Positions 1 to 64,000 of a stretch of DNA of 64,000 bases are shown in pieces. The DNA comes from Flavobacteriales bacterium (GTDB lineage Bacteria > Bacteroidota > Bacteroidia > Flavobacteriales_G > Salibacteraceae): contig JABJJW010000024.1 in NCBI GenBank assembly GCA_018660685.1, positions 1 through 64,000 of the forward strand, read 5' to 3'. Numbering within the stretch: position 1 is the first letter of the stretch; every line of letters starts with the position of its first letter. Made by a program: the position numbers and the translations under genes. The notes beneath the pieces are model-generated. The model saw nothing but the letters and a program-made list of their open reading frames with translations. It made no database searches and was not told the DNA's origin.

Positions 1-480
1 AATACTCTCTCGTTGATTAGATTAATCAAGCAATTTCCAGATCTGACCTTGAATCACGTTGGATCAGCGGATGATCGCGCTTATGAACTCCAATGCAAAA
101 CAATGGCCACACAGAACATTAATTTCATTCAAGGTGGAAATCGAGAGCAGATTCAAGCACATTTGGCTTCTTCAGGTTTCTTTATCTCCATGACAACAGG
201 AGAAAACTTTGGGCATGCGATAATCGAAGCCCTAGGTGCAGGATGCCCGGTGATAATATCTGATCAAACTCCATGGAACGACCTTGAGAGTTTCGGCGCG
301 GGATGGGTGATTCCTTTGGATAATGTTAACCGTTGGAGTCAAGTATTGAAGGAAGCTTCTGTGATGGATGCAGAGGGGTATTCTCAAATGTCGAAACTCG
401 CTCAAGAGTATGTTCGACAAAAGTTTGACTTTGACGATCTTCGTAGGCAGTATTTAAAGCTCTTCCAAACTGGAAACTGA
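1..480 (+). CDS. Glycosyltransferase family 4, C-terminal part (5' end outside window)
   Basis: Reading frame 1 is open from the first base, so the gene starts upstream and only about 159 C-terminal codons are visible. The motif GENFGHAIIEALGAG (bases 199-243) is the EX7E element of retaining GT4 (GT-B fold) glycosyltransferases and binds the nucleotide-sugar donor; it is followed by a GCPVIISD strand and a C-terminal helix, as expected for this family. It most likely adds a sugar to a lipid-linked exopolysaccharide or O-antigen unit on the cytoplasmic face. The acetyltransferase and GT2 genes follow with overlapping ends, so this is the tail of a polysaccharide cluster. Sugar specificity cannot be told. 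Confidence 0.9.
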   Translation, partial: NTLSLIRLIKQFPDLTLNHVGSADDRAYELQCKTMATQNINFIQGGNREQIQAHLASSGFFISMTTGENFGHAIIEALGAGCPVIISDQTPWNDLESFGAGWVIPLDNVNRWSQVLKEASVMDAEGYSQMSKLAQEYVRQKFDFDDLRRQYLKLFQTGN

Positions 481-1021
481 TTTAAGCAAATTCGATAATA
501 GCTGGTTCAACCCTGGAGCGAGCGGACTCAAAAGACTTACATGGTATTTGTGTTCAGCAGTATGTTTTAATTCTCATGCTCTTCTACCGTACTCCATGAA
601 ATGCAGTTTGCTCAGGTTATTTGGTGCTAAGATTGGTGAAAATGTTGTTGTTAAACCACATGTCCATATTAAGTATCCTTGGAATTTAAGCATAGGTGAC
701 AATAGCTGGATAGGCGAATATGTTTGGATCGATAATCTAGATAAGGTGGAAATCGGTTCCAACGTTTGCATTTCTCAAGGAGCCTTGATACTAAGTGGAA
801 ATCATGATTATTCTTCTGAAGCATTTACTCTCCTCTTGAAGCCTATTAAAATAGGTGATGGAGCCTGGATTGGAGCAAAATCTATTGTGACACAAGGGGT
901 CAAGGTAGACGCACATGCTGTATTGGTTGTTGGTTCGGTGGCGTCATCGGATTTAGAGGCAAATGGAATCTATCGAGGTAATCCAGCAACCGTTCAAAAA
1001 AGAAGAGAGATCAATAAATGA
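470..1021 (+). CDS. WcaF-like putative exopolysaccharide O-acetyltransferase
   Basis: Left-handed beta-helix (hexapeptide repeat) acyltransferase resembling colanic acid acetyltransferase WcaF; it would transfer acetyl from acetyl-CoA to a sugar of the exported polysaccharide. Repeats such as IGENVV, IGDNSW, IGSNVC and IGDGAW run through the central part, and the C-terminal YRGNPA motif is typical. The usual family N-terminus (DLSKFDNSWFNPG) is encoded from about base 476, upstream of the first TTG at 548. The in-frame stop before it is at 455-457 and no ATG or GTG lies between, so I place the start at the CTG at 470 (183 residues), overlapping the upstream gene by 11 bp. Its stop overlaps the next ATG as ATGA. 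The start is the uncertain part. Confidence 0.8.
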   Translation: METDLSKFDNSWFNPGASGLKRLTWYLCSAVCFNSHALLPYSMKCSLLRLFGAKIGENVVVKPHVHIKYPWNLSIGDNSWIGEYVWIDNLDKVEIGSNVCISQGALILSGNHDYSSEAFTLLLKPIKIGDGAWIGAKSIVTQGVKVDAHAVLVVGSVASSDLEANGIYRGNPATVQKRREINK

Positions 1022-1761
1022 AGGTTTCTTTGATAACGTCATGCTTCAATAGTGAAGCTACAATCCGAGCCACGCTCGATTCTGTTCGATTACAGGAATA
1101 CAGTCCAATAGAATATATTATTGTCGATGGTGGTAGTTCAGATGGCACATTAAACATCCTCGAGGATTTCAAGGATATTATTGCAAAGCAAATAAGTGAA
1201 CCTGACAATGGGATTTATGATGCTCTGAATAAGGGAATTGGTCTTTCAAGCGGTGATGTAGTCGGTTTTATTCATTCAGATGATATGCTCGCTACATCCA
1301 AATCATTGCAACGTATCATGTCGATTTTTGAGACTAAAAGCATTGATGCGGTTTATGGTGATCTTGACTATGTAGACAGGGAAAGACCGAGAAAAATTAT
1401 ACGCCGCTGGCGATCGGCCAGTTTTGACAGAAGGCGGTTCTTCAATGGCTGGATGCCAGCTCATCCTACATTTTACCTTAAGCGTGAGCATTACGAGAAG
1501 TATGGTGGATATAGGACGGATATGAGAATTTCAGCTGACTATGAGTTAATGCTTCGAATGTTGCTGAAGAATAACCTCAAAGCCGAGCACATTCCGGAGG
1601 TTTTGGTTAATATGAGAGTGGGCGGGGCATCAAATATTAGCTTGGAGAATAGAATTCAGGCCAACAAAGAAGATAGAATGGCATGGGCCGTTAATGAACT
1701 GAAACCACGCTTTTATACATCCCTTCTTAAGCCTCTGTCCAAGCTTAGGCAGTTCGTTTAA
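1018..1761 (+). CDS. Glycosyltransferase family 2 (WcaE/WcaA-like)
   Basis: 247-residue inverting GT-A glycosyltransferase. The N-terminal nucleotide-binding motif is VDGGSSDGT (residues 37-45), a DXD-like metal site sits in HSDDM (86-90), and an ADYELMLRML acceptor-site helix starts near 173. It should add one sugar to an undecaprenyl-linked polysaccharide intermediate in the cytoplasm. The ATG shares four bases with the upstream stop (ATGA), so it is translationally coupled to the acetyltransferase. Its 3' end overlaps the convergent methyltransferase gene by 17 bp, with no terminator hairpin visible between them. Confidence 0.93.
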   Translation: MKVSLITSCFNSEATIRATLDSVRLQEYSPIEYIIVDGGSSDGTLNILEDFKDIIAKQISEPDNGIYDALNKGIGLSSGDVVGFIHSDDMLATSKSLQRIMSIFETKSIDAVYGDLDYVDRERPRKIIRRWRSASFDRRRFFNGWMPAHPTFYLKREHYEKYGGYRTDMRISADYELMLRMLLKNNLKAEHIPEVLVNMRVGGASNISLENRIQANKEDRMAWAVNELKPRFYTSLLKPLSKLRQFV

Positions 1762-2389
1762 TTACTTCTAGACATACGGCATTCTGAAATCGACTCTCGG
1801 TTTCAACCTCCCTGAACGCCTCGTTCTTACTGTCATTAAATTCACATTTTCTGATTTGGTCGAACCCAGCGGCTTCTAGTGCCTTGATGGTTGAAGGGTA
1901 ATCCCACAACCATAGGTGAGCAGAGTTGCCCATATAAGACTTGACTAGCCCTTTAAACGAGGTCGATTTAGTCCTTTCAGTAGCCATTCCCGTATTTCGA
2001 TTGAAAATGACGGCAGCATCTGCCATTCCAGAATCAAGATTAGCAATGTAACTAGTAATTAGTCTATTCAAATCAGGCATCACGATTCTGAAGGTGCCGC
2101 CTGGTTTTAAGTAATTGTGAGCATTTTCAAGTGCCGTATTAAAATCCTCATAGCTGAGGTGCTCAAGAACGTGTGAGCAGTAAAGATTGTCACAAGAACT
2201 GTCCTTGATCGGAAGACCTCGAATTATATCTCCATATTCAACATTGTCAGGAAAATTGAACCCTTGCAACTTTCGAGCAAGGGCCTTTCCTAGTAATGGA
2301 ATCTTCTGAATTCTTAAAGTAGGAGAAGAGTCGAAATTTCTCCATCCTGAAGGTGCGGATAGTCCGCAACCAAATTGAACGTTCGTCAT
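1745..2389 (-). CDS. Class I SAM-dependent methyltransferase, predicted
   Basis: 214-residue protein with a short Rossmann-type methyltransferase core: an FGCGLSAP segment near the N-terminus replaces the usual motif I, and YCSHVLEHL plus LKPGGTFRIVMPD match the post-I and motif III regions of Methyltransf_11-type proteins. Relatives of this compact type often sit in surface-polysaccharide clusters, and this gene faces one; its substrate is unknown. A longer frame begins at a TTG (2407), but the ATG at 2389 leaves an 8-bp gap after the upstream stop and starts directly before the SAM-binding strand, so I prefer it. It is last in a minus-strand series with the two genes above 2398. Confidence 0.82.
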   Translation of the reverse strand: MTNVQFGCGLSAPSGWRNFDSSPTLRIQKIPLLGKALARKLQGFNFPDNVEYGDIIRGLPIKDSSCDNLYCSHVLEHLSYEDFNTALENAHNYLKPGGTFRIVMPDLNRLITSYIANLDSGMADAAVIFNRNTGMATERTKSTSFKGLVKSYMGNSAHLWLWDYPSTIKALEAAGFDQIRKCEFNDSKNEAFREVETESRFQNAVCLEVIKRTA

Positions 2390-2397
2390 TTCGTATT

Positions 2398-2922
2398 CTA
2401 TTTCCAAAGTGGTTCAGTAATCGTCATTTCAATGATTGGTGGTTCGCTGCCTCTAACTATTCCAAGAGCGAATGATGGATATTTTCCGAGTAGGTCAATG
2501 TTGTCCGAATCGTATTGGAAGGTTTGCTTTCGATAACCTTCATAGTTGATGTCAGTACCGTTGGTATGAACGAGTCCTTTTTCAGCTAACACCTCGCGCA
2601 TAAGCGCAACCATTTCGTCCACCTTTTTCTTAGCTTCTTCTAAATCAATTCCTTGGAATATTGCGTAGTAGGTATGAGTTGTTTCCTTGTCGACAAGGAT
2701 ATGGACATCTGTAGCTCCCGAGACTTTTCGCGCACTCCTGAATTTTAAATCTCCCGATGAACTTTCACCATCTTGTTCTAGTTTTATCTGGTTAAAACCG
2801 TCGGCTGCAGCTTCATATAACACTTCTGTGTTTTTCTTGAAGATTTCTGGATTGATATTCTGTGCCAGGCTGATCCCACCAATCAATATTGTGCATATTA
2901 GGACGAGTGCGTGCTTTTTCAT
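2398..2922 (-). CDS. Exported hypothetical protein
   Basis: I do not recognise this 174-residue protein. Residues 1-20 form a signal peptide (MKKHALVLICTILIGGISLAQ, cleavage likely after A19 or Q20 region), so it is exported to the periplasm or beyond. The rest is mixed alpha/beta with a helical, charged centre (EEAKKKVDEMVALMREVLAEK, near 95-115) and no cysteine, so there is no lipid anchor and no obvious catalytic motif. It lies between a PorG-like gene and a methyltransferase on the same strand with short gaps. It could be a small envelope accessory protein; no function can be assigned. Confidence 0.8.
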   Translation of the reverse strand: MKKHALVLICTILIGGISLAQNINPEIFKKNTEVLYEAAADGFNQIKLEQDGESSSGDLKFRSARKVSGATDVHILVDKETTHTYYAIFQGIDLEEAKKKVDEMVALMREVLAEKGLVHTNGTDINYEGYRKQTFQYDSDNIDLLGKYPSFALGIVRGSEPPIIEMTITEPLWK

Positions 2923-2960
2923 ACAGTAAAAATCAGAAAAGAAAATGGATTGTGGATAGA

Positions 2961-3881
2961 TTAGAATTTAGCCTTGCCCATTCGACCACGACGGCGTCCG
3001 TAGAGGTAGTTCTTTCTTCTTCCAAACGAGCGAGACTTACCTCTAATCACATAAGAGTAAGAGAAACTAGTTAATAAGTAACTGTCCAACGCATCTGGAT
3101 TACCTCGAATTCCTCCAACAGTAAAATATTGCGCCAGTTCTGAGGCTAATGGATTATCAGCTACTTCGTGTGATCTATTATATAACTGTGCAGCAATTTG
3201 ATCTGTGAAGACAGTTTTACTAGGGTAGACAGTACTGACGTCATCAATGTAATCAGTAAGTGTGTATCTCCATCCAAATTTCCAACCGAAGCGATGTAGT
3301 CTTGAAAACGTATAGAACATGCCAATTCCAACTGGGAAAGTAGGCTGTATTTTGCTGTAAGGAGACTCAAGGTTCTCTGTATTTAGTGGCTGTAGTGCGT
3401 ACCATGTGTTACCGAGACGAGCCTTAGGATTGTTGTAGAAAACTCCCGCTCCAGCAAAAAAGTAAGCCTTGAGGTCAAGAAGATAACGACCAGTCCTACC
3501 GACATCGGGTTGATTGAAGAAATAGTACTCTCCAAGGAGCACGGCCTCAAAAATGTCATTTCGAAAGTGAAGATTTCTCGTGAACCTGTTTGGGTTTCCG
3601 ACAAGACTATCAGCCCCTTGTAACCTTGCATAGTTAACTGTGAAGTTTAAAGCGAAATTGTAATCGGCTCTGTAACGAATGAAAACACCAGAATTCCATC
3701 GCGTCTGATCTAGCTTCATATCAACGATCCAGTCGCGGGCTTCTCCATCACCACCACCAATTTCACCTAGATAATTCGCGAAACCACCTTGCACGCCAAT
3801 ATCCCATGCATATTGGGCATTTCCCGTTACCGTAAATAGGGTAAGGGCTAGGGCTGATAGGATTGTTCTACATCGTAGCAT
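2961..3881 (-). CDS. DUF6089/PorG-like outer-membrane beta-barrel protein
   Basis: 306-residue protein with an N-terminal signal peptide ending in NAQ, followed by YAWDIGVQGGFANYLGEIGG and alternating beta strands, the pattern of the DUF6089 family. That family includes PorG, an outer-membrane subunit associated with the type IX secretion core in Porphyromonas and Flavobacterium (established knowledge). Whether this copy is the true PorG is inference. A longer frame begins with TTG at 3893, but a perfect -7 box (3891-3898) lies across that codon, so the ATG at 3881 is the better start. The C-terminus is unusually basic (RSFGRRKN, YGRRRGRMGKAKF). Confidence 0.85.
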   Translation of the reverse strand: MLRCRTILSALALTLFTVTGNAQYAWDIGVQGGFANYLGEIGGGDGEARDWIVDMKLDQTRWNSGVFIRYRADYNFALNFTVNYARLQGADSLVGNPNRFTRNLHFRNDIFEAVLLGEYYFFNQPDVGRTGRYLLDLKAYFFAGAGVFYNNPKARLGNTWYALQPLNTENLESPYSKIQPTFPVGIGMFYTFSRLHRFGWKFGWRYTLTDYIDDVSTVYPSKTVFTDQIAAQLYNRSHEVADNPLASELAQYFTVGGIRGNPDALDSYLLTSFSYSYVIRGKSRSFGRRKNYLYGRRRGRMGKAKF

Positions 3882-3890
3882 TGCAATTGG

Positions 3891-3898
3891 CAAAAGTA
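3891..3898 (-). promoter_or_regulatory. Candidate promoter -7 box for the PorG-like gene
   Basis: Read on the minus strand this is TACTTTTG, an exact match to the Bacteroidota -7 element TAnnTTTG. A TTA trinucleotide lies 19 nt upstream in the place of the -33 TTG. The start codon at 3881 is 9 nt downstream, so the leader would be very short. Confidence 0.45.
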
Positions 3899-3977
3899 AG
3901 GATTAACCGATCTCGATTAACTTTTTTTTGAGTTGTCTTGTTTATGGATTTATTGAGCCTCAATATTTAGTGGTTTA

Positions 3978-6065
3978 GTGCGTTGTACTTTTGCGGATCG
4001 AGTGAAAAACCTCTCTTCATACGTATTTATTTTGCTTTGGGTTTGGGCCATTTTGCCTGTTTTTGGGCAACAACCTCCAACCTTGCGCTGTATTTCATTG
4101 GATTCCAACGATGATGCAACCTTGTATTGGACAATTCCAATTGATACAGGTGGTGATTTTCATCGGTATGTCATTTACACTAGGAATAATACTTCTCTAC
4201 CTTTTTCTGAAGTCACTAATCTTTCTGATTACGCTGTTGACTCTTTACTGCTAGTTGGAAACTACAGTGGATTTGTTCAATTCACAATTGCAACCGTCAG
4301 TAATGGTGGTTTGGATACGAGCGCATTTGGCGATACGATTTCACCAATCGTCCTGAGTTTTGGCAACCAAGGGAATTATGTCCAATTCACCTGGAATGCG
4401 ACAGGTTTGGCGAGTGCTGATTCTATGTACAATATTTATCGAAGATTCTTTGGGAGCACATGGCAACTTCTTTCGTCGAATCAATTTGCAGAGCGTCAAT
4501 ACAATGACACGATATACGCCTGCTTATCTGAGGTTCAGTACAAAGTTGAAATAAGAGGTAAGAGTGGTTGTAAAAGCCGGTCCAACCATCCACTATTAAC
4601 CGTTGAAGATGAGGTGCCACCCGACCAAAATAATCTAGTATGTGCAAGCGTTGATTCCACGACCGGGTTTGTTAATCTGGAATGGTCGAGGTCAAATTCG
4701 AATGATGTATTGGGCTATCTGGTCTTTTACTTTGAGAGTTTTGTTCGAATCGATACGATCTTCGGAGCGGATAGCCTCCATTCCACGTTTGTGACGAATG
4801 GAATCAACGCCCTAATTCAATCGGAAACACTTTCTGTTGCGCCTTTTGATAGTTGTTTTGATAGTATAAATGGATGGTATAATCAGGCCGCCGATAATCT
4901 GAGGTTTTCCACAATTTTCGTGGATACGCTGTTTTATGATCGATGTGAGGGAGATTTAGCTCTCAAATGGAATCTTCCACAACCAGGCTTTCCTGTTGGA
5001 GTAAGAAACCTAGAAACCTTTCGTGTTTTCCGCAGAACCAATCAGGGCCCTCCCGAACTAGTTGAGGAATTGACTGCGCTCGACTCGGTGTTCGTGGACA
5101 AAGGATTGATTCCGGGAAACTCCTATACCTATGTAGTATCTGGGTATGACCCCATTTTAGAAAAAGAGGCTTTTTCAAATCCATTCACTCTGAATCCAAA
5201 ACAAGCAGATGCTCCAGATCACATCTATATAAGCAGCATCGTGAATGATCACACAACAGATCAGAACCATGTTCGAGTTCATGTTGATTCTATTTCAGCA
5301 ACGGAAACGTATCTATTGGAGCGGTCATCAGATGGGAAATTATTTATGGATATCGCAGTCCTGGAGAATAGAAGTCGAGAATTTTTGGAATTCATCGATT
5401 TGGATGGCGATGCCCAACAGTTGGCCTACTACTACCGGATCAAGGCATTGGATGAATGCTCGCTCCACATAGCGCAATCTCCAGTCGCTAAGAGTGTACT
5501 GGTGCAGGGTAATAAGATTGAGGCTAACTATGAAAATGAGTTGTATTGGGATGAGTATGAAGGGTACGATAGCGCGGGAACGTCAGTTCAGTCATATGAT
5601 CTACACCGGTTTAGTAGCGAAGAAGATGATTTGACCCTTGACTCAAATGACGTAGTCTTCGAATTCATCGATGATGTTTCACAAACGCTACTCTTAGGGG
5701 GTGAAATTTGTTACTATGTAGAGATTCCAGAATCAGGAGTTAATCAATATGGCCTCGAGGAAGTTTCAATGTCAAATAAAGTATGTTTTGAATACCCACC
5801 GAAGGTGTTTATTCCAAGTGCGTTCAGCCCAGATGGTGATCATCTAAATGATCGATTTATTCCAAATGTGAATTTCATCGATCCTTTGGATTATGAATTG
5901 GTCATTTTTAATAGAATGGGGAAACTTCTCTTTACCTCAAACAACCCCAATGAAGGATGGGGCGGGCAGGATCAACCTCTCGGAGTATACGCTTACCTCC
6001 TGAAGCTTCGCAACAGTTTGGGTGATGAGCTGATTTTTTCTGGTCGTGTCAATCTGATCAGATAG
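3978..6065 (+). CDS. T9SS type B sorting domain (gliding motility-type C-terminus) surface protein
   Basis: 695-residue secreted protein. A signal peptide covers roughly residues 9-31 (hydrophobic stretch before FGQQPP), then several fibronectin/Ig-like beta domains with little else conserved, then a C-terminal domain from about residue 610 (VFIPSAFSPDGDHLNDRF, later YELVIFNRMGKLLF and GVYAYLLKL). That end is the CHU_C / type B signal recognised by the type IX secretion system, so the protein should be exported and held at the cell surface. The start is uncertain: GTG at 3978 or GTG at 4002. A TACTTTTG box at 3986-3993 would favour 4002. It is monocistronic and divergent from the PorG-like gene. 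Confidence 0.88.
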   Translation: MRCTFADRVKNLSSYVFILLWVWAILPVFGQQPPTLRCISLDSNDDATLYWTIPIDTGGDFHRYVIYTRNNTSLPFSEVTNLSDYAVDSLLLVGNYSGFVQFTIATVSNGGLDTSAFGDTISPIVLSFGNQGNYVQFTWNATGLASADSMYNIYRRFFGSTWQLLSSNQFAERQYNDTIYACLSEVQYKVEIRGKSGCKSRSNHPLLTVEDEVPPDQNNLVCASVDSTTGFVNLEWSRSNSNDVLGYLVFYFESFVRIDTIFGADSLHSTFVTNGINALIQSETLSVAPFDSCFDSINGWYNQAADNLRFSTIFVDTLFYDRCEGDLALKWNLPQPGFPVGVRNLETFRVFRRTNQGPPELVEELTALDSVFVDKGLIPGNSYTYVVSGYDPILEKEAFSNPFTLNPKQADAPDHIYISSIVNDHTTDQNHVRVHVDSISATETYLLERSSDGKLFMDIAVLENRSREFLEFIDLDGDAQQLAYYYRIKALDECSLHIAQSPVAKSVLVQGNKIEANYENELYWDEYEGYDSAGTSVQSYDLHRFSSEEDDLTLDSNDVVFEFIDDVSQTLLLGGEICYYVEIPESGVNQYGLEEVSMSNKVCFEYPPKVFIPSAFSPDGDHLNDRFIPNVNFIDPLDYELVIFNRMGKLLFTSNNPNEGWGGQDQPLGVYAYLLKLRNSLGDELIFSGRVNLIR
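3986..3993 (+). promoter_or_regulatory. Candidate -7 box just before GTG 4002
   Basis: TACTTTTG matches TAnnTTTG exactly. No TTG is found at the expected -33 distance. If used, transcription would begin close to the GTG at 4002, giving a leaderless message and excluding the GTG at 3978. Confidence 0.3.
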
Positions 6066-6120
6066 TAGATTTTCTTAACAGTTATGTGGCTTTAAAGCGT
6101 GAAATACGCATCCAAACCGT

Positions 6121-6128
6121 TATTTTTG
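6121..6128 (+). promoter_or_regulatory. Candidate promoter -7 box for guaB
   Basis: TATTTTTG is an exact TAnnTTTG match, 24 nt before the ATG at 6153. A GTG lies 19 nt upstream where TTG is expected, so the -33 part is weak. The box falls inside the longer possible guaB frame (from 6099), which argues for the shorter start. Confidence 0.45.
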
Positions 6129-6152
6129 CGCAATTTTTTAAGTACCTCGACT

Positions 6153-7628
6153 ATGACAAACTCCACTGTAAATATTCAAGAAGGTCTCACCTTCGACGAT
6201 GTATTGCTCGTTCCGGGTTATTCAAGCGTCCTTCCAAGAGAGGTGGACATTACATCGAAGTTTTCTAAGAACATTATCCTGAGATCTCCGATGGTATCTG
6301 CAGCAATGGATACAGTTACAGAATCTGAATTGGCGATTGCCCTTGCCCAAGAGGGTGGAATCGGGGTGCTCCATAAGAACATGTCTATTGAGGCTCAAGC
6401 AGCTGAAGTACGCAAGGTGAAGCGATCTGAAAGTGGAATGATTCAAGATCCGGTTAAAATCACTGCTGACTCGACAGTTGGAGATGCACTTAACCTTATG
6501 AAGGAACACTCTATTGGAGGAATTCCAGTTGTGGATAGCACGATGCACCTCGAAGGAATTGTTACTAATCGAGACTTGAGATTTGAGAAGAATATGGCTC
6601 GCCCTCTTACAGAGGTGATGACGAGCGAAAACGTCATTACTACCGAGGATGGCGGTGATTTGCAAAAAGCAGAGGAAACGCTCCAAAATCACAAAATCGA
6701 GAAGCTTCCGGTTATCGATTCGGACAACAAGCTTGTTGGACTTATTACGTTCAAGGACATTATTAAATCACGCATTCGTCCTAATGCCTGCAAGGATGAT
6801 TTTGGTAGACTTAGAGTCGCCGCAGCCGTTGGTATAACAGCTGATACATTCGAGAGAATGGATGCGCTTATCAAGGCTGGAGTAGATGCTATTATCATAG
6901 ATACTGCCCATGGTCACTCCGAGGGCGTCTTAAAAGTCTTGCGAGAGGCAAAGAAGAAATATGGTGATGCCGGAATCGATTTGGTTGTCGGAAACATTGC
7001 AACAGCGGAAGCGGCCCTTGTCTTGGTAGAAGCAGGTGCAGATGCTGTCAAAGTTGGAATTGGTCCTGGATCAATTTGCACTACCAGAGTCATTGCTGGA
7101 GTTGGCGTTCCACAACTGTCTGCCATCATGGATTGTAGCAAAGCACTTGAAGGAACTGGAATTCCTGTTATTGGTGATGGTGGAATCCGATTTAGTGGCG
7201 ACATCGTAAAGGCATTAGCCGCTGGCGCTTCCTCGATTATGGTTGGATCCATGTTCGCTGGAGTCGAAGAGTCTCCAGGTGAAACCATCATTTATGAAGG
7301 TCGCCGTTTTAAAAGCTACCGAGGAATGGGAAGTATTGAAGCAATGCAAAAAGGGTCCAAAGACCGGTACTTCCAAGACGTAGAAGACGACATAAAAAAA
7401 CTAGTGCCTGAAGGGATTTCAGGTCGAGTACCGTATAAGGGCAAACTCGCTGAAATTCTATACCAAATGATAGGTGGTCTTCGGGCTGGGATGGGATATT
7501 GTGGTGCGGAGAACGTTGAAGAACTCACAAAGGCAAGGTTCATTAGAATTACTGCTGCCGGTGTAAGAGAGAGTCATCCACACGATGTTTCGATTACTCG
7601 GGAAGCGCCAAACTACACAAGTAGATAG
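6153..7628 (+). CDS. guaB: IMP dehydrogenase
   Basis: Oxidises IMP to XMP with NAD+, the committed step to guanine nucleotides. The 491-residue length is normal for the family. After the N-terminal barrel strand (LTFDDVLLVPGYS) come two CBS domains (about residues 95-210, with SIGGIPVVD and IEKLPVID), then the rest of the TIM barrel with the catalytic loop GPGSICTTRVIAGVG containing the active cysteine, and the flap segment. I use the ATG at 6153 because the family begins close to this point and a promoter box lies between it and the earlier start at 6099. The sulfotransferase gene starts 1 bp after its stop. Confidence 0.97.
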   Translation: MTNSTVNIQEGLTFDDVLLVPGYSSVLPREVDITSKFSKNIILRSPMVSAAMDTVTESELAIALAQEGGIGVLHKNMSIEAQAAEVRKVKRSESGMIQDPVKITADSTVGDALNLMKEHSIGGIPVVDSTMHLEGIVTNRDLRFEKNMARPLTEVMTSENVITTEDGGDLQKAEETLQNHKIEKLPVIDSDNKLVGLITFKDIIKSRIRPNACKDDFGRLRVAAAVGITADTFERMDALIKAGVDAIIIDTAHGHSEGVLKVLREAKKKYGDAGIDLVVGNIATAEAALVLVEAGADAVKVGIGPGSICTTRVIAGVGVPQLSAIMDCSKALEGTGIPVIGDGGIRFSGDIVKALAAGASSIMVGSMFAGVEESPGETIIYEGRRFKSYRGMGSIEAMQKGSKDRYFQDVEDDIKKLVPEGISGRVPYKGKLAEILYQMIGGLRAGMGYCGAENVEELTKARFIRITAAGVRESHPHDVSITREAPNYTSR

Positions 7629-7629
7629 G

Positions 7630-8238
7630 ATGAAGAATAAACTCCCGAAAGTTTTTGGAATTGGATTTCATAAAACTGGCACCTCAACACTGGGTAAAGC
7701 CTTGGAACATTTAGGATACTCTGTAGCCGGCCCTCAAACATCATATGCGAAACATCTATTAGCAGGAGATAAACGGCCGTTGTTCGATTTGGTACCTACT
7801 TATGATGCATTTCAAGACAATCCTTGGCCAATTCTTTATAGGGAGCTTGATGAAATGAATCCTGGAAGTAAGTTTATCCTAACATATAGGGCCGAATCTA
7901 AATGGATTAAATCTGTTGTGAATCATTTTGGAAAGAAGCATACAGATATGCGGCAATGGATTTATGGAGTTGGGCATCCAATAGGAAATGAACAAACATA
8001 CTTGGATAGATATCAGGGCCACTGCCAAGAGGTGCGAGACTATTTCAAGGATAGGCCCGGTGATCTGCTTGAAATATGTTGGGAGAATAGAGACTCTTGG
8101 GAGGAACTTTGCGGTTTCCTTGGTAAAAAGGTTCCAAATGTCCCCATACCTCACGCAAAAAAAAGGGAATATTCACCCTTAAAAAAGCTATACTACAAAC
8201 TTAAATTGTCCATTAGGAGCAAAAATTTAGATGAATAG
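7630..8238 (+). CDS. Sulfotransferase family protein (P-loop)
   Basis: 202-residue protein with the 5'-phosphosulfate-binding loop GFHKTGTSTLGKAL near the N-terminus and a LTYRAESKWIKSV segment that matches the 3'-phosphate-binding region of sulfotransferases. It would move sulfate from PAPS to a hydroxyl or amine acceptor. Its short length resembles the Sulfotransfer_4 type found in marine bacteria. The acceptor is unknown; a surface glycan is possible but not shown. The ATG at 7630 lies 1 bp after guaB and its 3' end overlaps the next gene by 8 bp, so it is cotranscribed with guaB and the folding factors. Confidence 0.85.
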   Translation: MKNKLPKVFGIGFHKTGTSTLGKALEHLGYSVAGPQTSYAKHLLAGDKRPLFDLVPTYDAFQDNPWPILYRELDEMNPGSKFILTYRAESKWIKSVVNHFGKKHTDMRQWIYGVGHPIGNEQTYLDRYQGHCQEVRDYFKDRPGDLLEICWENRDSWEELCGFLGKKVPNVPIPHAKKREYSPLKKLYYKLKLSIRSKNLDE

Positions 8239-10225
8239 GATGAAAATGATAAAATGTGTTGTTAGCTTGATGTTAGCATATACAATTGGAGGGGCAAAAA
8301 TGTTACCCGCTCAAGACAATAGAGTGTTGATGACGATTGCTGAAAAGCAAGTTACCGTGGACGAGTTTCTGGGTATTTACAACAAGAACAATACGAGCAA
8401 TGTAATTGACAAGAAGTCGATGGAAGAGTACCTAGACTTGTTCATCAATTTTAAGCTGAAGGTTCAAGCTGCCGAAGACCTTGGTATGGATACTGTGCAG
8501 AAGTTCATTAATGAATTGGCAGGCTATGAAAGGCAATTGGCGCAACCATATCTCTCTGATCGAGATTTGAATGACCAACTGATCAAGGAGGCGTATGATA
8601 GATCCACTGAAGATATTTCAGCATTCCACATCCTAGTGAAAGTACCTGAAAATGCCCCAGCTAAGGACACTCTCGCGGCCTTGAAGAAGTTGACCAATTA
8701 TCGAAAGCAAATAAAATCTGAGGCGGACATGAAGAGTCTGCTTGAGGCACTTAAAAATGATGGTGATGACAATACAATCGCTGAAGATTTAGGTTATTTT
8801 ACTGCATTCTCAATGGTTTACCCATTTGAGAGTAAAGCCTACAACGCTGAACAGGGTGCTATTACTGAGCCTGTTCGAACCCGATTTGGTTATCACATCA
8901 TTTACGTGAGAGATAGAAGACCTGCAAGAGGTGAGATTTTAGTGTCTCACATCATGGCAAAAAGCGATGGGGAGAATGCGGAAATGGCGAAGACGGCTAA
9001 GGAGAGAATAGACGAGATCAATGAGAAAATCAAGGCGGGAGAGGATTTTGCGGAATTGGCTCGCCAATTTTCCGAAGACAAAGGTTCAGCTAAATCTGGC
9101 GGTAAACTACCATGGTTTGGAACAGGTCGAATGGTTAACACCTTTGAAGATGCAGCCTTCGGACTTGAAAATGCCGGAGACATAAGTGAACCAATGCAAA
9201 CAAACTATGGATGGCATATAATCCGAAAAGAAGACTATCGAGGTCTCGGAACGTTTGATGATTTGAAGTCTGGATTGAAGAAGCGAATAGAACGCGATGC
9301 AAGAGGGCAGAGAGGAAGAGTTTCACTCTTGAAAAAACTGAAAAAGGATTATGCCTTATCGCATAACTATAAGAATCGCGATGAGGTTAACCGCCAAGTA
9401 TCAAATGATTTTCTACAAGGGAATTGGAAGCCAGAGAGAAAAGATACATTGACCGATGCCGTGCTAACAATCACGGATAATGTTCACAGCAAACGCACCC
9501 AATCATTTACTCGAATTGACTATTTTAATTATCTCTTTAAATTCCAAAAAAAGCAAGCAGACGGAAAGCTGCTTGGGGAAGTTATGAGTGAACGATGGGA
9601 GTCTTTTGTAAACGCAAGCGTCGTGGATTTTGAAAGAGGGAACCTCGATGCTAAATACCCAGAATTCAAAGCCTTGATGCAAGAGTATCATGACGGGATA
9701 TTACTTTTTGAACTCATGGACGAACGAGTTTGGTCCAAAGCAGTCAAAGACACCACAGGCCTTGAGGCGTTTTACGATTTGAATAAAAATAATTTCATGT
9801 GGGATCAGCGCGTGGATGCTAGCGTATATGAATGCGCAAACGAGGAAGTTGCTGCGAAAGTTGAGAAACTGGCGAAAAAGCGATTGAAGAAAGGTCTTAC
9901 GGACACCGATATTTTGAATGAGGTTAACAAGGAGAGTGCGCTAAACCTTAGAATCAATTCAGGTCTATTTGCTAAAGGCGCAAATGAATCTATTGACGCA
10001 GTAAGTCAGACATCCGGAATTCAACGGACGGCAACCGAAAATGGTAAGATCGCATTGGTCCAGATTTATTCGACCCTTGAGCCACAGCCTAAGGCCTTGA
10101 CAGAGGCCAGAGGATTGTTCACCTCTGCGTATCAGACAGAATTAGAGGAGAAGTGGATAGCTGATTTGAGATCGAAATACTCCTTCAATGTTGATGCGGC
10201 AGTATTTGACTCGATAAATAAGTGA
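8231..10225 (+). CDS. Periplasmic peptidyl-prolyl isomerase with two parvulin domains (PpiD/SurA-like)
   Basis: 664 residues: an N-terminal signal segment (1-27), a helical chaperone-like region, then two rotamase domains at about 127-230 (ISAFHILVKV to FGYHIIYVRD) and 235-335 (SHIMAKSDG to YGWHIIRKED), then a long helical C-terminal part. Parvulins catalyse proline cis-trans isomerisation and help outer-membrane proteins fold in the periplasm. No transmembrane anchor is seen after the signal. The first domain is shorter and more divergent than the second and may be non-catalytic. The gene overlaps the sulfotransferase by 8 bp and the following lipoprotein gene by one base. Confidence 0.92.
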   Translation: MNRMKMIKCVVSLMLAYTIGGAKMLPAQDNRVLMTIAEKQVTVDEFLGIYNKNNTSNVIDKKSMEEYLDLFINFKLKVQAAEDLGMDTVQKFINELAGYERQLAQPYLSDRDLNDQLIKEAYDRSTEDISAFHILVKVPENAPAKDTLAALKKLTNYRKQIKSEADMKSLLEALKNDGDDNTIAEDLGYFTAFSMVYPFESKAYNAEQGAITEPVRTRFGYHIIYVRDRRPARGEILVSHIMAKSDGENAEMAKTAKERIDEINEKIKAGEDFAELARQFSEDKGSAKSGGKLPWFGTGRMVNTFEDAAFGLENAGDISEPMQTNYGWHIIRKEDYRGLGTFDDLKSGLKKRIERDARGQRGRVSLLKKLKKDYALSHNYKNRDEVNRQVSNDFLQGNWKPERKDTLTDAVLTITDNVHSKRTQSFTRIDYFNYLFKFQKKQADGKLLGEVMSERWESFVNASVVDFERGNLDAKYPEFKALMQEYHDGILLFELMDERVWSKAVKDTTGLEAFYDLNKNNFMWDQRVDASVYECANEEVAAKVEKLAKKRLKKGLTDTDILNEVNKESALNLRINSGLFAKGANESIDAVSQTSGIQRTATENGKIALVQIYSTLEPQPKALTEARGLFTSAYQTELEEKWIADLRSKYSFNVDAAVFDSINK

Positions 10226-11085
10226 TGCTTCCCAGAATTCTGATCTTCATATTGGTAGGTATTCTTGCTTTTTCATGTCAAAGTGAGCGAAGCAAGGAAC
10301 CGATTGTGGTTCAGATTGGAGAAAAATATCTCACACTTTCAGAACTGAGAGAGTCGATTCCAGATGATCTCACTGCTGAGGATAGCACCGAGCTGGCATC
10401 GACACAGATTCAATCTTGGATCAACAATGAGCTCATGTATGACAAGGCGAGATACAATCTTGACCAGGAAGTTTCAAATATCGAGCTGAGGGTCGACAAG
10501 TACCGAAAAGAGCTTTTCATTTTCGCCTATGAGAAGGAGATGGTAAATCAAAAGCTGGATACCAATATTTCAGAATCAGAAATCAAAGAGTTCTACAATG
10601 AAAATCAACAGATTTTCTTGCTCAATGACTACATCCTAAAGGTGAGGTACGTCAAGCTCAAACAAAACAGCCCAGACATTGAAGAAGTGGAGCAGTGGTT
10701 ACAATCAAATGAGTTGGAAGCACAGCAAAAACTCGATGAGTATTGCCTTAAATATGCCGTCCAACAATACACAGACTCGAGTTGGGTTTATTTAAATGAA
10801 TTGTTGAGAGAATTGCCAATCGAAGTTTATAATAAGGAGTCGTTTTTGCGATCAGGAAACTTTGTGCGATTTACGGATTTGGAGCATTTGTATTTGCTAC
10901 ACATACTTGAGCTTCAATCTAAAAACACACTTTCGCCCTTGGATTTAGAATCAGGGCGAATCAAGAACCTGATTTTGAACAAGCGAAAGATTGAATTGTT
11001 GACTTCAATTAGAGGTCAGCTTTATCGAGATGGTATGTCCTCAGGCAAGGTGAAGATTTATAAGAAACCACAATTACTGAATTAA
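10225..11085 (+). CDS. Lipoprotein with SurA-like N-terminal helical region, no rotamase domain
   Basis: 286-residue protein with a lipoprotein signal ending LAFSC (Cys18), so it should be anchored to a periplasm-facing membrane. The segment after it (VVQIGEKYLTLSELRESIPD) resembles the start of SurA/PpiD chaperone domains, and the body is helical, but no parvulin motif (FGYHII type) is present. It sits between two peptidyl-prolyl isomerase genes, which suggests it is a chaperone-only member of the same folding set. The ATG at 10225 shares one base with the upstream stop (TGATG); a GTG at 10222 is an alternative start. Function is inferred from context. Confidence 0.8.
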   Translation: MLPRILIFILVGILAFSCQSERSKEPIVVQIGEKYLTLSELRESIPDDLTAEDSTELASTQIQSWINNELMYDKARYNLDQEVSNIELRVDKYRKELFIFAYEKEMVNQKLDTNISESEIKEFYNENQQIFLLNDYILKVRYVKLKQNSPDIEEVEQWLQSNELEAQQKLDEYCLKYAVQQYTDSSWVYLNELLRELPIEVYNKESFLRSGNFVRFTDLEHLYLLHILELQSKNTLSPLDLESGRIKNLILNKRKIELLTSIRGQLYRDGMSSGKVKIYKKPQLLN

Positions 11086-12441
11086 TTGAGAAACGTTATT
11101 TCCATATTGATGGCTTTGATGGCAGTTAATGCTCAAGCCCAGGATCCTGAGATAATTGATAAAGTCATTGCTGTTGTTGGTGAGCGAGTGGTCCTTTATT
11201 CTGACATCGAAGAGCAAATCGACCAAATGACAATGTCTGAAATTCCGGTAACGGAAAATTCTAGGTGCGAAGTGCTGGAAGATCAGATGTATCAGAAGCT
11301 GTTTGTTGAGCGTGCGATAGAGGATAGCATAACAGTAGGTGATGATATGGTTGAACAAGAGCTCGATCGACGCCTCCGATATTTTATTGCCCAGATCGGA
11401 TCTGAGGAGGAACTCATAAAGTTTTACGGGAAAACGATCGATGAGATCAAAGAAGATTTTCGAGATGAAGTGAAAGATTTGTTGCTGATTCAACAAATGC
11501 AGCAGCATGTTGTTGGTGACGTAAAAGTTTCACCAGCCGAGGTTCGTGAGTTCTTTGCTGATATACCCGAGGATAGTGTCCCATACATTAATTCTGAAGT
11601 TATGCTGGCACAACTTGTTCGAATGCCACCGGTCAGTGAAGAAGAAAAGACTGCGATTAAGAATAAGCTGAATGGCTTTAAGGATCGTGTTGCGGCCGGT
11701 GAAGAATTTGGAACGCTGGCTTATCTCTATTCTCAGGATCCAGGTTCTGCGCTCAAGAATGGAGAATTGGGTTTCATGGATCGAACAGAATTGGTTTCTG
11801 AATTTTCCAGTGCTGCTATGGGATTGCAGAAAGGGGAGGTTTCTGAAATAGTTGAAACGCAGTTTGGATACCACATCATCCAAATGATTGATCGAAAAGG
11901 TGATCGATTGAATGTGCGGCATATTTTGATCATTCCACAGGTTTCAGCAAGTGATCTTCAGAACGCAAAGGTGTATCTCGATAGTCTTAAGAATGTTATT
12001 GAAACCAATGACACTTTGACCTTTGAGCGCATGGCTATTGCGTTTAGTGATGACAAAGACACTCGTATGAACGGTGGTATCATGATCAACCCGCAAGATG
12101 CGACCAACAAGTTTGACTTTGAAGTATTGGGTAAAATGGACCGCCAACTATTATTCAATGTTGAAAAGAAGGAAGTCGGTGATTTGATCGGACCAGATCT
12201 ATATCAAACGCAAGATGGAAAGCGTGCATATCGAGTGGTGAAGATCGTAGAGATGACCGAACCTCATGTCGCCAATCTTCGAGACGACTATCATAGAATT
12301 CAGGAAGGAGCGAAACGTAAAAAGGAAAATATCGAATTAGAGACTTGGATACAGAAGCATCGGAATAGTGCCTATGTCTGGGTCTCAGATGAGTTTAATA
12401 GTTGCCCTTTTAAAACGAAATGGGTGATGGCTCAACGCTAA
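11086..12441 (+). CDS. SurA-like periplasmic chaperone and peptidyl-prolyl isomerase
   Basis: 451 residues: signal peptide 1-19 (ending AQAQ), SurA N-terminal domain (IDKVIAVVGERVVLYSDIE and the following helices), a first parvulin domain at about 170-265 (ending FGYHIIQMIDRK), and a second weaker one from 275 (NVRHILIIPQ) to about 385. This is the architecture of SurA, which escorts outer-membrane beta-barrels through the periplasm. It starts with TTG at 11086, directly after the upstream TAA; a start at the later ATG would remove the basic signal-peptide end, so TTG is preferred. It closes the operon that begins at guaB and overlaps the convergent adaptor gene by 4 bp. Confidence 0.93.
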   Translation: MRNVISILMALMAVNAQAQDPEIIDKVIAVVGERVVLYSDIEEQIDQMTMSEIPVTENSRCEVLEDQMYQKLFVERAIEDSITVGDDMVEQELDRRLRYFIAQIGSEEELIKFYGKTIDEIKEDFRDEVKDLLLIQQMQQHVVGDVKVSPAEVREFFADIPEDSVPYINSEVMLAQLVRMPPVSEEEKTAIKNKLNGFKDRVAAGEEFGTLAYLYSQDPGSALKNGELGFMDRTELVSEFSSAAMGLQKGEVSEIVETQFGYHIIQMIDRKGDRLNVRHILIIPQVSASDLQNAKVYLDSLKNVIETNDTLTFERMAIAFSDDKDTRMNGGIMINPQDATNKFDFEVLGKMDRQLLFNVEKKEVGDLIGPDLYQTQDGKRAYRVVKIVEMTEPHVANLRDDYHRIQEGAKRKKENIELETWIQKHRNSAYVWVSDEFNSCPFKTKWVMAQR

Positions 12442-13520
12442 CTCTGCGGGATCTTTATTTGATCTTCTTCACTTACGCCTCCGAGTACTTCCACGTGAAT
12501 TCCGTCTGAAAGTCCTAATTCTACCTCCCGCATTTCAAACTCCTGTTCATTAGTCTGAACTTCAACAAATGGCTTTTCATCTTCAAATGTCAACAGTGCT
12601 TCATTAATGGAAAGGACTTGCTCTTTTTTCTCGAGCACTACATCGGCATTCGCCGAATAGCCTGCACGAATGAAGGAAGCAGAATCAACTTTCACCGCAG
12701 CTTCAATCTCGAACTGAATAGCACCTTCTTGAGTAATTCCTTTTGGGGAAATATATTCTAAGGACGCGATAAATTCCTTTTCCTCAATGGCTCCAATGGT
12801 CATGATGAGCTCCATTCCAATTTGTAATTTTTCGACCTCTGATTCATCGATCATGCCCTTGAAAATCAGGTTCTCCATATCCGCAACGCTCGCAATGGTC
12901 GTTCCGTCGTTAAAATTGTTTGCTTCAATTACGTTGTACCCTTCTTCGACCGGAACGTCGAGCACCATTCCTGAAACGGTTGAGCGTATCAACGTATTGG
13001 AAGTGTTTCCAGCCTTTTTTGACACCCCTTCTTTAATAATTGCCAGTGCATCCTCAGCCGCGTTGACTTCTTCCATCGCTTGTCTTCGGGCAGTTTCAAA
13101 TTGTTGAAATTCTGCCTGAGCGATAACTTGCTGATCTACCAGTGTTTTATTCCTAGCATAATCCATGTTCGAATTTTCTAATCCAATTTTTGATCTGTTT
13201 ACTCGGTTCTCAGCATTATTTAAGGCCACCATATCAGGGATGACCTTCACTTTGGCTATGAGGTCGCCTTCCTTGACTTGGTCGCCAGGCTTGACCATTA
13301 TTTCCTGAATTATCCCTGAAATCTGAGGCTTGATGAAAATCTCATTCCGTGGGACCACCGAACCTGTGGCAACACTTTTCATGACAATATCACGCAATTC
13401 AGGTTGCTCAGTTTCGAAGACAATTGGCTCTTTTTGGTTCTTTTGGTAGAGAAACCACAAAGTCCAACCAAAGAGGCCAAGGACTCCAACTATAACTACG
13501 ATTCTCAATATTCGTTTCAT
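12438..13520 (-). CDS. Periplasmic adaptor subunit (MacA/HlyD family)
   Basis: 360-residue membrane-fusion protein that would bridge the inner-membrane ABC permeases to an outer-membrane channel. It has one N-terminal membrane anchor (residues 4-26), the lipoyl-like half motif VKPGDQVKEGDLIAKV near 76-91, a short coiled-coil hairpin near 100-165, and a beta-barrel region. The gene ends the set ATPase-permease-permease-adaptor, with 3 bp between it and the upstream permease, so it is part of one transcript. No TolC-like gene is nearby; the outer-membrane partner must lie elsewhere. The exported substrate could be a peptide, antibiotic or lipid; it cannot be deduced. Confidence 0.92.
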   Translation of the reverse strand: MKRILRIVVIVGVLGLFGWTLWFLYQKNQKEPIVFETEQPELRDIVMKSVATGSVVPRNEIFIKPQISGIIQEIMVKPGDQVKEGDLIAKVKVIPDMVALNNAENRVNRSKIGLENSNMDYARNKTLVDQQVIAQAEFQQFETARRQAMEEVNAAEDALAIIKEGVSKKAGNTSNTLIRSTVSGMVLDVPVEEGYNVIEANNFNDGTTIASVADMENLIFKGMIDESEVEKLQIGMELIMTIGAIEEKEFIASLEYISPKGITQEGAIQFEIEAAVKVDSASFIRAGYSANADVVLEKKEQVLSINEALLTFEDEKPFVEVQTNEQEFEMREVELGLSDGIHVEVLGGVSEEDQIKIPQS

Positions 13521-13523
13521 TTC

Positions 13524-14786
13524 TTATTCGCTTCTAAGTGCAACTATTGGGTCAACGGCGGAGGCCTTTCGAGCAGGAATTATTCCAGCGAGCCCTCCGG
13601 CGATGATTAGGATGATCAAGGATATGATTGCAGCATTAAAGTCAACTTCGGGTTGACGAAACATGCCGCCTTCTTCTGTACTTGTTGCAGAGTTTATTAA
13701 CTCCAGTAGGCCAACTCCCAGGGTTAAACCGAAATATCCGGCGACGCTGGTGAGAATGACTGATTCAAGCACGATTTGGGAAATGATGGACATTGGTGTT
13801 GCGCCAATGGCCTTTCTGATTCCAATTTCTTTAGTTCGTTCCTTCACAACAATCAACATGATGTTGCTTACGCCAATAACCCCAGCCAACAATGTTCCGA
13901 TGCCAACAACCCAAATGAGGATATTGATGCCGAGAAACAAGTTGGTCATCTTCGTGAATTCTTCTTCTGCATTAAAACTTCCAATGGCTCTGTAGTCATC
14001 TGGGTGAATCGAATTCCTTTCTTTAAGAATCGCTTTTGCTTCTTCCTCTACCTGTGAAACGGGAATCTCATCCTTACTCATGATTGAGTACCATCCAACG
14101 CTATTTCCGTAGTTGAATGCTTGCTGAAAAGTGGTTATTGGAGTGAATATTTTCTCCAATTCACGATCGCCGCCGTGCGAACTGGCGGCCAACATATCGT
14201 ACACTCCAACAACTAAGAAGTAGACTCCACCAATATTGATGTAATCGCCAATTGGATCTTCATCCTCCTCGAAAAGGACTTCTTGAACTTGCTTGCCGAT
14301 TACTGCAACCTTTCTCTTCTCATCCAGATCAGTATGGTTCAGCCACCTTCCTAGGACAATTGATCTTGGGGAAATTTTAATGACCTCTGGAATATCTCCG
14401 GTCACTTCGAAATTGCTCGCTTGGTACTTCTTTCGTTTGACGATGCCTTTGCCTCTATAGCCGCCAAGTTGAACCTTTGGCGCGACCACTTCTGCGTTTT
14501 TTAAACCCATCTCCAACGCCCTAGTGTCTTCGTTGTCGAATCCGATCCAACGACCTTCCTTGAAACCTTTATAAGGCATGCTGGTCGATTGTCCCCACAT
14601 GTACACACTATTGGTCGCAAACTGACTAAAGTCTGAGGTGGCCCCATTTTCAAGTCCTTTTCCAGAACCCATCAAAACGATCAGCATAAAAAGTCCCCAG
14701 AATACGCCAAAGGCCGTCAAGAATGTCCTCAACTTGTTTTTAGTGAGCACATGATATATTTCTTGCCATCTGTCGGAGTCAAACAT
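13524..14786 (-). CDS. MacB-like ABC transporter permease (FtsX family), second copy
   Basis: 420-residue permease with one transmembrane helix near residues 21-41, a large periplasmic MacB-type domain, and three helices in the C-terminal FtsX domain. The cytoplasmic motif KERTKEIGIRKAIGATP is the conserved coupling region that contacts the ATPase. It ends AVDPIVALRSE as usual for MacB permeases. It abuts the first permease gene without a gap. The two permeases are similar along their length and probably form a heterodimer with a shared ATPase, in place of the single fused MacB of Proteobacteria. Confidence 0.93.
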   Translation of the reverse strand: MFDSDRWQEIYHVLTKNKLRTFLTAFGVFWGLFMLIVLMGSGKGLENGATSDFSQFATNSVYMWGQSTSMPYKGFKEGRWIGFDNEDTRALEMGLKNAEVVAPKVQLGGYRGKGIVKRKKYQASNFEVTGDIPEVIKISPRSIVLGRWLNHTDLDEKRKVAVIGKQVQEVLFEEDEDPIGDYINIGGVYFLVVGVYDMLAASSHGGDRELEKIFTPITTFQQAFNYGNSVGWYSIMSKDEIPVSQVEEEAKAILKERNSIHPDDYRAIGSFNAEEEFTKMTNLFLGINILIWVVGIGTLLAGVIGVSNIMLIVVKERTKEIGIRKAIGATPMSIISQIVLESVILTSVAGYFGLTLGVGLLELINSATSTEEGGMFRQPEVDFNAAIISLIILIIAGGLAGIIPARKASAVDPIVALRSE

Positions 14787-16019
14787 CTATTCTTCTCTTA
14801 AGGCTACAACAGGTTGAATACGGGCGGCTTTGATTGCTGGTATTAACCCAGCCAGCGATCCCGCAATAATTAAAAGCACGGTTGCGCTCAACGCAACTCT
14901 CAGATCAACTTCTGGATTAAGAAAGAATTCCACCCCTTCCATCTGGCCAGCTGCATATTCTAACAATCCCACGCCGGCCACTAATCCAAAATAACCCGCG
15001 ATCGTAGTAATGACAATTGATTCTTGAAGAATGAGGCTGACAATTGATTTTGCTGTGGCGCCCATTGCTTTTCTTATTCCAATTTCTTTGGTTCGCTCCT
15101 TCACGACGATCATCATGATATTGCTCACACCAATAATTCCCGCCATGATGGTCCCGATTCCGATTATCCAAATGAAGAATCGAATATTGGCAAATAGCGT
15201 CATGAACTGCTGATACATTTCAGCACCATTTCGGATGTAGACGGCTTGCGGATCCGCAGGGTCGAAGTGTAATTTTTTGGAGAGTCGATCGCGAATTTCT
15301 TCTCCCATTGAATTAGCCTCTTCAATTGTTGCTTCGCCGGTAGTCATAGCCATGGCGTCAATCCTGTTTGGATTTCCAAAAACTCGTTGATGCGTTGATA
15401 TTGGCACCCATGCTTTTCGCACATCTCGTTCACCTCCATTGTCGCTGTAATATCCAATCACTTTGAATGGAATGTCTCCCACATTAATGTATTTACCAAT
15501 GGGGTCTTCATCTCCGAAGAGTTCCATCTTCATGTCAAAACCGATGCAGGCTACCTTTCGATACTCCTTCATGTCGATGTCATTAATGAACCTTCCTTCA
15601 GTTATTGTGAGGGCTTCAATAACCTTTTGCGGTGGATGACAACCTAAGACTCCGTAATTCCCAGATTTGCCTTTGTAAGTGACAAAGTTTTGCCAGTTCA
15701 AATACTTTCTGCCACTTAGGTTATCAATTCCATTAATGCTTCTTTCAAGGTCATCATAAATTTCATTTTCGAGGGATATTGGCCTTCCTGGTTGATAACC
15801 AGCGTATGGGAGAGAAGTGTTGCCGGGCCAAATCCAGATTGCATTTACCGCATCACCAGCGAACTGAGACCGCACACCATTTTCTAAACCGTTTCCAGAA
15901 CCCAAAAGAATGATCAACATGAAAATTCCCCAAGCGACACTGAAACCAGTAAGAAAGGTTCGAAGCCAATTCTTATTGATCGTCGCAAAAATTTCCTGCC
16001 ATTTGTCGAGATCAAACAT
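14787..16019 (-). CDS. MacB-like ABC transporter permease (FtsX family), first copy
   Basis: 410-residue paralogue of the neighbouring permease with the same order: N-terminal membrane helix, periplasmic MacB domain, then three helices with the coupling motif KERTKEIGIRKAMGATA. The C-terminal AARIQPVVALREE end is typical. It overlaps the ATPase gene by 8 bp and directly touches the second permease gene, so the three are translationally coupled. The two copies differ mainly in the periplasmic domain, which suggests that they took on different contacts with the adaptor or the substrate. Confidence 0.93.
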   Translation of the reverse strand: MFDLDKWQEIFATINKNWLRTFLTGFSVAWGIFMLIILLGSGNGLENGVRSQFAGDAVNAIWIWPGNTSLPYAGYQPGRPISLENEIYDDLERSINGIDNLSGRKYLNWQNFVTYKGKSGNYGVLGCHPPQKVIEALTITEGRFINDIDMKEYRKVACIGFDMKMELFGDEDPIGKYINVGDIPFKVIGYYSDNGGERDVRKAWVPISTHQRVFGNPNRIDAMAMTTGEATIEEANSMGEEIRDRLSKKLHFDPADPQAVYIRNGAEMYQQFMTLFANIRFFIWIIGIGTIMAGIIGVSNIMMIVVKERTKEIGIRKAMGATAKSIVSLILQESIVITTIAGYFGLVAGVGLLEYAAGQMEGVEFFLNPEVDLRVALSATVLLIIAGSLAGLIPAIKAARIQPVVALREE

Positions 16020-16692
16020 GGACAGGTTCTTTTTCTAGGATTTTACCGTCGTGTAGTAGAATTTGTCGGTCAGTCATGTCAGCAATACTCTGCTCGTGAG
16101 TCACAATGATGACCGTAATTCCAAGGGCGTTGACTTCCCTAAATAGGTCCATGACAGATTCTGAAGTTTTTGAATCCAACGCGCCAGTTGGCTCATCTGC
16201 AAGAATCAGCTTAGGATTAGATATGAGTGCCCGCGCGATCGACACCCGCTGTTGCTGACCACCAGACAATTCACTAGGCATGTGTTCTGCCCATTCTTTG
16301 AGTCCAACTTTTTCTAAGTATTCGAGTGCCGTTTTGTTCCTTTCCTTTCTCGGAATTCCCCTATAATAAAGCGGTAATGCCACATTTTCGAGGGCATTTT
16401 TATAATTAAGAAGGTGGAATGACTGAAAGATGAATCCGATGAATTCATTACGATAGAGTGCAGCTTTCTTTTCTGATAAGTCTTTGATGAGCGTGTCGTC
16501 CAACGAATATTCTCCGCTGTCGTAGTCATCGAGAATCCCTAAAATATTTAGGAGGGTAGATTTTCCTGATCCAGATGAACCCATGATTGATACCAACTCC
16601 CCTGAACCCACTTCAAGATTTATATCCTTAAGTACGTGCAGTTCGTGTGTGCCAACTTCATAGTACTTATTGATACCAACCAACTTGATCAT
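16012..16692 (-). CDS. ABC transporter ATP-binding protein (MacB/LolD type)
   Basis: 226-residue ATPase with Walker A GSSGSGKST (38-46), Q-loop FIFQSFHLL (near 88-96), signature LSGGQQQR (142-149), Walker B LILADEPTGALDS (162-174) and the H-loop VTHEQ. The QQQR signature and overall sequence place it with the LolD/MacB/FtsE branch, which drives mechanotransmission rather than transport through the membrane. It is the first gene of the four-gene minus-strand operon running to 12438. Confidence 0.95.
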   Translation of the reverse strand: MIKLVGINKYYEVGTHELHVLKDINLEVGSGELVSIMGSSGSGKSTLLNILGILDDYDSGEYSLDDTLIKDLSEKKAALYRNEFIGFIFQSFHLLNYKNALENVALPLYYRGIPRKERNKTALEYLEKVGLKEWAEHMPSELSGGQQQRVSIARALISNPKLILADEPTGALDSKTSESVMDLFREVNALGITVIIVTHEQSIADMTDRQILLHDGKILEKEPVHV

Positions 16693-16812
16693 GATACAAT
16701 GTTATAGACAATGTTGATCGCTATTGTTCGATTAAGTGTCAAGGAGGTTGAACCGTGATAGTTGGTCGCTAATTCTTGTGAATGGAATCGATCTGATGGG
16801 AAGATTCAGACC

Positions 16813-17148
16813 TCACTTGTCTTCACAAACGCAGTCATAATCGCCAGTAACTGTCCATGGATAACCCTCAATAGTGTTGTCCTCAGTAAATTCGTATGAT
16901 TCTGCTTCGTACGCATCAATATTGACATCGAAATCCTTTCCTTTTCCACAAACTTCTGAGTTGTTGTCAGGGTAGTCTGTAACAAATGAGGTTGAATAAC
17001 CTGCCTCGAGCGCATCGACATTAGCCGAAGAAATTGAGTCGCTGAATTCGAATTCAATGTTCCCGGCACAACTACAGTCTCTACATTTTTCACAAGCTGA
17101 TAGTGCGAAGAGAAGAACAGTTGCACCTATGATTCCAAGTGTTTTCAT
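16813..17148 (-). CDS. Small cysteine-rich lipoprotein, unknown function
   Basis: I do not recognise this 111-residue protein. The signal ends with the lipobox LSAC (Cys19). The mature part begins with a closely spaced cysteine cluster (CEKCRDCSC, residues 19-27) and has further cysteines at EVCGKGKD and at the very end (CVCEDK), with an acidic middle. Seven cysteines in 93 mature residues suggest disulfides or metal binding. It stands alone between the MacAB-like operon and another lipoprotein of opposite direction. Confidence 0.75.
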   Translation of the reverse strand: MKTLGIIGATVLLFALSACEKCRDCSCAGNIEFEFSDSISSANVDALEAGYSTSFVTDYPDNNSEVCGKGKDFDVNIDAYEAESYEFTEDNTIEGYPWTVTGDYDCVCEDK

Positions 17149-17283
17149 ATTGAAAGATTATGAAGCTAATATACTTCAATACAACGGTGCAAATCGGGAA
17201 GATATTATTGACCAATGATCAGCTTATTATGATTTGGGCAAAGAATCTTCTTCAAGAACGCATTCCTCGTTTTAAAACATTTA

Positions 17284-17313
17284 TTGTCATTTGAACCTTC
17301 CACCTTAGATTTG
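17284..17313 (+). promoter_or_regulatory. Consensus Bacteroidota promoter
   Basis: TTG (17284-17286), a 19-nt spacer, then TAGATTTG (17306-17313) reproduce the established TTG-N19-TAnnTTTG form exactly. The ATG of the lipoprotein gene at 17339 lies 25 nt downstream. This is the clearest promoter in the window. Confidence 0.65.
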
Positions 17314-17338
17314 CCGCATTCAATCAGAACTTTTTACC

Positions 17339-18166
17339 ATGAATAAGTTACAACTAACCTTAGTCGTTCTTTCTATAAGTTCAATCGGATTGCTGCCCTC
17401 TTGTGGTGGAGAAGAAGTCGCGGATACTGGGCCCAAGTACAATTTTGAGCACGCGGACAGCCTACCAACAGGATATCTAAAAGAACTTGGTATCGTTAAG
17501 ACGAATATTGAAGTAACAGCTCGGTTATACCAGAAAATGGTTGACAAGGGTTATTCTTTTTCGGAAGGAGCACTTCTTTCAGCAGGTAAGAGCTTCAGTG
17601 GATCAGCAAAACAAGCTATGGGTGTTGGAGCAATTGGAAGTGACATCATTTATTGCGCAACATTTGGCCAGAATCAAAGTGCTATTTCCAGAATGGAGGG
17701 GCTCTTGAAAACGGCAGGATCTCTAGGAGTTTCTGAAGCGTTCGACAAGAGCATCATGGAGAAGATGGCGAGTGAGGATACGACCATTAATAAATCTGTC
17801 TTACTCACTAAAGCATATTTAAAAGCAAAGGATCAACTGTTCTCTGATGAGAGAGCTCAATTGGCCACCTTGATGGTAGTAGGCGGATGGGTTGAAGGTC
17901 TCCACATTTGTTCTCAAATGATGAAAGAGGATATTAAGGACAAAGAAGTGAGACTTGGATACTGGGAATTGGTCAACACATTTGATAACATAGATCACAT
18001 GTGCAAGGTCTTTAAGAGTAACGCTGACATTTCAGGAGTCGAGTCTCAGATTCATGAATTAACTCCACTGATGAACAAGATCAAAAAGAACGAAAAGAAA
18101 TATAAGCCAGCGGATGTTGCGGCTTTGGCTGATGCAGTTTCTTCCATGCGTGGAAGTATGTATTAA
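17339..18166 (+). CDS. Helical lipoprotein, unknown function
   Basis: 275 residues with a lipoprotein signal ending LLPSC (Cys22). The mature part is almost entirely alpha-helical, without a recognisable domain: it includes SEGALLSAGKSFSGSAKQAM, FDKSIMEKMASED and a lysine-rich segment MNKIKKNEKKYKP near the end. It resembles helical-bundle lipoproteins that are common in this phylum, but I cannot name the family. It has its own strong promoter and is followed by an intrinsic terminator, so it is a single-gene unit that is probably well expressed. Confidence 0.85.
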   Translation: MNKLQLTLVVLSISSIGLLPSCGGEEVADTGPKYNFEHADSLPTGYLKELGIVKTNIEVTARLYQKMVDKGYSFSEGALLSAGKSFSGSAKQAMGVGAIGSDIIYCATFGQNQSAISRMEGLLKTAGSLGVSEAFDKSIMEKMASEDTTINKSVLLTKAYLKAKDQLFSDERAQLATLMVVGGWVEGLHICSQMMKEDIKDKEVRLGYWELVNTFDNIDHMCKVFKSNADISGVESQIHELTPLMNKIKKNEKKYKPADVAALADAVSSMRGSMY

Positions 18167-18200
18167 TACTTGATTTATTTCTTTAGGAAATTATACATTT

Positions 18201-18228
18201 GCCGTCCTTTAAAAGGACGGCTTTTTTT
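18201..18228 (+). terminator. Intrinsic terminator after the helical lipoprotein gene
   Basis: GCCGTCCTTT (18201-18210) pairs with AAAGGACGGC (18212-18221), followed by seven T. A second T8 run follows at 18232-18239 and directly touches the damaged tRNA-Pro copy at 18240. Confidence 0.85.
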
Positions 18229-18239
18229 GTCTTTTTTTT

Positions 18240-18267
18240 CGGGGTGTAGCGTAGCCCGGTTATCGCG
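18240..18267 (+). repeat. Direct repeat, copy 1 (tRNA-Pro 5' end)
   Basis: 28-bp perfect direct repeat of 18574-18601. The two copies bracket the GIY-YIG pseudogene and a short leader, as if the element had entered a tRNA gene and left a partial duplicate of it. Confidence 0.9.
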
Positions 18268-18284
18268 TCCCGCCTTAGGCGGGA
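18268..18284 (+). repeat. 17-nt perfect palindrome at the anticodon-arm position
   Basis: TCCCGCC-TTA-GGCGGGA forms a seven-pair stem with a three-base loop. Read as a tRNA arm it would be TCCCG/CGGGA around a seven-base loop CCTTAGG. Its G+C content is high compared with its surroundings. It may be a dispersed repeat of this genome; one window cannot show that. Confidence 0.7.
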
Positions 18285-18312
18285 AGGTCGCATTCCTAAA
18301 ATCGCTGGTGAT

Positions 18313-18549
18313 ATGAAAGTGTACATATTGTACAGTAGTTCTTTGAATAGACATTATGTCGGTCACAGTCAGGATATGACTGATCGTTTAAGCAGGCATA
18401 ATGCAGGAAGAAGTAAGGCAACGAAAAACGGGATTCCTTAGGATGTTGTTTGGAGTTGTGAATGTCCTTCTAGATCGGAAGCCATGAAATTGGAATTGAA
18501 GATCAAAGGTCGAGGGATAAAGCGATTTCTTGATGACTTGTCGGAATGA
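18313..18549 (+). pseudogene. GIY-YIG nuclease family gene with an in-frame stop
   Basis: A 78-codon frame from ATG 18313 encodes a small single-domain GIY-YIG (UvrC-like) nuclease. VYILYSS (residues 3-9) and YVG (15-17) are the two signature strands, R25 in DRLSRHN and E56 in SRSEAMKLE are at the positions of the catalytic arginine and glutamate, and the KIKGRGIKRFL end is typical. Codon 43 (18439-18441) is TAG inside GIP-stop-DVVW; relatives usually carry Trp here (GIPW), so a single TGG to TAG change would explain it. The rest of the frame is intact, so the damage is recent, or the codon is read through. It lies between a damaged and an intact tRNA-Pro. Confidence 0.85.
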
Positions 18550-18573
18550 GCCCTTCTTTATTATAATACACCT

Positions 18574-18648
18574 CGGGGTGTAGCGTAGCCCGGTTATCGC
18601 GCCTGCTTTGGGAGCAGGAGGTCGCAGGTTCGAATCCTGCCACCCCGA
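18574..18648 (+). tRNA. tRNA-Pro (anticodon TGG)
   Basis: Full cloverleaf: acceptor CGGGGTG (18574-18580) pairs with CACCCCG (18641-18647), anticodon stem CCTGC/GCAGG around loop TTTGGGA with anticodon TGG at 18609-18611, and T arm GCAGG-TTCGAAT-CCTGC. The discriminator is A18648 and CCA is not encoded. The first 28 bases are repeated at 18240. Confidence 0.97.
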
Positions 18649-18650
18649 CG

Positions 18651-18673
18651 AAAGGCCTCTTTGAGGCCTTTTT
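18651..18673 (+). terminator. Hairpin between tRNA-Pro and tRNA-Arg, possible terminator
   Basis: AAAGGCCTC (18651-18659) pairs with GAGGCCTTT (18663-18671) around a TTT loop and is followed by a short T run (about five T in all). It could terminate transcription or serve as an RNA-processing signal between the two tRNAs. Confidence 0.6.
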
Positions 18674-18684
18674 CATTTTATCCA

Positions 18685-18758
18685 GGTCCACTAGCTCAAC
18701 TGGATAGAGCAGCTGCCTTCTAAGCAGCAGGTTTCAGGTTCGAGCCCTGAGTGGATCA
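18685..18758 (+). tRNA. tRNA-Arg (anticodon TCT)
   Basis: Acceptor GGTCCAC (18685-18691) pairs with GTGGATC (18751-18757) with one G-T pair. The D arm is GCTC/GAGC, the anticodon stem GCTGC/GCAGC holds loop CTTCTAA with anticodon TCT at 18719-18721, and the T arm is TCAGG-TTCGAGC-CCTGA. The discriminator is A18758; CCA is not encoded. Confidence 0.97.
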
Positions 18759-18766
18759 CTTAATAA

Positions 18767-18798
18767 AAAGTCCAGCCACTTTGTGCTGGACTTTTTTT
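18767..18798 (+). terminator. Intrinsic terminator after tRNA-Arg
   Basis: AAAGTCCAGC (18767-18776) pairs with GCTGGACTTT (18785-18794) around an eight-base loop and ends in a T7 run. It closes the tRNA unit. Confidence 0.85.
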
Positions 18799-18854
18799 GT
18801 TTGATCGATCCGAATTTTTGTCACTTGCCACTAGAAAATTGATCTTCGCGCTAC

Positions 18855-19391
18855 ATGGAGGCACTACAAGGTTTAATTGAAATCATCATCACGCTCATTC
18901 CGGCTGCAGCAGTTGTAGGTGTGGTATACGTCATGCTTAAGCAGTATTTCGACAATCAAGAAAAGAAGCAGCAACAAGAGTGGAATGAAAAACGTCGGAA
19001 AGAATACCTGCCGATGCAGATTCAGGCCTATGAGCGATTCATTCTCTACCTCGAGAGAATCCACCCAGAGAGACTCGTTTTCCGAAACAACAAACCAGGT
19101 ATGAGCGCAAGGCTGCTCCAAGCCGACATGCTGAAAATCATGCGGGAAGAGTTTGATCACAACCTCGCTCAACAGCTATACATTAGTTCAGCAGGGTGGG
19201 AGTCGGTGAAAGCCGCTAGGGAAGAAACATTCAAAATACTCAACAAGGCCGCCGAGAATGTCCACAAGGATTCCGACTCAATGGCGTATTCTACCTCTAT
19301 CCTAGAACTGTGTGGTAAGCTCGATAAGCTACCGACAGAATTGGCGATCGAAATTCTCAAGAAAGAATTTCGAAAAAAACTCAATGGGTAA
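18855..19391 (+). CDS. Membrane-anchored protein with long cytoplasmic helical domain
   Basis: 178 residues: one N-terminal transmembrane helix (about 8-30, LIEIIITLIPAAAVVGVVYV), a charged QEKKQQQEWNEKRRKEY linker, then an all-helical domain with QAYERFILYLERI and LQADMLKIMREEFDHNLAQQ. I recognise it as a type of protein conserved among Bacteroidota (I believe DUF7935, not verified), but no function is known to me. It follows the tRNA-Arg terminator and is on its own. A 7-bp inverted repeat (CAATGGG/CCCATTG, 19382-19405) spans its stop codon without a T run. Confidence 0.85.
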   Translation: MEALQGLIEIIITLIPAAAVVGVVYVMLKQYFDNQEKKQQQEWNEKRRKEYLPMQIQAYERFILYLERIHPERLVFRNNKPGMSARLLQADMLKIMREEFDHNLAQQLYISSAGWESVKAAREETFKILNKAAENVHKDSDSMAYSTSILELCGKLDKLPTELAIEILKKEFRKKLNG

Positions 19392-19454
19392 TTGTCTGCC
19401 CATTGTGTGACTTATATCATCAAATAAATTTCGATTAAGCGGTACTCTTGGTCC

Positions 19455-19811
19455 ATGCTACGAATTATAAGCATACTCGCAGTTGTGATTATGTCCTTTC
19501 CGGGACTTTATAATTTGTCGCTCTATGTCGATTATCAAATCGATATGGACGAATACGTTGAGCGATGTGAAAATCGCGATGTACCCATGATGAATTGTGA
19601 GGGAAAATGCTTGCTCGCCAAAAAGATCAAGCAGGCGAATGAAGATGATCGTCCAGAATCTCCTTCATTCTTGACCGAGTTCAGCACATATCTTCAAACC
19701 GATGGAATTGAAATGTTGATTCCTAGCTTTTCTCAAATATTGGTTTGGATGGATGATAGCAGCAAGCCGAGACCAGGCCCAAGTGGCGTGTTCCGGCCAC
19801 CTCTGATGTGA
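19455..19811 (+). CDS. Small membrane-anchored protein with NCxGKC motif, putative copper-related
   Basis: 118 residues with an N-terminal hydrophobic segment (1-21) that could be an uncleaved anchor or a signal, then a Cys- and Met-containing motif MMNCEGKCLLAKK (46-58; Cys48, Cys52) and a Pro-rich tail. Small proteins with this NCxGKC motif are, as I recall, often placed before TonB receptors of the copper type in Bacteroidota. Here the next two genes are a Met/His-rich lipoprotein and such a receptor on the same strand with short gaps, so I infer a role in copper binding or delivery. The copper assignment rests on context. Confidence 0.8.
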   Translation: MLRIISILAVVIMSFPGLYNLSLYVDYQIDMDEYVERCENRDVPMMNCEGKCLLAKKIKQANEDDRPESPSFLTEFSTYLQTDGIEMLIPSFSQILVWMDDSSKPRPGPSGVFRPPLM

Positions 19812-19869
19812 TTCCTTTTTAATCAAGGAAAATATGGCGCCCTGTGCGCTTACACATCAAAAAATAATC

Positions 19870-20682
19870 ATGAAACATATTGCAATTCTAGGCTTTGCCG
19901 TGGGCCTTTTATCATTAACCGCGTGCAAAAAAGAAGATCCTCAAGTAGTAACATTTGAAGACGTTCTTCTCACTCATATGGATGAGATTGAATCTCAATC
20001 AATAGGAGATTACACTTTGTCTATATACTCGAGTAACGAATTAATTGTCGGGTACAATGAACTCAACTTCTTGCTCAAAGACGCCGATGGGGAGTTTGTC
20101 ACCGACTATACCATGCACGCTCACCCAATGATGGAAATGGGAATGATGATGCATACAACGCCGCACGGGCATACGGAGATGATAGAAGGGGAATATGGTC
20201 TTTATATGACTGATTATGTCTTCATCATGCCATCTACAGCAGGAACCTGGTCTCTAGAAGTGACGGTTGAAGTTGACGATGAATCTGTTGTATATGACTT
20301 CGTACTCGATGTCATTGAGCCTGAAGAAGCGAGAATGATATCGTTCATGTCAAAAACAGGTTCTGAAGAAAAGTACTTCGCCGCATTGGTTGGTGCTGAA
20401 AATTTTGGGGTTGGAGAAAATGACTTTGAAATTGCAATCTATCAAAGAGAGAGCATGATGTCGTTTCCGGCAGTTACGGATCTGACTGTGGAAATTGAGC
20501 CTTGGATGCCCACGATGGAGCATGGATCACCCAATAATGTGAATCCCGTGCACACTATGAATGGGCACTACGCAGGTGTCGCCAACTTCACCATGACCGG
20601 TTTCTGGCAACTAAAGCTGACAATTAAGAATGCGGATGGTGAGATCGTTGAAGAGGATCTTGCTTTTGACATCACATTGTGA
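19870..20682 (+). CDS. Met/His-rich lipoprotein, putative copper-binding
   Basis: 270 residues with a lipoprotein signal ending LTAC (Cys19). Residues 82-101 form a dense metal-ligand cluster of Met and His (seven Met, five His), and a second one lies at 212-236 (WMPTMEHGSP, then HTMNGHY), the pattern of YtkA/FixH-like domains. The two halves look like a tandem repeat of one beta-sandwich fold, each with a Met/His loop. It probably binds copper(I) at the cell surface or in the periplasm and passes it to the receptor encoded next. I chose the ATG at 19870 because the longer frame from 19834 spoils the signal peptide. Its TGA overlaps the next GTG (GTGA). Confidence 0.82.
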   Translation: MKHIAILGFAVGLLSLTACKKEDPQVVTFEDVLLTHMDEIESQSIGDYTLSIYSSNELIVGYNELNFLLKDADGEFVTDYTMHAHPMMEMGMMMHTTPHGHTEMIEGEYGLYMTDYVFIMPSTAGTWSLEVTVEVDDESVVYDFVLDVIEPEEARMISFMSKTGSEEKYFAALVGAENFGVGENDFEIAIYQRESMMSFPAVTDLTVEIEPWMPTMEHGSPNNVNPVHTMNGHYAGVANFTMTGFWQLKLTIKNADGEIVEEDLAFDITL

Positions 20683-22646
20683 AACGAATCCTAACATATG
20701 GAGCGCTTCTTCTATGGAGCGTTCCGATGTGTTCTCAGGTCTTCCTTCAGATCGACACGCTTGAGGAAGTAGTCATCAACGGAGAAAGGGCTGATCATAC
20801 TACCTATGACCGTGGACAAACAGATGTAGCGACTACCGAGCAGACGGCTGAACGTGACCCTCAACTCAATTTGGTTTGTCGAGGTGCCTATGCGCAAGAA
20901 GTAATTTATCGAGGATTGAGTGGCGCACAAGTTGCAACGCTCGTTGATGGCATGAGAATCTATGGAGCCTGCACGGATAAGATGGACCCGGTAACCTCCT
21001 ATGTTGACCGAAGTAATTTGAGTGTTTTACAATCTGATCAGACCGCTTCTATTGGGTTTCATGCTTTGAATTTCAAATTGGAGAAGGGTGAATTTGGTGT
21101 CGAGCGTAGATGGAAGTCCGGTGTCTTCAGCTCATACCAAATCAACAATGCTCAGCGAAGGATTGGTGCAAATGCTGTTTATGAGTCCAAAGACTTCTGG
21201 TGGTTAGCAAGTGCCTCACACACCGAAGCAAACAACTATGTTGCGGGGAGCGGTCAAAAGATTCGCTACACGCAGTTCACAAAACAAAATCTGTACAGCG
21301 CATCTGGATGGAGGAGAGGCAAACACGAATTCACCGCTACTGGAATAGTTGATCGCGCCTACGACATTGGATATGCTGGCTTGCCGATGGACGTGAGTTC
21401 AGCCACCGCAGTCATTACCAAACTTGAACACAAGACAAGTCTGGGCAAATGGAAGAATTTAAACTCCGTTTATTTCAATGACGTCGCTCATGTCATGGAT
21501 GATACCAAGCGGGACTCTGTATTCATGCACATGGACATGCCTGGCTGTAGTACCACACTTGGCTATCACGGACAATTGCAGAGAGTTTGGAATCAATGGA
21601 TTCTTGACGTTGACTTTGAGTTGGTGAGGAACAGAAGGTTTGCTGAGATGACAATGTACCCGGTCAACGAGGTTGAAATGTACATGCAGACATGGTCGGT
21701 TAGCGTGCGTGAAATGACGACCCTCAATCCGACGTTAAAGTACTTTCCCAACGATCGGTGGAAATTCGAGATTGTTCCAGCTATTGCTTACTACAATGAT
21801 CAAGTAAAGGAAGAGTTTGGCCAAAAACAGTTTGAAGTTTTGGGATATGATCTGACCAAAGGCACGACGAGCCTTTCTAAGTCCTTGGCTTTAACATCTG
21901 AATACAACCTTAATAAATGGGGGAGTGCATTCACCTTTGCTGCAGGAGACCGAGCTCCGGAGTTAAGTGAACGTTTTGGTTTCTATCTATACAACAATCA
22001 AGATGGGTTCGACTACATGGGAAACCCACTATTGAGCAATGAGCAGTTCGCTCGCATTAATTGGTCGAATGGCTTGAAGTTCGAAAAGCACAGGGTGACT
22101 TGGAGTAAGTATGTTTACTTCTTTGACAACTACATTTTCGGAGTACACAATCAAGTTTTGTGGCAAATGACCCCTGGAGGAAATGGGGTGAAAGAATACC
22201 AAAATGTGGGCAGCGCTTTCATTGCAGGATCGGAGCTTGAAGTGTCTCTTTTTGAACAAGGCTTGGTCCCAACTCAAATTACGGTGGCCTATCGATACGG
22301 CGAAGGGGAAAACGTCGGCTACCTCCCACAAATGATGCCTCTAGAAGTCAAACTGTTCAACAAAGCAAAATGGAAGGGCTTTGATTTTGGGTTGACTAAT
22401 GTTTACTCACTTCGATATACTCGAGCCAGCCAGGCTTTTGGTGAGCAAAACGTTCCAGCTTATTGGATGATGAATGCAGCCGTGTCACGTAAGCTCACGT
22501 TAAAAAAATCTTCATTAGATATAGAGATTGCCGGATCCAATTTGCTGGACAATTACTACACAACGCATTTGAATTGGAACGGCATTCCGCAAATGGGAAG
22601 AAACGTCAGCCTGAGTTTGAAATGGAATTTTGGAGCGATTGAATAA
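20679..22646 (+). CDS. TonB-dependent outer-membrane receptor, OprC/NosA-like (copper)
   Basis: 655-residue receptor with a signal peptide (1-19), a plug domain and a C-terminal 22-strand barrel. A TonB-box-like segment TLEEVVINGER (27-37) is present. The plug has DGMRIYGACTDKMDPVTSY (90-108), a Cys-Met motif seen in OprC/NosA copper receptors (established for those proteins). It would move copper or a copper complex into the periplasm with energy from TonB-ExbBD. It begins with GTG overlapping the upstream stop by four bases, and its last 41 bp overlap the convergent meaB gene. Confidence 0.88.
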   Translation: MKRILTYGALLLWSVPMCSQVFLQIDTLEEVVINGERADHTTYDRGQTDVATTEQTAERDPQLNLVCRGAYAQEVIYRGLSGAQVATLVDGMRIYGACTDKMDPVTSYVDRSNLSVLQSDQTASIGFHALNFKLEKGEFGVERRWKSGVFSSYQINNAQRRIGANAVYESKDFWWLASASHTEANNYVAGSGQKIRYTQFTKQNLYSASGWRRGKHEFTATGIVDRAYDIGYAGLPMDVSSATAVITKLEHKTSLGKWKNLNSVYFNDVAHVMDDTKRDSVFMHMDMPGCSTTLGYHGQLQRVWNQWILDVDFELVRNRRFAEMTMYPVNEVEMYMQTWSVSVREMTTLNPTLKYFPNDRWKFEIVPAIAYYNDQVKEEFGQKQFEVLGYDLTKGTTSLSKSLALTSEYNLNKWGSAFTFAAGDRAPELSERFGFYLYNNQDGFDYMGNPLLSNEQFARINWSNGLKFEKHRVTWSKYVYFFDNYIFGVHNQVLWQMTPGGNGVKEYQNVGSAFIAGSELEVSLFEQGLVPTQITVAYRYGEGENVGYLPQMMPLEVKLFNKAKWKGFDFGLTNVYSLRYTRASQAFGEQNVPAYWMMNAAVSRKLTLKKSSLDIEIAGSNLLDNYYTTHLNWNGIPQMGRNVSLSLKWNFGAIE

Positions 22647-23595
22647 TCTCGAGCGAAGCGGCAAATTCATTCTTGGTCCTCGCTTCGATATCCGCTTTTA
22701 GTGATTCCATGTCACCATTCTTCCCGAGCATCTGAAGCACGTTTTCGTAGATACTAAGTTCTGTGAGCTTTTGAAACGCTCTGACCTGCTGCGTTTGTCT
22801 TCGAGTGTTGAAGTGATCGTTTGCCTTAAGGGTTGCGATCATATCTGAAATGACTCTCCAGGATTGATCTACGCCTTCGTTGTGCAATCCTGAACCGGTC
22901 AGAACTTTCGTATCCCAGCCATTGCTGCTTTTGGGAAATAAATGAAGGGCCATTTCCAATTGCTTCTTCGCCCTGCGAGCGGCCTCGATGTTGCTTCCGT
23001 CTGCTTTGTTGATGACAATGATGTCAGCGGCCTCCATAATGCCTCTTTTGATGCCCTGCAAATCGTCTCCGGTCCCGGGCATGGCGAGCATCAAGAAGCA
23101 GTCGGTGATATTGATGACTTCAGTCTCACTTTGGCCAACGCCGACAGTCTCAACGATGATAACGTCAAAACCAGCTGCTTCACAAAGCAACATCGATTCG
23201 CGCGTACGCGCCGCCACGCCTCCGAGTGTGCCGCTCGATGGGCTAGGACGGATAAAAGCATTCTTTTCTCTACTGAGTTCCTCCATTCTGGTTTTGTCTC
23301 CAAGAATGCTGCCTCCGCTTTGCTGACTGCTCGGATCGACCGCGAGTACGGCAAGCTTGAGACCTTGACCAATGAGGAGTTTTCCTAATTGCTCGATGAA
23401 GGTGCTTTTGCCGACACCAGGAATGCCAGTGATGCCAATTCTTAAAGCGTCTTTTCGCTTATCGTAAATGGAATTGATTAGTTGAAGTGCTTCGAGGCGA
23501 TGGTCGGATCTCTGGTTTTCGACCAAGGTTATAGCTTTTGACAGTGTGAGATTATCTCCTGCTAAAAGTTTTTGAATGTCAATCTTGGAATTCAC
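22606..23595 (-). CDS. meaB: Methylmalonyl-CoA mutase-associated GTPase MeaB (G3E family)
   Basis: 329-residue P-loop GTPase that protects and reactivates adenosylcobalamin-dependent methylmalonyl-CoA mutase. The Walker A motif is GIPGVGKST (57-65), followed by LAVDPSSQQSGGSILGDKTR, the SPSSGTLGG loop, VETVGVGQSE (switch II) and the base-recognition motif NKAD. It starts with GTG at 23595. The mutase genes are not in this window. The last 13 codons lie over the end of the TonB receptor gene on the other strand. Confidence 0.95.
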   Translation of the reverse strand: MNSKIDIQKLLAGDNLTLSKAITLVENQRSDHRLEALQLINSIYDKRKDALRIGITGIPGVGKSTFIEQLGKLLIGQGLKLAVLAVDPSSQQSGGSILGDKTRMEELSREKNAFIRPSPSSGTLGGVAARTRESMLLCEAAGFDVIIVETVGVGQSETEVINITDCFLMLAMPGTGDDLQGIKRGIMEAADIIVINKADGSNIEAARRAKKQLEMALHLFPKSSNGWDTKVLTGSGLHNEGVDQSWRVISDMIATLKANDHFNTRRQTQQVRAFQKLTELSIYENVLQMLGKNGDMESLKADIEARTKNEFAASLEIIQSLQNSISNSG

Positions 23596-23675
23596 TCAGA
23601 GTCAAAGAAAGGCAATTAGATAATTCAAAGCCTTGGTTTCTGGTTTCGAAGAGCGTGTGGAGTATTTCGTAAAAT

Positions 23676-23774
23676 TCAATTGATAGAAATTGAACCATCT
23701 GCTCCGTTTGGTACTTTCACGCGATAGAGCGAAGGCGACAATCCGTCATGCTCAAAGAGTCGGTAGGCGTAGTT
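23676..23774 (-). pseudogene. Possible short gene remnant upstream of meaB
   Basis: In one minus-strand frame the bases from 23774 down to the TGA at 23676-23678 encode NYAYRLFEHDGLSPSLYRVK followed by VPNGADGSISIN. This looks like the protein-coding end of a beta-rich secreted protein, but it is preceded at once by an in-frame TAA and has no start codon. Codon content is like that of genes rather than of AT-rich intergenic DNA. I cannot name the parent family and it may be chance. Confidence 0.25.
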
Positions 23775-23799
23775 TTACATTAAAGGACAGATTAGAAGG

Positions 23800-25236
23800 A
23801 TGCTTTTTAACTCGATTGACTTTGCTGTTTTCTTACCCATAGTTTTCATACTGTATTGGTTCCTGTTCAAGAGCAATCTTAAACTTCAAAACCTACTAAT
23901 TGTAGTATCTAGTTATGTTTTTTATGGCTGGTGGGATTGGAGGTTCTTATCCTTGATTGTTTTCAGTACCGCTGTTGATTATACAGTTGGACAATATCTC
24001 AGAAATGAAGAAAATCAGCTCAGGCGAAAAGTCCTACTATGGACAAGCATTTTGGTGAATCTTGGGTTTTTGTGTCTATTTAAGTACTACAATTTTTTCA
24101 TTGACAATTTCACCGCTGCCTTTTCATTTTTCGGAACAGAAATTAGCGCCAGTTCCCTGGATATCATTCTACCTGTAGGGATTAGTTTTTATACTTTCCA
24201 AACTCTGAGTTACACGATTGATGTTTACAAACAAAAACTTGAACCTACTAAGGACATAATTGCATTTTCTGCATTTGTCAGCTTTTTTCCTCAGTTGGTT
24301 GCCGGGCCAATAGAAAGAGCCACGAATCTTTTACCCCAGTTCTATAAAGAAAGAAAGTTCGATTATTCCAGAGCCGTTGATGGAATGCGTCAGATACTAT
24401 GGGGGCTTTTTAAGAAAATTGTCATTGCTGATAATTGCGCACAGTATGCAAATGAAATATTCAATAATTCGGCAGATTATGGGGGAAGCACGTTGATCCT
24501 TGGTGCTCTCTTTTTCACATTCCAGATCTATGGTGACTTTTCTGGATACTCCGATATCGCTATTGGAACCTCTCGATTATTCGGTTTTAACCTCAAGCAA
24601 AACTTTGCATTTCCTTACTTCTCCAGAGACATTGCCGAATTCTGGAGGAGATGGCATATATCCCTTTCTACTTGGTTTAGAGACTATCTGTACATTCCAT
24701 TAGGAGGTAGCAGAGGAGGAGCCATGATGAAGGTCAGAAATACATTTATCATCTTTATTGTCAGTGGGTTTTGGCATGGTGCAAATTGGACATTTATTGT
24801 TTGGGGTGCTCTTAATGCGATCTATTTCTTGCCAATTTTATTGACGAATAGAAATAGGAAGAATATAGACACAGTTGCTAGCGGGAGGTTATTTCCATCA
24901 CCAAATGAGTTTTTATCGATGGGAGCAACTTTTGGCTTAACAGTTATTGCATGGGTGTTTTTCCGAGCTGAAAATATGGGACATGCAATGGCCTACATAT
25001 CAGAAATATTCTCGTCATCGACATTCAATATTCCAGAAATTCGCCCGAGAAATACGACTCTATTGATAATAGGATTTTTAGTTATTGAGTGGTACGGAAG
25101 AGGCCAACAATTCGCAATTCAGAACCTAGGGATTCAATGGAAAAGACCGTTCAGGTATGCTTTGTACTATGCGATAATCATATTGATTTTTTGGTTTGGC
25201 GGAAAAGAGCAAGAGTTCATTTATTTTCAATTCTAG
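23800..25236 (+). CDS. MBOAT family O-acyltransferase (AlgI-like)
   Basis: 478-residue multi-pass membrane protein of the AlgI/DltB type, which moves acyl (often acetyl) groups across the membrane for addition to extracellular polysaccharide. It has about ten hydrophobic helices, the conserved FWRRWHISLSTWFRDYLYIP segment (His at about 286) and the invariant catalytic His in SGFWHGANWTF (about 326). Length and start (LFNSIDFAVFLP) match the family. The next gene, 6 bp away, is an SGNH-type protein, the usual partner that completes the transfer outside the membrane. Confidence 0.94.
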   Translation: MLFNSIDFAVFLPIVFILYWFLFKSNLKLQNLLIVVSSYVFYGWWDWRFLSLIVFSTAVDYTVGQYLRNEENQLRRKVLLWTSILVNLGFLCLFKYYNFFIDNFTAAFSFFGTEISASSLDIILPVGISFYTFQTLSYTIDVYKQKLEPTKDIIAFSAFVSFFPQLVAGPIERATNLLPQFYKERKFDYSRAVDGMRQILWGLFKKIVIADNCAQYANEIFNNSADYGGSTLILGALFFTFQIYGDFSGYSDIAIGTSRLFGFNLKQNFAFPYFSRDIAEFWRRWHISLSTWFRDYLYIPLGGSRGGAMMKVRNTFIIFIVSGFWHGANWTFIVWGALNAIYFLPILLTNRNRKNIDTVASGRLFPSPNEFLSMGATFGLTVIAWVFFRAENMGHAMAYISEIFSSSTFNIPEIRPRNTTLLIIGFLVIEWYGRGQQFAIQNLGIQWKRPFRYALYYAIIILIFWFGGKEQEFIYFQF

Positions 25237-25242
25237 TTATGT

Positions 25243-26100
25243 ATGAGGAGATTTATTAGAAAATCAATTTTGTTTCCTATTTGCTTCTTGGGTGCCTATA
25301 TGGTTGTTTTCATAAGTGCGAATGCATACTTAAATCGCGTTTTTGATAGTGAAGGAGTAATTTTTGTTTGGGGTGATTCACAAGCCTATCAAGGTGTTGA
25401 TTTAGAAGAGTTGTCTAATGAAATAGGTAAGAAGGTCTACACTTCGGCCCATCATGGCGCGGGTGTCTACGACTTTTTATTATTCACTGAGCGCGTTCCT
25501 GAAAACTCCAATGTAATTGTTTCGATATCGAAGCTTGTTCAAGTAAGAAGGAAAGAAAATGATTATAACCGTTCAGGTTTGTCATTTTGGGCGATGAAAA
25601 ACTTATTCAAAAACGGCTATTCCCTGAGTGAGATCCGAACGGTTGTTCTGAAAAACATCAAGCCGCACAGTAATATTTCCGAAACGACCGAACTCTATGC
25701 ATATGCCGATTCGATGCGAATTCAATTACCCTTATCTCATTTTAGAGATTATTATCAAAAAATTCCAATTTTCTTGGGTGATAAGCAAAACCTTTATCTG
25801 ATAGGGATTGAAAATTTAATACTCAAGAATTGTGAAATGACATTTATAGAATTTCCTTATCACCGAGAATTAGAAAGCATTGAGAATCAATCACCGATTA
25901 AAAAGAAGACTGATGATTTTATATTTCGAATCGGAAGTCTTTTTAATGAGTTTAAAACGGACACACTTTGGCTGAGTAAAGACCAAAATAATTTTAGCGA
26001 TTTATCGCATTTGAATTCTGTTGGTGCGAATCAATTGTCCAAGCAGTTAGGAGAGAAGATGACGAATAATGAGCGCACAACAATGTATATAGTGCGCTAA
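25243..26100 (+). CDS. SGNH/GDSL-like membrane-anchored protein, MBOAT partner
   Basis: 285 residues with one N-terminal membrane helix (about 9-29) and an extracytoplasmic domain. WGDSQAYQG (43-51) is block I with the nucleophile Ser46, and DLSHLNSVGA (253-262) is block V with the Asp-His pair. Block II and III residues are less clear. By analogy with AlgX/AlgJ, DltD and PatB it should take acyl groups supplied by the MBOAT protein and attach them to a surface polymer. Sequence conservation is low outside the two motifs, so the exact subfamily is open. Confidence 0.8.
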   Translation: MRRFIRKSILFPICFLGAYMVVFISANAYLNRVFDSEGVIFVWGDSQAYQGVDLEELSNEIGKKVYTSAHHGAGVYDFLLFTERVPENSNVIVSISKLVQVRRKENDYNRSGLSFWAMKNLFKNGYSLSEIRTVVLKNIKPHSNISETTELYAYADSMRIQLPLSHFRDYYQKIPIFLGDKQNLYLIGIENLILKNCEMTFIEFPYHRELESIENQSPIKKKTDDFIFRIGSLFNEFKTDTLWLSKDQNNFSDLSHLNSVGANQLSKQLGEKMTNNERTTMYIVR

Positions 26101-26145
26101 TAGGCTTATTCAGAATACCTGAGACCTCATTCATCTTGTCAAATA

Positions 26146-26514
26146 CTATTCTAACGAATGATGAAAACTCACAAAGCTTGGAGTACAGCTTCCTTTTGTG
26201 ATTTCACTGACGGTCACGTCGTAACGATTTCCGATTTCAATGTTGTTTCTCGCCAAGAAATCATGGTCAATGGAGACGTTCTTCAAGTCTCCCATCTCTT
26301 GATCAGAGAGACCTAGTTTGCTTGCTTCGAAGCTTAGGATGACGGCAATACGGCCTTCACCATCGGCATGCGATTTCACATCTATCACCTTTGCCTTGGT
26401 GTCAATTGTATCATAGAAACAATCGCCATCAGCATCGCTTCCGCAGGAAGATAAAATCAAAATTGACAAAAGAAGTGTGCTCGCCTTAGCGAATGAATTT
26501 ACTGTTCCAAACAT
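26146..26514 (-). CDS. Small lipoprotein, unknown function
   Basis: 122 residues with a lipoprotein signal ending LSSC (Cys24). The mature part starts with an acidic linker (GSDADGDCFYD) and seems to be a small beta-rich domain; three further cysteines are present. I do not recognise a family. The ATG at 26514 (a GTG at 26520 is possible) lies inside the end of the upstream gene, with an overlap of 29 bp, so the two are translationally coupled. It is the last gene of the minus-strand unit that begins with the TauE-like exporter. Confidence 0.75.
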   Translation of the reverse strand: MFGTVNSFAKASTLLLSILILSSCGSDADGDCFYDTIDTKAKVIDVKSHADGEGRIAVILSFEASKLGLSDQEMGDLKNVSIDHDFLARNNIEIGNRYDVTVSEITKGSCTPSFVSFHHSLE

Positions 26515-27196
26515 TCTCACTGAAGTCCTTTGAGTGCATGATGCCTGTAATGATTGCTAATGTCAATACCAAACAAGAAGTCATGCTAAAAATGAAGAAC
26601 CGATAAAAGAACTCGGCCTTTAAAAGTTCGAACTGTGAAGGTACGAGTACCGCTAAGAGCAAACCAACAATGATTGAGGATATGGCTAATGCGCGCATGT
26701 GACGAAAAGGATACTTGAGCAAGTGTTCATACCATTTCATATCGTCTCCCCACTGAAATATGTAATAGTATCTGCCATTTGGAAGTTCTGCCAAAAGCAC
26801 TGGATCCTTCGTGCTGTCTTTTAGTTTGAATCGTTCGCTGGGTGCAATAACCTTGAACTTCTCAAGCGTGATGCCGAGTTGTTGTTCGAGATGTTTGATT
26901 TCCCTGACAGCTTCGACTGGAATTTCTCCTTTAAACAGAGTGCTTTCCAAAAAGCGCATCCGGTATTTCACACAGATTTTTTCAATCGTCTGGCTGTGAA
27001 ACATCCGAGAGTGGTCGAGTTTAGAAATGGGAAAGTTTTCCTGGAACTCACTGCTCCCAGAATCTATTCGAGTTGCAATGGATCGTTCCGATGATACTTC
27101 TTGATTGAGAATGGAAATCGCTTGCTCGACGACCAACAATTGATCGTACTCTATTTGCATGCTTTCCATTTCTTCAAAAAGATCGGGCCTATTCAT
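26486..27196 (-). CDS. Membrane protein with cytoplasmic helical domain and two C-terminal TM helices
   Basis: 236 residues. The first 165 residues are soluble, rich in charged helices (LVVEQAISILNQEVSSER, VREIKHLEQQLGITLEKFK) with a small beta hairpin (LPNGRYYYIFQWGDDMKWYE). Two transmembrane helices follow (about 171-190 and 198-220). I do not know the family. The ATG at 27196 overlaps the stop of the 41-residue protein by 8 bp. The position between a transporter and a lipoprotein, with overlapping ends, suggests a membrane complex, but nothing shows its substrate. Confidence 0.78.
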   Translation of the reverse strand: MNRPDLFEEMESMQIEYDQLLVVEQAISILNQEVSSERSIATRIDSGSSEFQENFPISKLDHSRMFHSQTIEKICVKYRMRFLESTLFKGEIPVEAVREIKHLEQQLGITLEKFKVIAPSERFKLKDSTKDPVLLAELPNGRYYYIFQWGDDMKWYEHLLKYPFRHMRALAISSIIVGLLLAVLVPSQFELLKAEFFYRFFIFSMTSCLVLTLAIITGIMHSKDFSENVWNSKFIR

Positions 27197-27314
27197 CTTG
27201 TTTATTACGCTTATTCTTTGTTATTCGTTTGTACTGATACCAGAAGTATACTCCGAAAAATACGGAAAGCATTATTAAAACAAAGGCCGCTACGACATAT
27301 TCTCCTGGTTTCAT
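27189..27314 (-). CDS. 41-residue single-pass membrane protein
   Basis: A frame from ATG 27314 to TAG 27189-27191 encodes MKPGEYVVAAFVLIMLSVFF followed by GVYFWYQYKRITKNKRNKQDE. It is one hydrophobic helix (about 6-26) with a strongly basic tail, so an N-out/C-in orientation is likely. The gene is real by position: its ATG shares four bases (ATGA) with the stop of the TauE-like gene and its end overlaps the next ATG by 8 bp, so it fills the space between the two exactly. Small proteins of this kind often serve as transporter subunits or stabilisers. Confidence 0.7.
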   Translation of the reverse strand: MKPGEYVVAAFVLIMLSVFFGVYFWYQYKRITKNKRNKQDE

Positions 27315-28072
27315 ATGATTCCCAAAATTAATAGTGCAGCGATAGCAATCATTAAGAACCCGACTACATTCTGCAGCAGCGAGATGGTCACTTTCTTTAG
27401 TAAGTACTTGCCAGCTATTGCTCCAGCAAATGCCGCAAGGGTTGCGATGACCACCAAATAAATGAGCGAGTCGAAAGACGAAAAGTCAAAAGAGGTAGCA
27501 TAGGATGTAATTCTTATTGAATCAATCATGCAAGCAATCATGATACCGCTCGCAACGAATTGCTCTTTGGAAAGATTAAGCTTAATCAAGAACGCACTTC
27601 GAAGAGCACCTTGATGTCCACTGAGGCCACCAAAAAAACCGCTGAGTAGTCCACCGGGTACCAACCACTTTTTATCCAAGTGAATATCCTTGAGTCCAGG
27701 CAAGAGTTCGACCAATGCAAAGAGCAAGATCAACACTCCTAGAACCACATTTAAAAAGGAAGTCTCCAGTGATCCCATTTGAATGGCTCGGTCGAAATCA
27801 GCCAGATTGCTCAATAGTTTTGCGCCAATAAAGGCACCGACGATCGCAGGTAGACCAAACCTTAGAACCACTTTCCAATTGACATGTGAGCCAATCAAGG
27901 TTAGCTTGAATAGGTTATTCAAAAAGTGAACAATGGCCGTGGCTGCTACAGCAATTTCTGGAGGAAAGAAAAGTAGAAATGCCGGAGTTAATATTGTCCC
28001 AAGTCCAAAGCCCGAAAAGAAGGTGAGAATTGATGCTCCAAGAGCGACAATGATGACGATTGCTATGTCCAT
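27311..28072 (-). CDS. Sulfite exporter TauE/SafE family permease
   Basis: 253-residue integral membrane protein with about eight helices in two halves. The first helix carries the family pattern FFSGFGLGTILTPAF and the second half a matching GGLSGHQGALRSAFL. Members export sulfite, sulfoacetate or related anions, but specificity varies. A hairpin followed by T7 directly touches its ATG (see 28074-28120). It is the first gene of a four-gene coupled minus-strand operon ending at 26146. Confidence 0.9.
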   Translation of the reverse strand: MDIAIVIIVALGASILTFFSGFGLGTILTPAFLLFFPPEIAVAATAIVHFLNNLFKLTLIGSHVNWKVVLRFGLPAIVGAFIGAKLLSNLADFDRAIQMGSLETSFLNVVLGVLILLFALVELLPGLKDIHLDKKWLVPGGLLSGFFGGLSGHQGALRSAFLIKLNLSKEQFVASGIMIACMIDSIRITSYATSFDFSSFDSLIYLVVIATLAAFAGAIAGKYLLKKVTISLLQNVVGFLMIAIAALLILGII

Positions 28073-28073
28073 A

Positions 28074-28120
28074 AAAAAACCGGAGAGTAAGTTAATCCGT
28101 CCCAGACTAACACTCTCCGG
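28074..28120 (-). promoter_or_regulatory. Hairpin with T7 tail touching the TauE start codon (possible attenuator)
   Basis: On the minus strand CCGGAGAGT (28120-28112) pairs with ACTCTCCGG (28088-28080) around a 23-nt loop, and T7 follows, ending at the base just before the ATG (28072). This is the form of an intrinsic terminator placed at the end of a leader. On the plus strand it has only A residues in front and cannot terminate. No known riboswitch core was recognised in the leader. Confidence 0.55.
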
Positions 28121-28163
28121 TGAAGCACCCTTGGTTCAAGAACGGAGATTGTCGCTGGTCGAT

Positions 28164-28171
28164 TATGTTTG
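28164..28171 (+). promoter_or_regulatory. Candidate -7 box for the nitroreductase gene
   Basis: TATGTTTG matches TAnnTTTG. The nearest TTG trinucleotides are 12 or 30 nt upstream, outside the usual spacing, so the -33 half is missing. The start codon at 28227 is 55 nt downstream. Confidence 0.3.
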
Positions 28172-28226
28172 ATACTTAGTTTTAGACCATTGGCCACAAT
28201 TTTACGACAAGCGACCAGAAAACACG

Positions 28227-28817
28227 ATGAACATGATGTTAAGCGAACATGAATCTTTGGCTTTTATCTCTGGAAGGAGGAGTGTATTCCCCAAAGAATT
28301 GGAAGATGAAGAGGTGAATAGGGATGAAATCATGAGGCTTTTGGAAGCGGCGCGATGGGCTCCTACTCATAAAGTCACGGAGCCTTGGCGATTTGTTGTG
28401 GTGCAGGGAGAAGCTCTGACAGAGTTCAGGGACATTATTGAAAAGGTCATCATTGAGAAAGGGCTCGGCAAAGACCCGATTGAAGAAAAAATCGCGTGCA
28501 CATTCTCGAAGCTTGATCGGGTGAGTGCTCTGATCGCTATTGTCATGAAACGGGATGATCGAGAACGAATTCCAGAAGAAGAGGAACAATGGGCCACGGC
28601 CTGTGCAGTTCAGAATGTTCAACTGCACGCTAAATCTCTAAGCATCGGTTGTTACTGGAGTACGGGTGCTGGACGAGAGCATTCAACGGTGCGGTCCTTT
28701 CTTGGACTGGCTGAAACCGATTTTCACATGGGTTGGCTTTTTATCGGACGCTACTCAGCTGAAAAAAGGTTGATAAAGGAGCGGCGACCAGTTTCAGATT
28801 ATACCAAGTGGCTCTAG
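28227..28817 (+). CDS. Nitroreductase family flavoprotein
   Basis: 196-residue FMN-dependent oxidoreductase of the short nitroreductase fold. RRSVFPKELEDEEV and LLEAARWAPTHKVTEPWRFVVV match the FMN-phosphate binding start of the family, and the C-terminal IGRYSAEKRLIKERRPVSD segment matches its last strand. The natural substrate is unknown; members reduce quinones, nitro compounds or act in biosynthesis. It is a single gene, divergent from the TauE operon. Confidence 0.9.
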   Translation: MNMMLSEHESLAFISGRRSVFPKELEDEEVNRDEIMRLLEAARWAPTHKVTEPWRFVVVQGEALTEFRDIIEKVIIEKGLGKDPIEEKIACTFSKLDRVSALIAIVMKRDDRERIPEEEEQWATACAVQNVQLHAKSLSIGCYWSTGAGREHSTVRSFLGLAETDFHMGWLFIGRYSAEKRLIKERRPVSDYTKWL

Positions 28818-28832
28818 AAATCAACGCGCTTT

Positions 28833-29960
28833 TTATTGAATATCGAGAGATCGGAACAACGATTCTTTGACTTTAGTAGCCGTGTGATCCCAAGAATATT
28901 GCTTGGCGCGATTCTGTCCTTTTTGGACTAGGTCAGTATGGATGGCCGTATCTTTTTCGAGACTCATCATGTGATCAGCGATCGTCTCGATGTTATCAGG
29001 ATCAGCATAGAGAGCGGCATCTCCACCAACTTCGGGTAGTGAAGTAAGGGTGGAGGTAATTACTGGAACTCCAGCGCGAAAAGCCTCCACAATCGGGATG
29101 CCAAAACCTTCAAAGTAGGACGGGAAAACAAGGCCTCTGGATCCTCCGAGTGCTGAGACGAGTTGGTCAACCTCCAATCTGCCTGGGAAATGGATGTTAT
29201 CTCGGTTCGGACTCGCCTTGATCGCTCTATCCATCTCATCATATTTCCACATCGGGTTTCCAACTAGAACTAAATGATGCTTTCCACCTTGTTTGCGATA
29301 TGCGTCAAACGCTTTGATGATGCCATGGATGTTCTTTCGGTATGAAAAACTGCCGATGAAAATGAAGTACTCGTTCCCGTTGGCAAATTGCTTTTTTGCC
29401 GTTTCTTTTTCTGAACTGTTCAGCAACCTGAACGCCTCATTCCCTCCGTTATGGGCAACGTCAAGCTTCGCAAGGTCTATGTTGTACGTATTGCAAATGT
29501 CCTGCGCTGAAAAATCACTCACCGTGATGATACGTTCGGCTTTTCGAGCAAACTGAGGAAAGTACTTTCGATAATAATTTCGATAGGAGCGAGGGAGGTC
29601 TTGTGGCCTGTGTTCAAAGTTGATGTCATGAATCACGGGCACTTGCTTAACCGAAGTTTTGGTGCTTAAAAAGCCGTCTGGAGAAAAGAACAAATCAACA
29701 TCCATTCTTTTCAGTTTGTGCGGGATGGTCCGCTCAAAATACCATTGATAAAGAAGTGGATGTCTTGCCTGCGGATTCAAGATCCGACCTTCTACATTGT
29801 CCGAGTAAATAAACTCGGAATCAAACGGGCGATCGAATAGAAAAATGAATTCCCAATCGTTGAGTTCGGTTGTGAGTCTTTTGAGGACTTCATGACTGAA
29901 CCATCCAATGCCGTCTAGTTTATTGGGAAGTAGAAGTCTTGTGTTTACTGCAATGCGCAT
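28833..29960 (-). CDS. Glycosyltransferase family 4
   Basis: 375-residue GT-B enzyme. The N-terminal acceptor domain begins MRIAVNTRLLLPNKLDGIGW, and the donor site carries IFIGSFSYRKNIHGII and the EX7E motif EGFGIPIVEAFRAGVPV. It would transfer a sugar from a nucleotide donor with retention, probably onto a surface polysaccharide, as a flippase, Wzz-like and ligase set is encoded 350 bp away in the other direction. A TACATTTG box lies 28 nt before its start. Confidence 0.93.
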   Translation of the reverse strand: MRIAVNTRLLLPNKLDGIGWFSHEVLKRLTTELNDWEFIFLFDRPFDSEFIYSDNVEGRILNPQARHPLLYQWYFERTIPHKLKRMDVDLFFSPDGFLSTKTSVKQVPVIHDINFEHRPQDLPRSYRNYYRKYFPQFARKAERIITVSDFSAQDICNTYNIDLAKLDVAHNGGNEAFRLLNSSEKETAKKQFANGNEYFIFIGSFSYRKNIHGIIKAFDAYRKQGGKHHLVLVGNPMWKYDEMDRAIKASPNRDNIHFPGRLEVDQLVSALGGSRGLVFPSYFEGFGIPIVEAFRAGVPVITSTLTSLPEVGGDAALYADPDNIETIADHMMSLEKDTAIHTDLVQKGQNRAKQYSWDHTATKVKESLFRSLDIQ

Positions 29961-29988
29961 TTGGAATGCCTGTGCTTTGTGATAAGAA

Positions 29989-29996
29989 CAAATGTA
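29989..29996 (-). promoter_or_regulatory. Candidate -7 box for the GT4 gene
   Basis: TACATTTG on the minus strand, an exact TAnnTTTG match, 28 nt before the ATG at 29960. No TTG was found at the -33 distance. The neighbouring bases up to 30060 contain repeated TTGGC/GCCAA words. Confidence 0.35.
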
Positions 29997-30066
29997 GTGG
30001 CATTTATATTCGACTATTGGCTCTTAGCAATTGGCCTTTTATTTAGTTTACCAACAGCCAACGGCC

Positions 30067-30276
30067 TCATAATCCGCACTTACCCGGTTCCCAACTCTCC
30101 ACTTCGCATTCCGCAAAGCAGCTGTTGCCATAGGTTTTGCCATCACAGCCACAAACTGGATCGTAGATTTCGATGCAGATGCAATTGCCATCTGGTGCGA
30201 TCGTTTCGCATTTGTCGCAGCTGAGGACGATGCTTCCTAAGCCAAGACATAGAACAAGAGAAAATAAGGACTTCAT
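30067..30276 (-). CDS. Kazal-type protease-inhibitor lipoprotein
   Basis: 69-residue protein that starts at ATG 30276. The signal ends VLSC (Cys20), so the mature protein is a lipid-anchored Kazal domain of about 48 residues. The pattern CICIEIYDPVCGCDGKTYGN followed by SCFAEC and GKC contains the typical C-x3-C...VCG.DG.TY.N.C...C...C spacing of Kazal inhibitors. The reactive-site region lies around the IYDPVC segment; I cannot say which protease it would block. Extra cysteines near the anchor (CDKCET) are unusual. It may protect the cell from secreted proteases of its own or of other organisms. Confidence 0.8.
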   Translation of the reverse strand: MKSLFSLVLCLGLGSIVLSCDKCETIAPDGNCICIEIYDPVCGCDGKTYGNSCFAECEVESWEPGKCGL

Positions 30277-30317
30277 ATGGTCGTTTATTGATTTGGACGT
30301 AATTCGCATATAGAACG

Positions 30318-31772
30318 ATGGGAGTTCGAAGAAATTTTTCGCTAAACCTGATTTTCTTGCTGGCACTAAACCTGCTCATCAAGCCATTTTACCTTTTTGG
30401 TGTGGAAGTAGGGGTGCAAAACGCGGTTGGAGCAGAGGCTTATGGCCTGTACTACGCCATGTTCAACTTCACTTTTCTTTTCAATGTCATTTTGGATTTG
30501 GGGATTAATAATTTCCAGAAAATCAGAATGGCTCAGGATGCTGAAGCCGGGACGGATAATATGAAAACGCTTCTACCGATGAAATTCGGTTTGAGCGCTG
30601 TTTACATGGCCGTAACCGTAATCGTAGCATTGATAGTAGGGTTTGAAGCGCGCTATTGGTTTTTCATCGGCTGGCTGATGCTTAATCACATATTAAGTAT
30701 GTTTCTTCTAATGTTCCGCGCCAACATCAGCGGACTCCACCTTTTCATGCGTGACAGCGTGTTAAGTGTGTTAGATCGAACCTTGATGATTGCCGCGATT
30801 GGATACTTGCTGTGGTTCTCTGATTCAGCTTTTCAAATAGAGCACTTTGTATTTGCGCAAACTGGAGCCTATGCCATAGCCATTATTGTCGCGATTGTGC
30901 TAACCCCTTCAGTGAACCGAGTATTCAATTTCAAAGTGGATTGGAGCTCATTTAGAGATATGGTCAGTCAAACCTGGCCATTTGCACTGTTAATTCTCAT
31001 CATGACCGCATATTCCAAAATTGACGGAGTCATGATCGAGCGGCTTGCAGACAATGGATTGCTTGAAGCTGGAATCTACGCGCAAGCATATCGTCTGCTT
31101 GATGCCGGAAACAACTTTGCTTTTCTGTACGCAGGATTACTCTTGCCGATGTTCGCTCGATTGATCCATCTCGGTCAAACGGCCGAACTCACTTCATTAT
31201 TGGATCAAGCCGCTCGTCTTCTGATTGCGCCTGCTGGCGTGATTTGCCTCATCGTATACGGCAATAGCGATTATTTGATGGGTCTGCTTTATGATGAGTA
31301 TCCTATTCGTAGTGCTGCGAGCTTAGATTGGTTGATGATATCCTTTGTCTTTATTTCAATATCCTACGTGTTCAGTACGCTCATGACGGCAGCCGAAAAG
31401 CTGAAATGGCTGAATATTTTGGGGGCGATTACCGTAGGTATTAATGTGGGATTGAACTTCTGGCTCATTCCAGAAATGGGCTCTGAAGGTGCAGCACTCG
31501 CTAGTTGCATCAGCCTTGGATTTATGGCACTTAGTCAAATGCTATATGTTATGTACTCATTTCGCCTTCAAACTTATCAATGGATGATCAGGACTATCGG
31601 AATTTGGCTTATCACAGCCGCTTTGATATGGGGAATCACATCTGTCCGTTTGGAGCCGCTGTATGGAATAATTATAGTTGCCGTCGTATCGGTTATTGGA
31701 TTTTTTGCGTTTGTGTCCCAATTCAGCCTATTTATGGATATGATAAAGGGAAAGGAAGACGACGAAACTTAA
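30318..31772 (+). CDS. Oligosaccharide flippase family protein (Wzx-like)
   Basis: 484-residue MATE/MVF-type membrane protein with 12 to 14 hydrophobic helices. NAVGAEAYGLYYAMFNFTFLF near the N-terminus is typical of polysaccharide flippases, which turn undecaprenyl-linked oligosaccharide to the outer face of the inner membrane. It is followed by a Wzz-like gene and an O-antigen ligase gene, so the three form the export end of a surface-polysaccharide pathway. The basic tail KGKEDDET is cytoplasmic. Confidence 0.92.
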   Translation: MGVRRNFSLNLIFLLALNLLIKPFYLFGVEVGVQNAVGAEAYGLYYAMFNFTFLFNVILDLGINNFQKIRMAQDAEAGTDNMKTLLPMKFGLSAVYMAVTVIVALIVGFEARYWFFIGWLMLNHILSMFLLMFRANISGLHLFMRDSVLSVLDRTLMIAAIGYLLWFSDSAFQIEHFVFAQTGAYAIAIIVAIVLTPSVNRVFNFKVDWSSFRDMVSQTWPFALLILIMTAYSKIDGVMIERLADNGLLEAGIYAQAYRLLDAGNNFAFLYAGLLLPMFARLIHLGQTAELTSLLDQAARLLIAPAGVICLIVYGNSDYLMGLLYDEYPIRSAASLDWLMISFVFISISYVFSTLMTAAEKLKWLNILGAITVGINVGLNFWLIPEMGSEGAALASCISLGFMALSQMLYVMYSFRLQTYQWMIRTIGIWLITAALIWGITSVRLEPLYGIIIVAVVSVIGFFAFVSQFSLFMDMIKGKEDDET

Positions 31773-31791
31773 CCTAAGCCTCCCTAATAAC

Positions 31792-31799
31792 TACATTTG
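31792..31799 (+). promoter_or_regulatory. Candidate -7 box for the Wzz-like gene
   Basis: TACATTTG matches TAnnTTTG; a TTA lies 20 nt upstream at the -33 place. The ATG at 31831 is 31 nt downstream. It would allow transcription of the Wzz-like and ligase genes apart from the flippase. Confidence 0.4.
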
Positions 31800-31830
31800 C
31801 CCACCTTGATAAAGGCCTATTTCTAAAACC

Positions 31831-32850
31831 ATGCAAGACAAAGAATACCAGAGGAATTTCGACTCTACGAATCTGATTTTCTTCCTTCTCAAATACCGAA
31901 CTCCGCTGATTGCGATATCGGTGGCTGCTGCTCTTTTATCAGCGGTAGTATCCTTGATGATTCAGGAAAAGTATCTATCGACCGTTATTCTGTTTCCAGC
32001 TGCGACCAACTCGATTTCAAAATCTTTAATGGCAGAGGATTTCAGCGGCAAGCAGGATATTAATGCTTTTGGTGAAGAAGAAGAAGCAGAGCAATTACTT
32101 CAGATTTTGAACTCCGATGACATTAGCGGATACATCCGAGAAAAGTATAACCTAAGAAATCACTACGGTTTTGATGCCGATGAGCAGTACGTTTTGACGA
32201 ATACGGTTAAAGAGTATCAAGATCTGGTGACCTTCAAACGAACCGAGTTCAATTCAGTTCGAATTGATGTCCTTGATCACAACAAAGACACCGCAGCGCT
32301 CATTGCAAATGACATTGCCGACCGTTTGGACTGGGTTCGAACGCGAATGCAACAAGAAAGAGCCCAACAAGGGTTGGGAATTATTGAACAAGAATACCAT
32401 CAGATGCAGGACTACATGAAAAGCATGGAAGACTCACTGACGGCGATTCGTAAAAAAGGGCTTACGGATTTTGAAGTGGAAGTTGAGCAGCTTACCAAAG
32501 CTTACTATGAAGCAGTCGCCTCAGGAAACAACCGCGTAAAAGATGAACTTCAAAAGAAGATTGACATCTTCTCAGAGTACGGATCGGCATACATGTCCTT
32601 AACTGAGAACCTAGAATTCGAACGTGAGCAGCTGTCTTTACTGAGAGCAAAGTACCAAGAGACCAAGGCCGATGCTGAGGAGTCACTCACCACGAAATTT
32701 GTGGTAAATGAAGCGTATGCATCAGAGAAAAAGGCATACCCAATCAGGTGGCTTATTGTACTTGTATCTACGTTCAGTGCTTTTCTTTTAGGCATCCTTG
32801 GCATCATCGCTATTGAGAACTTCAAGAAGTTCAAGGCTACAGAGCAATAG
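31831..32850 (+). CDS. Wzz-like polysaccharide chain-length determinant protein
   Basis: 339 residues with the Wzz arrangement: an N-terminal membrane helix (about 29-50), a long periplasmic domain rich in coiled coil (about 170-285), and a C-terminal helix (about 303-325) preceded by KKAYPIRWL, the proline-rich part typical of Wzz proteins. It should set the modal length of O-antigen or exopolysaccharide chains together with a Wzy polymerase. No cytoplasmic kinase domain follows, so it is not a Wzc-type protein. Its stop overlaps the next start by one base. Confidence 0.87.
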   Translation: MQDKEYQRNFDSTNLIFFLLKYRTPLIAISVAAALLSAVVSLMIQEKYLSTVILFPAATNSISKSLMAEDFSGKQDINAFGEEEEAEQLLQILNSDDISGYIREKYNLRNHYGFDADEQYVLTNTVKEYQDLVTFKRTEFNSVRIDVLDHNKDTAALIANDIADRLDWVRTRMQQERAQQGLGIIEQEYHQMQDYMKSMEDSLTAIRKKGLTDFEVEVEQLTKAYYEAVASGNNRVKDELQKKIDIFSEYGSAYMSLTENLEFEREQLSLLRAKYQETKADAEESLTTKFVVNEAYASEKKAYPIRWLIVLVSTFSAFLLGILGIIAIENFKKFKATEQ

Positions 32851-34286
32851 TGACTCAAGCCAAGAAAAATCGAATCCTTTATTTAATCGCTGGGGTATTC
32901 ATTGCCTTGAGTTCCGTATTTCTCTTTTTTGAGCAATTCTGGTTTCTGGGTCTTCCAATAGCACTCGCCGTCATAGCGGTGGCGATATTTCGTCTTGATT
33001 GGTTGTTTCTTCTTATCACTCTTCTGACTCCATTTTCTATTAACGTTGAGAATATTGGAGGTGGATTTGGACTTCATCTTCCCACAGAACCGTTGATGTT
33101 CGGGCTCATGGTGGTCTTTTTGATTCGTGTGTTTCAGGACGGTTATTTTGATTCTAAGGTCATGCGCCATCCGCTTACCTTGGCTATTTTCATTAATACT
33201 TTCTGGATATTTATTTCCTGTTTTACCAGTGAAGAGCCACTTGTATCCGTGAAGTTCTTGTTGTCTAGACTATGGTTTGTGGTCGGCTTCTTTTTCATTG
33301 CGACACAGGTGTTCAGAGACTCGAATAACATTCGACGTTTCCTATGGATGTATATCGTTCCCCTTACCGTCGTCGGTATCTATACCATCATCGTTCATTC
33401 AACACACAATTTTGATCAAAAGCCCGCTCATTGGGTCATGCAACCATTTTTCAAAGACCACACCTCCTACGGTGCAATATTGGCCATGTTCTATCCGATT
33501 ACTTGGGCCTATTTATGGAGTAAAAACTTGAGCATCAACACCAAGATCGTTATCGGAGTAATCATCGCGATTCTCACGCTAGCCATTATTCTTAGCTATA
33601 CGCGGGCAGCTTGGGTAAGTCTCCTGGGAACATTGGTCGTATTTGGAATTGTGCAATTCCGCGTTAAATGGTGGATTGTCATCGTCATGCTCGGCATTGG
33701 AGTTGGAGGTTATTTCTCCTTCGAAGATCAGATCTTTCAGAAGCTGGAGAAGAATCGTCAGGATTCGTCAGATGACATAGCGGAACACGTGAATTCAATT
33801 TCGAATGTCGCTACAGATGCTAGCAACCTGGAGCGAATCAATCGGTGGAGCGCTGCGCTTCGGATGTTTGAGGAACGACCAATATTTGGATTCGGCCCGG
33901 GAACATATAAGTTCTACTACGCGTCTTACCAACATTCTTCTCAACTCACGATTATCAGTACAAACTTTGGGAATCTCGGAAATGCGCATAGCGAGTACTT
34001 TGGACCTCTAGCGGAACAAGGTGTTCTCGGATTGATCACTTTATTGATCATCATGGGGATTGCTATTTACAAGTTCATCGTAGTTTACTATGATACAAAG
34101 TCACTTGAAATGAGAATCGCCTTGATGGGTGCTTTCCTTGGATGGATTACTTACATCGTGCACGGAGTGCTCAATAATTACTTGGACTTAGATAAGGCAA
34201 ATGTTCCCTTCTGGGGATTTCTTGCGCTACTAGTAGCCGTTGAGGTTTATCACAAGAATAAATCAGACGAAGCGACAGCTTATTAA
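32850..34286 (+). CDS. O-antigen ligase family protein (WaaL/Wzy-type)
   Basis: 478-residue membrane protein with about 11 helices and the large periplasmic loop typical of the Wzy_C family, with the motif FGFGPGTYKF and HSEYFGPLAEQGVLG, in which the His corresponds to the conserved active-site region. It either links the polymer to lipid A core or polymerises it; sequence alone cannot separate the two. It begins with GTG overlapping the upstream TAG by one base. The 3' end overlaps the convergent phosphatase gene by 24 bp. Confidence 0.9.
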   Translation: MTQAKKNRILYLIAGVFIALSSVFLFFEQFWFLGLPIALAVIAVAIFRLDWLFLLITLLTPFSINVENIGGGFGLHLPTEPLMFGLMVVFLIRVFQDGYFDSKVMRHPLTLAIFINTFWIFISCFTSEEPLVSVKFLLSRLWFVVGFFFIATQVFRDSNNIRRFLWMYIVPLTVVGIYTIIVHSTHNFDQKPAHWVMQPFFKDHTSYGAILAMFYPITWAYLWSKNLSINTKIVIGVIIAILTLAIILSYTRAAWVSLLGTLVVFGIVQFRVKWWIVIVMLGIGVGGYFSFEDQIFQKLEKNRQDSSDDIAEHVNSISNVATDASNLERINRWSAALRMFEERPIFGFGPGTYKFYYASYQHSSQLTIISTNFGNLGNAHSEYFGPLAEQGVLGLITLLIIMGIAIYKFIVVYYDTKSLEMRIALMGAFLGWITYIVHGVLNNYLDLDKANVPFWGFLALLVAVEVYHKNKSDEATAY

Positions 34287-35488
34287 GGCAATGTCGTCGT
34301 GAAATTGAGCTTTGCCGCGATAGTCGTTAAGCATTTTCATTACCGAATCATTTACATCCGAAGTATTCACGAATTCTTTGGATGTCAACACTTCTTCAAG
34401 CGCCGAATCCGGCAGTGGAACATCAGCTTCATTTTCTACTTCAGTGACGCCATCAGTAAAACAGAGTAAGGTACTGTTCGGTTGCACTTTTACTTTGCTG
34501 CAGACAATGAATGGAAGAATTTCGAACATTCCCAGTCCAACACACCCATCTTTCAAATAAAGTACTTCTTCACCACTGGTGAGTAGGGGAGACACATGGG
34601 CAGAGTTGATGTATTCCAGAATTCGTTTATCCCGCATGTATTTGGTGATGAAAAGGGTAATGTGCCTTTCCCATGCGCATTGCTCCAGACGCGATCATTG
34701 AGTCGCTCAACAATTTCTTTAAGGTCGGTGTTCGTCGTAAGATTTGCTCTGAGATTTGCTTGAAAGGCTGCCATAAGTATGGCGGCTGACATCCCTTTTC
34801 CGCTAACATCGGCCATGCAGATGAAGACCTCATTCTCACTTACTTCAATCACATCATAAAAATCTCCACCCACTTCCTGGTGCGGCTTGTAGAGGGAGGC
34901 GGATTGGATGTAATCGTTGTTCGGTAAAACTTCCGGGAGCAGAATTTCCTGCATCTGGGCCGCCATTTTCAATTCCCGTTCGATGCGCTCCTGTCGTATC
35001 GACTCGCGAAGGAGATACTTGTTCATGACCGCAACTGCAGTGATGTTTGCCAGCGTTTGAATAAAAGGAAGATGCTTGATAATGGGGCTTGCCTTAAGTT
35101 CGTTTTCATCGATATCTCCTAGTAGCAAGTAGGCAATAATTTCACTTTGATTGAATACCGGGATGACAACGTCGAAGCTCGTTTCACTGGACTCAGCGCT
35201 CATGGCTACCACAGTGATGTCTCGGATATGTTGGAGCTCCTTTTCTACATCCACTTTGAGTTCATCGTCGGTAACTCCATATCCGAAAACATTGTTCCAA
35301 ACGCCCTCCTGATTAATGAAGCCGATGGCTTTGCCAATATTGAGCTGATGTTCCAGAATATATTGAAACAGAACAAAGAGCTCTTCTTCGCTCAAATTGT
35401 TGTTGATGGCATTGGTGATTTCAAGTAACGTGTTCAGCTTGAAATCTCGCAATGACAACTTCCGACCAGAAGTGGTTGTCCTTAGCAT
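34263..35488 (-). pseudogene. SpoIIE/PP2C-type protein phosphatase gene with a frameshift
   Basis: Two overlapping minus-strand frames make up one protein of about 407 residues. The first frame (to 34553) holds an N-terminal GAF-like sensor domain and the first half of the SpoIIE phosphatase (QEVGGDFYDV, CMADVSGKGMSAAI, both metal-binding Asp present). The second frame (to 34263) holds the rest (LEYINSAHVSPLL, CFTDGVTEVENE, FHDDIALISCRF). Near 34665-34672 the reading changes frame; the expected segment GE(K/R)HITLFITKY is rebuilt if one base is restored in the GGG run (34670-34672). So it is a one-base deletion, either real or a sequencing error. An intact protein would dephosphorylate a Ser/Thr-phosphorylated regulator. 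Confidence 0.82.
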
Positions 35489-35523
35489 GGCATGTTCTCC
35501 TCGTCTAAATTAGACTTTTGAAT

Positions 35524-36423
35524 CTACTTCTCCGAACTAAGACGCGTAATAAGAGCAATCTGTTGCATCATCTTCCTTGCTTGGATTGCAGGGCTTCCGA
35601 AATAAGTCTGACCCGCAGGAACGGACTTCGCAACTCCCGACTGAGCATAAACAACCGCCCCTCTCCCAACGCTAACGTTGGTGGCTACACCCACTTGGCC
35701 CCAAAGCGTGACGTCATCTTCAAGGACAACACAACCTGCAAGACCCACCTGAGCTGCGAGTCGACAATTCTTTCCAACCTGTACGTCGTGACCAACGTGA
35801 ATCTGGTTATCCATTTTAGTTCCGCTTCCGATCAACGTATCTGAAGTGACCCCACGATCTATGGTGCAACCAGCTCCAATTTCAACATCATCCTCGATGA
35901 CGACACGACCCACGCTGTTCATTCTTGTATGGGTTCCACTATCTGTCTTGTAGTAGAATGCGTCGCTGCCAACCACTGAGTTAGCCTGAATCACGACATG
36001 ATTGCCGATGACGCAATTTTCGTTCACCACCACTCCTGGATGAATGAGACATCCTTCACCAATTATGACATTATTGGCGATGCTGGCGGTCTGATGAATC
36101 ATCGATGTTTCACCTATTTCTGCTGGCAAAACTTCTTTCGAACTCAGCTCAAATGCCAATCGATTGAACACCTCAAATGGTTTTGGATCGATAAGTAATC
36201 CTTTCCCAGCAGGCACTTCAACCTCCTTGTCAATGATAATTACGGAAGCTCCTGATTGAATGGTGTCTTGATAGTACTTAGGGTGATCGACAAATACCAC
36301 ATCACCTTCCTGAACCATGTGGATTTCGTTGATTCCTTCAGCTTGAAGGTTTTCGTCGCCACTAAATTCACATGAAAGCAACTCGGCCAATTCGCCCAGC
36401 GAGTATGGTCGTTCGAATTTCAC
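35524..36423 (-). CDS. LpxD-like acyltransferase, second paralogue
   Basis: 299-residue hexapeptide-repeat protein with an N-terminal UDP-sugar-binding domain (about 1-100) and a left-handed beta helix. The segment GHDVQVGKNCRLAAQVGLAG corresponds to the catalytic His region of LpxD. It lies after efp, away from the main lpxD-lpxC-lpxA operon at 49814-53642, and is 44 residues shorter than that LpxD, mostly lacking the C-terminal helices. Bacteroidota often have two lpxD-like genes; whether this one acts on lipid A precursors or on another UDP-sugar is not known. It shares one base with efp. Confidence 0.85.
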   Translation of the reverse strand: MKFERPYSLGELAELLSCEFSGDENLQAEGINEIHMVQEGDVVFVDHPKYYQDTIQSGASVIIIDKEVEVPAGKGLLIDPKPFEVFNRLAFELSSKEVLPAEIGETSMIHQTASIANNVIIGEGCLIHPGVVVNENCVIGNHVVIQANSVVGSDAFYYKTDSGTHTRMNSVGRVVIEDDVEIGAGCTIDRGVTSDTLIGSGTKMDNQIHVGHDVQVGKNCRLAAQVGLAGCVVLEDDVTLWGQVGVATNVSVGRGAVVYAQSGVAKSVPAGQTYFGSPAIQARKMMQQIALITRLSSEK

Positions 36424-36986
36424 TATTTGACGCGTTCTGAATATGATCCGTCTCTGGTATCAACCTTGACCTTGTCACCTTCATTGATGAAAAGAGGAAC
36501 TCGAATCTCATAGCCGGTTTCAATTGTCGCTGGCTTGAGCGTGTTAGTGGCGGTATCTCCCTTAATTCCGGGTTCTGTATATGTGATCTCTAACTCAACA
36601 CGTGCTGGTAAATCGCAGAACAAAGCTCTTTCTTCTTCTGCGTGGAAAACGATTTCCACGGTTTGTCCTTCCTTCAGATACTCGAATCCGTTGATCACTT
36701 TCTCTTCTATAAAAGTCTGCTCGAAAGTCTCGGTGTGCATGAAATGATATCCTTGATCATCCTTATACAAATACTGGTAAGGACGACGCTCAATACGTAC
36801 TTCATCCACCTTGGATCCAGAGGGAAATGTGTTATCCAGCACTTTACCTGTGTTGATGCTTTTGAGCTTCGTACGGACGAATGCTGGTCCCTTTCCTGGT
36901 TTAACGTGTAAAAATTCAGTAATGGTGTAGAGATCGTTATTGAACGCGATCGTCATTCCATTCTTAAAATCTGATGTTGAAGCCAT
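36423..36986 (-). CDS. efp: Elongation factor P
   Basis: 187 residues, the normal length, with the KOW-like domain I and two OB domains. The conserved loop [10 protein letters not shown] carries Lys32 at its tip, the residue that enters the peptidyl-transferase centre to help proline-proline bond formation. Pro34 replaces Gln/Ala of many homologues. The C-terminus ([20 protein letters not shown]) is typical. A TATTTTTG box lies 18 nt before the start, and the lpxD-like gene follows directly, sharing a base. Confidence 0.96.
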
Positions 36987-37004
36987 GTTTTCTTATTGAG
37001 GTCG

Positions 37005-37012
37005 CAAAAATA
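37005..37012 (-). promoter_or_regulatory. Candidate -7 box for efp
   Basis: TATTTTTG on the minus strand, an exact match to TAnnTTTG, 18 nt before the ATG at 36986. The -33 position has no TTG. Confidence 0.45.
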
Positions 37013-37098
37013 GCTTTGTTAGAGGTATTCTTTTTAATCTGGTAAACTATCCTAGAAGACCAAGGAGAAACTATTGAATTAGAGCTACTTTAGACCTC

Positions 37099-37932
37099 AT
37101 GTTCATCAGGCTACCCATAATCATCTTCTTATTCTCAGGCTTTGGTTATGAGCTCCGAGCCGGAGGTAACAATGAATCACATGGAGCGCGATCTGTCGCC
37201 ATGGGAGGAGCTGTTGTATCGTCTGTAGACATTTGGTCAACCTCAAATAATCCTGGAGCACTGGGAATGCTCGATCACTATGGACTCGGCTTGTCGTATG
37301 AAAGTCGCCACTTGTTGCCAGAAGCTGGATTGAAATCATTTGCGTTCGCCGCTCCTGTGAGTGGTGGCACATTCTCGCTCGTCGGCCATAGTTATGGATA
37401 TGCTTCGTTCAGTGACAATAGAATTGGTTTGGCTTATGCTCGGAAATTGGCCAAGTTCCTGAGCATTGGAGTTCAACTGAATTACGTCAATACTCAAATC
37501 GGAGATGTTTACGGGAGTAGATCCACAATGGTAGCAGAGCTCGGTGCACTTATGAAACCATCTGAAAAATTGAGTGTTGGTGTTCACCTTTATAATCCAA
37601 CCCGACAAAAGCTTGCTGATTTTGACAATGAGCGGATACCGACACTATTGGCAATTGGAAGTACCTATGAATTCTCTGAGAAGGTTTCCATGACACTACA
37701 GGTTGATAAAGACATGGACTTGCCAATTAACTTAAGAAGCGGGATAGAGTACGTGCCTGTTGAACAAATCCACATTAGAGCAGGATATGCCACGCTGAAT
37801 TCGTCGTTTGGTTTTGGATTGGGTGTGGTTTGGAACAAAATGGGAATTGACGTAGCAACCAATTGGGACCAACAACTCGGTTCCAGTGCATCGGCCAGCC
37901 TTTCGTACTATTTCGGCAAGCGTAAGTCATGA
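37099..37932 (+). CDS. PorV/PorQ-like outer-membrane beta-barrel protein
   Basis: 277 residues with a signal peptide (about 1-22) and alternating beta strands to the C-terminus (LSYYFGKRKS). The start of the mature part, GARSVAMGGAVVSSVDIWSTSNNPGAL, is characteristic of the PorV/PorQ family (FadL-like barrels). PorV and PorQ are T9SS outer-membrane proteins that carry cargo to the attachment complex (established). This gene is smaller and may be a related barrel only. Its end overlaps the next gene as ATGA. Confidence 0.82.
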   Translation: MFIRLPIIIFLFSGFGYELRAGGNNESHGARSVAMGGAVVSSVDIWSTSNNPGALGMLDHYGLGLSYESRHLLPEAGLKSFAFAAPVSGGTFSLVGHSYGYASFSDNRIGLAYARKLAKFLSIGVQLNYVNTQIGDVYGSRSTMVAELGALMKPSEKLSVGVHLYNPTRQKLADFDNERIPTLLAIGSTYEFSEKVSMTLQVDKDMDLPINLRSGIEYVPVEQIHIRAGYATLNSSFGFGLGVVWNKMGIDVATNWDQQLGSSASASLSYYFGKRKS

Positions 37933-40022
37933 AGAGAGTCGGGCTGATATTCGGTCTGATAATTCTAATAGGATCTGTGTTGGCTCAAGACTCAGACCAA
38001 CAGAAGCAAGTCGCCATCGACCAGATCATCGAGCTCGTTTCGGAAAACCTGGAGACTGAAGATTTAGACTTCACAACCGTTCTCGAAGACCTGAACTATT
38101 TCTACGACCATCCCCTGAACCTTAACAAGGCTGAGAGAGGTGAACTTCAAAGACTCTATGCGCTCGATGATTTCCAAATCAGGGCGTTGCAGAGACATAT
38201 TAAGCTCGCTGGAAAGCTCATTTCAATGTTGGAATTACAAGGAATTGATGGTTTCGATTTAAGAACGTTGGAGGCAATTGGGCCTTTTGTGAAGGTGCTG
38301 GATAAAACCACCGAAAGCAGATTAAACGGGACATCGATTAAACAAGAGGCCAGTCATGAAGCCATCATTCGATATCAGCGAGTTTTGGAAGAAATGGAGG
38401 GGTTTGCGCCCATTGATGATTCAACGTTGTCAGCGAAACCCGATAGTCGGTACTTGGGTGATGCAGCCAGAATATATACTCGTTATAGATTTCGGTTCTT
38501 GAAAAACCTAAGCGCTGGAATTACAGCCGAAAAAGATCCTGGTGAAGAGTTTTTTACTGGGACCCAGAAACTTGGATTTGATTACTATTCCGCTCATATT
38601 TATCTTGGGAATCAAGGCGTTATAAAGCATGCGATAATTGGGGACTATCAAATCGAGTTTGGCCAAGGACTGACCTACTGGACCGGATTGGCTTTCGGGA
38701 AATCAGCAGACATTAAGAGTATCAAGCGCAATGGACGTGGAATTGCTCCTTACGTCAGCGCAGATGAGAATAATTTCATGCGAGGTGCGGCCACAACACT
38801 GCAAATTGGATCAGTGGAAATCACGGCATTTGGATCGAGCAAGATGCTGGATGCGAACAAAACTGTCATCGACACGCTCGACGAAGAATTTCAGGTGTCA
38901 GAATTCTCTTCCCTTCAGACAAGTGGCATTCATGGGACGCCTTCTCAGCTCTTCGATAAAGATGCCGTCAGAGAGACAAACTTTGGAGGAAACGTAAAAG
39001 TGTCACTGGACGATCATCATATAGGCGCCACTTTCGTTCAGACCAATTATGGAAGTGACTTCGGAGGTTTGGCTGACTTGTACAGAAAGTTTGAAGGACG
39101 TAGCGGTTCCTTCTACGTCGCTGGGCTCGACTATCAATTTCTAATTCGCAATATTCTTGGATTTGGCGAAGCCTCATTTCGGTCAGATGGCGGCACGGCC
39201 TACATCAATGGGGCCATCATGAGTCTGGATCAAACGTTCAATATTTCAATTCTACATCGGAATTATAGCAAAGGATACTTCTCCCCGCGGAGCAATGCCA
39301 TCAGCGAGAGTTCAAGAAACAGCAATGAAGAAGGGTTGTATTTTGGCCTCGAGGCAAAGATGAGTAAGGCTTGGCGTTTCAATGCATACTACGATCTGTT
39401 CACATTTCCGTGGTTGCGTTTTAGAACGGATATTCCATCCTACGGGAAGGAATATTTAGGTCAACTAGAGTATCGGCCGAACAAGGCATTTAAAGCCTAT
39501 GCTCGATACAGAATGGAAGAAAAGCAGGAAAACTATCAGGTGGAAAACCTTCCATCTAAATCTGTGAATTTCCAGAAAAAACAGTGGTTCAGAATCAACG
39601 CCCAATACGCCTTTTCCAAAACATTTTCAATTCGAAATCGACTCGAGTACCTCTTCGTAAATCAGCCAGAAAGAACAGCAGAATCAGGATGGATGATGTA
39701 TCAGGACTTCATCTGGAAGCCGACGTGGCCTGCTCGCTACGAACTGAAATTCAGATATGCTCTATTTGACACCGATGGATATGATAGCCGAATCTACACC
39801 TATGAGCATGACGTGCTCTATGCCTTTTCTGTTCCGGCATATTACAATCGAGGAAGTAGAGCCTATCTTATTGGGAAATATGATCTGAGCAGATGGAGTG
39901 AACTAACCGTCCGATTGTCCCAAACATTCTATGCCGACCGCAATCAAATCGGAAGTGGCTTGAATGAAATCGACGGATCGACGAGAACTGAGGTGAAGGC
40001 TCAATTAAGAGTGAAGTTCTAA
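37929..40022 (+). CDS. Helix-hairpin-helix containing outer-membrane protein
   Basis: 697 residues: signal peptide 1-19, then a ComEA-like helix-hairpin-helix region (about 45-120, LNLNKAERGELQRLYALDDF and LELQGIDGFDLRTLEAIGP), then a large C-terminal beta barrel of repeated strands (last LRVKF). Proteins with this mix are common in Bacteroidota and are thought to lie in the outer membrane; their function is unknown to me. It is translationally coupled to the PorV/PorQ-like gene by ATGA, so both barrels are probably made together. Confidence 0.85.
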   Translation: MKRVGLIFGLIILIGSVLAQDSDQQKQVAIDQIIELVSENLETEDLDFTTVLEDLNYFYDHPLNLNKAERGELQRLYALDDFQIRALQRHIKLAGKLISMLELQGIDGFDLRTLEAIGPFVKVLDKTTESRLNGTSIKQEASHEAIIRYQRVLEEMEGFAPIDDSTLSAKPDSRYLGDAARIYTRYRFRFLKNLSAGITAEKDPGEEFFTGTQKLGFDYYSAHIYLGNQGVIKHAIIGDYQIEFGQGLTYWTGLAFGKSADIKSIKRNGRGIAPYVSADENNFMRGAATTLQIGSVEITAFGSSKMLDANKTVIDTLDEEFQVSEFSSLQTSGIHGTPSQLFDKDAVRETNFGGNVKVSLDDHHIGATFVQTNYGSDFGGLADLYRKFEGRSGSFYVAGLDYQFLIRNILGFGEASFRSDGGTAYINGAIMSLDQTFNISILHRNYSKGYFSPRSNAISESSRNSNEEGLYFGLEAKMSKAWRFNAYYDLFTFPWLRFRTDIPSYGKEYLGQLEYRPNKAFKAYARYRMEEKQENYQVENLPSKSVNFQKKQWFRINAQYAFSKTFSIRNRLEYLFVNQPERTAESGWMMYQDFIWKPTWPARYELKFRYALFDTDGYDSRIYTYEHDVLYAFSVPAYYNRGSRAYLIGKYDLSRWSELTVRLSQTFYADRNQIGSGLNEIDGSTRTEVKAQLRVKF

Positions 40023-40036
40023 TCTAAATTCGCGGC

Positions 40037-40636
40037 TTGGCTAATCACTATCAAACCCTAGGACTCACTCATGAAGCCTCGAGCGACGAGATTAGAGATG
40101 CATATCGAAGTTTAGCCAAAAAGTATCACCCAGACGTCAGTGAGCTGCCAGATTCTGAAGATCTATTCATCGAAGTCACCGAGGCGTATGAGATCTTGAG
40201 CGACCCAACGAAACGTCGACGGTACGACTTGACTCGCCACAGTCCAAGTCCTCGGATGGCAGGAGCGAGGAAGCAAAAGGTTTATGAATCCTATGTTGAG
40301 AAGCAACAAGAAAGTGCCCGGAAGAAGGCGAAGGAATACAGCAAGGTCAAGTATCAAAAGTTTGATCACGAATATTTCGACTCGGTTGCGGGCTTTTATT
40401 TCCCCAAATTTCTTGGCTGCGCAGCAATAGCCATTCTAATGTTACTCGCATGCGCGTTGATCCTGTTTTTGACTGTTTTGATATTTGGCAATAGTGCAAT
40501 TACGGTGTTGATGGTTTTCATATTACTCATGGTACTAGTCGCTGGAACGGCATACTTCAGCACGATGTTCGATGTATGGCATAACGCAAGGCAAAAACAA
40601 CGTGTGAGGTCAAGAACTCGAAAGAGGTCTTCGTGA
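40037..40636 (+). CDS. J-domain protein with two C-terminal TM helices
   Basis: 199 residues. Residues 4-66 are a type III J domain with the HPD triad (31-33) that stimulates the DnaK ATPase. A basic linker follows (RKQKVYESYVEKQQESARKK), then two membrane helices (about 127-151 and 154-175) and an arginine-rich end. It would recruit DnaK to the inner membrane. The start is TTG at 40037, 14 bp after the barrel gene. There is no glycine-rich or zinc domain, so it is not a general DnaJ. Confidence 0.87.
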   Translation: MANHYQTLGLTHEASSDEIRDAYRSLAKKYHPDVSELPDSEDLFIEVTEAYEILSDPTKRRRYDLTRHSPSPRMAGARKQKVYESYVEKQQESARKKAKEYSKVKYQKFDHEYFDSVAGFYFPKFLGCAAIAILMLLACALILFLTVLIFGNSAITVLMVFILLMVLVAGTAYFSTMFDVWHNARQKQRVRSRTRKRSS

Positions 40637-40641
40637 AGTGA

Positions 40642-41862
40642 TCACCTCGTCGGCCTCACATCGACAAACTTCTCCACCTGATTCCAGAAACCTGGATAGG
40701 ATTTGGCCACGGCCATTGGGTTCTCAATTTTGAATTCTGAGAACAACATGCTCATCGGTGCTACCGCCATGACCATTCGGTGGTCATCATAGGATTCAAA
40801 GTACGTCTCCGGCGTATGCGGTTCGCTTGGACTCATATTCATGATGGGCCCGTCGGTGCTGGTCTTGACTCCGATCTTATGAAGCTCATTTTCCAGAGCC
40901 GCAATGCGGTCGGTTTCCTTTAGTCGAAGGTTGTCCAATCCACTCATCGTGAAGTCTTGTTTCATGCCGGCTGCAGCAAAAGCGGCGGGAGGAACTAAAT
41001 CAGGGTGATTTCGAAAATTCCAACTCTCAACCTTTTGGGCTTCTCCATTCTTTTCTACGCGCAGGCCTCTCTCTGTGAAGGTGCATTTCAAGCCAAGCCG
41101 TTCGTACAATTCGATGGCCGACTTATCTCCTTGAATGGAATCGCTGGTCAACCCTCTTAAGATGATATCAGATTTGCGGCTCAAAGCAGCAAAACTCATC
41201 CAGAATGCGGCTGATGACCAATCCCGCTCAATCGTAAATTCTTTTGATCGATAACGCCCTGGATGAACAGTAATGACATTCTCGTCAATATCCACTTGTG
41301 CACCACATCGTGTCATCAAATTCTGCGTCATGAGGATGTATGGACGAGAAAGCGGATCACCATTTATCTTGATTTTGAGCGCCTGCGGTAGAGTAGGAGC
41401 AATGAGCATCAGTCCCGTGATGAACTGACTCGAAACATTTCCATCGATGTTGATTTCTCCTCCTTTTAGCCTTCGCCCTTCAATGTGCAGCGGCGGAAAG
41501 CCTTCATTCTCCAAGTAAGTTATGTGTGCCCCCAATTGGCGCAATGCATCAACCAGCAAAGCGATTGGTCGTTTCTTCATCCTGTCAGATCCCGTCAGCA
41601 CTTTTTCGCCAGGTTGTGTGGCATAATAGGCCGTTAAGAACCTCATAGCCGTGCCCGCCGGCCCAACATCAGTAATAATGTCGTTTCGATCTAATGCTTT
41701 GGATAATACAGCTGTATCATCGGCATCGCTAAGTTGATTGATCTGAAAAGGTTTGGAAGAGAGAGCTCGTATGATCAGAACGCGATTGCTAATACTCTTC
41801 GATCCGGGGAGTTCAATGTCTCCCTTCAGATTGTGAGTTTTAGCGCGTAGTATGTATTTCAT
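40642..41862 (-). CDS. aroA: 3-phosphoshikimate 1-carboxyvinyltransferase (EPSP synthase)
   Basis: 406-residue enzyme of the shikimate pathway; it joins shikimate-3-phosphate and PEP. LPGSKSISNRVLIIRAL is the Lys/Ser/Arg substrate-binding start of the family; the PEP-binding LKETDRIAAL and C-terminal DHRMVMAVAPM motifs are also present. The length is somewhat shorter than in Proteobacteria (about 427), as usual for this phylum. The ATG overlaps the aroB stop by one base, so the two steps are encoded as a coupled pair although dehydroquinate dehydratase and other pathway genes are absent here. Confidence 0.96.
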   Translation of the reverse strand: MKYILRAKTHNLKGDIELPGSKSISNRVLIIRALSSKPFQINQLSDADDTAVLSKALDRNDIITDVGPAGTAMRFLTAYYATQPGEKVLTGSDRMKKRPIALLVDALRQLGAHITYLENEGFPPLHIEGRRLKGGEINIDGNVSSQFITGLMLIAPTLPQALKIKINGDPLSRPYILMTQNLMTRCGAQVDIDENVITVHPGRYRSKEFTIERDWSSAAFWMSFAALSRKSDIILRGLTSDSIQGDKSAIELYERLGLKCTFTERGLRVEKNGEAQKVESWNFRNHPDLVPPAAFAAAGMKQDFTMSGLDNLRLKETDRIAALENELHKIGVKTSTDGPIMNMSPSEPHTPETYFESYDDHRMVMAVAPMSMLFSEFKIENPMAVAKSYPGFWNQVEKFVDVRPTR

Positions 41863-42893
41863 CAGAGCATTTGTACAGCAGCAAAACGAATGGATTCCAG
41901 AATTGTTTCTTCGTCCACATTGATGCCAATCTTAACCTTACCAATATTAGGTATCAGAGTGAAGCGGATATTTCCGTTCCGGTTTTTTTTATCGTTATAC
42001 ATCTTGTTTAAAAGTGATGCCTCATCAATTTTATCAACAGGAACGTCAAAATTCTGCTTTAAGTAATCAACTGCTTCTACGAGATGTTCATGAGGCAGGG
42101 CGCAGATTTTATGGGATAAAAACAACTCAGCGACCGTGCCAAAAGCGACCGCCTCACCGTGTAGAATTTTTGCATCCGCTTCCAGTGCATGACCAACAGT
42201 ATGTCCAAAATTGAGCGCTTGACGAATTCCGTGATCGTGTCGATCCTTCTTCGCCATTTCATCTTTGATCAAGAGACTTCTCTTGATCAGTTCAGCGTTT
42301 TTTGAAAGCGAGAGAACATCTCCATCTCGCAATTCATTCCACAACTCGACATCGGCAATAAGCCCATGTTTTACTGTTTCGATGAATCCGCTTTTCAATT
42401 CACGATGAGGCAATGTTTCGAGAAAGGTCGAATCGACCAGTACTCCCTCAGCATCATGCACCGTTCCAATTTGATTTTTGAGCTCAGAATAATTTACACC
42501 AGTCTTTCCACCAATGGCTGCATCAGTCATGCTTAGATGTGTTGTAGGTACAAGTAACGAAGCAATTCCTCGCTTGTAGGTAGAAGCGACAAATCCTCCA
42601 AGGTCCGTGATCATTCCACCTCCAAGAGAAATGAGGAGTGAGCTGCGATCAGCATTGGCTTCGATTAATATTTGCCATACTTCCTCGGCGACTTCAATGC
42701 TCTTAGACTCTTCTCCAGCTTCGACAGAAATTGATGAATATGGAGTTCCTCCGAGATAGCTCTCTTCAAATCGCGGCAAACAATGCGCAACCGTATTGGA
42801 ATCAGTCAGGACAAAAATTTGTGATGGATCGACCTCCTGGAGAAGGTCGTTGAACGACTCAACGCTGCTTATGGCTCTGGTGCTAACACTCAC
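41862..42893 (-). CDS. aroB: 3-dehydroquinate synthase
   Basis: Forms 3-dehydroquinate from DAHP using NAD+ and a divalent metal. LGGGMITDLGGFVASTYKRG (nucleotide site), TTHLSMTDAAIGGKTGVN, ETVKHGLI, LNFGHTVGHALE and GEAVAFGT give the metal-binding Glu and His residues of the family. The longest frame (from TTG 42995) would run 110 bp into the upstream gene; the GTG at 42893 gives 343 residues, the usual length, with only an 11-bp overlap. It lies between the DUF4258-like gene and aroA in the hpt-aroA operon. Confidence 0.94.
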   Translation of the reverse strand: MSVSTRAISSVESFNDLLQEVDPSQIFVLTDSNTVAHCLPRFEESYLGGTPYSSISVEAGEESKSIEVAEEVWQILIEANADRSSLLISLGGGMITDLGGFVASTYKRGIASLLVPTTHLSMTDAAIGGKTGVNYSELKNQIGTVHDAEGVLVDSTFLETLPHRELKSGFIETVKHGLIADVELWNELRDGDVLSLSKNAELIKRSLLIKDEMAKKDRHDHGIRQALNFGHTVGHALEADAKILHGEAVAFGTVAELFLSHKICALPHEHLVEAVDYLKQNFDVPVDKIDEASLLNKMYNDKKNRNGNIRFTLIPNIGKVKIGINVDEETILESIRFAAVQML

Positions 42894-43272
42894 AACTTTG
42901 AGGGTTCTGTTTGTCAGAGATTCCGACAAGGGAATGCTTCTTATCGATTCGCTCAACAATGGCTTCGTAGCTTCGATTCGCCGTGACAAGGTCAATTTGA
43001 TATCGATATGGATCTCCTCCTGGGTTCAGACTTGTAACTTCTGAGTCTTTCCAGATGCTTATCAAATCATCTTCTGAAATATCGAGACAGTCAGTGTAGC
43101 AGATCAGTCGTTCACTTTCATGAAAGACCGAATCGTTTCGAATATCTTCTAGAATACGCTGGGAAGGAGTCCAAATATCAAGGTCGCGAGAATCGTCTCT
43201 TCCAAAGAAGAAGTAGACCATGATGAGACCGATAGCAAACCCAGTAAAATATACGCGCAGCCTTCTTAACAT
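42883..43272 (-). CDS. DUF4258-like membrane-anchored protein
   Basis: 129 residues with one N-terminal membrane helix (about 7-24, FTGFAIGLIMVYFFFG) and a small cytoplasmic or periplasmic domain ending in RSYEAIVERIDKKHSLVGIS and a CEC end. It resembles DUF4258-type proteins found next to obg in this phylum; no function is known. It shares one base with obg and overlaps aroB by about 11 bp. A cytosolic regulator of the shikimate or nucleotide genes is possible but not supported. Confidence 0.75.
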   Translation of the reverse strand: MLRRLRVYFTGFAIGLIMVYFFFGRDDSRDLDIWTPSQRILEDIRNDSVFHESERLICYTDCLDISEDDLISIWKDSEVTSLNPGGDPYRYQIDLVTANRSYEAIVERIDKKHSLVGISDKQNPQSCEC

Positions 43273-44291
43273 TACTCTTTTTCAGTTGTGAGCGTGTTCC
43301 ATAGCATGTCCTTCAAATCACCCAAATTCAGTTGAGAGACGGAGGAGAAAAAGAGATGAGGAAGTCCTTTTGGAAAACTGGCTTCGATCTCATCCATTAA
43401 TTCTTGATCAAGCATGTCCGCCTTTGAAATGGCCACAACATGATCTTTATGCATGAGTTCGGGGTTGTAAGCCTCCAGTTCCTTCATCAAAACTTGGTAC
43501 TCTTCGAAGTGATTGTCGCTATCCGCAGGAATCAGAAATAGAAGGATGGAATTTCTTTCGATATGCCTCAAAAACTCATAGCCGAGTCCTTTACCCATGC
43601 TTGCGCCTTCGATGATGCCGGGAATATCCGCCATGACAAAGGAGAGATCATCGTGATAACGGACGATGCCAAGATTTGGAGTGAGCGTCGTGAACGCGTA
43701 GTCTGCGATCTCAGGCTTGGCCGCGGTTATCGTACTTAGGAGAGTTGATTTTCCAGCATTTGGAAATCCAACCAACCCGACGTCAGCAAGTATTTTGAGC
43801 TCCAGAATGAACCAATCCTCGACTCCTGGAGTTCCTGGTTGAGCATACCTTGGAGTTTGTTTGGTAGAGTTTTTAAAGTGCCAATTTCCTAAACCACCTC
43901 GGCCGCCTTGGGCGATGGTGAATTCTTGACCTTCTTCCGTAACCTCAAACAGTTGTTCTCCGGTTTCCGCATTACGAACTACGGTGCCGGGAGGAACTTC
44001 CATAAAGACGTTTTTACCACTTGCTCCAGTAGAAGTTTGTTTCCCGCCTGGTTTTCCATCATCAGCCCTGACGTGCTTCCGATATTTCAAGTGAAGCAAT
44101 GTCCACATCTGCTTGTTCGCTCGAAGAATGATGCTTCCGCCTTGACCTCCATCACCTCCATCCGGACCACCTTTGGATACAAATTTTTCTCTACGGAAAT
44201 GTACGGATCCTGGTCCACCATTGCCGCTTCGACAGTTGACCTTGACATAGTCAACAAAGTTGCTCGAGTGAATTTTTCGGTTTTTGGCCAT
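43272..44291 (-). CDS. obg: Obg family GTPase (ObgE/CgtA)
   Basis: 339 residues: a glycine-rich Obg fold (about 1-160, with [17 protein letters not shown] and GGPDGGDGG) followed by a Ras-like G domain with [12 protein letters not shown] (P-loop), DIPGIIEGA (G3, switch II) and SKAD (G4). Obg binds the 50S subunit and takes part in ribosome assembly and in ppGpp-linked growth control. The variable C-terminal domain is absent, which is normal for this group. It lies 3 bp after adk. Confidence 0.96.
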
Positions 44292-44294
44292 AGG

Positions 44295-44867
44295 TTAAAC
44301 CTTCGCTTCGATGGTGTCGGCTAATCGATTGAAGATGTCTTCAATTGAACCGATGCCATCAATTCCTGTGTATTTACCCTTCTCTTTATAGAAGTCCGCT
44401 ACGGGTGCGGTTTGAGCGTTGTAAACATCAATTCTGTTCTGAATGATTTCTGGGTTGGCATCATCAGGTCTGCCACTGTCAAGGGCTCGTTTTTTCAGGC
44501 GTTCCCGAAGTTCATCTTCCTCTACTTCAAGAGCTAGAGCCATCGTAATTGAAGCGCTTTTCTCCCCTAGGAACGTATCAAGGGCCGCTGCCTGTGCAGT
44601 TGTTCGTGGAAATCCATCATAAATTACACCGTTTGCCTGAGGATGCTTTTGGACCTCATTTTCTAATATCTTGATCGTAATTTCATCAGGAACCAAGTTT
44701 CCTTTATCAGAATAACTTTTGGCAAGTTTTGCTAAATCAGATTCTGGATCGAGTGCCCTAAACACATCGCCAGTTGAAATATGAACCAAGTCAAATCTCT
44801 CTCTCAGCTTGTCACTTTGTGTTCCTTTTCCTGCACCAGGAGGGCCGAATATTACGATGTTGATCAT
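44295..44867 (-). CDS. adk: Adenylate kinase
   Basis: 190-residue short-type adenylate kinase that balances ATP, ADP and AMP. GPPGAGKGT (8-16) is the P-loop, DGFPRT the AMP-binding motif and RPDDANPE lies in the LID region. No zinc-binding cysteines are present and the LID is short, as in the small form. Its start overlaps the hpt stop by four bases, linking purine salvage and nucleotide interconversion. Confidence 0.96.
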   Translation of the reverse strand: MINIVIFGPPGAGKGTQSDKLRERFDLVHISTGDVFRALDPESDLAKLAKSYSDKGNLVPDEITIKILENEVQKHPQANGVIYDGFPRTTAQAAALDTFLGEKSASITMALALEVEEDELRERLKKRALDSGRPDDANPEIIQNRIDVYNAQTAPVADFYKEKGKYTGIDGIGSIEDIFNRLADTIEAKV

Positions 44868-45400
44868 AGGTCTTCTTTTAGGATATATACTTCCGGAAGG
44901 TTGCGGCCAAGTCCATCATAGTCAAGACCATAGCCAAGTAGAAACTTGTTGTCTACTTCAAAACAAACATAGTCAATAGGCAGGTTTTGCTTGTACGCTT
45001 CCTTCTTAAACAACAGCGTGCAAGTCTTGACAGATTTGGGGTTGTGAGTTTTTAAATGATCATGAAGTGCCTTTAAAGTGTTGCCAGTGTCAACGATGTC
45101 TTCCACAAGAATTACATCGCGACCTTCTAAGTCAAGTTCTCCTGCTTCATGGAACTTCACCCTGCCAGTAGTTTCCATTCCTAAGTACGATGATGCTTTT
45201 AAAAACCCTACTTCACATTCCAATCGGTATTCTTTCATCAAATCAGAGAAGAACATGAAAGAGCCATGAAGAATCCCTAAGAAAATTGGGGTAGAATCTC
45301 TGTAGTCGTGCATCAGATTCCGAGCAACTCGCTCCATCTCATTGGCAATTTCTACCTGAGATAAATAAACGTCGAACTGCTTGTCTCTTACCGTGATCAT
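44864..45400 (-). CDS. hpt: Hypoxanthine phosphoribosyltransferase
   Basis: 178-residue type I phosphoribosyltransferase that makes IMP or GMP from hypoxanthine or guanine and PRPP. VILVEDIVDTGNTLKAL is the PRPP-binding motif, FLGILHGSFMF the first loop, and the C-terminal VDNKFLLGYGLDYDG the base site. A longer frame starts at GTG 45433, but a promoter-like TACTTTCG box lies within that extra part, so I take ATG 45400, which also fits the length of homologues. It is the first gene of the minus-strand operon hpt-adk-obg-(DUF4258-like)-aroB-aroA and is divergent from purK. Confidence 0.94.
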   Translation of the reverse strand: MITVRDKQFDVYLSQVEIANEMERVARNLMHDYRDSTPIFLGILHGSFMFFSDLMKEYRLECEVGFLKASSYLGMETTGRVKFHEAGELDLEGRDVILVEDIVDTGNTLKALHDHLKTHNPKSVKTCTLLFKKEAYKQNLPIDYVCFEVDNKFLLGYGLDYDGLGRNLPEVYILKEDL

Positions 45401-45456
45401 TCTTCCAAAAAATCGTTTGCGAAAGTACATCACGGCTGTGGAAGATTCTTGTCGAA

Positions 45457-45464
45457 TATCTTTG
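45457..45464 (+). promoter_or_regulatory. Candidate -7 box for purK-purE
   Basis: TATCTTTG, an exact match to TAnnTTTG, 20 nt before the purK ATG. The -33 place has CTG rather than TTG. It lies in the 84-bp region between purK and hpt, so salvage and de novo synthesis start from one control region. Confidence 0.45.
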
Positions 45465-45484
45465 CGCCTTTCTAAATTCTGGAT

Positions 45485-46603
45485 ATGCGAATAGGAATTG
45501 TAGGTGGAGGTCAGTTAGGCAGGATGTTCATCCAAAATGCACTCAATTACGGACATGAGATCGTTACGCTCGATCCCGACCCTTCGGCTCCGTGTAGTGC
45601 TATATCTCATGAGTTTATTTGTGCTGATCGAAATGACTTTGATGCGGTCTATGCAATGGGTAAGGCATGCGATGTGGTGACCATCGAAATTGAAAATGTC
45701 AGCATTGAGGCTTTGGAAAAGTTAGAATTAGAAGGAATCCCAGTTTATCCTCAGCCCCGGATCCTAAAACTGGTCAAAGACAAAGGCGTTCAGAAACAAT
45801 TTTACAGTGATCACGGCTTCGCCACAGCTCCATTTGCACTGGTAGAAAATCGTGATCAGATTAATGATCATCTCCATCTATTACCTGTAATGCAAAAAAT
45901 GCGTGTTGGTGGATACGATGGGAGAGGAGTTACCCCAATAAAATCTCAAGACGATATCCACTCGGGTTTCGATGCGCCATCTGTTCTCGAGCAATGGGTG
46001 GACTATGAAATGGAGCTCTCAGTGCTGGTAGCTCGGAATGGTAAAGGGGATGTCCTAAGCTTCCCATTGGTTGAACAAGTCTTTAATGACGAGGCAAATC
46101 TGGTAGACTACCTCGTGAGTCCGGCCCGCGTTGATCAAGCAATAGAAGATGAAGCTCGTAGGACTGCCGAAAGGTTGATTTCCGAAATTGACATGGTTGG
46201 GCTACTGGCGGTTGAAATGTTCCTAACTCGAGACGGCCAAATCCTTATAAATGAAATCGCCCCTCGGCCGCACAACAGTGGACATCATACGATCGAAGCT
46301 TGTTTTACTTCTCAGTACGACATTCACATGAGAGCGATACTCAACTGGCCACTGGGAGATACAGCCTTAACAAGTTCAGCGGCAATGATCAACTTGCTGG
46401 GAGAGAAAGGCTATGAGGGACCAGTGAATTACGACGGGCTGGAAGAGGCAATTGCTCAGGGAGGAGTATATCCGCATATCTACGGAAAGTCAGTCACTAA
46501 GCCTTTTCGAAAAATGGGACACGTTACAGTACTCGGCTCTAGCTCTGAAGAGGCACTTCATAAAGCCAAGGCGGTCAAAGAGAAGATCAAAGTAATCACG
46601 TAA
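45485..46603 (+). CDS. purK: 5-(carboxyamino)imidazole ribonucleotide synthase
   Basis: 372-residue ATP-grasp enzyme that converts AIR, ATP and bicarbonate to N5-CAIR in purine synthesis. The N-terminal nucleotide-binding part starts IGIVGGGQLGRMF, MRVGGYDGRGV is the ATP-grasp loop and NEIAPRPHNSGHHTIEAC the metal-binding end that marks PurK. The purE gene follows after 9 bp; the two always act in sequence. Confidence 0.97.
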   Translation: MRIGIVGGGQLGRMFIQNALNYGHEIVTLDPDPSAPCSAISHEFICADRNDFDAVYAMGKACDVVTIEIENVSIEALEKLELEGIPVYPQPRILKLVKDKGVQKQFYSDHGFATAPFALVENRDQINDHLHLLPVMQKMRVGGYDGRGVTPIKSQDDIHSGFDAPSVLEQWVDYEMELSVLVARNGKGDVLSFPLVEQVFNDEANLVDYLVSPARVDQAIEDEARRTAERLISEIDMVGLLAVEMFLTRDGQILINEIAPRPHNSGHHTIEACFTSQYDIHMRAILNWPLGDTALTSSAAMINLLGEKGYEGPVNYDGLEEAIAQGGVYPHIYGKSVTKPFRKMGHVTVLGSSSEEALHKAKAVKEKIKVIT

Positions 46604-46612
46604 TTTAGCCAC

Positions 46613-47110
46613 ATGGCAGAAAAACCTCTTGTCGGTATCATAATGGGAAGCAAAAGCGACTTTCCAGTGATGAAAGATGCAGTTGACATTCTAAGCGAGT
46701 TCGGAATAGCATGTGATGTTGACATCGTTTCAGCTCATCGCACTCCTGAAAAGATGATGGACTATGCTGCTTCCGCTTACGATAACGGATTGAAGGTGAT
46801 CATTGCTGGAGCTGGAGGTGCTGCGCATTTGCCTGGAATGGTCGCGTCTGTCACGACATTGCCGGTGGTTGGAGTGCCAGTTAAGTCTTCCAATTCAATC
46901 GACGGATGGGATTCGATATTGTCCATTCTTCAAATGCCTGGTGGGGTTCCAGTAGCAACGGTGGCATTAAATGCCGCCAAGAATGCAGGTATCCTTGCAG
47001 CACAGATAATTGGAACTTTCGATTCTGATGTTCAAGATCGATTGAAAGCCTACAAAGAGTCCCTCAAAGAGAAGGTTGCTCAGATGTCCAGAGACATCCA
47101 AAGTGAGTAA
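46613..47110 (+). CDS. purE: N5-carboxyaminoimidazole ribonucleotide mutase
   Basis: 165-residue class I PurE, which rearranges N5-CAIR to CAIR. MGSKSDFPVMKDA carries the substrate-binding Ser and Asp, SAHRTPEKM the catalytic His, and IIAGAGGAAHLPGMVA the glycine-rich loop. It forms an octamer in known cases. It is cotranscribed with purK, and the T9SS cargo gene starts 5 bp later. Confidence 0.97.
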   Translation: MAEKPLVGIIMGSKSDFPVMKDAVDILSEFGIACDVDIVSAHRTPEKMMDYAASAYDNGLKVIIAGAGGAAHLPGMVASVTTLPVVGVPVKSSNSIDGWDSILSILQMPGGVPVATVALNAAKNAGILAAQIIGTFDSDVQDRLKAYKESLKEKVAQMSRDIQSE

Positions 47111-47115
47111 ACTAA

Positions 47116-49833
47116 ATGTCTCCATTTAGCGTCTTGTCTCCAACTACAATGCTCCGAAGTATTCCCATATACATCCTCTTGTTTTTGTGCATTCCTTCAG
47201 TAGGAACAGCACAGTTGAACGTAACGAGTGCCAAACAATCTGGAAACTGGGCAGATTACTACGTTCAGGATGTTTTGCTTGGATCCGGTGTCATCGCATT
47301 CAATGCCACATTTACGGGCTGTGACACTTCATTTTTCGGACATCAGGTTGGTTATGACTCTACGCAAATCGGAGAATATACCTCCGACAGTACGATCGTG
47401 GATATTCCATACGGTCTGTGGATGGCATCGGGAAGTGTTGAGGAAAGAACTTCCAGTTCAATCAATCCAAATCCAGGGCCTGGTGGGTCTGATGGAGTTG
47501 GAGACGCAGATTTACAATTGTTGATTCCTGGATATTCGTTGAACAATGCGGCGATTCTCGAATTCGATTTCGTTCCTCAAGGAGATACCATCCGATTCAG
47601 CTATGTATTTGCTAGCATGGAATACCCAAACTATGTCTGTTCCAACTTTAATGATGTCTTTGGCTTCTTTTTGAGCGGGCCGGGCATTAGCGGTCCTTAT
47701 TCCAATGGAGCTGAGAATCTCGCCATCATCCCAGGCACAGGCACGGAGGTCTCTATCAATTCGGTCAATGACATTGCGGGTGGATCAAACTGTTCTCCGC
47801 CTTGTCCCTGTAACTCACAATACTTTGCAAATAACTACACCGCTCCCACAGATACGAATGTCCTCTATGGAGGAATGACTGTGACGCTTGAAGCGGTGTC
47901 GGAAGTGGTTTGTGGTGACACTTACCATATCAAAATGGCCATCGCAGATGCGGGCGATGGAATTCTTGATTCTGGCGTTTTTCTGGAAGGCGGGAGTTTC
48001 AGTTCCAATCTCATCGAGGTGAGCATTGCCTCTGTAAATGGAGATAGCACCATTAATGAAGGATGCGGTTTTGCTGAGATCCAATTCGTTCGAGATGACA
48101 CTGCAGATTCTGCATTCACCATCATCAACTATGTCGGAACTGCAACCAATGGAGTCGACTTCACGGAACTTCCTGATACCATCATTTTACCGCCGGGTGT
48201 CTCGGATACCATCATCACCATCATCCCATTTGCCGATACCTTGAATGAAGGGATGGAGTTCATCACAATCCAGGCAATAAGCGTTACGGCCTGCGGCGAT
48301 ACCTTCATCAGCGAGGGAACCTTATACTTCTTTGATGTTCCAAACCTCACGGGGAATTTAACACCCGATACGGCATTTGATTGTCCGCCCGACTCTATAA
48401 ATCTGTACGCCATTATTACGGGTGGAGGTCCGCCCCCATACACCTATCTATGGAGTACTGGTGATACGATTGATAATTTCTGGGTGACTCTTTCTCCGAA
48501 TGGAGGAGTGGACACTTTTGTTGTCGAGATTCAGGATAGTTGTGCTCTGAGCACGTTTTACGATACTGTTTTTGTGACGAAGAACTACTTGGATGATCCA
48601 GTGGTCGCAATCATCAATGATTCATCCGTGAATTGTGCAGGAGATCAGATTATCCTTGCATTGAATCAATTGTTTGGGACACCACCTTTTACCTATGCTT
48701 GGTCTGATGGATCGAGCGATGTTACGGATACCGTGACCGTAAATGACCCAATGACCGTTTTCGTGACCGTCACAGATGCCTGCGGTCGAGAAGTGGTTGA
48801 TACAGCGAAACTGACTATTAAAGACCCTGAGACTTTTACGGTGGCTTTTCCAGACACAACTATTTTCTGCATTGGATCTGCTTTGACAATTGATCCGGTA
48901 TTTAGTGGAGGAGTTGGACCATATACCTACTCATGGGATAAAATCAATCCAGTTTTTGATGACGATTCCATAATTACCGTCACAATACTTGGAGACACGA
49001 CCATCCACTTCTGGGTAAGGGATGATTGCGGTAGGAGATATGACACTTCGTTTTTTATTCGTGCTCTCCAAATTCCTCAGTTAGCGGCCACCTTAGATGG
49101 AGCTGAGGCCCAATGTGCAGGAGCTGAATTTGAACTCATTCCAGACGTGACAGGAGGATTAGAACCTATTCAATATGAATGGTCTACGGGTGACTCAAAT
49201 TCTTTTGTGCTCTTCACAGCAAGTACGACGCAGCTGGTGAGTCTTTCAGTCACTGATTTTTGCGGAAATCGGGATTCGACCACGGCGCTGATTTCGATCC
49301 CTGATTACGGAGACATTGACCTACTCATATCAAATGATGTTTCGGTGTGCTATGGAGATGAGTACACCTTTGAAATTATTGCGAATGGCGGTGCTGGTGG
49401 ATTTAGATATGAGTGGCAACCAATCAATGAACCGCTCCCCAGTGAGACTTTTATTAAGCTGAATGAGAATCGCTATAAAGTGATTTCAAAACAGAGCAAT
49501 AATCACTACCTCCTTGTCACTGACACGTGCGGAAACACAGCGAGCGATACCGTCTCGATTACCGTTGATCATTGCGTGTTCATACCGAATGTAATCTCAC
49601 CAAATGGTGATGGAATCAACGATGCGTTCTACATCAATAACATCACGAATTTTGAAGACCCATATCTCGTCATTTACAATCGTTGGGGACAGCGAGTGTT
49701 CGAGTCTAAGCCTTATAAAAATGAGTGGGTTCCACTGAACCATAGCTCCGGAACATACTTCTACATTCTTCGTTCAGAAAACTTCCCAGAGCTGAGAGGA
49801 ACATTAACGCTTGTCAATGATAAGAAGCGGTAG
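47116..49833 (+). CDS. Large T9SS cargo protein with choice-of-anchor L and type B sorting domains
   Basis: 905 residues: signal peptide (about 12-33, ending GTAQ), a choice-of-anchor L domain (about 35-300, with DADLQLLIPGYSLNNAAIL and FVFASMEYPNY-type strands), a Calx-beta-like domain (about 300-400), several Ig/PKD-like repeats, each with a Cys pair and a YAWSDG/YEWSTG strand, and a C-terminal type B domain from about 821 (VFIPNVISPNGDGIND, YNRWGQRVFES). It should be secreted by T9SS and remain on the surface or be released. ATG 47116 lies 5 bp after purE; ATG 47149 gives the better signal peptide. The link to purE is only positional. Confidence 0.9.
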   Translation: MSPFSVLSPTTMLRSIPIYILLFLCIPSVGTAQLNVTSAKQSGNWADYYVQDVLLGSGVIAFNATFTGCDTSFFGHQVGYDSTQIGEYTSDSTIVDIPYGLWMASGSVEERTSSSINPNPGPGGSDGVGDADLQLLIPGYSLNNAAILEFDFVPQGDTIRFSYVFASMEYPNYVCSNFNDVFGFFLSGPGISGPYSNGAENLAIIPGTGTEVSINSVNDIAGGSNCSPPCPCNSQYFANNYTAPTDTNVLYGGMTVTLEAVSEVVCGDTYHIKMAIADAGDGILDSGVFLEGGSFSSNLIEVSIASVNGDSTINEGCGFAEIQFVRDDTADSAFTIINYVGTATNGVDFTELPDTIILPPGVSDTIITIIPFADTLNEGMEFITIQAISVTACGDTFISEGTLYFFDVPNLTGNLTPDTAFDCPPDSINLYAIITGGGPPPYTYLWSTGDTIDNFWVTLSPNGGVDTFVVEIQDSCALSTFYDTVFVTKNYLDDPVVAIINDSSVNCAGDQIILALNQLFGTPPFTYAWSDGSSDVTDTVTVNDPMTVFVTVTDACGREVVDTAKLTIKDPETFTVAFPDTTIFCIGSALTIDPVFSGGVGPYTYSWDKINPVFDDDSIITVTILGDTTIHFWVRDDCGRRYDTSFFIRALQIPQLAATLDGAEAQCAGAEFELIPDVTGGLEPIQYEWSTGDSNSFVLFTASTTQLVSLSVTDFCGNRDSTTALISIPDYGDIDLLISNDVSVCYGDEYTFEIIANGGAGGFRYEWQPINEPLPSETFIKLNENRYKVISKQSNNHYLLVTDTCGNTASDTVSITVDHCVFIPNVISPNGDGINDAFYINNITNFEDPYLVIYNRWGQRVFESKPYKNEWVPLNHSSGTYFYILRSENFPELRGTLTLVNDKKR

Positions 49834-50437
49834 TTAAATCGATCGGGTCTGTATTCAGCAACTTTAATTCTTCGCGATGATTGTTGGAACTGATAATCGT
49901 GATCTTTTCTGACCCTATTTTTCCCAACCGATCATTGTACCAGTCCATCCAACGCTCATCTAGATTCGAACAGGGTTCATCCAACAAAAGAATATCGGAA
50001 TCGCTATGCAAGGTCAAAGAAAGCTTGAGCCGCTGTTGCATACCAGAGCTCAAATGTTTCAACTGCTTTGAAGAATGTGCGTCAAGTTCAATATCGTTTA
50101 TAATTTCCTCAGGACTTGAACTTAACGCCTGGAGTTGATGGTGCAATTCAATTGCTTCAGTGACCGTAAATTCTTCAAATAACTCGAGATATGGAGCAGT
50201 TATACTCAAGTGCTTAAACCAAGACGCAATCTCAATCCTATCGCCATTCTTTTGATACAAGATTGATCCATCGGTTGGAGTCACAAAACCAGAAATGATT
50301 TGGAGGAGCGTAGACTTTCCGCTTCCGTTGTGACCCGTAATCGCGTAGATATTTCCAGATTCAAATCTGGCATTCACCTTTTTAAAAATCCAATGATTGC
50401 CGTACTGCTTCCCGATATCGGAAAGTTCAATGCGCAT
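49814..50437 (-). CDS. ABC transporter ATP-binding protein, no permease nearby
   Basis: 207-residue ATPase with Walker A GHNGSGKST, a variant signature LSSGMQQR and Walker B LLLDEPCSNLDE. It is shorter than usual and resembles the CcmA/simple exporter branch. It ends the lipid A operon and overlaps lpxA by one base, so a role in envelope lipid or polysaccharide export is possible. No membrane subunit lies next to it. The 3' end overlaps the convergent cargo gene by 20 bp. Confidence 0.9.
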   Translation of the reverse strand: MRIELSDIGKQYGNHWIFKKVNARFESGNIYAITGHNGSGKSTLLQIISGFVTPTDGSILYQKNGDRIEIASWFKHLSITAPYLELFEEFTVTEAIELHHQLQALSSSPEEIINDIELDAHSSKQLKHLSSGMQQRLKLSLTLHSDSDILLLDEPCSNLDERWMDWYNDRLGKIGSEKITIISSNNHREELKLLNTDPIDLTTASYH

Positions 50438-51213
50438 TAGGAAGCGCCTCTCATTACACCTCGTTCAGAGGAACGAATAAACTCAAGAATCTCTTCTTTG
50501 AATGGAGATTGATCAATGGCTTCTTCAGCTGCCTTGACACCTTTATTTGGGTTTTCATGAAGTACATACACATGTCGATAGATGTCCTCAATGCGCTTCA
50601 CATCATCATCACTGAATCCACGTCGTCGCAAGCCAATGGAGTTGACTCCAACATAACTGATCGGTTCTCGAGCGGCTTTTACATACGGTGGAACATTCTT
50701 GCGAACAAGCGTTCCGCCTGCAATGAATGAATGTGCTCCAATCCGAATGAATTGCTGAACAGCAACCAAACCTTCCAATATCGCGTGGTCTTCGATTTGA
50801 AGATGTCCTGCTAGCGTCACACAATTGGCCAAAATCACATTATTTCCAACGATACAATCATGAGCTACGTGGACGTAGGCCATGAGTAAACAATTGCTTC
50901 CAACTTCAGTCTTCCACTTATCCTTTGTGCCTTTATTGATGGTCACACATTCTCTGATCGTTGTATTGTACCCGATAATGGCGTGAGTCTCTTCTCCGCC
51001 ATATTTTAAATCCTGAGGGATAGCAGAGATTACGGCACCGGGGAAAATTTTGCAATTCTTACCGATACGAGCACCGTCCATGATCGTGACATTCGGTCCG
51101 ATCCATGTTCCATCGCCAATCTCAACATCACCGTAAACAGTGGAGAAAGGCTCGATGGTTACGTTTTCGCCAATCTTGGCGTTAGGATGAATGTTGGCTC
51201 TTAACTCGCTCAT
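50437..51213 (-). CDS. lpxA: UDP-N-acetylglucosamine acyltransferase
   Basis: 258-residue left-handed beta-helix enzyme that adds the first 3-hydroxyacyl chain to UDP-GlcNAc, the first step of lipid A synthesis. IHPNAKIGENVTIEPFS opens the helix, and AYVHVAHDCIVGNNVI holds the catalytic His. The C-terminal helical part (GLRRRGFSDDDVKRIEDIYR) is typical. Two ATG codons lie side by side at 51216 and 51213; the inner one is given. It overlaps lpxC/fabZ by about 32 bp. Confidence 0.96.
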   Translation of the reverse strand: MSELRANIHPNAKIGENVTIEPFSTVYGDVEIGDGTWIGPNVTIMDGARIGKNCKIFPGAVISAIPQDLKYGGEETHAIIGYNTTIRECVTINKGTKDKWKTEVGSNCLLMAYVHVAHDCIVGNNVILANCVTLAGHLQIEDHAILEGLVAVQQFIRIGAHSFIAGGTLVRKNVPPYVKAAREPISYVGVNSIGLRRRGFSDDDVKRIEDIYRHVYVLHENPNKGVKAAEEAIDQSPFKEEILEFIRSSERGVMRGAS

Positions 51214-52618
51214 CATTCCGTACTTTAATTATTTGAGCCATCAACTCACCTTCAGAAACCACATGGTTCCTTACGTATGCTGTTCCTCTCATATTCACTA
51301 ATCCGCGCCGCACTGGGCCTAATAATTCTAACTTGAAAATCAAGGTATCTCCAGGAACCACTTTTCGCTTGAATTTCACTTTATCTATTTTGACAAAGAG
51401 TGTCTCATAGTTCCAAGGATCTTCTATTTGACTCAGAATGAGGATGCCGCCGGTTTGAGCCATAGCTTCAATTTGAAGAACTCCGGGCATGACTGGGTTT
51501 CCGGGGAAATGACCCTGAAAAAATTCCTCGTTCATGGTGACGTTTTTAATGCCTACCACGTAACCTTCACCCATTTCAATGACCTTGTCAATCAACAAGA
51601 ATGGATAGCGGTGTGGAAGCATTTCACTGATCTCGGTGATCCCATAAATAGCATCTGCATTCAGATCAAATTCTGGAGCTGATTTAGTTTCTTTCTTGAT
51701 TAGATCCTTGAGCATTTTACCAAACGCAACATTGGTCGTATGACCTGGTCTCGCCGCTAGAATATGTCCTTGAATTGGTTTTCCGATCAGTGCAAGGTCT
51801 CCGACAATGTCCAATAACTTATGTCGAGCAGGTTCATTTTGAAAATGTAGTTTGACATTGTTTAAAATGCCAATTTCAGCAACTTCTAATTCTGATTTGT
51901 CTCGATGGAATGTAGCTGCAAGTCGATCCTTGTCTTCTTCGCTAATTTCCGAAGTGTCTTGGTCCACCATAACGATGGCATTGTCCACATCTCCGCCTTT
52001 AATGAGTCCATTATTCACCAATTGCATCAATTCGCGGAGGAATACGAACGTTCGGCATCGACTGAATTCATCCTTGAATTCAGAAATCTTATACATGCTG
52101 GCATGCTGAGTCCCAAGTAGGGGAGATCGATAATCAACCATTACCGTTATTCGATAATCCGGTGATGGAACAGCAAGCATTTCTACTTCACGCTCAGGAT
52201 CTTCGAACGTGATGTTCTCCTTGAGAATGAAGTATTCTTTCTCAATGTCTTGCTCAACGATACCGGCTTTCTCAATTGCTTCTACGAAAAACTTCGAACT
52301 ACCGTCGAGAATTGGAATTTCTGGACCATCAAGTTCTATAAGGGCATTGTCCACACCCATTCCCATGAGGGCTGCCAGAACATGCTCAGTGGTATGGACT
52401 TCAGAGTTTCCAACTCCCAGCGAAGTGCCTCGCCGAGTGCTGATTACGTTGTCGACGTCTGCTCTAATAAGCTCAGATCCTTCAATGTCGACTCGTTTAA
52501 AGTTATACCATGAATCGGGCTCCGATGGATGCACAGTCATGGTGGTTTGTTTTCCAGTATGAAGGCCAACGCCCTCCACCGTGAAGGATGATTTTAAGGT
52601 TTTCTGCTTTTCAGCCAT
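51182..52618 (-). CDS. lpxC: Bifunctional LpxC deacetylase / FabZ dehydratase
   Basis: 478-residue fusion found in Bacteroidota. Residues 1-300 are LpxC, the zinc enzyme that commits lipid A synthesis (VEGVGLHTGKQ, HTTEHVLAAL, HKLLDIVGDLALIG with the Zn and catalytic residues). Residues from about 325 are FabZ, 3-hydroxyacyl-ACP dehydratase (LPHRYPFLLIDKV, GHFPGNPVMPGVLQIEAMAQ with the His-Glu pair). The fusion may balance lipid A against fatty acid synthesis, as both use 3-hydroxyacyl-ACP. I take ATG 52618 because the frame from 52702 begins inside lpxD and lacks homology; the overlap with lpxD is then 8 bp. Confidence 0.95.
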   Translation of the reverse strand: MAEKQKTLKSSFTVEGVGLHTGKQTTMTVHPSEPDSWYNFKRVDIEGSELIRADVDNVISTRRGTSLGVGNSEVHTTEHVLAALMGMGVDNALIELDGPEIPILDGSSKFFVEAIEKAGIVEQDIEKEYFILKENITFEDPEREVEMLAVPSPDYRITVMVDYRSPLLGTQHASMYKISEFKDEFSRCRTFVFLRELMQLVNNGLIKGGDVDNAIVMVDQDTSEISEEDKDRLAATFHRDKSELEVAEIGILNNVKLHFQNEPARHKLLDIVGDLALIGKPIQGHILAARPGHTTNVAFGKMLKDLIKKETKSAPEFDLNADAIYGITEISEMLPHRYPFLLIDKVIEMGEGYVVGIKNVTMNEEFFQGHFPGNPVMPGVLQIEAMAQTGGILILSQIEDPWNYETLFVKIDKVKFKRKVVPGDTLIFKLELLGPVRRGLVNMRGTAYVRNHVVSEGELMAQIIKVRNDERVKSQHSS

Positions 52619-53642
52619 CGTCTTTGCTTTTGGTTTGCTCGACCGCTTCGGCGATTTTATGAAGATTCCTGAAATGTACGTAGGATCGTTTGAAGTCCCC
52701 AATGAACATGGCCGGAGAGCCTTGGACGATCATACCTTCTTTAGTTATGCTATTTCCGATTCCAGACTGCGCGGCAATTTTGACACCGTCTGCGATTGTG
52801 AGATGGCCAACAATTCCGACTTGACCGCCAATCATACAATTCTTTCCAATTTTAGTCGACCCGGCAATTCCTGTTTGGGCCGCAATAACCGTGCTCTCAC
52901 CGATTTCAACGTTGTGTGCAATCTGGATGAGATTGTCCAATTTGACACCTTTTCCAATGCGAGTGCTTCCTAAGGTTGCTCGGTCGATGGTGGTATTCGA
53001 ACCGATTTCAACATGATCTTCCAAAATGACATTTCCAAGATGAACCACTTTGTGATATTCATTTTGGGCATTCGGTGCAAATCCGAATCCATCTCCTCCG
53101 ATAATCGCTCCGGGTTGAATAGTGCAAGAAGCGCCAATGACACAACGTTCTCCAACTCTAACATTTTCATGAAGAAGAGACCCAGAACCGACTTGTGCAT
53201 CCTTCCCAATGATCGAACCAGCACCGATTACACATTCACTTTCGATAATCGCTCCAGCGTTCACAACGGCCATCGCACCGACATGTGCAGAATCGTCAAT
53301 TACCGCTCCTTTTTCAATTACGGCAGAATCAGAAATTCCCGGAGCTGGCTTCTGCATTTGAGCATAAGACTCCATGAGTTTTGAAAATGCCAGACGCGCA
53401 TCATCCACTCTAATGAGGGTGAGGTTTTCAGGGAGATCTTTTTCAGCTTCAAAATCATTTGATACAATGACCACGGACGATTTTGAAGAGTAGATGTGTT
53501 CTGTGTAGGCTGGGTTTGCAAGGAAAGACAGAGTTTGAGACTTCCCTGCCTCAATGGGACTCAGGTCTTTAACGGTTGCGTCTGAATCGCCTACAACCTC
53601 GCCACCGAGCATTTCTGCTATCTGTCCTGCTTTAAACTCCAT
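52611..53642 (-). CDS. lpxD: UDP-3-O-acylglucosamine N-acyltransferase
   Basis: 343 residues, full length. It adds the second acyl chain to the lipid A precursor. The N-terminal UDP-sugar domain (MEFKAGQIAEMLGG, LSFLANPAYTEHIYSS) is followed by a hexapeptide-repeat helix with AHNVEIGESTVIAAQTGIAG around the catalytic His, and a C-terminal helix. It leads the operon lpxD-lpxC/fabZ-lpxA-ABC, with a good promoter 20 nt before its ATG. A shorter paralogue lies at 35524. Confidence 0.96.
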   Translation of the reverse strand: MEFKAGQIAEMLGGEVVGDSDATVKDLSPIEAGKSQTLSFLANPAYTEHIYSSKSSVVIVSNDFEAEKDLPENLTLIRVDDARLAFSKLMESYAQMQKPAPGISDSAVIEKGAVIDDSAHVGAMAVVNAGAIIESECVIGAGSIIGKDAQVGSGSLLHENVRVGERCVIGASCTIQPGAIIGGDGFGFAPNAQNEYHKVVHLGNVILEDHVEIGSNTTIDRATLGSTRIGKGVKLDNLIQIAHNVEIGESTVIAAQTGIAGSTKIGKNCMIGGQVGIVGHLTIADGVKIAAQSGIGNSITKEGMIVQGSPAMFIGDFKRSYVHFRNLHKIAEAVEQTKSKDDG

Positions 53643-53662
53643 CGAGATAGGTTAAATCCGCG

Positions 53663-53696
53663 CAAAGGTATATCAAGGCTCCGCACGCATGGTCAA
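53663..53696 (-). promoter_or_regulatory. Promoter of the lpxD-lpxC/fabZ-lpxA operon
   Basis: On the minus strand TTG (53696-53694), a 23-nt spacer and TACCTTTG (53670-53663) fit the Bacteroidota form. The ATG at 53642 is 20 nt downstream. Confidence 0.55.
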
Positions 53697-53752
53697 AAGT
53701 AGATGTCTCTTACTTTGAACTTTCGAACTTAAGCCCTATTTATTAACACAAT

Positions 53753-54991
53753 CTAGACGTTGAGAAAGGTGGGATAGTATAGGTAGTTCTTGGTTTCTTG
53801 CGCTTCAAGTGAAGAAAATCTAAAAATGCTCGCCGCATTCGAGATATCTTGTACCGATCCGTCCTTGTACAGTACAGTGATTCTCTCACTTTCTGGATTG
53901 TAGGCCGTATTGGAGAGGCTATTTTGGAAGAGTAAGTATGATGCTTCCTCTTTTGACCAATTTAATTCTTTAGCGACTTCTTCCCTAAGTTCATCAATAA
54001 CTGCTTGATCTAGTGGGTGTTCAAGCAGTTTGACCTTCAAAAGTTTTCTATTAATTAGACGCTCGCACAATTCGCCAAGCACTTTGTCATCACTCTTGAT
54101 CCATTGTTTAATGGAAGAGAAGATATCGTAGTCATCTAACTTGAGGAAATGAGAGAGCCAACTCGTGTCTGAGGCCTCTAAATTCTTTCCTTCGAGAAAA
54201 TACCTCAGCGATCCGGATGCCCAGAGGTCGACGCCATCTCTAAACTGTTCTTTCGCCCTGATTAAAATCTGCATGAGCAAGAACTCTGCACTGACAACCG
54301 TCTTGTGGAGGTACACCTGCCAATACATAAGTCGTCTCGCAATTAGAAACTTCTCAAGTGAATAAAGTCCTTTTGCTTCTACAGCAAGCTCACCATCATG
54401 AACGGCAAGCATTTTAATAATTCGTTCTGAACCAATTACGCCTTCCGATACTCCAGTGAAAAAACTATCCCTTTTCAAGTAGTCCAGTCGATCCGTATCA
54501 AGTTGACTGCTTACGAGTTGGTGTAAGAACTTCTTTGGGTGTTGACCACTAAATATGGAAATAGCCAGATTGAGTTCACCATTAAATTCATCATTTAATT
54601 CCTTCATGATGGTCAGTCCAATGCGCTCATGATCTATTCCTCTAACGATGGTGTTTTCCAGTGCATGGCTGAATGGGCCATGTCCGATATCATGCAATAG
54701 GATGGCTGCCTTTGAGGCTTGTTCTTCTTCTGGAGTAATCTCTATCCCCTTCGCCCTCAATACGTTGATTGCGCTCCGCATGAGGTTCATCGCTCCCAGT
54801 GCGTGCTGAAATCGACTGTGGTTTGCACCACCATAAACCAAGTTCGTGAGTCCGAGTTGACTGATTCGTCTGAGCCGCTGGAAGTACGGATGTTCGATCA
54901 ATTTGAAAATCAATGAATCTTGGATCGAAATAAAACCGTAAATCGGATCGTTAAAAGTCTTTAGTGAATTCGCTTTGGGTTGGATGTCCAC
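53753..54991 (-). CDS. HD-domain phosphohydrolase (dGTPase-like)
   Basis: 412-residue metal-dependent hydrolase of the HD superfamily. HSRFQHALGAMNL (first His), LLHDIGHGPFSH (the HD pair and next His) and TDRLDYLKRD (last Asp) are the metal ligands in order. The type resembles YwfO/dGTPase-like proteins that remove triphosphate from dGTP or related nucleotides, but the substrate is not certain. The longest frame (TTG 55042) runs 15 bp into porX; GTG 54991 starts MDIQPKANSLKTF and lies below a promoter box at 55010-55017, so it is preferred. The C-terminal half is helical without a known domain. Confidence 0.9.
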   Translation of the reverse strand: MDIQPKANSLKTFNDPIYGFISIQDSLIFKLIEHPYFQRLRRISQLGLTNLVYGGANHSRFQHALGAMNLMRSAINVLRAKGIEITPEEEQASKAAILLHDIGHGPFSHALENTIVRGIDHERIGLTIMKELNDEFNGELNLAISIFSGQHPKKFLHQLVSSQLDTDRLDYLKRDSFFTGVSEGVIGSERIIKMLAVHDGELAVEAKGLYSLEKFLIARRLMYWQVYLHKTVVSAEFLLMQILIRAKEQFRDGVDLWASGSLRYFLEGKNLEASDTSWLSHFLKLDDYDIFSSIKQWIKSDDKVLGELCERLINRKLLKVKLLEHPLDQAVIDELREEVAKELNWSKEEASYLLFQNSLSNTAYNPESERITVLYKDGSVQDISNAASIFRFSSLEAQETKNYLYYPTFLNV

Positions 54992-55005
54992 CGAGTCTAC
55001 CTTTG
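54975..55005 (+). promoter_or_regulatory. porX promoter
   Basis: TTG (54975-54977), a 20-nt spacer and TACCTTTG (54998-55005) fit TTG-N(17-23)-TAnnTTTG. The porX ATG is 22 nt downstream. The promoter lies across the start of the divergent HD gene. Confidence 0.6.
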
Positions 55006-55009
55006 AGCA

Positions 55010-55042
55010 CGAAGATAAACGCAACTTATGAGCAACGAACAA
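55010..55042 (-). promoter_or_regulatory. Promoter of the HD hydrolase gene
   Basis: On the minus strand TTG (55042-55040), a 22-nt spacer and TATCTTCG (55017-55010), one mismatch to TAnnTTTG. The -33 element lies within the porX coding start. The GTG at 54991 is 18 nt downstream. Confidence 0.45.
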
Positions 55043-56584
55043 GTCCGCATTCTGTGGGCAGATGACGAAATAGATCTATTAAAACCACACATTCTTTTTC
55101 TTGAGAATAAGGGCTACGAAGTAAAAGCAGTAAATTCTGGTGTCGAGGCAGTGGAAGCTTTTGATGAAGAAATATTCGACATTTTATTTCTGGATGAAAA
55201 CATGCCTGGATTGAGTGGGTTGGAAGTACTCGCGCGTGTCAAAAACAAAAGGCCCAACGTCCCGGTAATAATGATTACCAAAAGCGAAGAAGAGAGCATT
55301 ATGGAAGATGCCATCGGTTCCAAAATCTCAGACTATCTCATCAAACCAGTGAATCCTAATCAGATCCTGTTGAGTCTGAAGAAGAATTTGGATAGCAAGC
55401 GTCTTGTGAGTGAAAAAACAACTTCTGGCTATCAACAAGAATTTCGTGAGATTGGGATGAGACTCAATGATCCTCTCGATTGGGAAGAGTGGACGGATCT
55501 CTATGGGCAAATTGCGAAATGGGATATAGAGCTTCAAAAGAGCGGAGATCCAAGCATGCAAGAAATTCTGAGCATGCAAAAGGACGAGGCCAATGTTCAG
55601 TTCAGTAAGTTTATTCAAGACAATTATCTGGATTGGCTTAATGGTGCTGAATCAAGGCCGGAAATGTCACACACGGTCTTTAAAAATTGGATTGCACCAG
55701 AGTTAAAAGAAGGGAAGCCAACATTTTTAATTGTGATCGATAACCTGCGTATTGATCAATGGCACATGATCAAAGACATTATTGGGGAAGATTTTAGGAT
55801 TGATGAGGAGAGAACTTATTACAGTATTCTACCGACGGCTACTCAGTATGCTAGAAACGCACTATTTAGTGGACTCCTTCCGAATGAAATTCGAAAAAGA
55901 CATCCAGAGCTTTGGGTAGATGAAGAGGAAGAAGGCGGAAAGAACAACCATGAGGAAGCCATGATGGTTGAACAGCTTAAGAGGCTAGGTAAGAATATGA
56001 AGCACAGCTACTCTAAAATCACGAACCTCAATTTTGGTAAGAAGGTGAGCGAGAATTTGCACACTTTGGCCGGAAATGACCTTAACGCCATTGTCTACAA
56101 TTTCGTTGACATGCTGAGTCACGCTCGAACAGAAATGGAGGTTATTCGTGAATTGGCTGATGACGAAGCAGCATATCGTTCGTTGACCCTCAGTTGGTTT
56201 GAACACTCCACTCTAAGGGAGATCATGCAAGGCATCCGGGACATGGGCGCAAAAATGATCATCACGACAGATCACGGAACGGTACACGTTAAGCATCCAA
56301 TAAAGGTCGTAGGAGATCGAAATACAAATACCAATTTGAGGTATAAAACCGGTAGAAATCTCAACTACAAAGCGAAAGAGGTCTTTGAGGTGATCAATCC
56401 GGATGATGCATTCTTACCGAGAACTAACGTGAGTAGTCGCTATATTTTCGCGAAGAACACTGACTTCTTTGCATACCCAAACAATTACAATTACTACGTG
56501 AAGTACTACCGTGATACATTCCAACATGGAGGTATTTCTTTAGAGGAGGTCGTCATTCCGTTCGCGATTTGTACGCCTAAATAG
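55028..56584 (+). CDS. porX: PorX-type response regulator with PglZ phosphatase domain
   Basis: 518 residues: a receiver domain (1-125, with Asp56 in LFLDENMPG and Lys106 in LIKPVNP), a helical linker, and a C-terminal PglZ/alkaline phosphatase-like domain (about 215-510, LIVIDNLRIDQW and TTDHGTVHVKHP as metal-site segments). PorX controls T9SS genes together with the kinase PorY and the sigma factor SigP in Porphyromonas, and its PglZ domain hydrolyses cyclic and linear oligonucleotides (established for PorX). No PorY-like kinase is in this window. tsaE follows 41 bp later. Confidence 0.95.
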   Translation: MSNEQVRILWADDEIDLLKPHILFLENKGYEVKAVNSGVEAVEAFDEEIFDILFLDENMPGLSGLEVLARVKNKRPNVPVIMITKSEEESIMEDAIGSKISDYLIKPVNPNQILLSLKKNLDSKRLVSEKTTSGYQQEFREIGMRLNDPLDWEEWTDLYGQIAKWDIELQKSGDPSMQEILSMQKDEANVQFSKFIQDNYLDWLNGAESRPEMSHTVFKNWIAPELKEGKPTFLIVIDNLRIDQWHMIKDIIGEDFRIDEERTYYSILPTATQYARNALFSGLLPNEIRKRHPELWVDEEEEGGKNNHEEAMMVEQLKRLGKNMKHSYSKITNLNFGKKVSENLHTLAGNDLNAIVYNFVDMLSHARTEMEVIRELADDEAAYRSLTLSWFEHSTLREIMQGIRDMGAKMIITTDHGTVHVKHPIKVVGDRNTNTNLRYKTGRNLNYKAKEVFEVINPDDAFLPRTNVSSRYIFAKNTDFFAYPNNYNYYVKYYRDTFQHGGISLEEVVIPFAICTPK

Positions 56585-56625
56585 TAAGAGGCTAGAATAA
56601 GGATATTTGTAGGGCAAACCAGCAA

Positions 56626-57057
56626 ATGATCTACCATCTTAGCATAGGAAAGCCTGACCAAGTAGAAGAGCTTACGAAGCTGATTCACCGATTGAGTAGT
56701 GAATTCCAAATCTTCTGCTTTCAAGGAGAAATGGGATCTGGTAAAACCACTTACATCAAGTCCATTTGTTCAGCCTTCGGAGTTGATGATGGTGAAATGA
56801 GCAGCCCTTCATTTGCAATCGTGAATGAATACTCTGGTCAAAATGCTCGGGTCTTTTACCATTTCGACTTGGATAGAATAGAGGACCCTTCCGAACTGCT
56901 TCATATCGGGTGGGAGGATTACCTTACGTCAAACAACCTTATCTTTATAGAATGGCCCGAAAAGGCCATGTCACTTATTCCGGAAGATGCTGTTATCATT
57001 CGGATCGGTCATGAAAGTGACGTTGAACTCAGAACGCTCGAAATAACCACACTATGA
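56626..57057 (+). CDS. tsaE: tRNA threonylcarbamoyladenosine biosynthesis protein TsaE
   Basis: 143-residue P-loop ATPase required with TsaB and TsaD to make t6A37 in tRNAs. GEMGSGKTT (34-42) is the Walker A motif, SSPSFAIVNEY the switch I-like part and FYHFDLDRIEDP and FIEWPEKA the conserved ends. Its stop overlaps the start of the alanine dehydrogenase gene by four bases (ATGA). Confidence 0.95.
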   Translation: MIYHLSIGKPDQVEELTKLIHRLSSEFQIFCFQGEMGSGKTTYIKSICSAFGVDDGEMSSPSFAIVNEYSGQNARVFYHFDLDRIEDPSELLHIGWEDYLTSNNLIFIEWPEKAMSLIPEDAVIIRIGHESDVELRTLEITTL

Positions 57058-58271
57058 GTTTTTCAAAAGAAACCCAACGAGAACTTTCTCAATCAGCAAT
57101 GATTTTGCCACAAGAGCAAATGAAAAGAGGAGGGGTCAAATCAAAAAAACTCTTCATTGGAATCCCCAAAGAAGTTTCCATGCAGGAAAACCGAGTCGGC
57201 CTCGTTCCAGAGGCGGTTCAGCTACTTGTGAATAATGGCCACCGTGTCGCTGTTGAAACCGGAGCCGGTGAAAATTCAAATTTTTCAGACAATGAGTACA
57301 GTGAATCAGGGGCTGATATCGCTTACTCCACCAAAGATGTTTATGAAGCGGAACTGATTCTCAAGGTTGAACCAATTTCAGAAGAAGAAAGAGAATTTTT
57401 GAAGCCGAAGCAAGTACTCATTTCGGCGATGCAACTGAACGTACAGCCAAAGAACTACATCAAGAAGTTGATGGATAAAAAAGTCACGGCGATCGCCTGG
57501 GACTACATTGCTGATGAAGCTGGTTCTCTCCCAATTGTTAGAAGCATGGGTGAAATTGCAGGGACGACAGCAATTCTGAACGCCGCTGAATACCTCAATA
57601 ACCTAAAAGGTCAAGGCATAATGCTAGGCGGAATTACTGGTGTTCCGCCAACCCAAGTAGTAATTTTGGGCGCCGGAACAGTCGGTGAATATGCTGCGAA
57701 CGCCGCTTTGGGATTAGGCGCAGATGTTAGAGTATTCGATAATTCAATAACTCGTCTTCGAAGATTGCAACACAGTGTAGCTCATCGAATTTCTACTTCC
57801 ACTTTGCAGCCTAAAGTCCTACACAAAGCATTGATGAGAGCTGATGTTGTGATCGGCGCAATCCGAAGTAACACAGGAAGGACACCCTGTGTGGTCACAG
57901 AAGAAATGGTACGGAACATGAAAGCAGGTTCGGTCATCGTCGATGTGAGTATTGATCAAGGTGGCTGCTTCGAAACGAGTAAGGTGACAACGCATAACGA
58001 TCCGACCTATGAGGTTCACGACATCATCCATTATTGTGTCCCAAATATGACTTCCCTTGTCAGCCGAACCGCGTCCAATGCTTTGAGCAATGTAGTCGGG
58101 CCACTTGTGCTTCAAATGGGGGATGAAGGCGGCATTGAAAATATGATTCGCAATCATCAAGGAATTCAAAATGGAGTTTACCTATACAATGGAACACTAA
58201 CCAACCGATACTTAGGAGAGTCATTGAAATTGCCGTTTAAAGACTTAAAACTTCTGCTAGCGGCTTTTTAA
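57054..58271 (+). CDS. ald: Alanine dehydrogenase
   Basis: 405-residue enzyme of the alanine dehydrogenase/transhydrogenase family; it interconverts L-alanine and pyruvate with NAD+. IGIPKEVSMQENRVGLVPEAV begins the core after a 30-residue extension, ILGAGTVGEYAANAALGLGA is the NAD-binding Rossmann turn, and VDVSIDQGGCFET carries the conserved Asp. The catalytic His of M. tuberculosis Ald (its residue 96 in a YLHLA segment) seems to be replaced by Gln in ISAMQLN, as far as I recall a common trait of the Bacteroidota group. The gene is coupled to tsaE. Confidence 0.92.
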   Translation: MSFSKETQRELSQSAMILPQEQMKRGGVKSKKLFIGIPKEVSMQENRVGLVPEAVQLLVNNGHRVAVETGAGENSNFSDNEYSESGADIAYSTKDVYEAELILKVEPISEEEREFLKPKQVLISAMQLNVQPKNYIKKLMDKKVTAIAWDYIADEAGSLPIVRSMGEIAGTTAILNAAEYLNNLKGQGIMLGGITGVPPTQVVILGAGTVGEYAANAALGLGADVRVFDNSITRLRRLQHSVAHRISTSTLQPKVLHKALMRADVVIGAIRSNTGRTPCVVTEEMVRNMKAGSVIVDVSIDQGGCFETSKVTTHNDPTYEVHDIIHYCVPNMTSLVSRTASNALSNVVGPLVLQMGDEGGIENMIRNHQGIQNGVYLYNGTLTNRYLGESLKLPFKDLKLLLAAF

Positions 58272-58651
58272 TAGGTTAATCAGAAGGTCAGATAATCAGG
58301 AAAATGAGAAATTTTCATCTGTTACTGGACATCGTTTTTTGGAGGAAGAAAATCTCCTGGTCTATTGAGGGGTGATGATTTTGGAAAAGAATTTCAGCTA
58401 TATAAAGTAAGCGGTGGTTGGAACTCAGCGAATCCCTAAGAAAGCGGAAATATGTTCTTTATCAGGTCTTTCAAGACTCGAGAGAATTTCATCGCGACCT
58501 CAAATTATTCTTTGAGTGTGTTGGCTTCAATTCCCCAATTAATTAGGGAACTTGAATTCTACGACCAGAGTTAATCTCGGAATCTCCTAATCAACACATC
58601 TTTTCATTTCCTAATTGACTAATCAACTAATCAACTAATCTCCTAATTGAA
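58272..58651. other. Noncoding stretch with palindrome and CTAATCAA-type repeats
   Basis: No gene is visible. A near-perfect palindrome TTCCCCAATTAATTAGGGAA lies at 58531-58550 (one mismatch), and from about 58585 to 58656 short words CTAATCAA, CTAATTGA and CTAATCTC repeat several times in both orientations. No T-run follows the palindrome, so it is not a classical terminator for ald. Confidence 0.6.
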
Positions 58652-58656
58652 TTAGT
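58585..58656. repeat. Cluster of short CTAATCAA/CTAATTGA repeats
   Basis: At least six related octamers with forward and inverted forms (for example CTAATTGACTAATCAACTAA at 58611-58630). The mix of direct and inverted words could fold into several hairpins or bind a protein, or be a slippage product. Confidence 0.6.
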
Positions 58657-59212
58657 TTTCCATCACTCGAGGTAGAGCGAGCGATCCCTCTTTCATTGCA
58701 TTGTATTGCTTGGCAAGGTGAGCCATCATTTTGGAGATGCTCTGGACTGCGTCTTGAGTAGCTTCTGACACTTCTCTCTTCTTTAGCTTCAATACCAAAA
58801 CGCCGAAAAGTCCATTCAAAGCTGCTTCCACTTCACTTCGAGCTTCTCCCTGTGTCTTTAGCTTGAGTGCGTCTAAATTGGGTTGCGCTTCGGCAACCAG
58901 TTTTTGATAGGCCTTATCCTGGTACACAGTCAATAAGCTTTGATGCAAGAATGTGAGCTCAGTGACCAATTCGGTTAGCTCAGACAGATGCCCTTTTTGC
59001 TTGATTCGTTCGCCCTGCATCGTTTTGACGAGCGTTTCATACCAAGTGCGCAATTCCCCTTTGGCCTTGCCGTTCATCGGAAAGGATCTAATGATGCCAT
59101 CCTCAATTAACTTCATATCAAGGTTCATCGAGCGAATCAATTCCTCGATATGCCACATGTAAAGTACATACTCTACAATGTTTGACTTTCGATATTTCCT
59201 TGCGATATACAT
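58652..59212 (-). CDS. DUF4924-like helical protein
   Basis: 186 residues, all helical, beginning MYIARKYRKSNIVEYVLYMW, which I recognise as the DUF4924 type found in Bacteroidota. No signal peptide or membrane helix is present, so it is cytoplasmic. LSELTELVTELTFLHQSLL and the KLKKREVSEATQDAVQSISK part are long amphipathic helices. The function is unknown. It starts directly at the end of the OmpH gene (one shared base), so the two are cotranscribed. Confidence 0.85.
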   Translation of the reverse strand: MYIARKYRKSNIVEYVLYMWHIEELIRSMNLDMKLIEDGIIRSFPMNGKAKGELRTWYETLVKTMQGERIKQKGHLSELTELVTELTFLHQSLLTVYQDKAYQKLVAEAQPNLDALKLKTQGEARSEVEAALNGLFGVLVLKLKKREVSEATQDAVQSISKMMAHLAKQYNAMKEGSLALPRVMEN

Positions 59213-59829
59213 TACTTGCTGGCTTCTAGCTGGGTTTGATCGTATTCCGAATTTAATTGCTCAATGACATCGTTGGTCACATCAAATGCTTCATTGATGT
59301 AAAGCAAATTACTGATGTCTCCATGAGCCATGACTATGTCGATGCCTTTGTCCGAAGAATATCCCTTCAACATATCCTTGATTACTTTGGTGTATTCCTC
59401 AAGCTTCCGCTCCTCACTCTGCATGAGCTGACTTTCCATGACCTGTTTTTGCTGCATCAGCTCTTGCTCTTTGGTTTGCAGTCTTCGTTGAAGAATTACC
59501 AAGGCTTCTTGGGATAGTGTGGCCGCTTCCCTCTGAGCATCTGTATAATCCTTTTCGAAGGCACTTACTTGCGCGTTGAATTGATTTTCAGACATGAGTC
59601 GTTCTTGAAGTAATTCCTCTTCTAACTCTTTGTACAACTTATAGTTTGAACGAATGCTGTCTGTATTGATGTAGGCAACAACGACTCCATTCGTTGAAGG
59701 AGTGAATTCTGGTTTCACCACTTCGGTCACTTCCTCATCCACGGTTGGAGATTCAGAAGATTCGGAGCAAGACACTGCCATCATTAATAAGATGGCAAGT
59801 ACTGAATAAAACGAAAGTGCTTTTCTCAT
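59212..59829 (-). CDS. OmpH/Skp-family periplasmic chaperone, lipoprotein form
   Basis: 205 residues with a signal ending AVSC (Cys21), so unlike Skp of E. coli it may be lipid-anchored. VVAYINTDSIRSNYKLYKEL is the start of the OmpH fold, followed by a long coiled coil (about 75-155, QREAATLSQEALVILQRRLQ and QQKQVMESQLMQSEERKLEE) that forms the trimeric tentacles in Skp, and the closing strand GIDIVMAHGDISNLLYI. It would hold unfolded outer-membrane proteins in the periplasm, in line with the SurA-like genes at 8231-12441. Confidence 0.92.
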   Translation of the reverse strand: MRKALSFYSVLAILLMMAVSCSESSESPTVDEEVTEVVKPEFTPSTNGVVVAYINTDSIRSNYKLYKELEEELLQERLMSENQFNAQVSAFEKDYTDAQREAATLSQEALVILQRRLQTKEQELMQQKQVMESQLMQSEERKLEEYTKVIKDMLKGYSSDKGIDIVMAHGDISNLLYINEAFDVTNDVIEQLNSEYDQTQLEASK

Positions 59830-59848
59830 TTGAACTATAATTCGACTG

Positions 59849-59882
59849 CGAAGATACTAAGCTGGTATTACGTTAAGCTCAA
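59849..59882 (-). promoter_or_regulatory. Promoter of the ompH-like gene
   Basis: On the minus strand TTG (59882-59880), a 23-nt spacer and TATCTTCG (59856-59849), one mismatch to TAnnTTTG. The ATG at 59829 is 19 nt downstream. Confidence 0.45.
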
Positions 59883-59894
59883 ACTATAGGGCAT

Positions 59895-59920
59895 AAAAAA
59901 AGTCCCGTTAAAACGGGACT
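59895..59920 (-). terminator. Intrinsic terminator of the SiaC-like gene
   Basis: AGTCCCGTT (59920-59912 on the minus strand) pairs with AACGGGACT (59909-59901) and is followed by a T7 run (59901-59895). It lies 20 bp after the stop of the SiaC-like gene and before the ompH promoter region. Confidence 0.85.
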
Positions 59921-59939
59921 TGTCCTCAATCCTTGGCGA

Positions 59940-60314
59940 TCAATTCTGTCGAATATCATGTGGAATATGGATTGTCGAAAAGATGTGCTCCCCAATATCT
60001 TTCATATCCTCGGCGTTCGCCGGCATATTCCATTCAACCTTGACCTTTTCTCCTTGCTCGCTCATACGCTGCAATATCTTAAGCACATCAATCAAACTTC
60101 GAATGGTGCTGCCATTCATATATTGCAAATTCAGCTCGAGTTTTGTCTCCTTGTTTGGATGACTTGCATATTCTTCGAGCCACGTGATTACCTCACTAAA
60201 AAGTTGTTCGACATTAACAGGAATTGACTTACCACTGATGGTTAATTTACCTTCTTCAGAATTAAAGTCAATGTTTGGATTTAGGTTGGATCCTTGTTGG
60301 TCGATCGTTTTCAT
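59940..60314 (-). CDS. SiaC family regulatory phosphoprotein (DUF1987)
   Basis: 124 residues. The core matches DUF1987: LTISGKSIPVNVEQLFSEVI near 29-48, and HPNKETKLELNLQYMNGSTI near 52-71, where the Thr in GSTIRS lies near the phosphorylated residue of SiaC. In Pseudomonas, SiaC is phosphorylated by SiaB and dephosphorylated by the PP2C phosphatase SiaA, and activates the diguanylate cyclase SiaD (established). SiaA, SiaB and SiaD partners are not adjacent here; the only PP2C gene in the window is the frameshifted one at 34263. It ends with a clear terminator. Confidence 0.85.
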   Translation of the reverse strand: MKTIDQQGSNLNPNIDFNSEEGKLTISGKSIPVNVEQLFSEVITWLEEYASHPNKETKLELNLQYMNGSTIRSLIDVLKILQRMSEQGEKVKVEWNMPANAEDMKDIGEHIFSTIHIPHDIRQN

Positions 60315-60387
60315 AGGTGCAGAGTTCAGAGGTGATAATAATCATACCTCCAGAAAAGTTAAAAGGTTACAGAATGGAGAAAATAAT

Positions 60388-61125
60388 TTAGAGAGCCATC
60401 ATTTCTTTCAGCTTAACACTCTGACGTCGAGAGACTTCTACTTTCGTCCCGTCTTTTAGAATAACGAGGAGACCACCGTTGAACCAAGTTTCAACACGAT
60501 CAATCCAACGAAGATTTAGAATATGTTTTCTGCTCGCTCTAAAAAAGAACTTTTCACTCAATCTATCTGTCAATGCATTAAGGGATTTCAAGATAAGAGG
60601 GCGAGATTCCTCAAAATAAACGCGGACATAATTACCCTCACTTTCAAAGAGTCGAATCTTCTCCAATTCAACAAACCAACACTTATCCCCATCCTTGAGA
60701 AACACTTGATCAGAGATGTCCAGCCGATCGGATGATCCTTCTGTTTCATCAACTTGAGCCATCCGCTTTTCAATTCGTTTGCTCACCTTTTCGACCGCTT
60801 CTGCCAGCCTTTCTGTTTCGACAGGTTTCATCAAATAGTCGAGGGCATTTACTTCAAACGCTTTGAGGGTAAATTCATCATAAGCCGTTATGAATATTAC
60901 TTCTGGCGCCTTTCCGCTAATTTCATCCAACATTTCAAATCCATTCATCCCTGGCATTTTAATGTCGAGGAAAATCAGATCTGGGTTTTCTCTATCAATT
61001 AATCCGAGTGCCTCTTGAGGCTTGCCGCTTTCAGCTACTATCTGCACGGTTCCTAAATCTTCGACGAGTCTCCGCACTTCCTGGCGAGCTAGTCGTTCAT
61101 CATCAATAATTATTGCTCTTAACAT
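60388..61125 (-). CDS. LytTR-family response regulator
   Basis: 245 residues: receiver domain 1-120 with Asp8, Asp9 and phospho-acceptor Asp54 (IFLDIKMPG), Lys in DYLMKPVETE, then a LytTR DNA-binding domain (about 145-245; VRVYFEESRPLILKSLNALT, FFRASRKHILNLRWIDR, VEVSRRQSVKLKEM). It controls transcription by binding direct-repeat sites, unknown here. The kinase gene lies directly upstream with a 1-bp gap, so they are a two-component pair. Confidence 0.95.
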   Translation of the reverse strand: MLRAIIIDDERLARQEVRRLVEDLGTVQIVAESGKPQEALGLIDRENPDLIFLDIKMPGMNGFEMLDEISGKAPEVIFITAYDEFTLKAFEVNALDYLMKPVETERLAEAVEKVSKRIEKRMAQVDETEGSSDRLDISDQVFLKDGDKCWFVELEKIRLFESEGNYVRVYFEESRPLILKSLNALTDRLSEKFFFRASRKHILNLRWIDRVETWFNGGLLVILKDGTKVEVSRRQSVKLKEMMAL

Positions 61126-61126
61126 G

Positions 61127-62158
61127 TCATTCAGATATTATCGGTAGATGTACTGTAGTGCGTACCATGTTTTCATTATGATTCGAAATTGAAAGCCAAG
61201 CGTCTTTTCCAAAACTCAAGTCTAGGCGGTGCTTCGAATTTTTTAGGCCAAGCGAGGTAGCAGAGGAGTTGTTCTCGTCGTAACGACCGGTATTAAACAC
61301 ATGAATATCCAGTCCTTGCAACTTCATCACAGTTTCAATTCTTATCAAACCTCCATCTGGGAGTTTTGCGATGCCGTGCTTAATGCAGTTTTCGACTATG
61401 GTTTGCAGCATCAACGGTGGAATTTTCACCTTGTTGTGGCTTTCATCAACTTGCCATTCAACGTTCAGTCGCTCTTCGTACCGAGCTTTTTCAATTTCTA
61501 AATAGTCTCTTACAATTTGAATCTCTTTATTGAGCTCAATGAGCTCATCTTTTCCGGTCTGCAGGCTTGAACGTAACACATTACTCAATTGAGTAACAGC
61601 CTGCTTGGCCTTCTCGGGGTTCTCTTCAATCAAAGCTCTGACAGTGTTCAATGCGTTGAAGATGAAATGGGGATTTATTTGATCTTTCAAACGTCTCAGC
61701 TCGTATTCATTCCTAGCTGCTTCGAGACGGAGATTTTTAATTTCAGCCTTCCGGAATTGCTGAAAGAAGTTATAGCTGAAGTAAATCAAACTCCACATAA
61801 AGAAGAGCATGGCCCAGGTTACTAAATTGGGATCGGTCCAGCTGAATTTAAACCCCCAACCGAAGGCCAGATTCCCGATTAAAAGATAGACGAGGTGAAA
61901 GGCAATTGCCAACAATATGCTTGAAACTGTAACACGGGGAACTAGACTTACAATATCCTTCTGAAGCCAACCCATCCGGATGATAGCGGTTCGATACAGA
62001 TGGGAGGTAATCAATCCCAGTGCGAATACGAGGTAGATGCCTCCGATCAAGTCAACCGTAAGTTCGGTCCCGGAGAGAATGAACACCGAAGTGGAAATCA
62101 AAATATACAGCGACCAGCCAATAAGCTGAGCCTTGTAATAATATCTCGATGTTTCCAT
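61127..62158 (-). CDS. LytS-type sensor histidine kinase
   Basis: 343 residues: four membrane helices in the first 130 residues (about 12-30, 38-55, 76-97, 113-133), then the His_kinase domain with INPHFIFNALNTVRALI (His164 as the likely phosphorylation site) and an ATPase part with TIVENCIKHGI (N-box) and a G-box region near GLKNSKHRL. The membrane part is short, so the signal is probably sensed in or at the membrane. The partner regulator gene follows at once. Confidence 0.94.
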   Translation of the reverse strand: METSRYYYKAQLIGWSLYILISTSVFILSGTELTVDLIGGIYLVFALGLITSHLYRTAIIRMGWLQKDIVSLVPRVTVSSILLAIAFHLVYLLIGNLAFGWGFKFSWTDPNLVTWAMLFFMWSLIYFSYNFFQQFRKAEIKNLRLEAARNEYELRRLKDQINPHFIFNALNTVRALIEENPEKAKQAVTQLSNVLRSSLQTGKDELIELNKEIQIVRDYLEIEKARYEERLNVEWQVDESHNKVKIPPLMLQTIVENCIKHGIAKLPDGGLIRIETVMKLQGLDIHVFNTGRYDENNSSATSLGLKNSKHRLDLSFGKDAWLSISNHNENMVRTTVHLPIISE

Positions 62159-62237
62159 GTATTCAAAAGTAGAAGGGTCAATTAAATCACAACTTGTTCT
62201 TTACACGACTGGAAAGTATGTGAGAGAAACGGTATAG

Positions 62238-62245
62238 TACATTTG
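62238..62245 (+). promoter_or_regulatory. Candidate -7 box just before the ACP phosphodiesterase start
   Basis: TACATTTG matches TAnnTTTG; it ends only 4 bp before the GTG at 62250. If used, the mRNA would begin at or near the start codon. No TTG was found at the -33 distance. Confidence 0.35.
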
Positions 62246-62249
62246 GTTA

Positions 62250-62834
62250 GTGAATTACCTCGCCCATTTCTACTTAGCTGCTCCCGAACCCGATCTAATG
62301 TTCGGAAACTACATTGGTGATGGCGTCAAAGGGAGTGATTTTTCGAGGTATACAGCTGATGTGGTGAGAGGTATTAAGTTTCACCGATTTATTGATTCAT
62401 TCACCGATACGCATGAAATTGTATCTGACGCCAAGAAGCTATTTTATCCTACTCAAGCCAAATTCAGTGGGGTGGTTGTAGATGTATTATTTGATCATAT
62501 GTTGGCAATCAACTGGTCTACTTATCACAAGGACAAGTTGGCCGATTTTGCAGAATTCTGCTACGCCACTGTTGGAAAGAAAAGTGAAGACATGCCACTG
62601 CGTTCATCTCGGTTCTACCAGTACATGACAGGGAATGATATCCTATCGAACTATGCCACCCGCAGTGGGATTGAAAGCGTTTTTAGAGGAATGGATTCCC
62701 GTACGAGTTATCATTCAAACATGCGCGAATCGATCAAAGCTTTAAGTGAAATTGAAGATGAGTTTGAAGAATTATTTGATCGATTTTTTCCTGTTTTGGT
62801 TGACGAATGCAGCGAATGGAAAAGCCGAAACTGA
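62250..62834 (+). CDS. ACP phosphodiesterase-like protein (DUF479 family)
   Basis: 194 residues. The start NYLAHFYLAAPEPDLMFGNYI, with GDGVKGSDF and GIKFHRFIDSFTD, is typical of the AcpH/DUF479 family, related to HD-domain hydrolases; AcpH of E. coli removes the phosphopantetheine arm from acyl carrier protein. The His and Asp residues of the metal site (H in IKFHRFID, D in VDVLFDHMLA) are present. It starts with GTG. Its end overlaps mnmD by about 28 bp. Confidence 0.88.
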   Translation: MNYLAHFYLAAPEPDLMFGNYIGDGVKGSDFSRYTADVVRGIKFHRFIDSFTDTHEIVSDAKKLFYPTQAKFSGVVVDVLFDHMLAINWSTYHKDKLADFAEFCYATVGKKSEDMPLRSSRFYQYMTGNDILSNYATRSGIESVFRGMDSRTSYHSNMRESIKALSEIEDEFEELFDRFFPVLVDECSEWKSRN

Positions 62835-63484
62835 GTCCGGTAATTGTGGTCAGCGAAGATGGTTCGCACACACTCAAGGTGCCTGAACTCAAGGAGCGCT
62901 ATCATTCTCACAAAGGAGCTATCCAAGAAAGTCAGCATGTCTTTATTCAAATGGGTGCCAATGCACATGAAAAAGAACAACTAAATATTCTTGAAATTGG
63001 TTTTGGAACTGGTCTGAACGTTCTAATGACTGTTTTGGAAAAAGGCAAGCAGGTTATCTATCACACGCTGGAACCTTTCCCCCTCGACCCCGAAATGGTT
63101 GAGAAACTGAATTATCCAGAACAAATAGGAGGTGATTCGTTATCTATTTTCGAAAAAATCCATGATGTTCCATGGGAGAAAACTTCTGACATCAATGATC
63201 AGTTCAGCTTGTGCAAATTCAAGATAGGCCTTCAAGATTTTGTTCCAACGCAGCTTTACGACTTGATTTACTACGACGCCTTTGCACCGCACGCCCAGCC
63301 AGAGCTTTGGGAATCTTGGGTGTGGGAAAAACTAATGAGAATTTTGAACCCAGAAGGTATGATTGTCACTTATTGCGCTAAAGGACAAGTCCGACGCGAC
63401 ATGCAGAGTGCAGGCTTTCAAGTTGAACGCGTACCTGGGCCTCCGGGTAAAAGAGAAATGCTCAGAGCAACTAAAGTTGAGTAA
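62807..63484 (+). CDS. mnmD: tRNA (5-methylaminomethyl-2-thiouridine) methyltransferase MnmD
   Basis: 225-residue class I methyltransferase equal to the MnmC2 domain of E. coli MnmC. It methylates the wobble uridine side chain (nm5s2U34 to mnm5s2U34) with SAM. ILEIGFGTGLNVLMT is motif I, YDLIYYDAFAPHAQPELW holds the catalytic-site motif, and the C-terminal VERVPGPPGKREMLRATK is typical. The FAD oxidase half (MnmC1) is absent, as in other single-domain MnmD proteins. It is part of the operon with the ACP phosphodiesterase-like and NUDIX genes. Confidence 0.93.
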   Translation: MQRMEKPKLSPVIVVSEDGSHTLKVPELKERYHSHKGAIQESQHVFIQMGANAHEKEQLNILEIGFGTGLNVLMTVLEKGKQVIYHTLEPFPLDPEMVEKLNYPEQIGGDSLSIFEKIHDVPWEKTSDINDQFSLCKFKIGLQDFVPTQLYDLIYYDAFAPHAQPELWESWVWEKLMRILNPEGMIVTYCAKGQVRRDMQSAGFQVERVPGPPGKREMLRATKVE

Positions 63485-63941
63485 TCGGAGGTTTAACATA
63501 CGAGTCTATGGGATTGTTGTGAACGATAAAAATGAACTGCTCGTGAGTGATGAATTAATCAAAGGAATGCAGTTCACCAAATTTCCCGGTGGGGGATTGG
63601 AATGGGGAGAAGGCTTGATTGAGTGCCTGAAGCGCGAGTTTATAGAGGAGCTTAATCAGCAAATCGAGGTCATTTCTCACTTCTATACCACCGACTACTT
63701 CCAGCAATCTGCGTTTCGAGAGGAGGATCAATTGATCAGCGTGTATTATAGTGTTGCTCTCACAGGCAAAACAGGATTTACTACCAAAGCCAAAAAATTT
63801 GATTTCCCTGATGAACTTGGTAATCCGAATGAAATCCAGCGATGGGTTCCGATTCGTGAATTGATGGTGGGAGATTTTAAATGGCCAGTGGACAAGGTGG
63901 TTGCTCAAAGATTGATTGAGCAATATGCCTTATCGGATTAA
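63477..63941 (+). CDS. NUDIX hydrolase
   Basis: 154-residue NUDIX protein. The box GGLEWGEGLIECLKREFIEE carries the metal-binding Glu residues (REFIEE), but the last Gly of the usual EExGU end is Asn (EELN). The long loop with KAKKFDFPDELGNPNE and the C-terminal helix are as in many NTP or nucleoside-sugar pyrophosphatases; the substrate is open. Start at TTG 63477 overlaps mnmD by 8 bp; the longer frame from 63363 lies in mnmD and lacks NUDIX homology. It is the last gene in the window; the 59 bases beyond it show no feature. Confidence 0.85.
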   Translation: MSNRRFNIRVYGIVVNDKNELLVSDELIKGMQFTKFPGGGLEWGEGLIECLKREFIEELNQQIEVISHFYTTDYFQQSAFREEDQLISVYYSVALTGKTGFTTKAKKFDFPDELGNPNEIQRWVPIRELMVGDFKWPVDKVVAQRLIEQYALSD

Positions 63942-64000
63942 GGATACATGCCCTTCCTGACGTTGCTGTCTTCCGTTTTCCCTGTGGTACGTTGCTCTCC

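Follow-up and report, generated by a model that had tools for sequence, protein, structure and literature searches.

A decayed 334-bp unit at a Flavobacteriales tRNA-Pro gene and a probable family of tiny selfish GIY-YIG elements with hairpin-swapped tRNA segments

The window analyzed here, a 64,000-nt stretch of a Flavobacteriales (Salibacteraceae) genome, contains a tRNA-Pro gene that lies at a constant offset of 334 bp from a damaged copy of itself (Table 1). The copy has neither a T arm nor the 3′ strand of the acceptor stem, and a perfect palindrome occupies the position at which the intact gene has its 17-nt anticodon arm, CCTGCTTTGGGAGCAGG (18602–18618). A leader hairpin and a poly-T run upstream of the copy match the context in which relatives carry their single tRNA-Pro. 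Between the two lies a GIY-YIG reading frame that starts 20 nt past the damaged copy and ends 24 nt short of the intact gene, with one strand used throughout. At this locus ARAGORN and Rfam call just the intact tRNA-Pro and the tRNA-Arg that follows it; the damaged copy is not called. The first-pass annotation had described the copy as 28 tRNA bases, a 17-nt palindrome and eight further bases at a 334-bp offset, and this description is exact base for base. The palindrome is not a product of chance (no match in 100 shuffles, with up to two mismatches allowed), and it occurs once in the window's genome.

Table 1. Features of the tRNA-Pro locus (window coordinates)
Feature	Position	Strand	Evidence or remark
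5′ fragment of tRNA-Pro, nt 1–28	18240..18267	+	28/28 identical to 18574–18601
Hairpin/palindrome TCCCGCCTTAGGCGGGA replacing the anticodon arm	18268..18284	+	Perfect; 8-bp arms, 1-nt center, 17 nt
Eight tRNA-Pro bases (aggtcgca) after the hairpin	18285..18292	+	Match 18619–18626; tRNA similarity stops there
GIY-YIG nuclease gene, 78 codons, pseudogene (TAG at 18439–18441)	18313..18549	+	PF01541, E = 2.2e-14
Intact tRNA-Pro(TGG)	18574..18649	+	ARAGORN; Rfam RF00005, 69.2 bits
Terminator-like hairpin past tRNA-Pro	18651..18671	+	9-bp arms, then a T-rich run
Inserted unit, 334 bp (damaged copy, GIY-YIG gene and spacer)	18240..18573	+	Absent at 9/10 same-genus sites

The GIY-YIG frame is the sole frame of the 334-bp unit. 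Its assignment, already made in the first-pass annotation, stands on the PF01541 match, which was searched with X at the stop codon, but the gene itself is broken: an in-frame TAG takes the place of codon 43, where relatives have an invariant tryptophan, and the window's copy is therefore a pseudogene. Broken nuclease genes are also found at several other family members. The catalytic Tyr, Arg and Glu residues (Y15, R25 and E61) are invariant across 23 relatives. The only other GIY-YIG matches in the window's genome come from two large frames, 476 and 641 codons long. The best PDB sequence matches of the protein are 1zg2, 1ywl and SLX1, and the folds nearest to its AF2 model (76 aa) are UPF0213, SLX1 and I-TevI. 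I-TevI has a separate DNA-binding domain for long-site specificity, whereas the model here consists of the GIY-YIG fold alone, with no known DNA-binding domain. Open frames in the family are mostly 80–120 aa. As modeled, the family protein amounts to hardly more than the catalytic domain and offers no recognized DNA-binding domain that could account for tRNA specificity.

To locate the orthologous site in ten genomes of the same genus, we used the upstream lipoprotein-like gene. Nine of the ten have a single tRNA-Pro at the site, with no nuclease and no insert, and at most of these empty sites the gene is preceded by the leader and T-rich context seen before the window's damaged copy. Because nine sites are empty and most of them share this leader context, the window has most likely gained the 334 bp, and the damaged copy would then occupy the ancestral tRNA position. 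The tenth genome, G024, has several damaged tRNA-Pro and tRNA-Arg copies that bear hairpins (locus L188, about 670–1380, contig strand) and no GIY-YIG gene at the locus. These are probably non-autonomous or left-over copies, which indicates that hairpin copies can be present, or be retained, where the gene is missing. G024 is the one relative with GIY-less hairpin copies; tRNA fragments without GIY-YIG genes are not the rule among relatives.

No second tRNA-Pro was found in the window's assembly, and restoration of the tRNA upon insertion would therefore be essential. As a control, the 31 other tRNAs of the genome gave no hairpin copies and five short fragments. Short fragments of tRNA ends, 13–17 nt long, near tRNA-Ser, tRNA-Arg and tRNA-Leu (L363, L366 and L369) may be fossils of such elements.

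Relatives of the nuclease are present in 25 of 42 genomes of the order, and family members in 156 of 247 Bacteroidota genomes. We surveyed 167 related GIY-YIG loci; the survey totals run about 5% high because some places are counted more than once (L014/L032/L060, L230/L246, L238/L276, L239/L251, L013/L061, L031/L062 and L006/L226). An intact tRNA gene lies within 600 bp of the nuclease at 146 of the 167 loci (median distance 53.5 bp), on the same strand in every one of the 146, upstream in 105 loci and downstream in 41. Fifteen tRNA isotypes are represented. Damaged tRNA copies, 228 in total, accompany 130 of the 146. A hairpin, defined as perfect with an arm of at least 6 and a loop of at most 5, is found no more than 24 nt from where the tRNA match stops in 159 of the 228 copies, versus 17 (maximum 25) in random stretches of the same loci; 167 copies hold a hairpin, versus 23 in dinucleotide shuffles, and about 30% have no clear one. 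Bystander tRNAs within the surveyed loci show fragments in 3 of 13 cases, 13 being few for a control. The small insertion of a GIY-YIG gene and a partial tRNA copy at tRNA-Pro that the first-pass annotation had proposed is thus borne out by the empty sites in the genus and by an architecture that recurs throughout the phylum.

The same anatomy is present in other phyla, in genomes reached through the palindrome scan: Sungiibacteriota (L321), Kaiserbacteria (L342), Methylomirabilota (L322 and L343) and Endomicrobiales (L332). At a Nitrospiraceae locus (L324, ~1370–1447 oriented), a damaged tRNA-Asn copy has hairpins in place of two arms, the anticodon arm and the T arm. Two GIY-YIG relatives lie away from tRNAs (L027 and L028), flanked by dispersed repeats of the CTGAGC..GTCGAAG type, and their arrangement suggests another partnership between a GIY-YIG protein and a repeat.

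Hairpin placement is typical for each kind of tRNA: (i) the anticodon arm or part of it is replaced in Pro, Val, Gly and Lys; (ii) its 3′ half is replaced in Met and one Asp group; (iii) the T arm is replaced in another Asp group and in Leu and (iv) the hairpin is in the D loop in Arg. Outer stems are conserved within and across tRNA kinds, mostly as TCCCG..CGGGA or TCCGYC..GRCGGA (e.g. TCCGCC..GGCGGA), with TGGCGC..GCGCCA in some Pro hairpins, and their sequence is not derived from the tRNA. The tips vary in both sequence and length while the outer stems stay constant. Per-isotype hairpin tables covered Asp, Met and Gly, and the Pro hairpins were read separately. Across the family, 8–17 tRNA bases are swapped for hairpins of mostly 14–19 nt. 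The size-neutral exchange emphasized at first therefore holds for Pro, where 17-for-17 replacement is seen, but it is not general.

Hairpins homologous to TCCCGCCTTAGGCGGGA are found at the same place in L007, L009, L212, L230, L261 and L269, and CCTGCCTGCCGGCAGGCAGG or near-identical hairpins are found in tRNA-Arg and tRNA-Leu copies at L044, L229 and L310; we take the CCTGCCTGCCGGCAGGCAGG palindrome to be dispersed in other genomes as well. Other genomes contain TCCCGCCTNAGGCGGGA in at least 117 stretches, for the most part distant from tRNAs, and only 4 of 83 inspected sites lie inside damaged tRNA copies. On one Flavobacteriaceae contig (L068, at 1637 and 6666), the same palindrome lies ~250 bp past two tRNA-Val genes in similar context, with no GIY-YIG gene. 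The worry that the palindrome is a common dispersed repeat unrelated to tRNA genes does not hold as stated: its sequence does occur off-tRNA elsewhere, but it is unique in this genome, and in the family the class of hairpin and its position recur. The marker of the family is thus hairpin structure and place, rather than palindrome sequence. Of the two roles suggested for the palindrome in the first-pass annotation, a remnant of the cut site does not account for outer stems that are common to unrelated tRNAs or for arms that stay complementary, whereas the data are consistent with replacement of the cut site as a putative protection.

A tree of 136 nuclease proteins (70 alignment columns, with many forks open) speaks to clustering, not to exact history, and it clusters by tRNA isotype: 40 label changes are needed versus 98 after shuffling, and none of 200 shuffles was as low. 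The window's protein falls in a group of 17 tRNA-Pro neighbors and one tRNA-Ser neighbor. Some loci are tandem arrays in which two to six units, mostly of 290–470 bp and often 90–100% identical, follow one another. Relatives with an intact nuclease include those at L007, in a tRNA-Pro array at L246 and in a tRNA-Met array at L298. In 31 of 35 distinct multi-unit loci, an intact tRNA is found at the end of the array and none between units; of the other four, L046 and L048, along with part of L259, contain unrelated nuclease genes and are not true arrays. The arrays multiply damaged tRNA copies, not intact tRNAs.

Our preferred reading, to which we assign a probability of roughly 60%, is that the window's unit belongs, in decayed form, to a widespread family of tiny (~0.3–0.45 kb) selfish, homing-like elements, each made of a small GIY-YIG gene and a tRNA segment with one arm swapped for a hairpin. 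The anatomy suggests the following route. The nuclease would cut an intact tRNA gene within or close to the arm that the damaged copy lacks. Repair of this break from an element-bearing template would draw its homology from the damaged copy at one flank and from the intact tRNA at the other. This would leave a damaged copy, the nuclease gene and a tRNA gene made whole again. The hairpin-swapped copy would escape cutting and the restored tRNA would stay a target, so that repeated rounds could stack units in tandem behind one intact tRNA. The mirror-image forms, with the intact tRNA upstream or downstream of the nuclease, would be expected from repair off either side of one cut.

Several points weigh against a homing-like model. 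A nuclease that cuts the intact arm should leave the neighboring intact tRNA vulnerable. Unequal crossing-over after one insertion could also produce the arrays. Any sequence change would give simple immunity, for which a hairpin is not needed, and the model does not account for the choice of a hairpin. The copies that have no clear hairpin, the broken gene in the window and the bare catalytic domain also count against it.

Two rivals to our reading are live on the question of why a hairpin is present. The first, which we regard as possible though unlikely, is that the enzyme works at the hairpin, which an SLX1-like, structure-specific GIY-YIG protein would recognize in extruded or single-stranded form and from which it would move or excise the unit. 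REP hairpins serve RAYT transposases in a parallel manner. A conserved stem with a variable tip would be odd for a double-stranded site bound by a dimer, SLX1 is among the nearest solved relatives, and the isotype-typical placement of the hairpin is as such a role would have it. Similarity to SLX1 is, however, common to much of the superfamily, and neither strand asymmetry nor a cut site is visible in the sequence.

The second, improbable in our judgment, is that mutation rather than selection makes the palindromes, with template switching during replication (quasipalindrome correction) perfecting inverted repeats in tRNA-derived DNA to leave a functionless hairpin. Two hairpins at L020 differ symmetrically (AAGCTT/AAATTT), as correction of this kind would produce. 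Imperfect hairpins have no bias of G.T over A.C mismatches (26 versus 21), and with no G.U preference on the tRNA strand nothing points to selection for an RNA hairpin. Correction leaves the origin of the stem sequence unaccounted for, however, and it fits poorly with outer stems that are non-tRNA, common to different isotypes and constant while the tips vary.

A further interpretation is that these elements constitute a distinct minimal class of mobile element, in which a stand-alone GIY-YIG domain would take its tRNA-gene specificity from the element's own hairpin-swapped tRNA mimic (through DNA structure, or through a marking or guiding nucleic acid) and not from a DNA-binding domain, with clades parasitizing different isotypes in several bacterial phyla. 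We consider this doubtful.

A benefit to the host is very unlikely. Here the transcribed hairpin-swapped tRNA half would act as a regulator or decoy at the RNA level, or else the arrays would supply tRNA dosage against tRNA-cutting defenses or toxins, in parallel with SegB of phage T6. That precedent speaks for it, as does the shared strand of nuclease and tRNA at all 146 loci, which makes co-transcription probable. The arrays amplify damaged copies instead of intact tRNAs, however, the RNA-wobble signature is absent, and the elements are patchy within the genus with several nuclease genes broken. Finally, the chance arrival of an independent dispersed palindrome in a tRNA duplicate that was decaying next to an unrelated gene is hardly credible, since for all the off-tRNA occurrences of TCCCGCCTNAGGCGGGA, recurrence across the phylum survey refutes chance as a general account and the window's palindrome is unique in its genome.

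Three known types of element were considered for the window's unit and rejected. A group I intron in a tRNA gene does not apply, as the tRNA-Pro is intact and separate and the Rfam scan gave no intron family; a RAYT/REP or IS200/IS605 element does not apply, as the encoded protein is GIY-YIG and not a Y1/HUH transposase; and an integrase-type tRNA island does not apply, as the 334-bp unit has no tyrosine or serine integrase. More broadly, REP/RAYT and IS200/IS605 systems resemble the family in tying short conserved hairpins to a small nuclease or transposase, but they do not share its GIY-YIG enzyme, its tRNA-gene target or the location of its hairpin inside a tRNA copy. Islands and phages that use tyrosine integrases likewise insert into tRNA genes and restore the tRNA, whereas the present elements are sub-kilobase, have no integrase and combine a hairpin swap with half-tRNA duplications that may be 5′ or 3′. 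UPF0213/SLX1-like small GIY-YIG proteins share the fold and give the best PDB sequence matches, but they have been solved as free-standing proteins or as SLX1–SLX4 subunits and are not known as tRNA-linked arrays.

The closest known system appears to be SegB, a free-standing GIY-YIG homing endonuclease of phages T4 and T6 that lies among tRNA genes and is reported to cut tRNA-containing DNA (PMC13096335; PMC2988022). In phage T6, SegB is described as driving tandem amplification of a tRNA–nuclease segment by recombination (PMC13096335). By analogy, it offers a precedent for a GIY-YIG nuclease at tRNA genes that drives tandem amplification, and the likeness extends to both the tRNA-gene neighborhood and the arrays. 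Unlike the phage-borne SegB, these elements are chromosomal, measure ~0.3–0.45 kb per unit, occur at 15 isotypes and form arrays of damaged copies; the parts of the SegB reports available to us mention no hairpin-swapped tRNA copies. Like free-standing GIY-YIG homing elements, the family has conserved catalytic Tyr, Arg and Glu residues and is present or absent at the same site in close relatives. We would place it among free-standing homing-type elements, with the hairpin swap and the bare nuclease leaving room for something more distinct.

We found no published description of such elements in the open literature, a coverage that takes in neither preprints nor most subscription journals, and they are apparently a widespread, undescribed kind of tiny selfish element. 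If our reading is correct, they would be among the smallest autonomous selfish elements of bacteria, hidden at tRNA genes and possibly annotated merely as generic GIY-YIG nucleases next to overlooked tRNA fragments. They would account for the scatter of broken tRNA copies that carry hairpins and would provide a natural panel of nucleases seemingly specialized by tRNA isotype. They would also pose two questions: (i) why a tRNA arm is replaced by a hairpin and (ii) how a nearly bare catalytic domain finds one tRNA gene among some forty.
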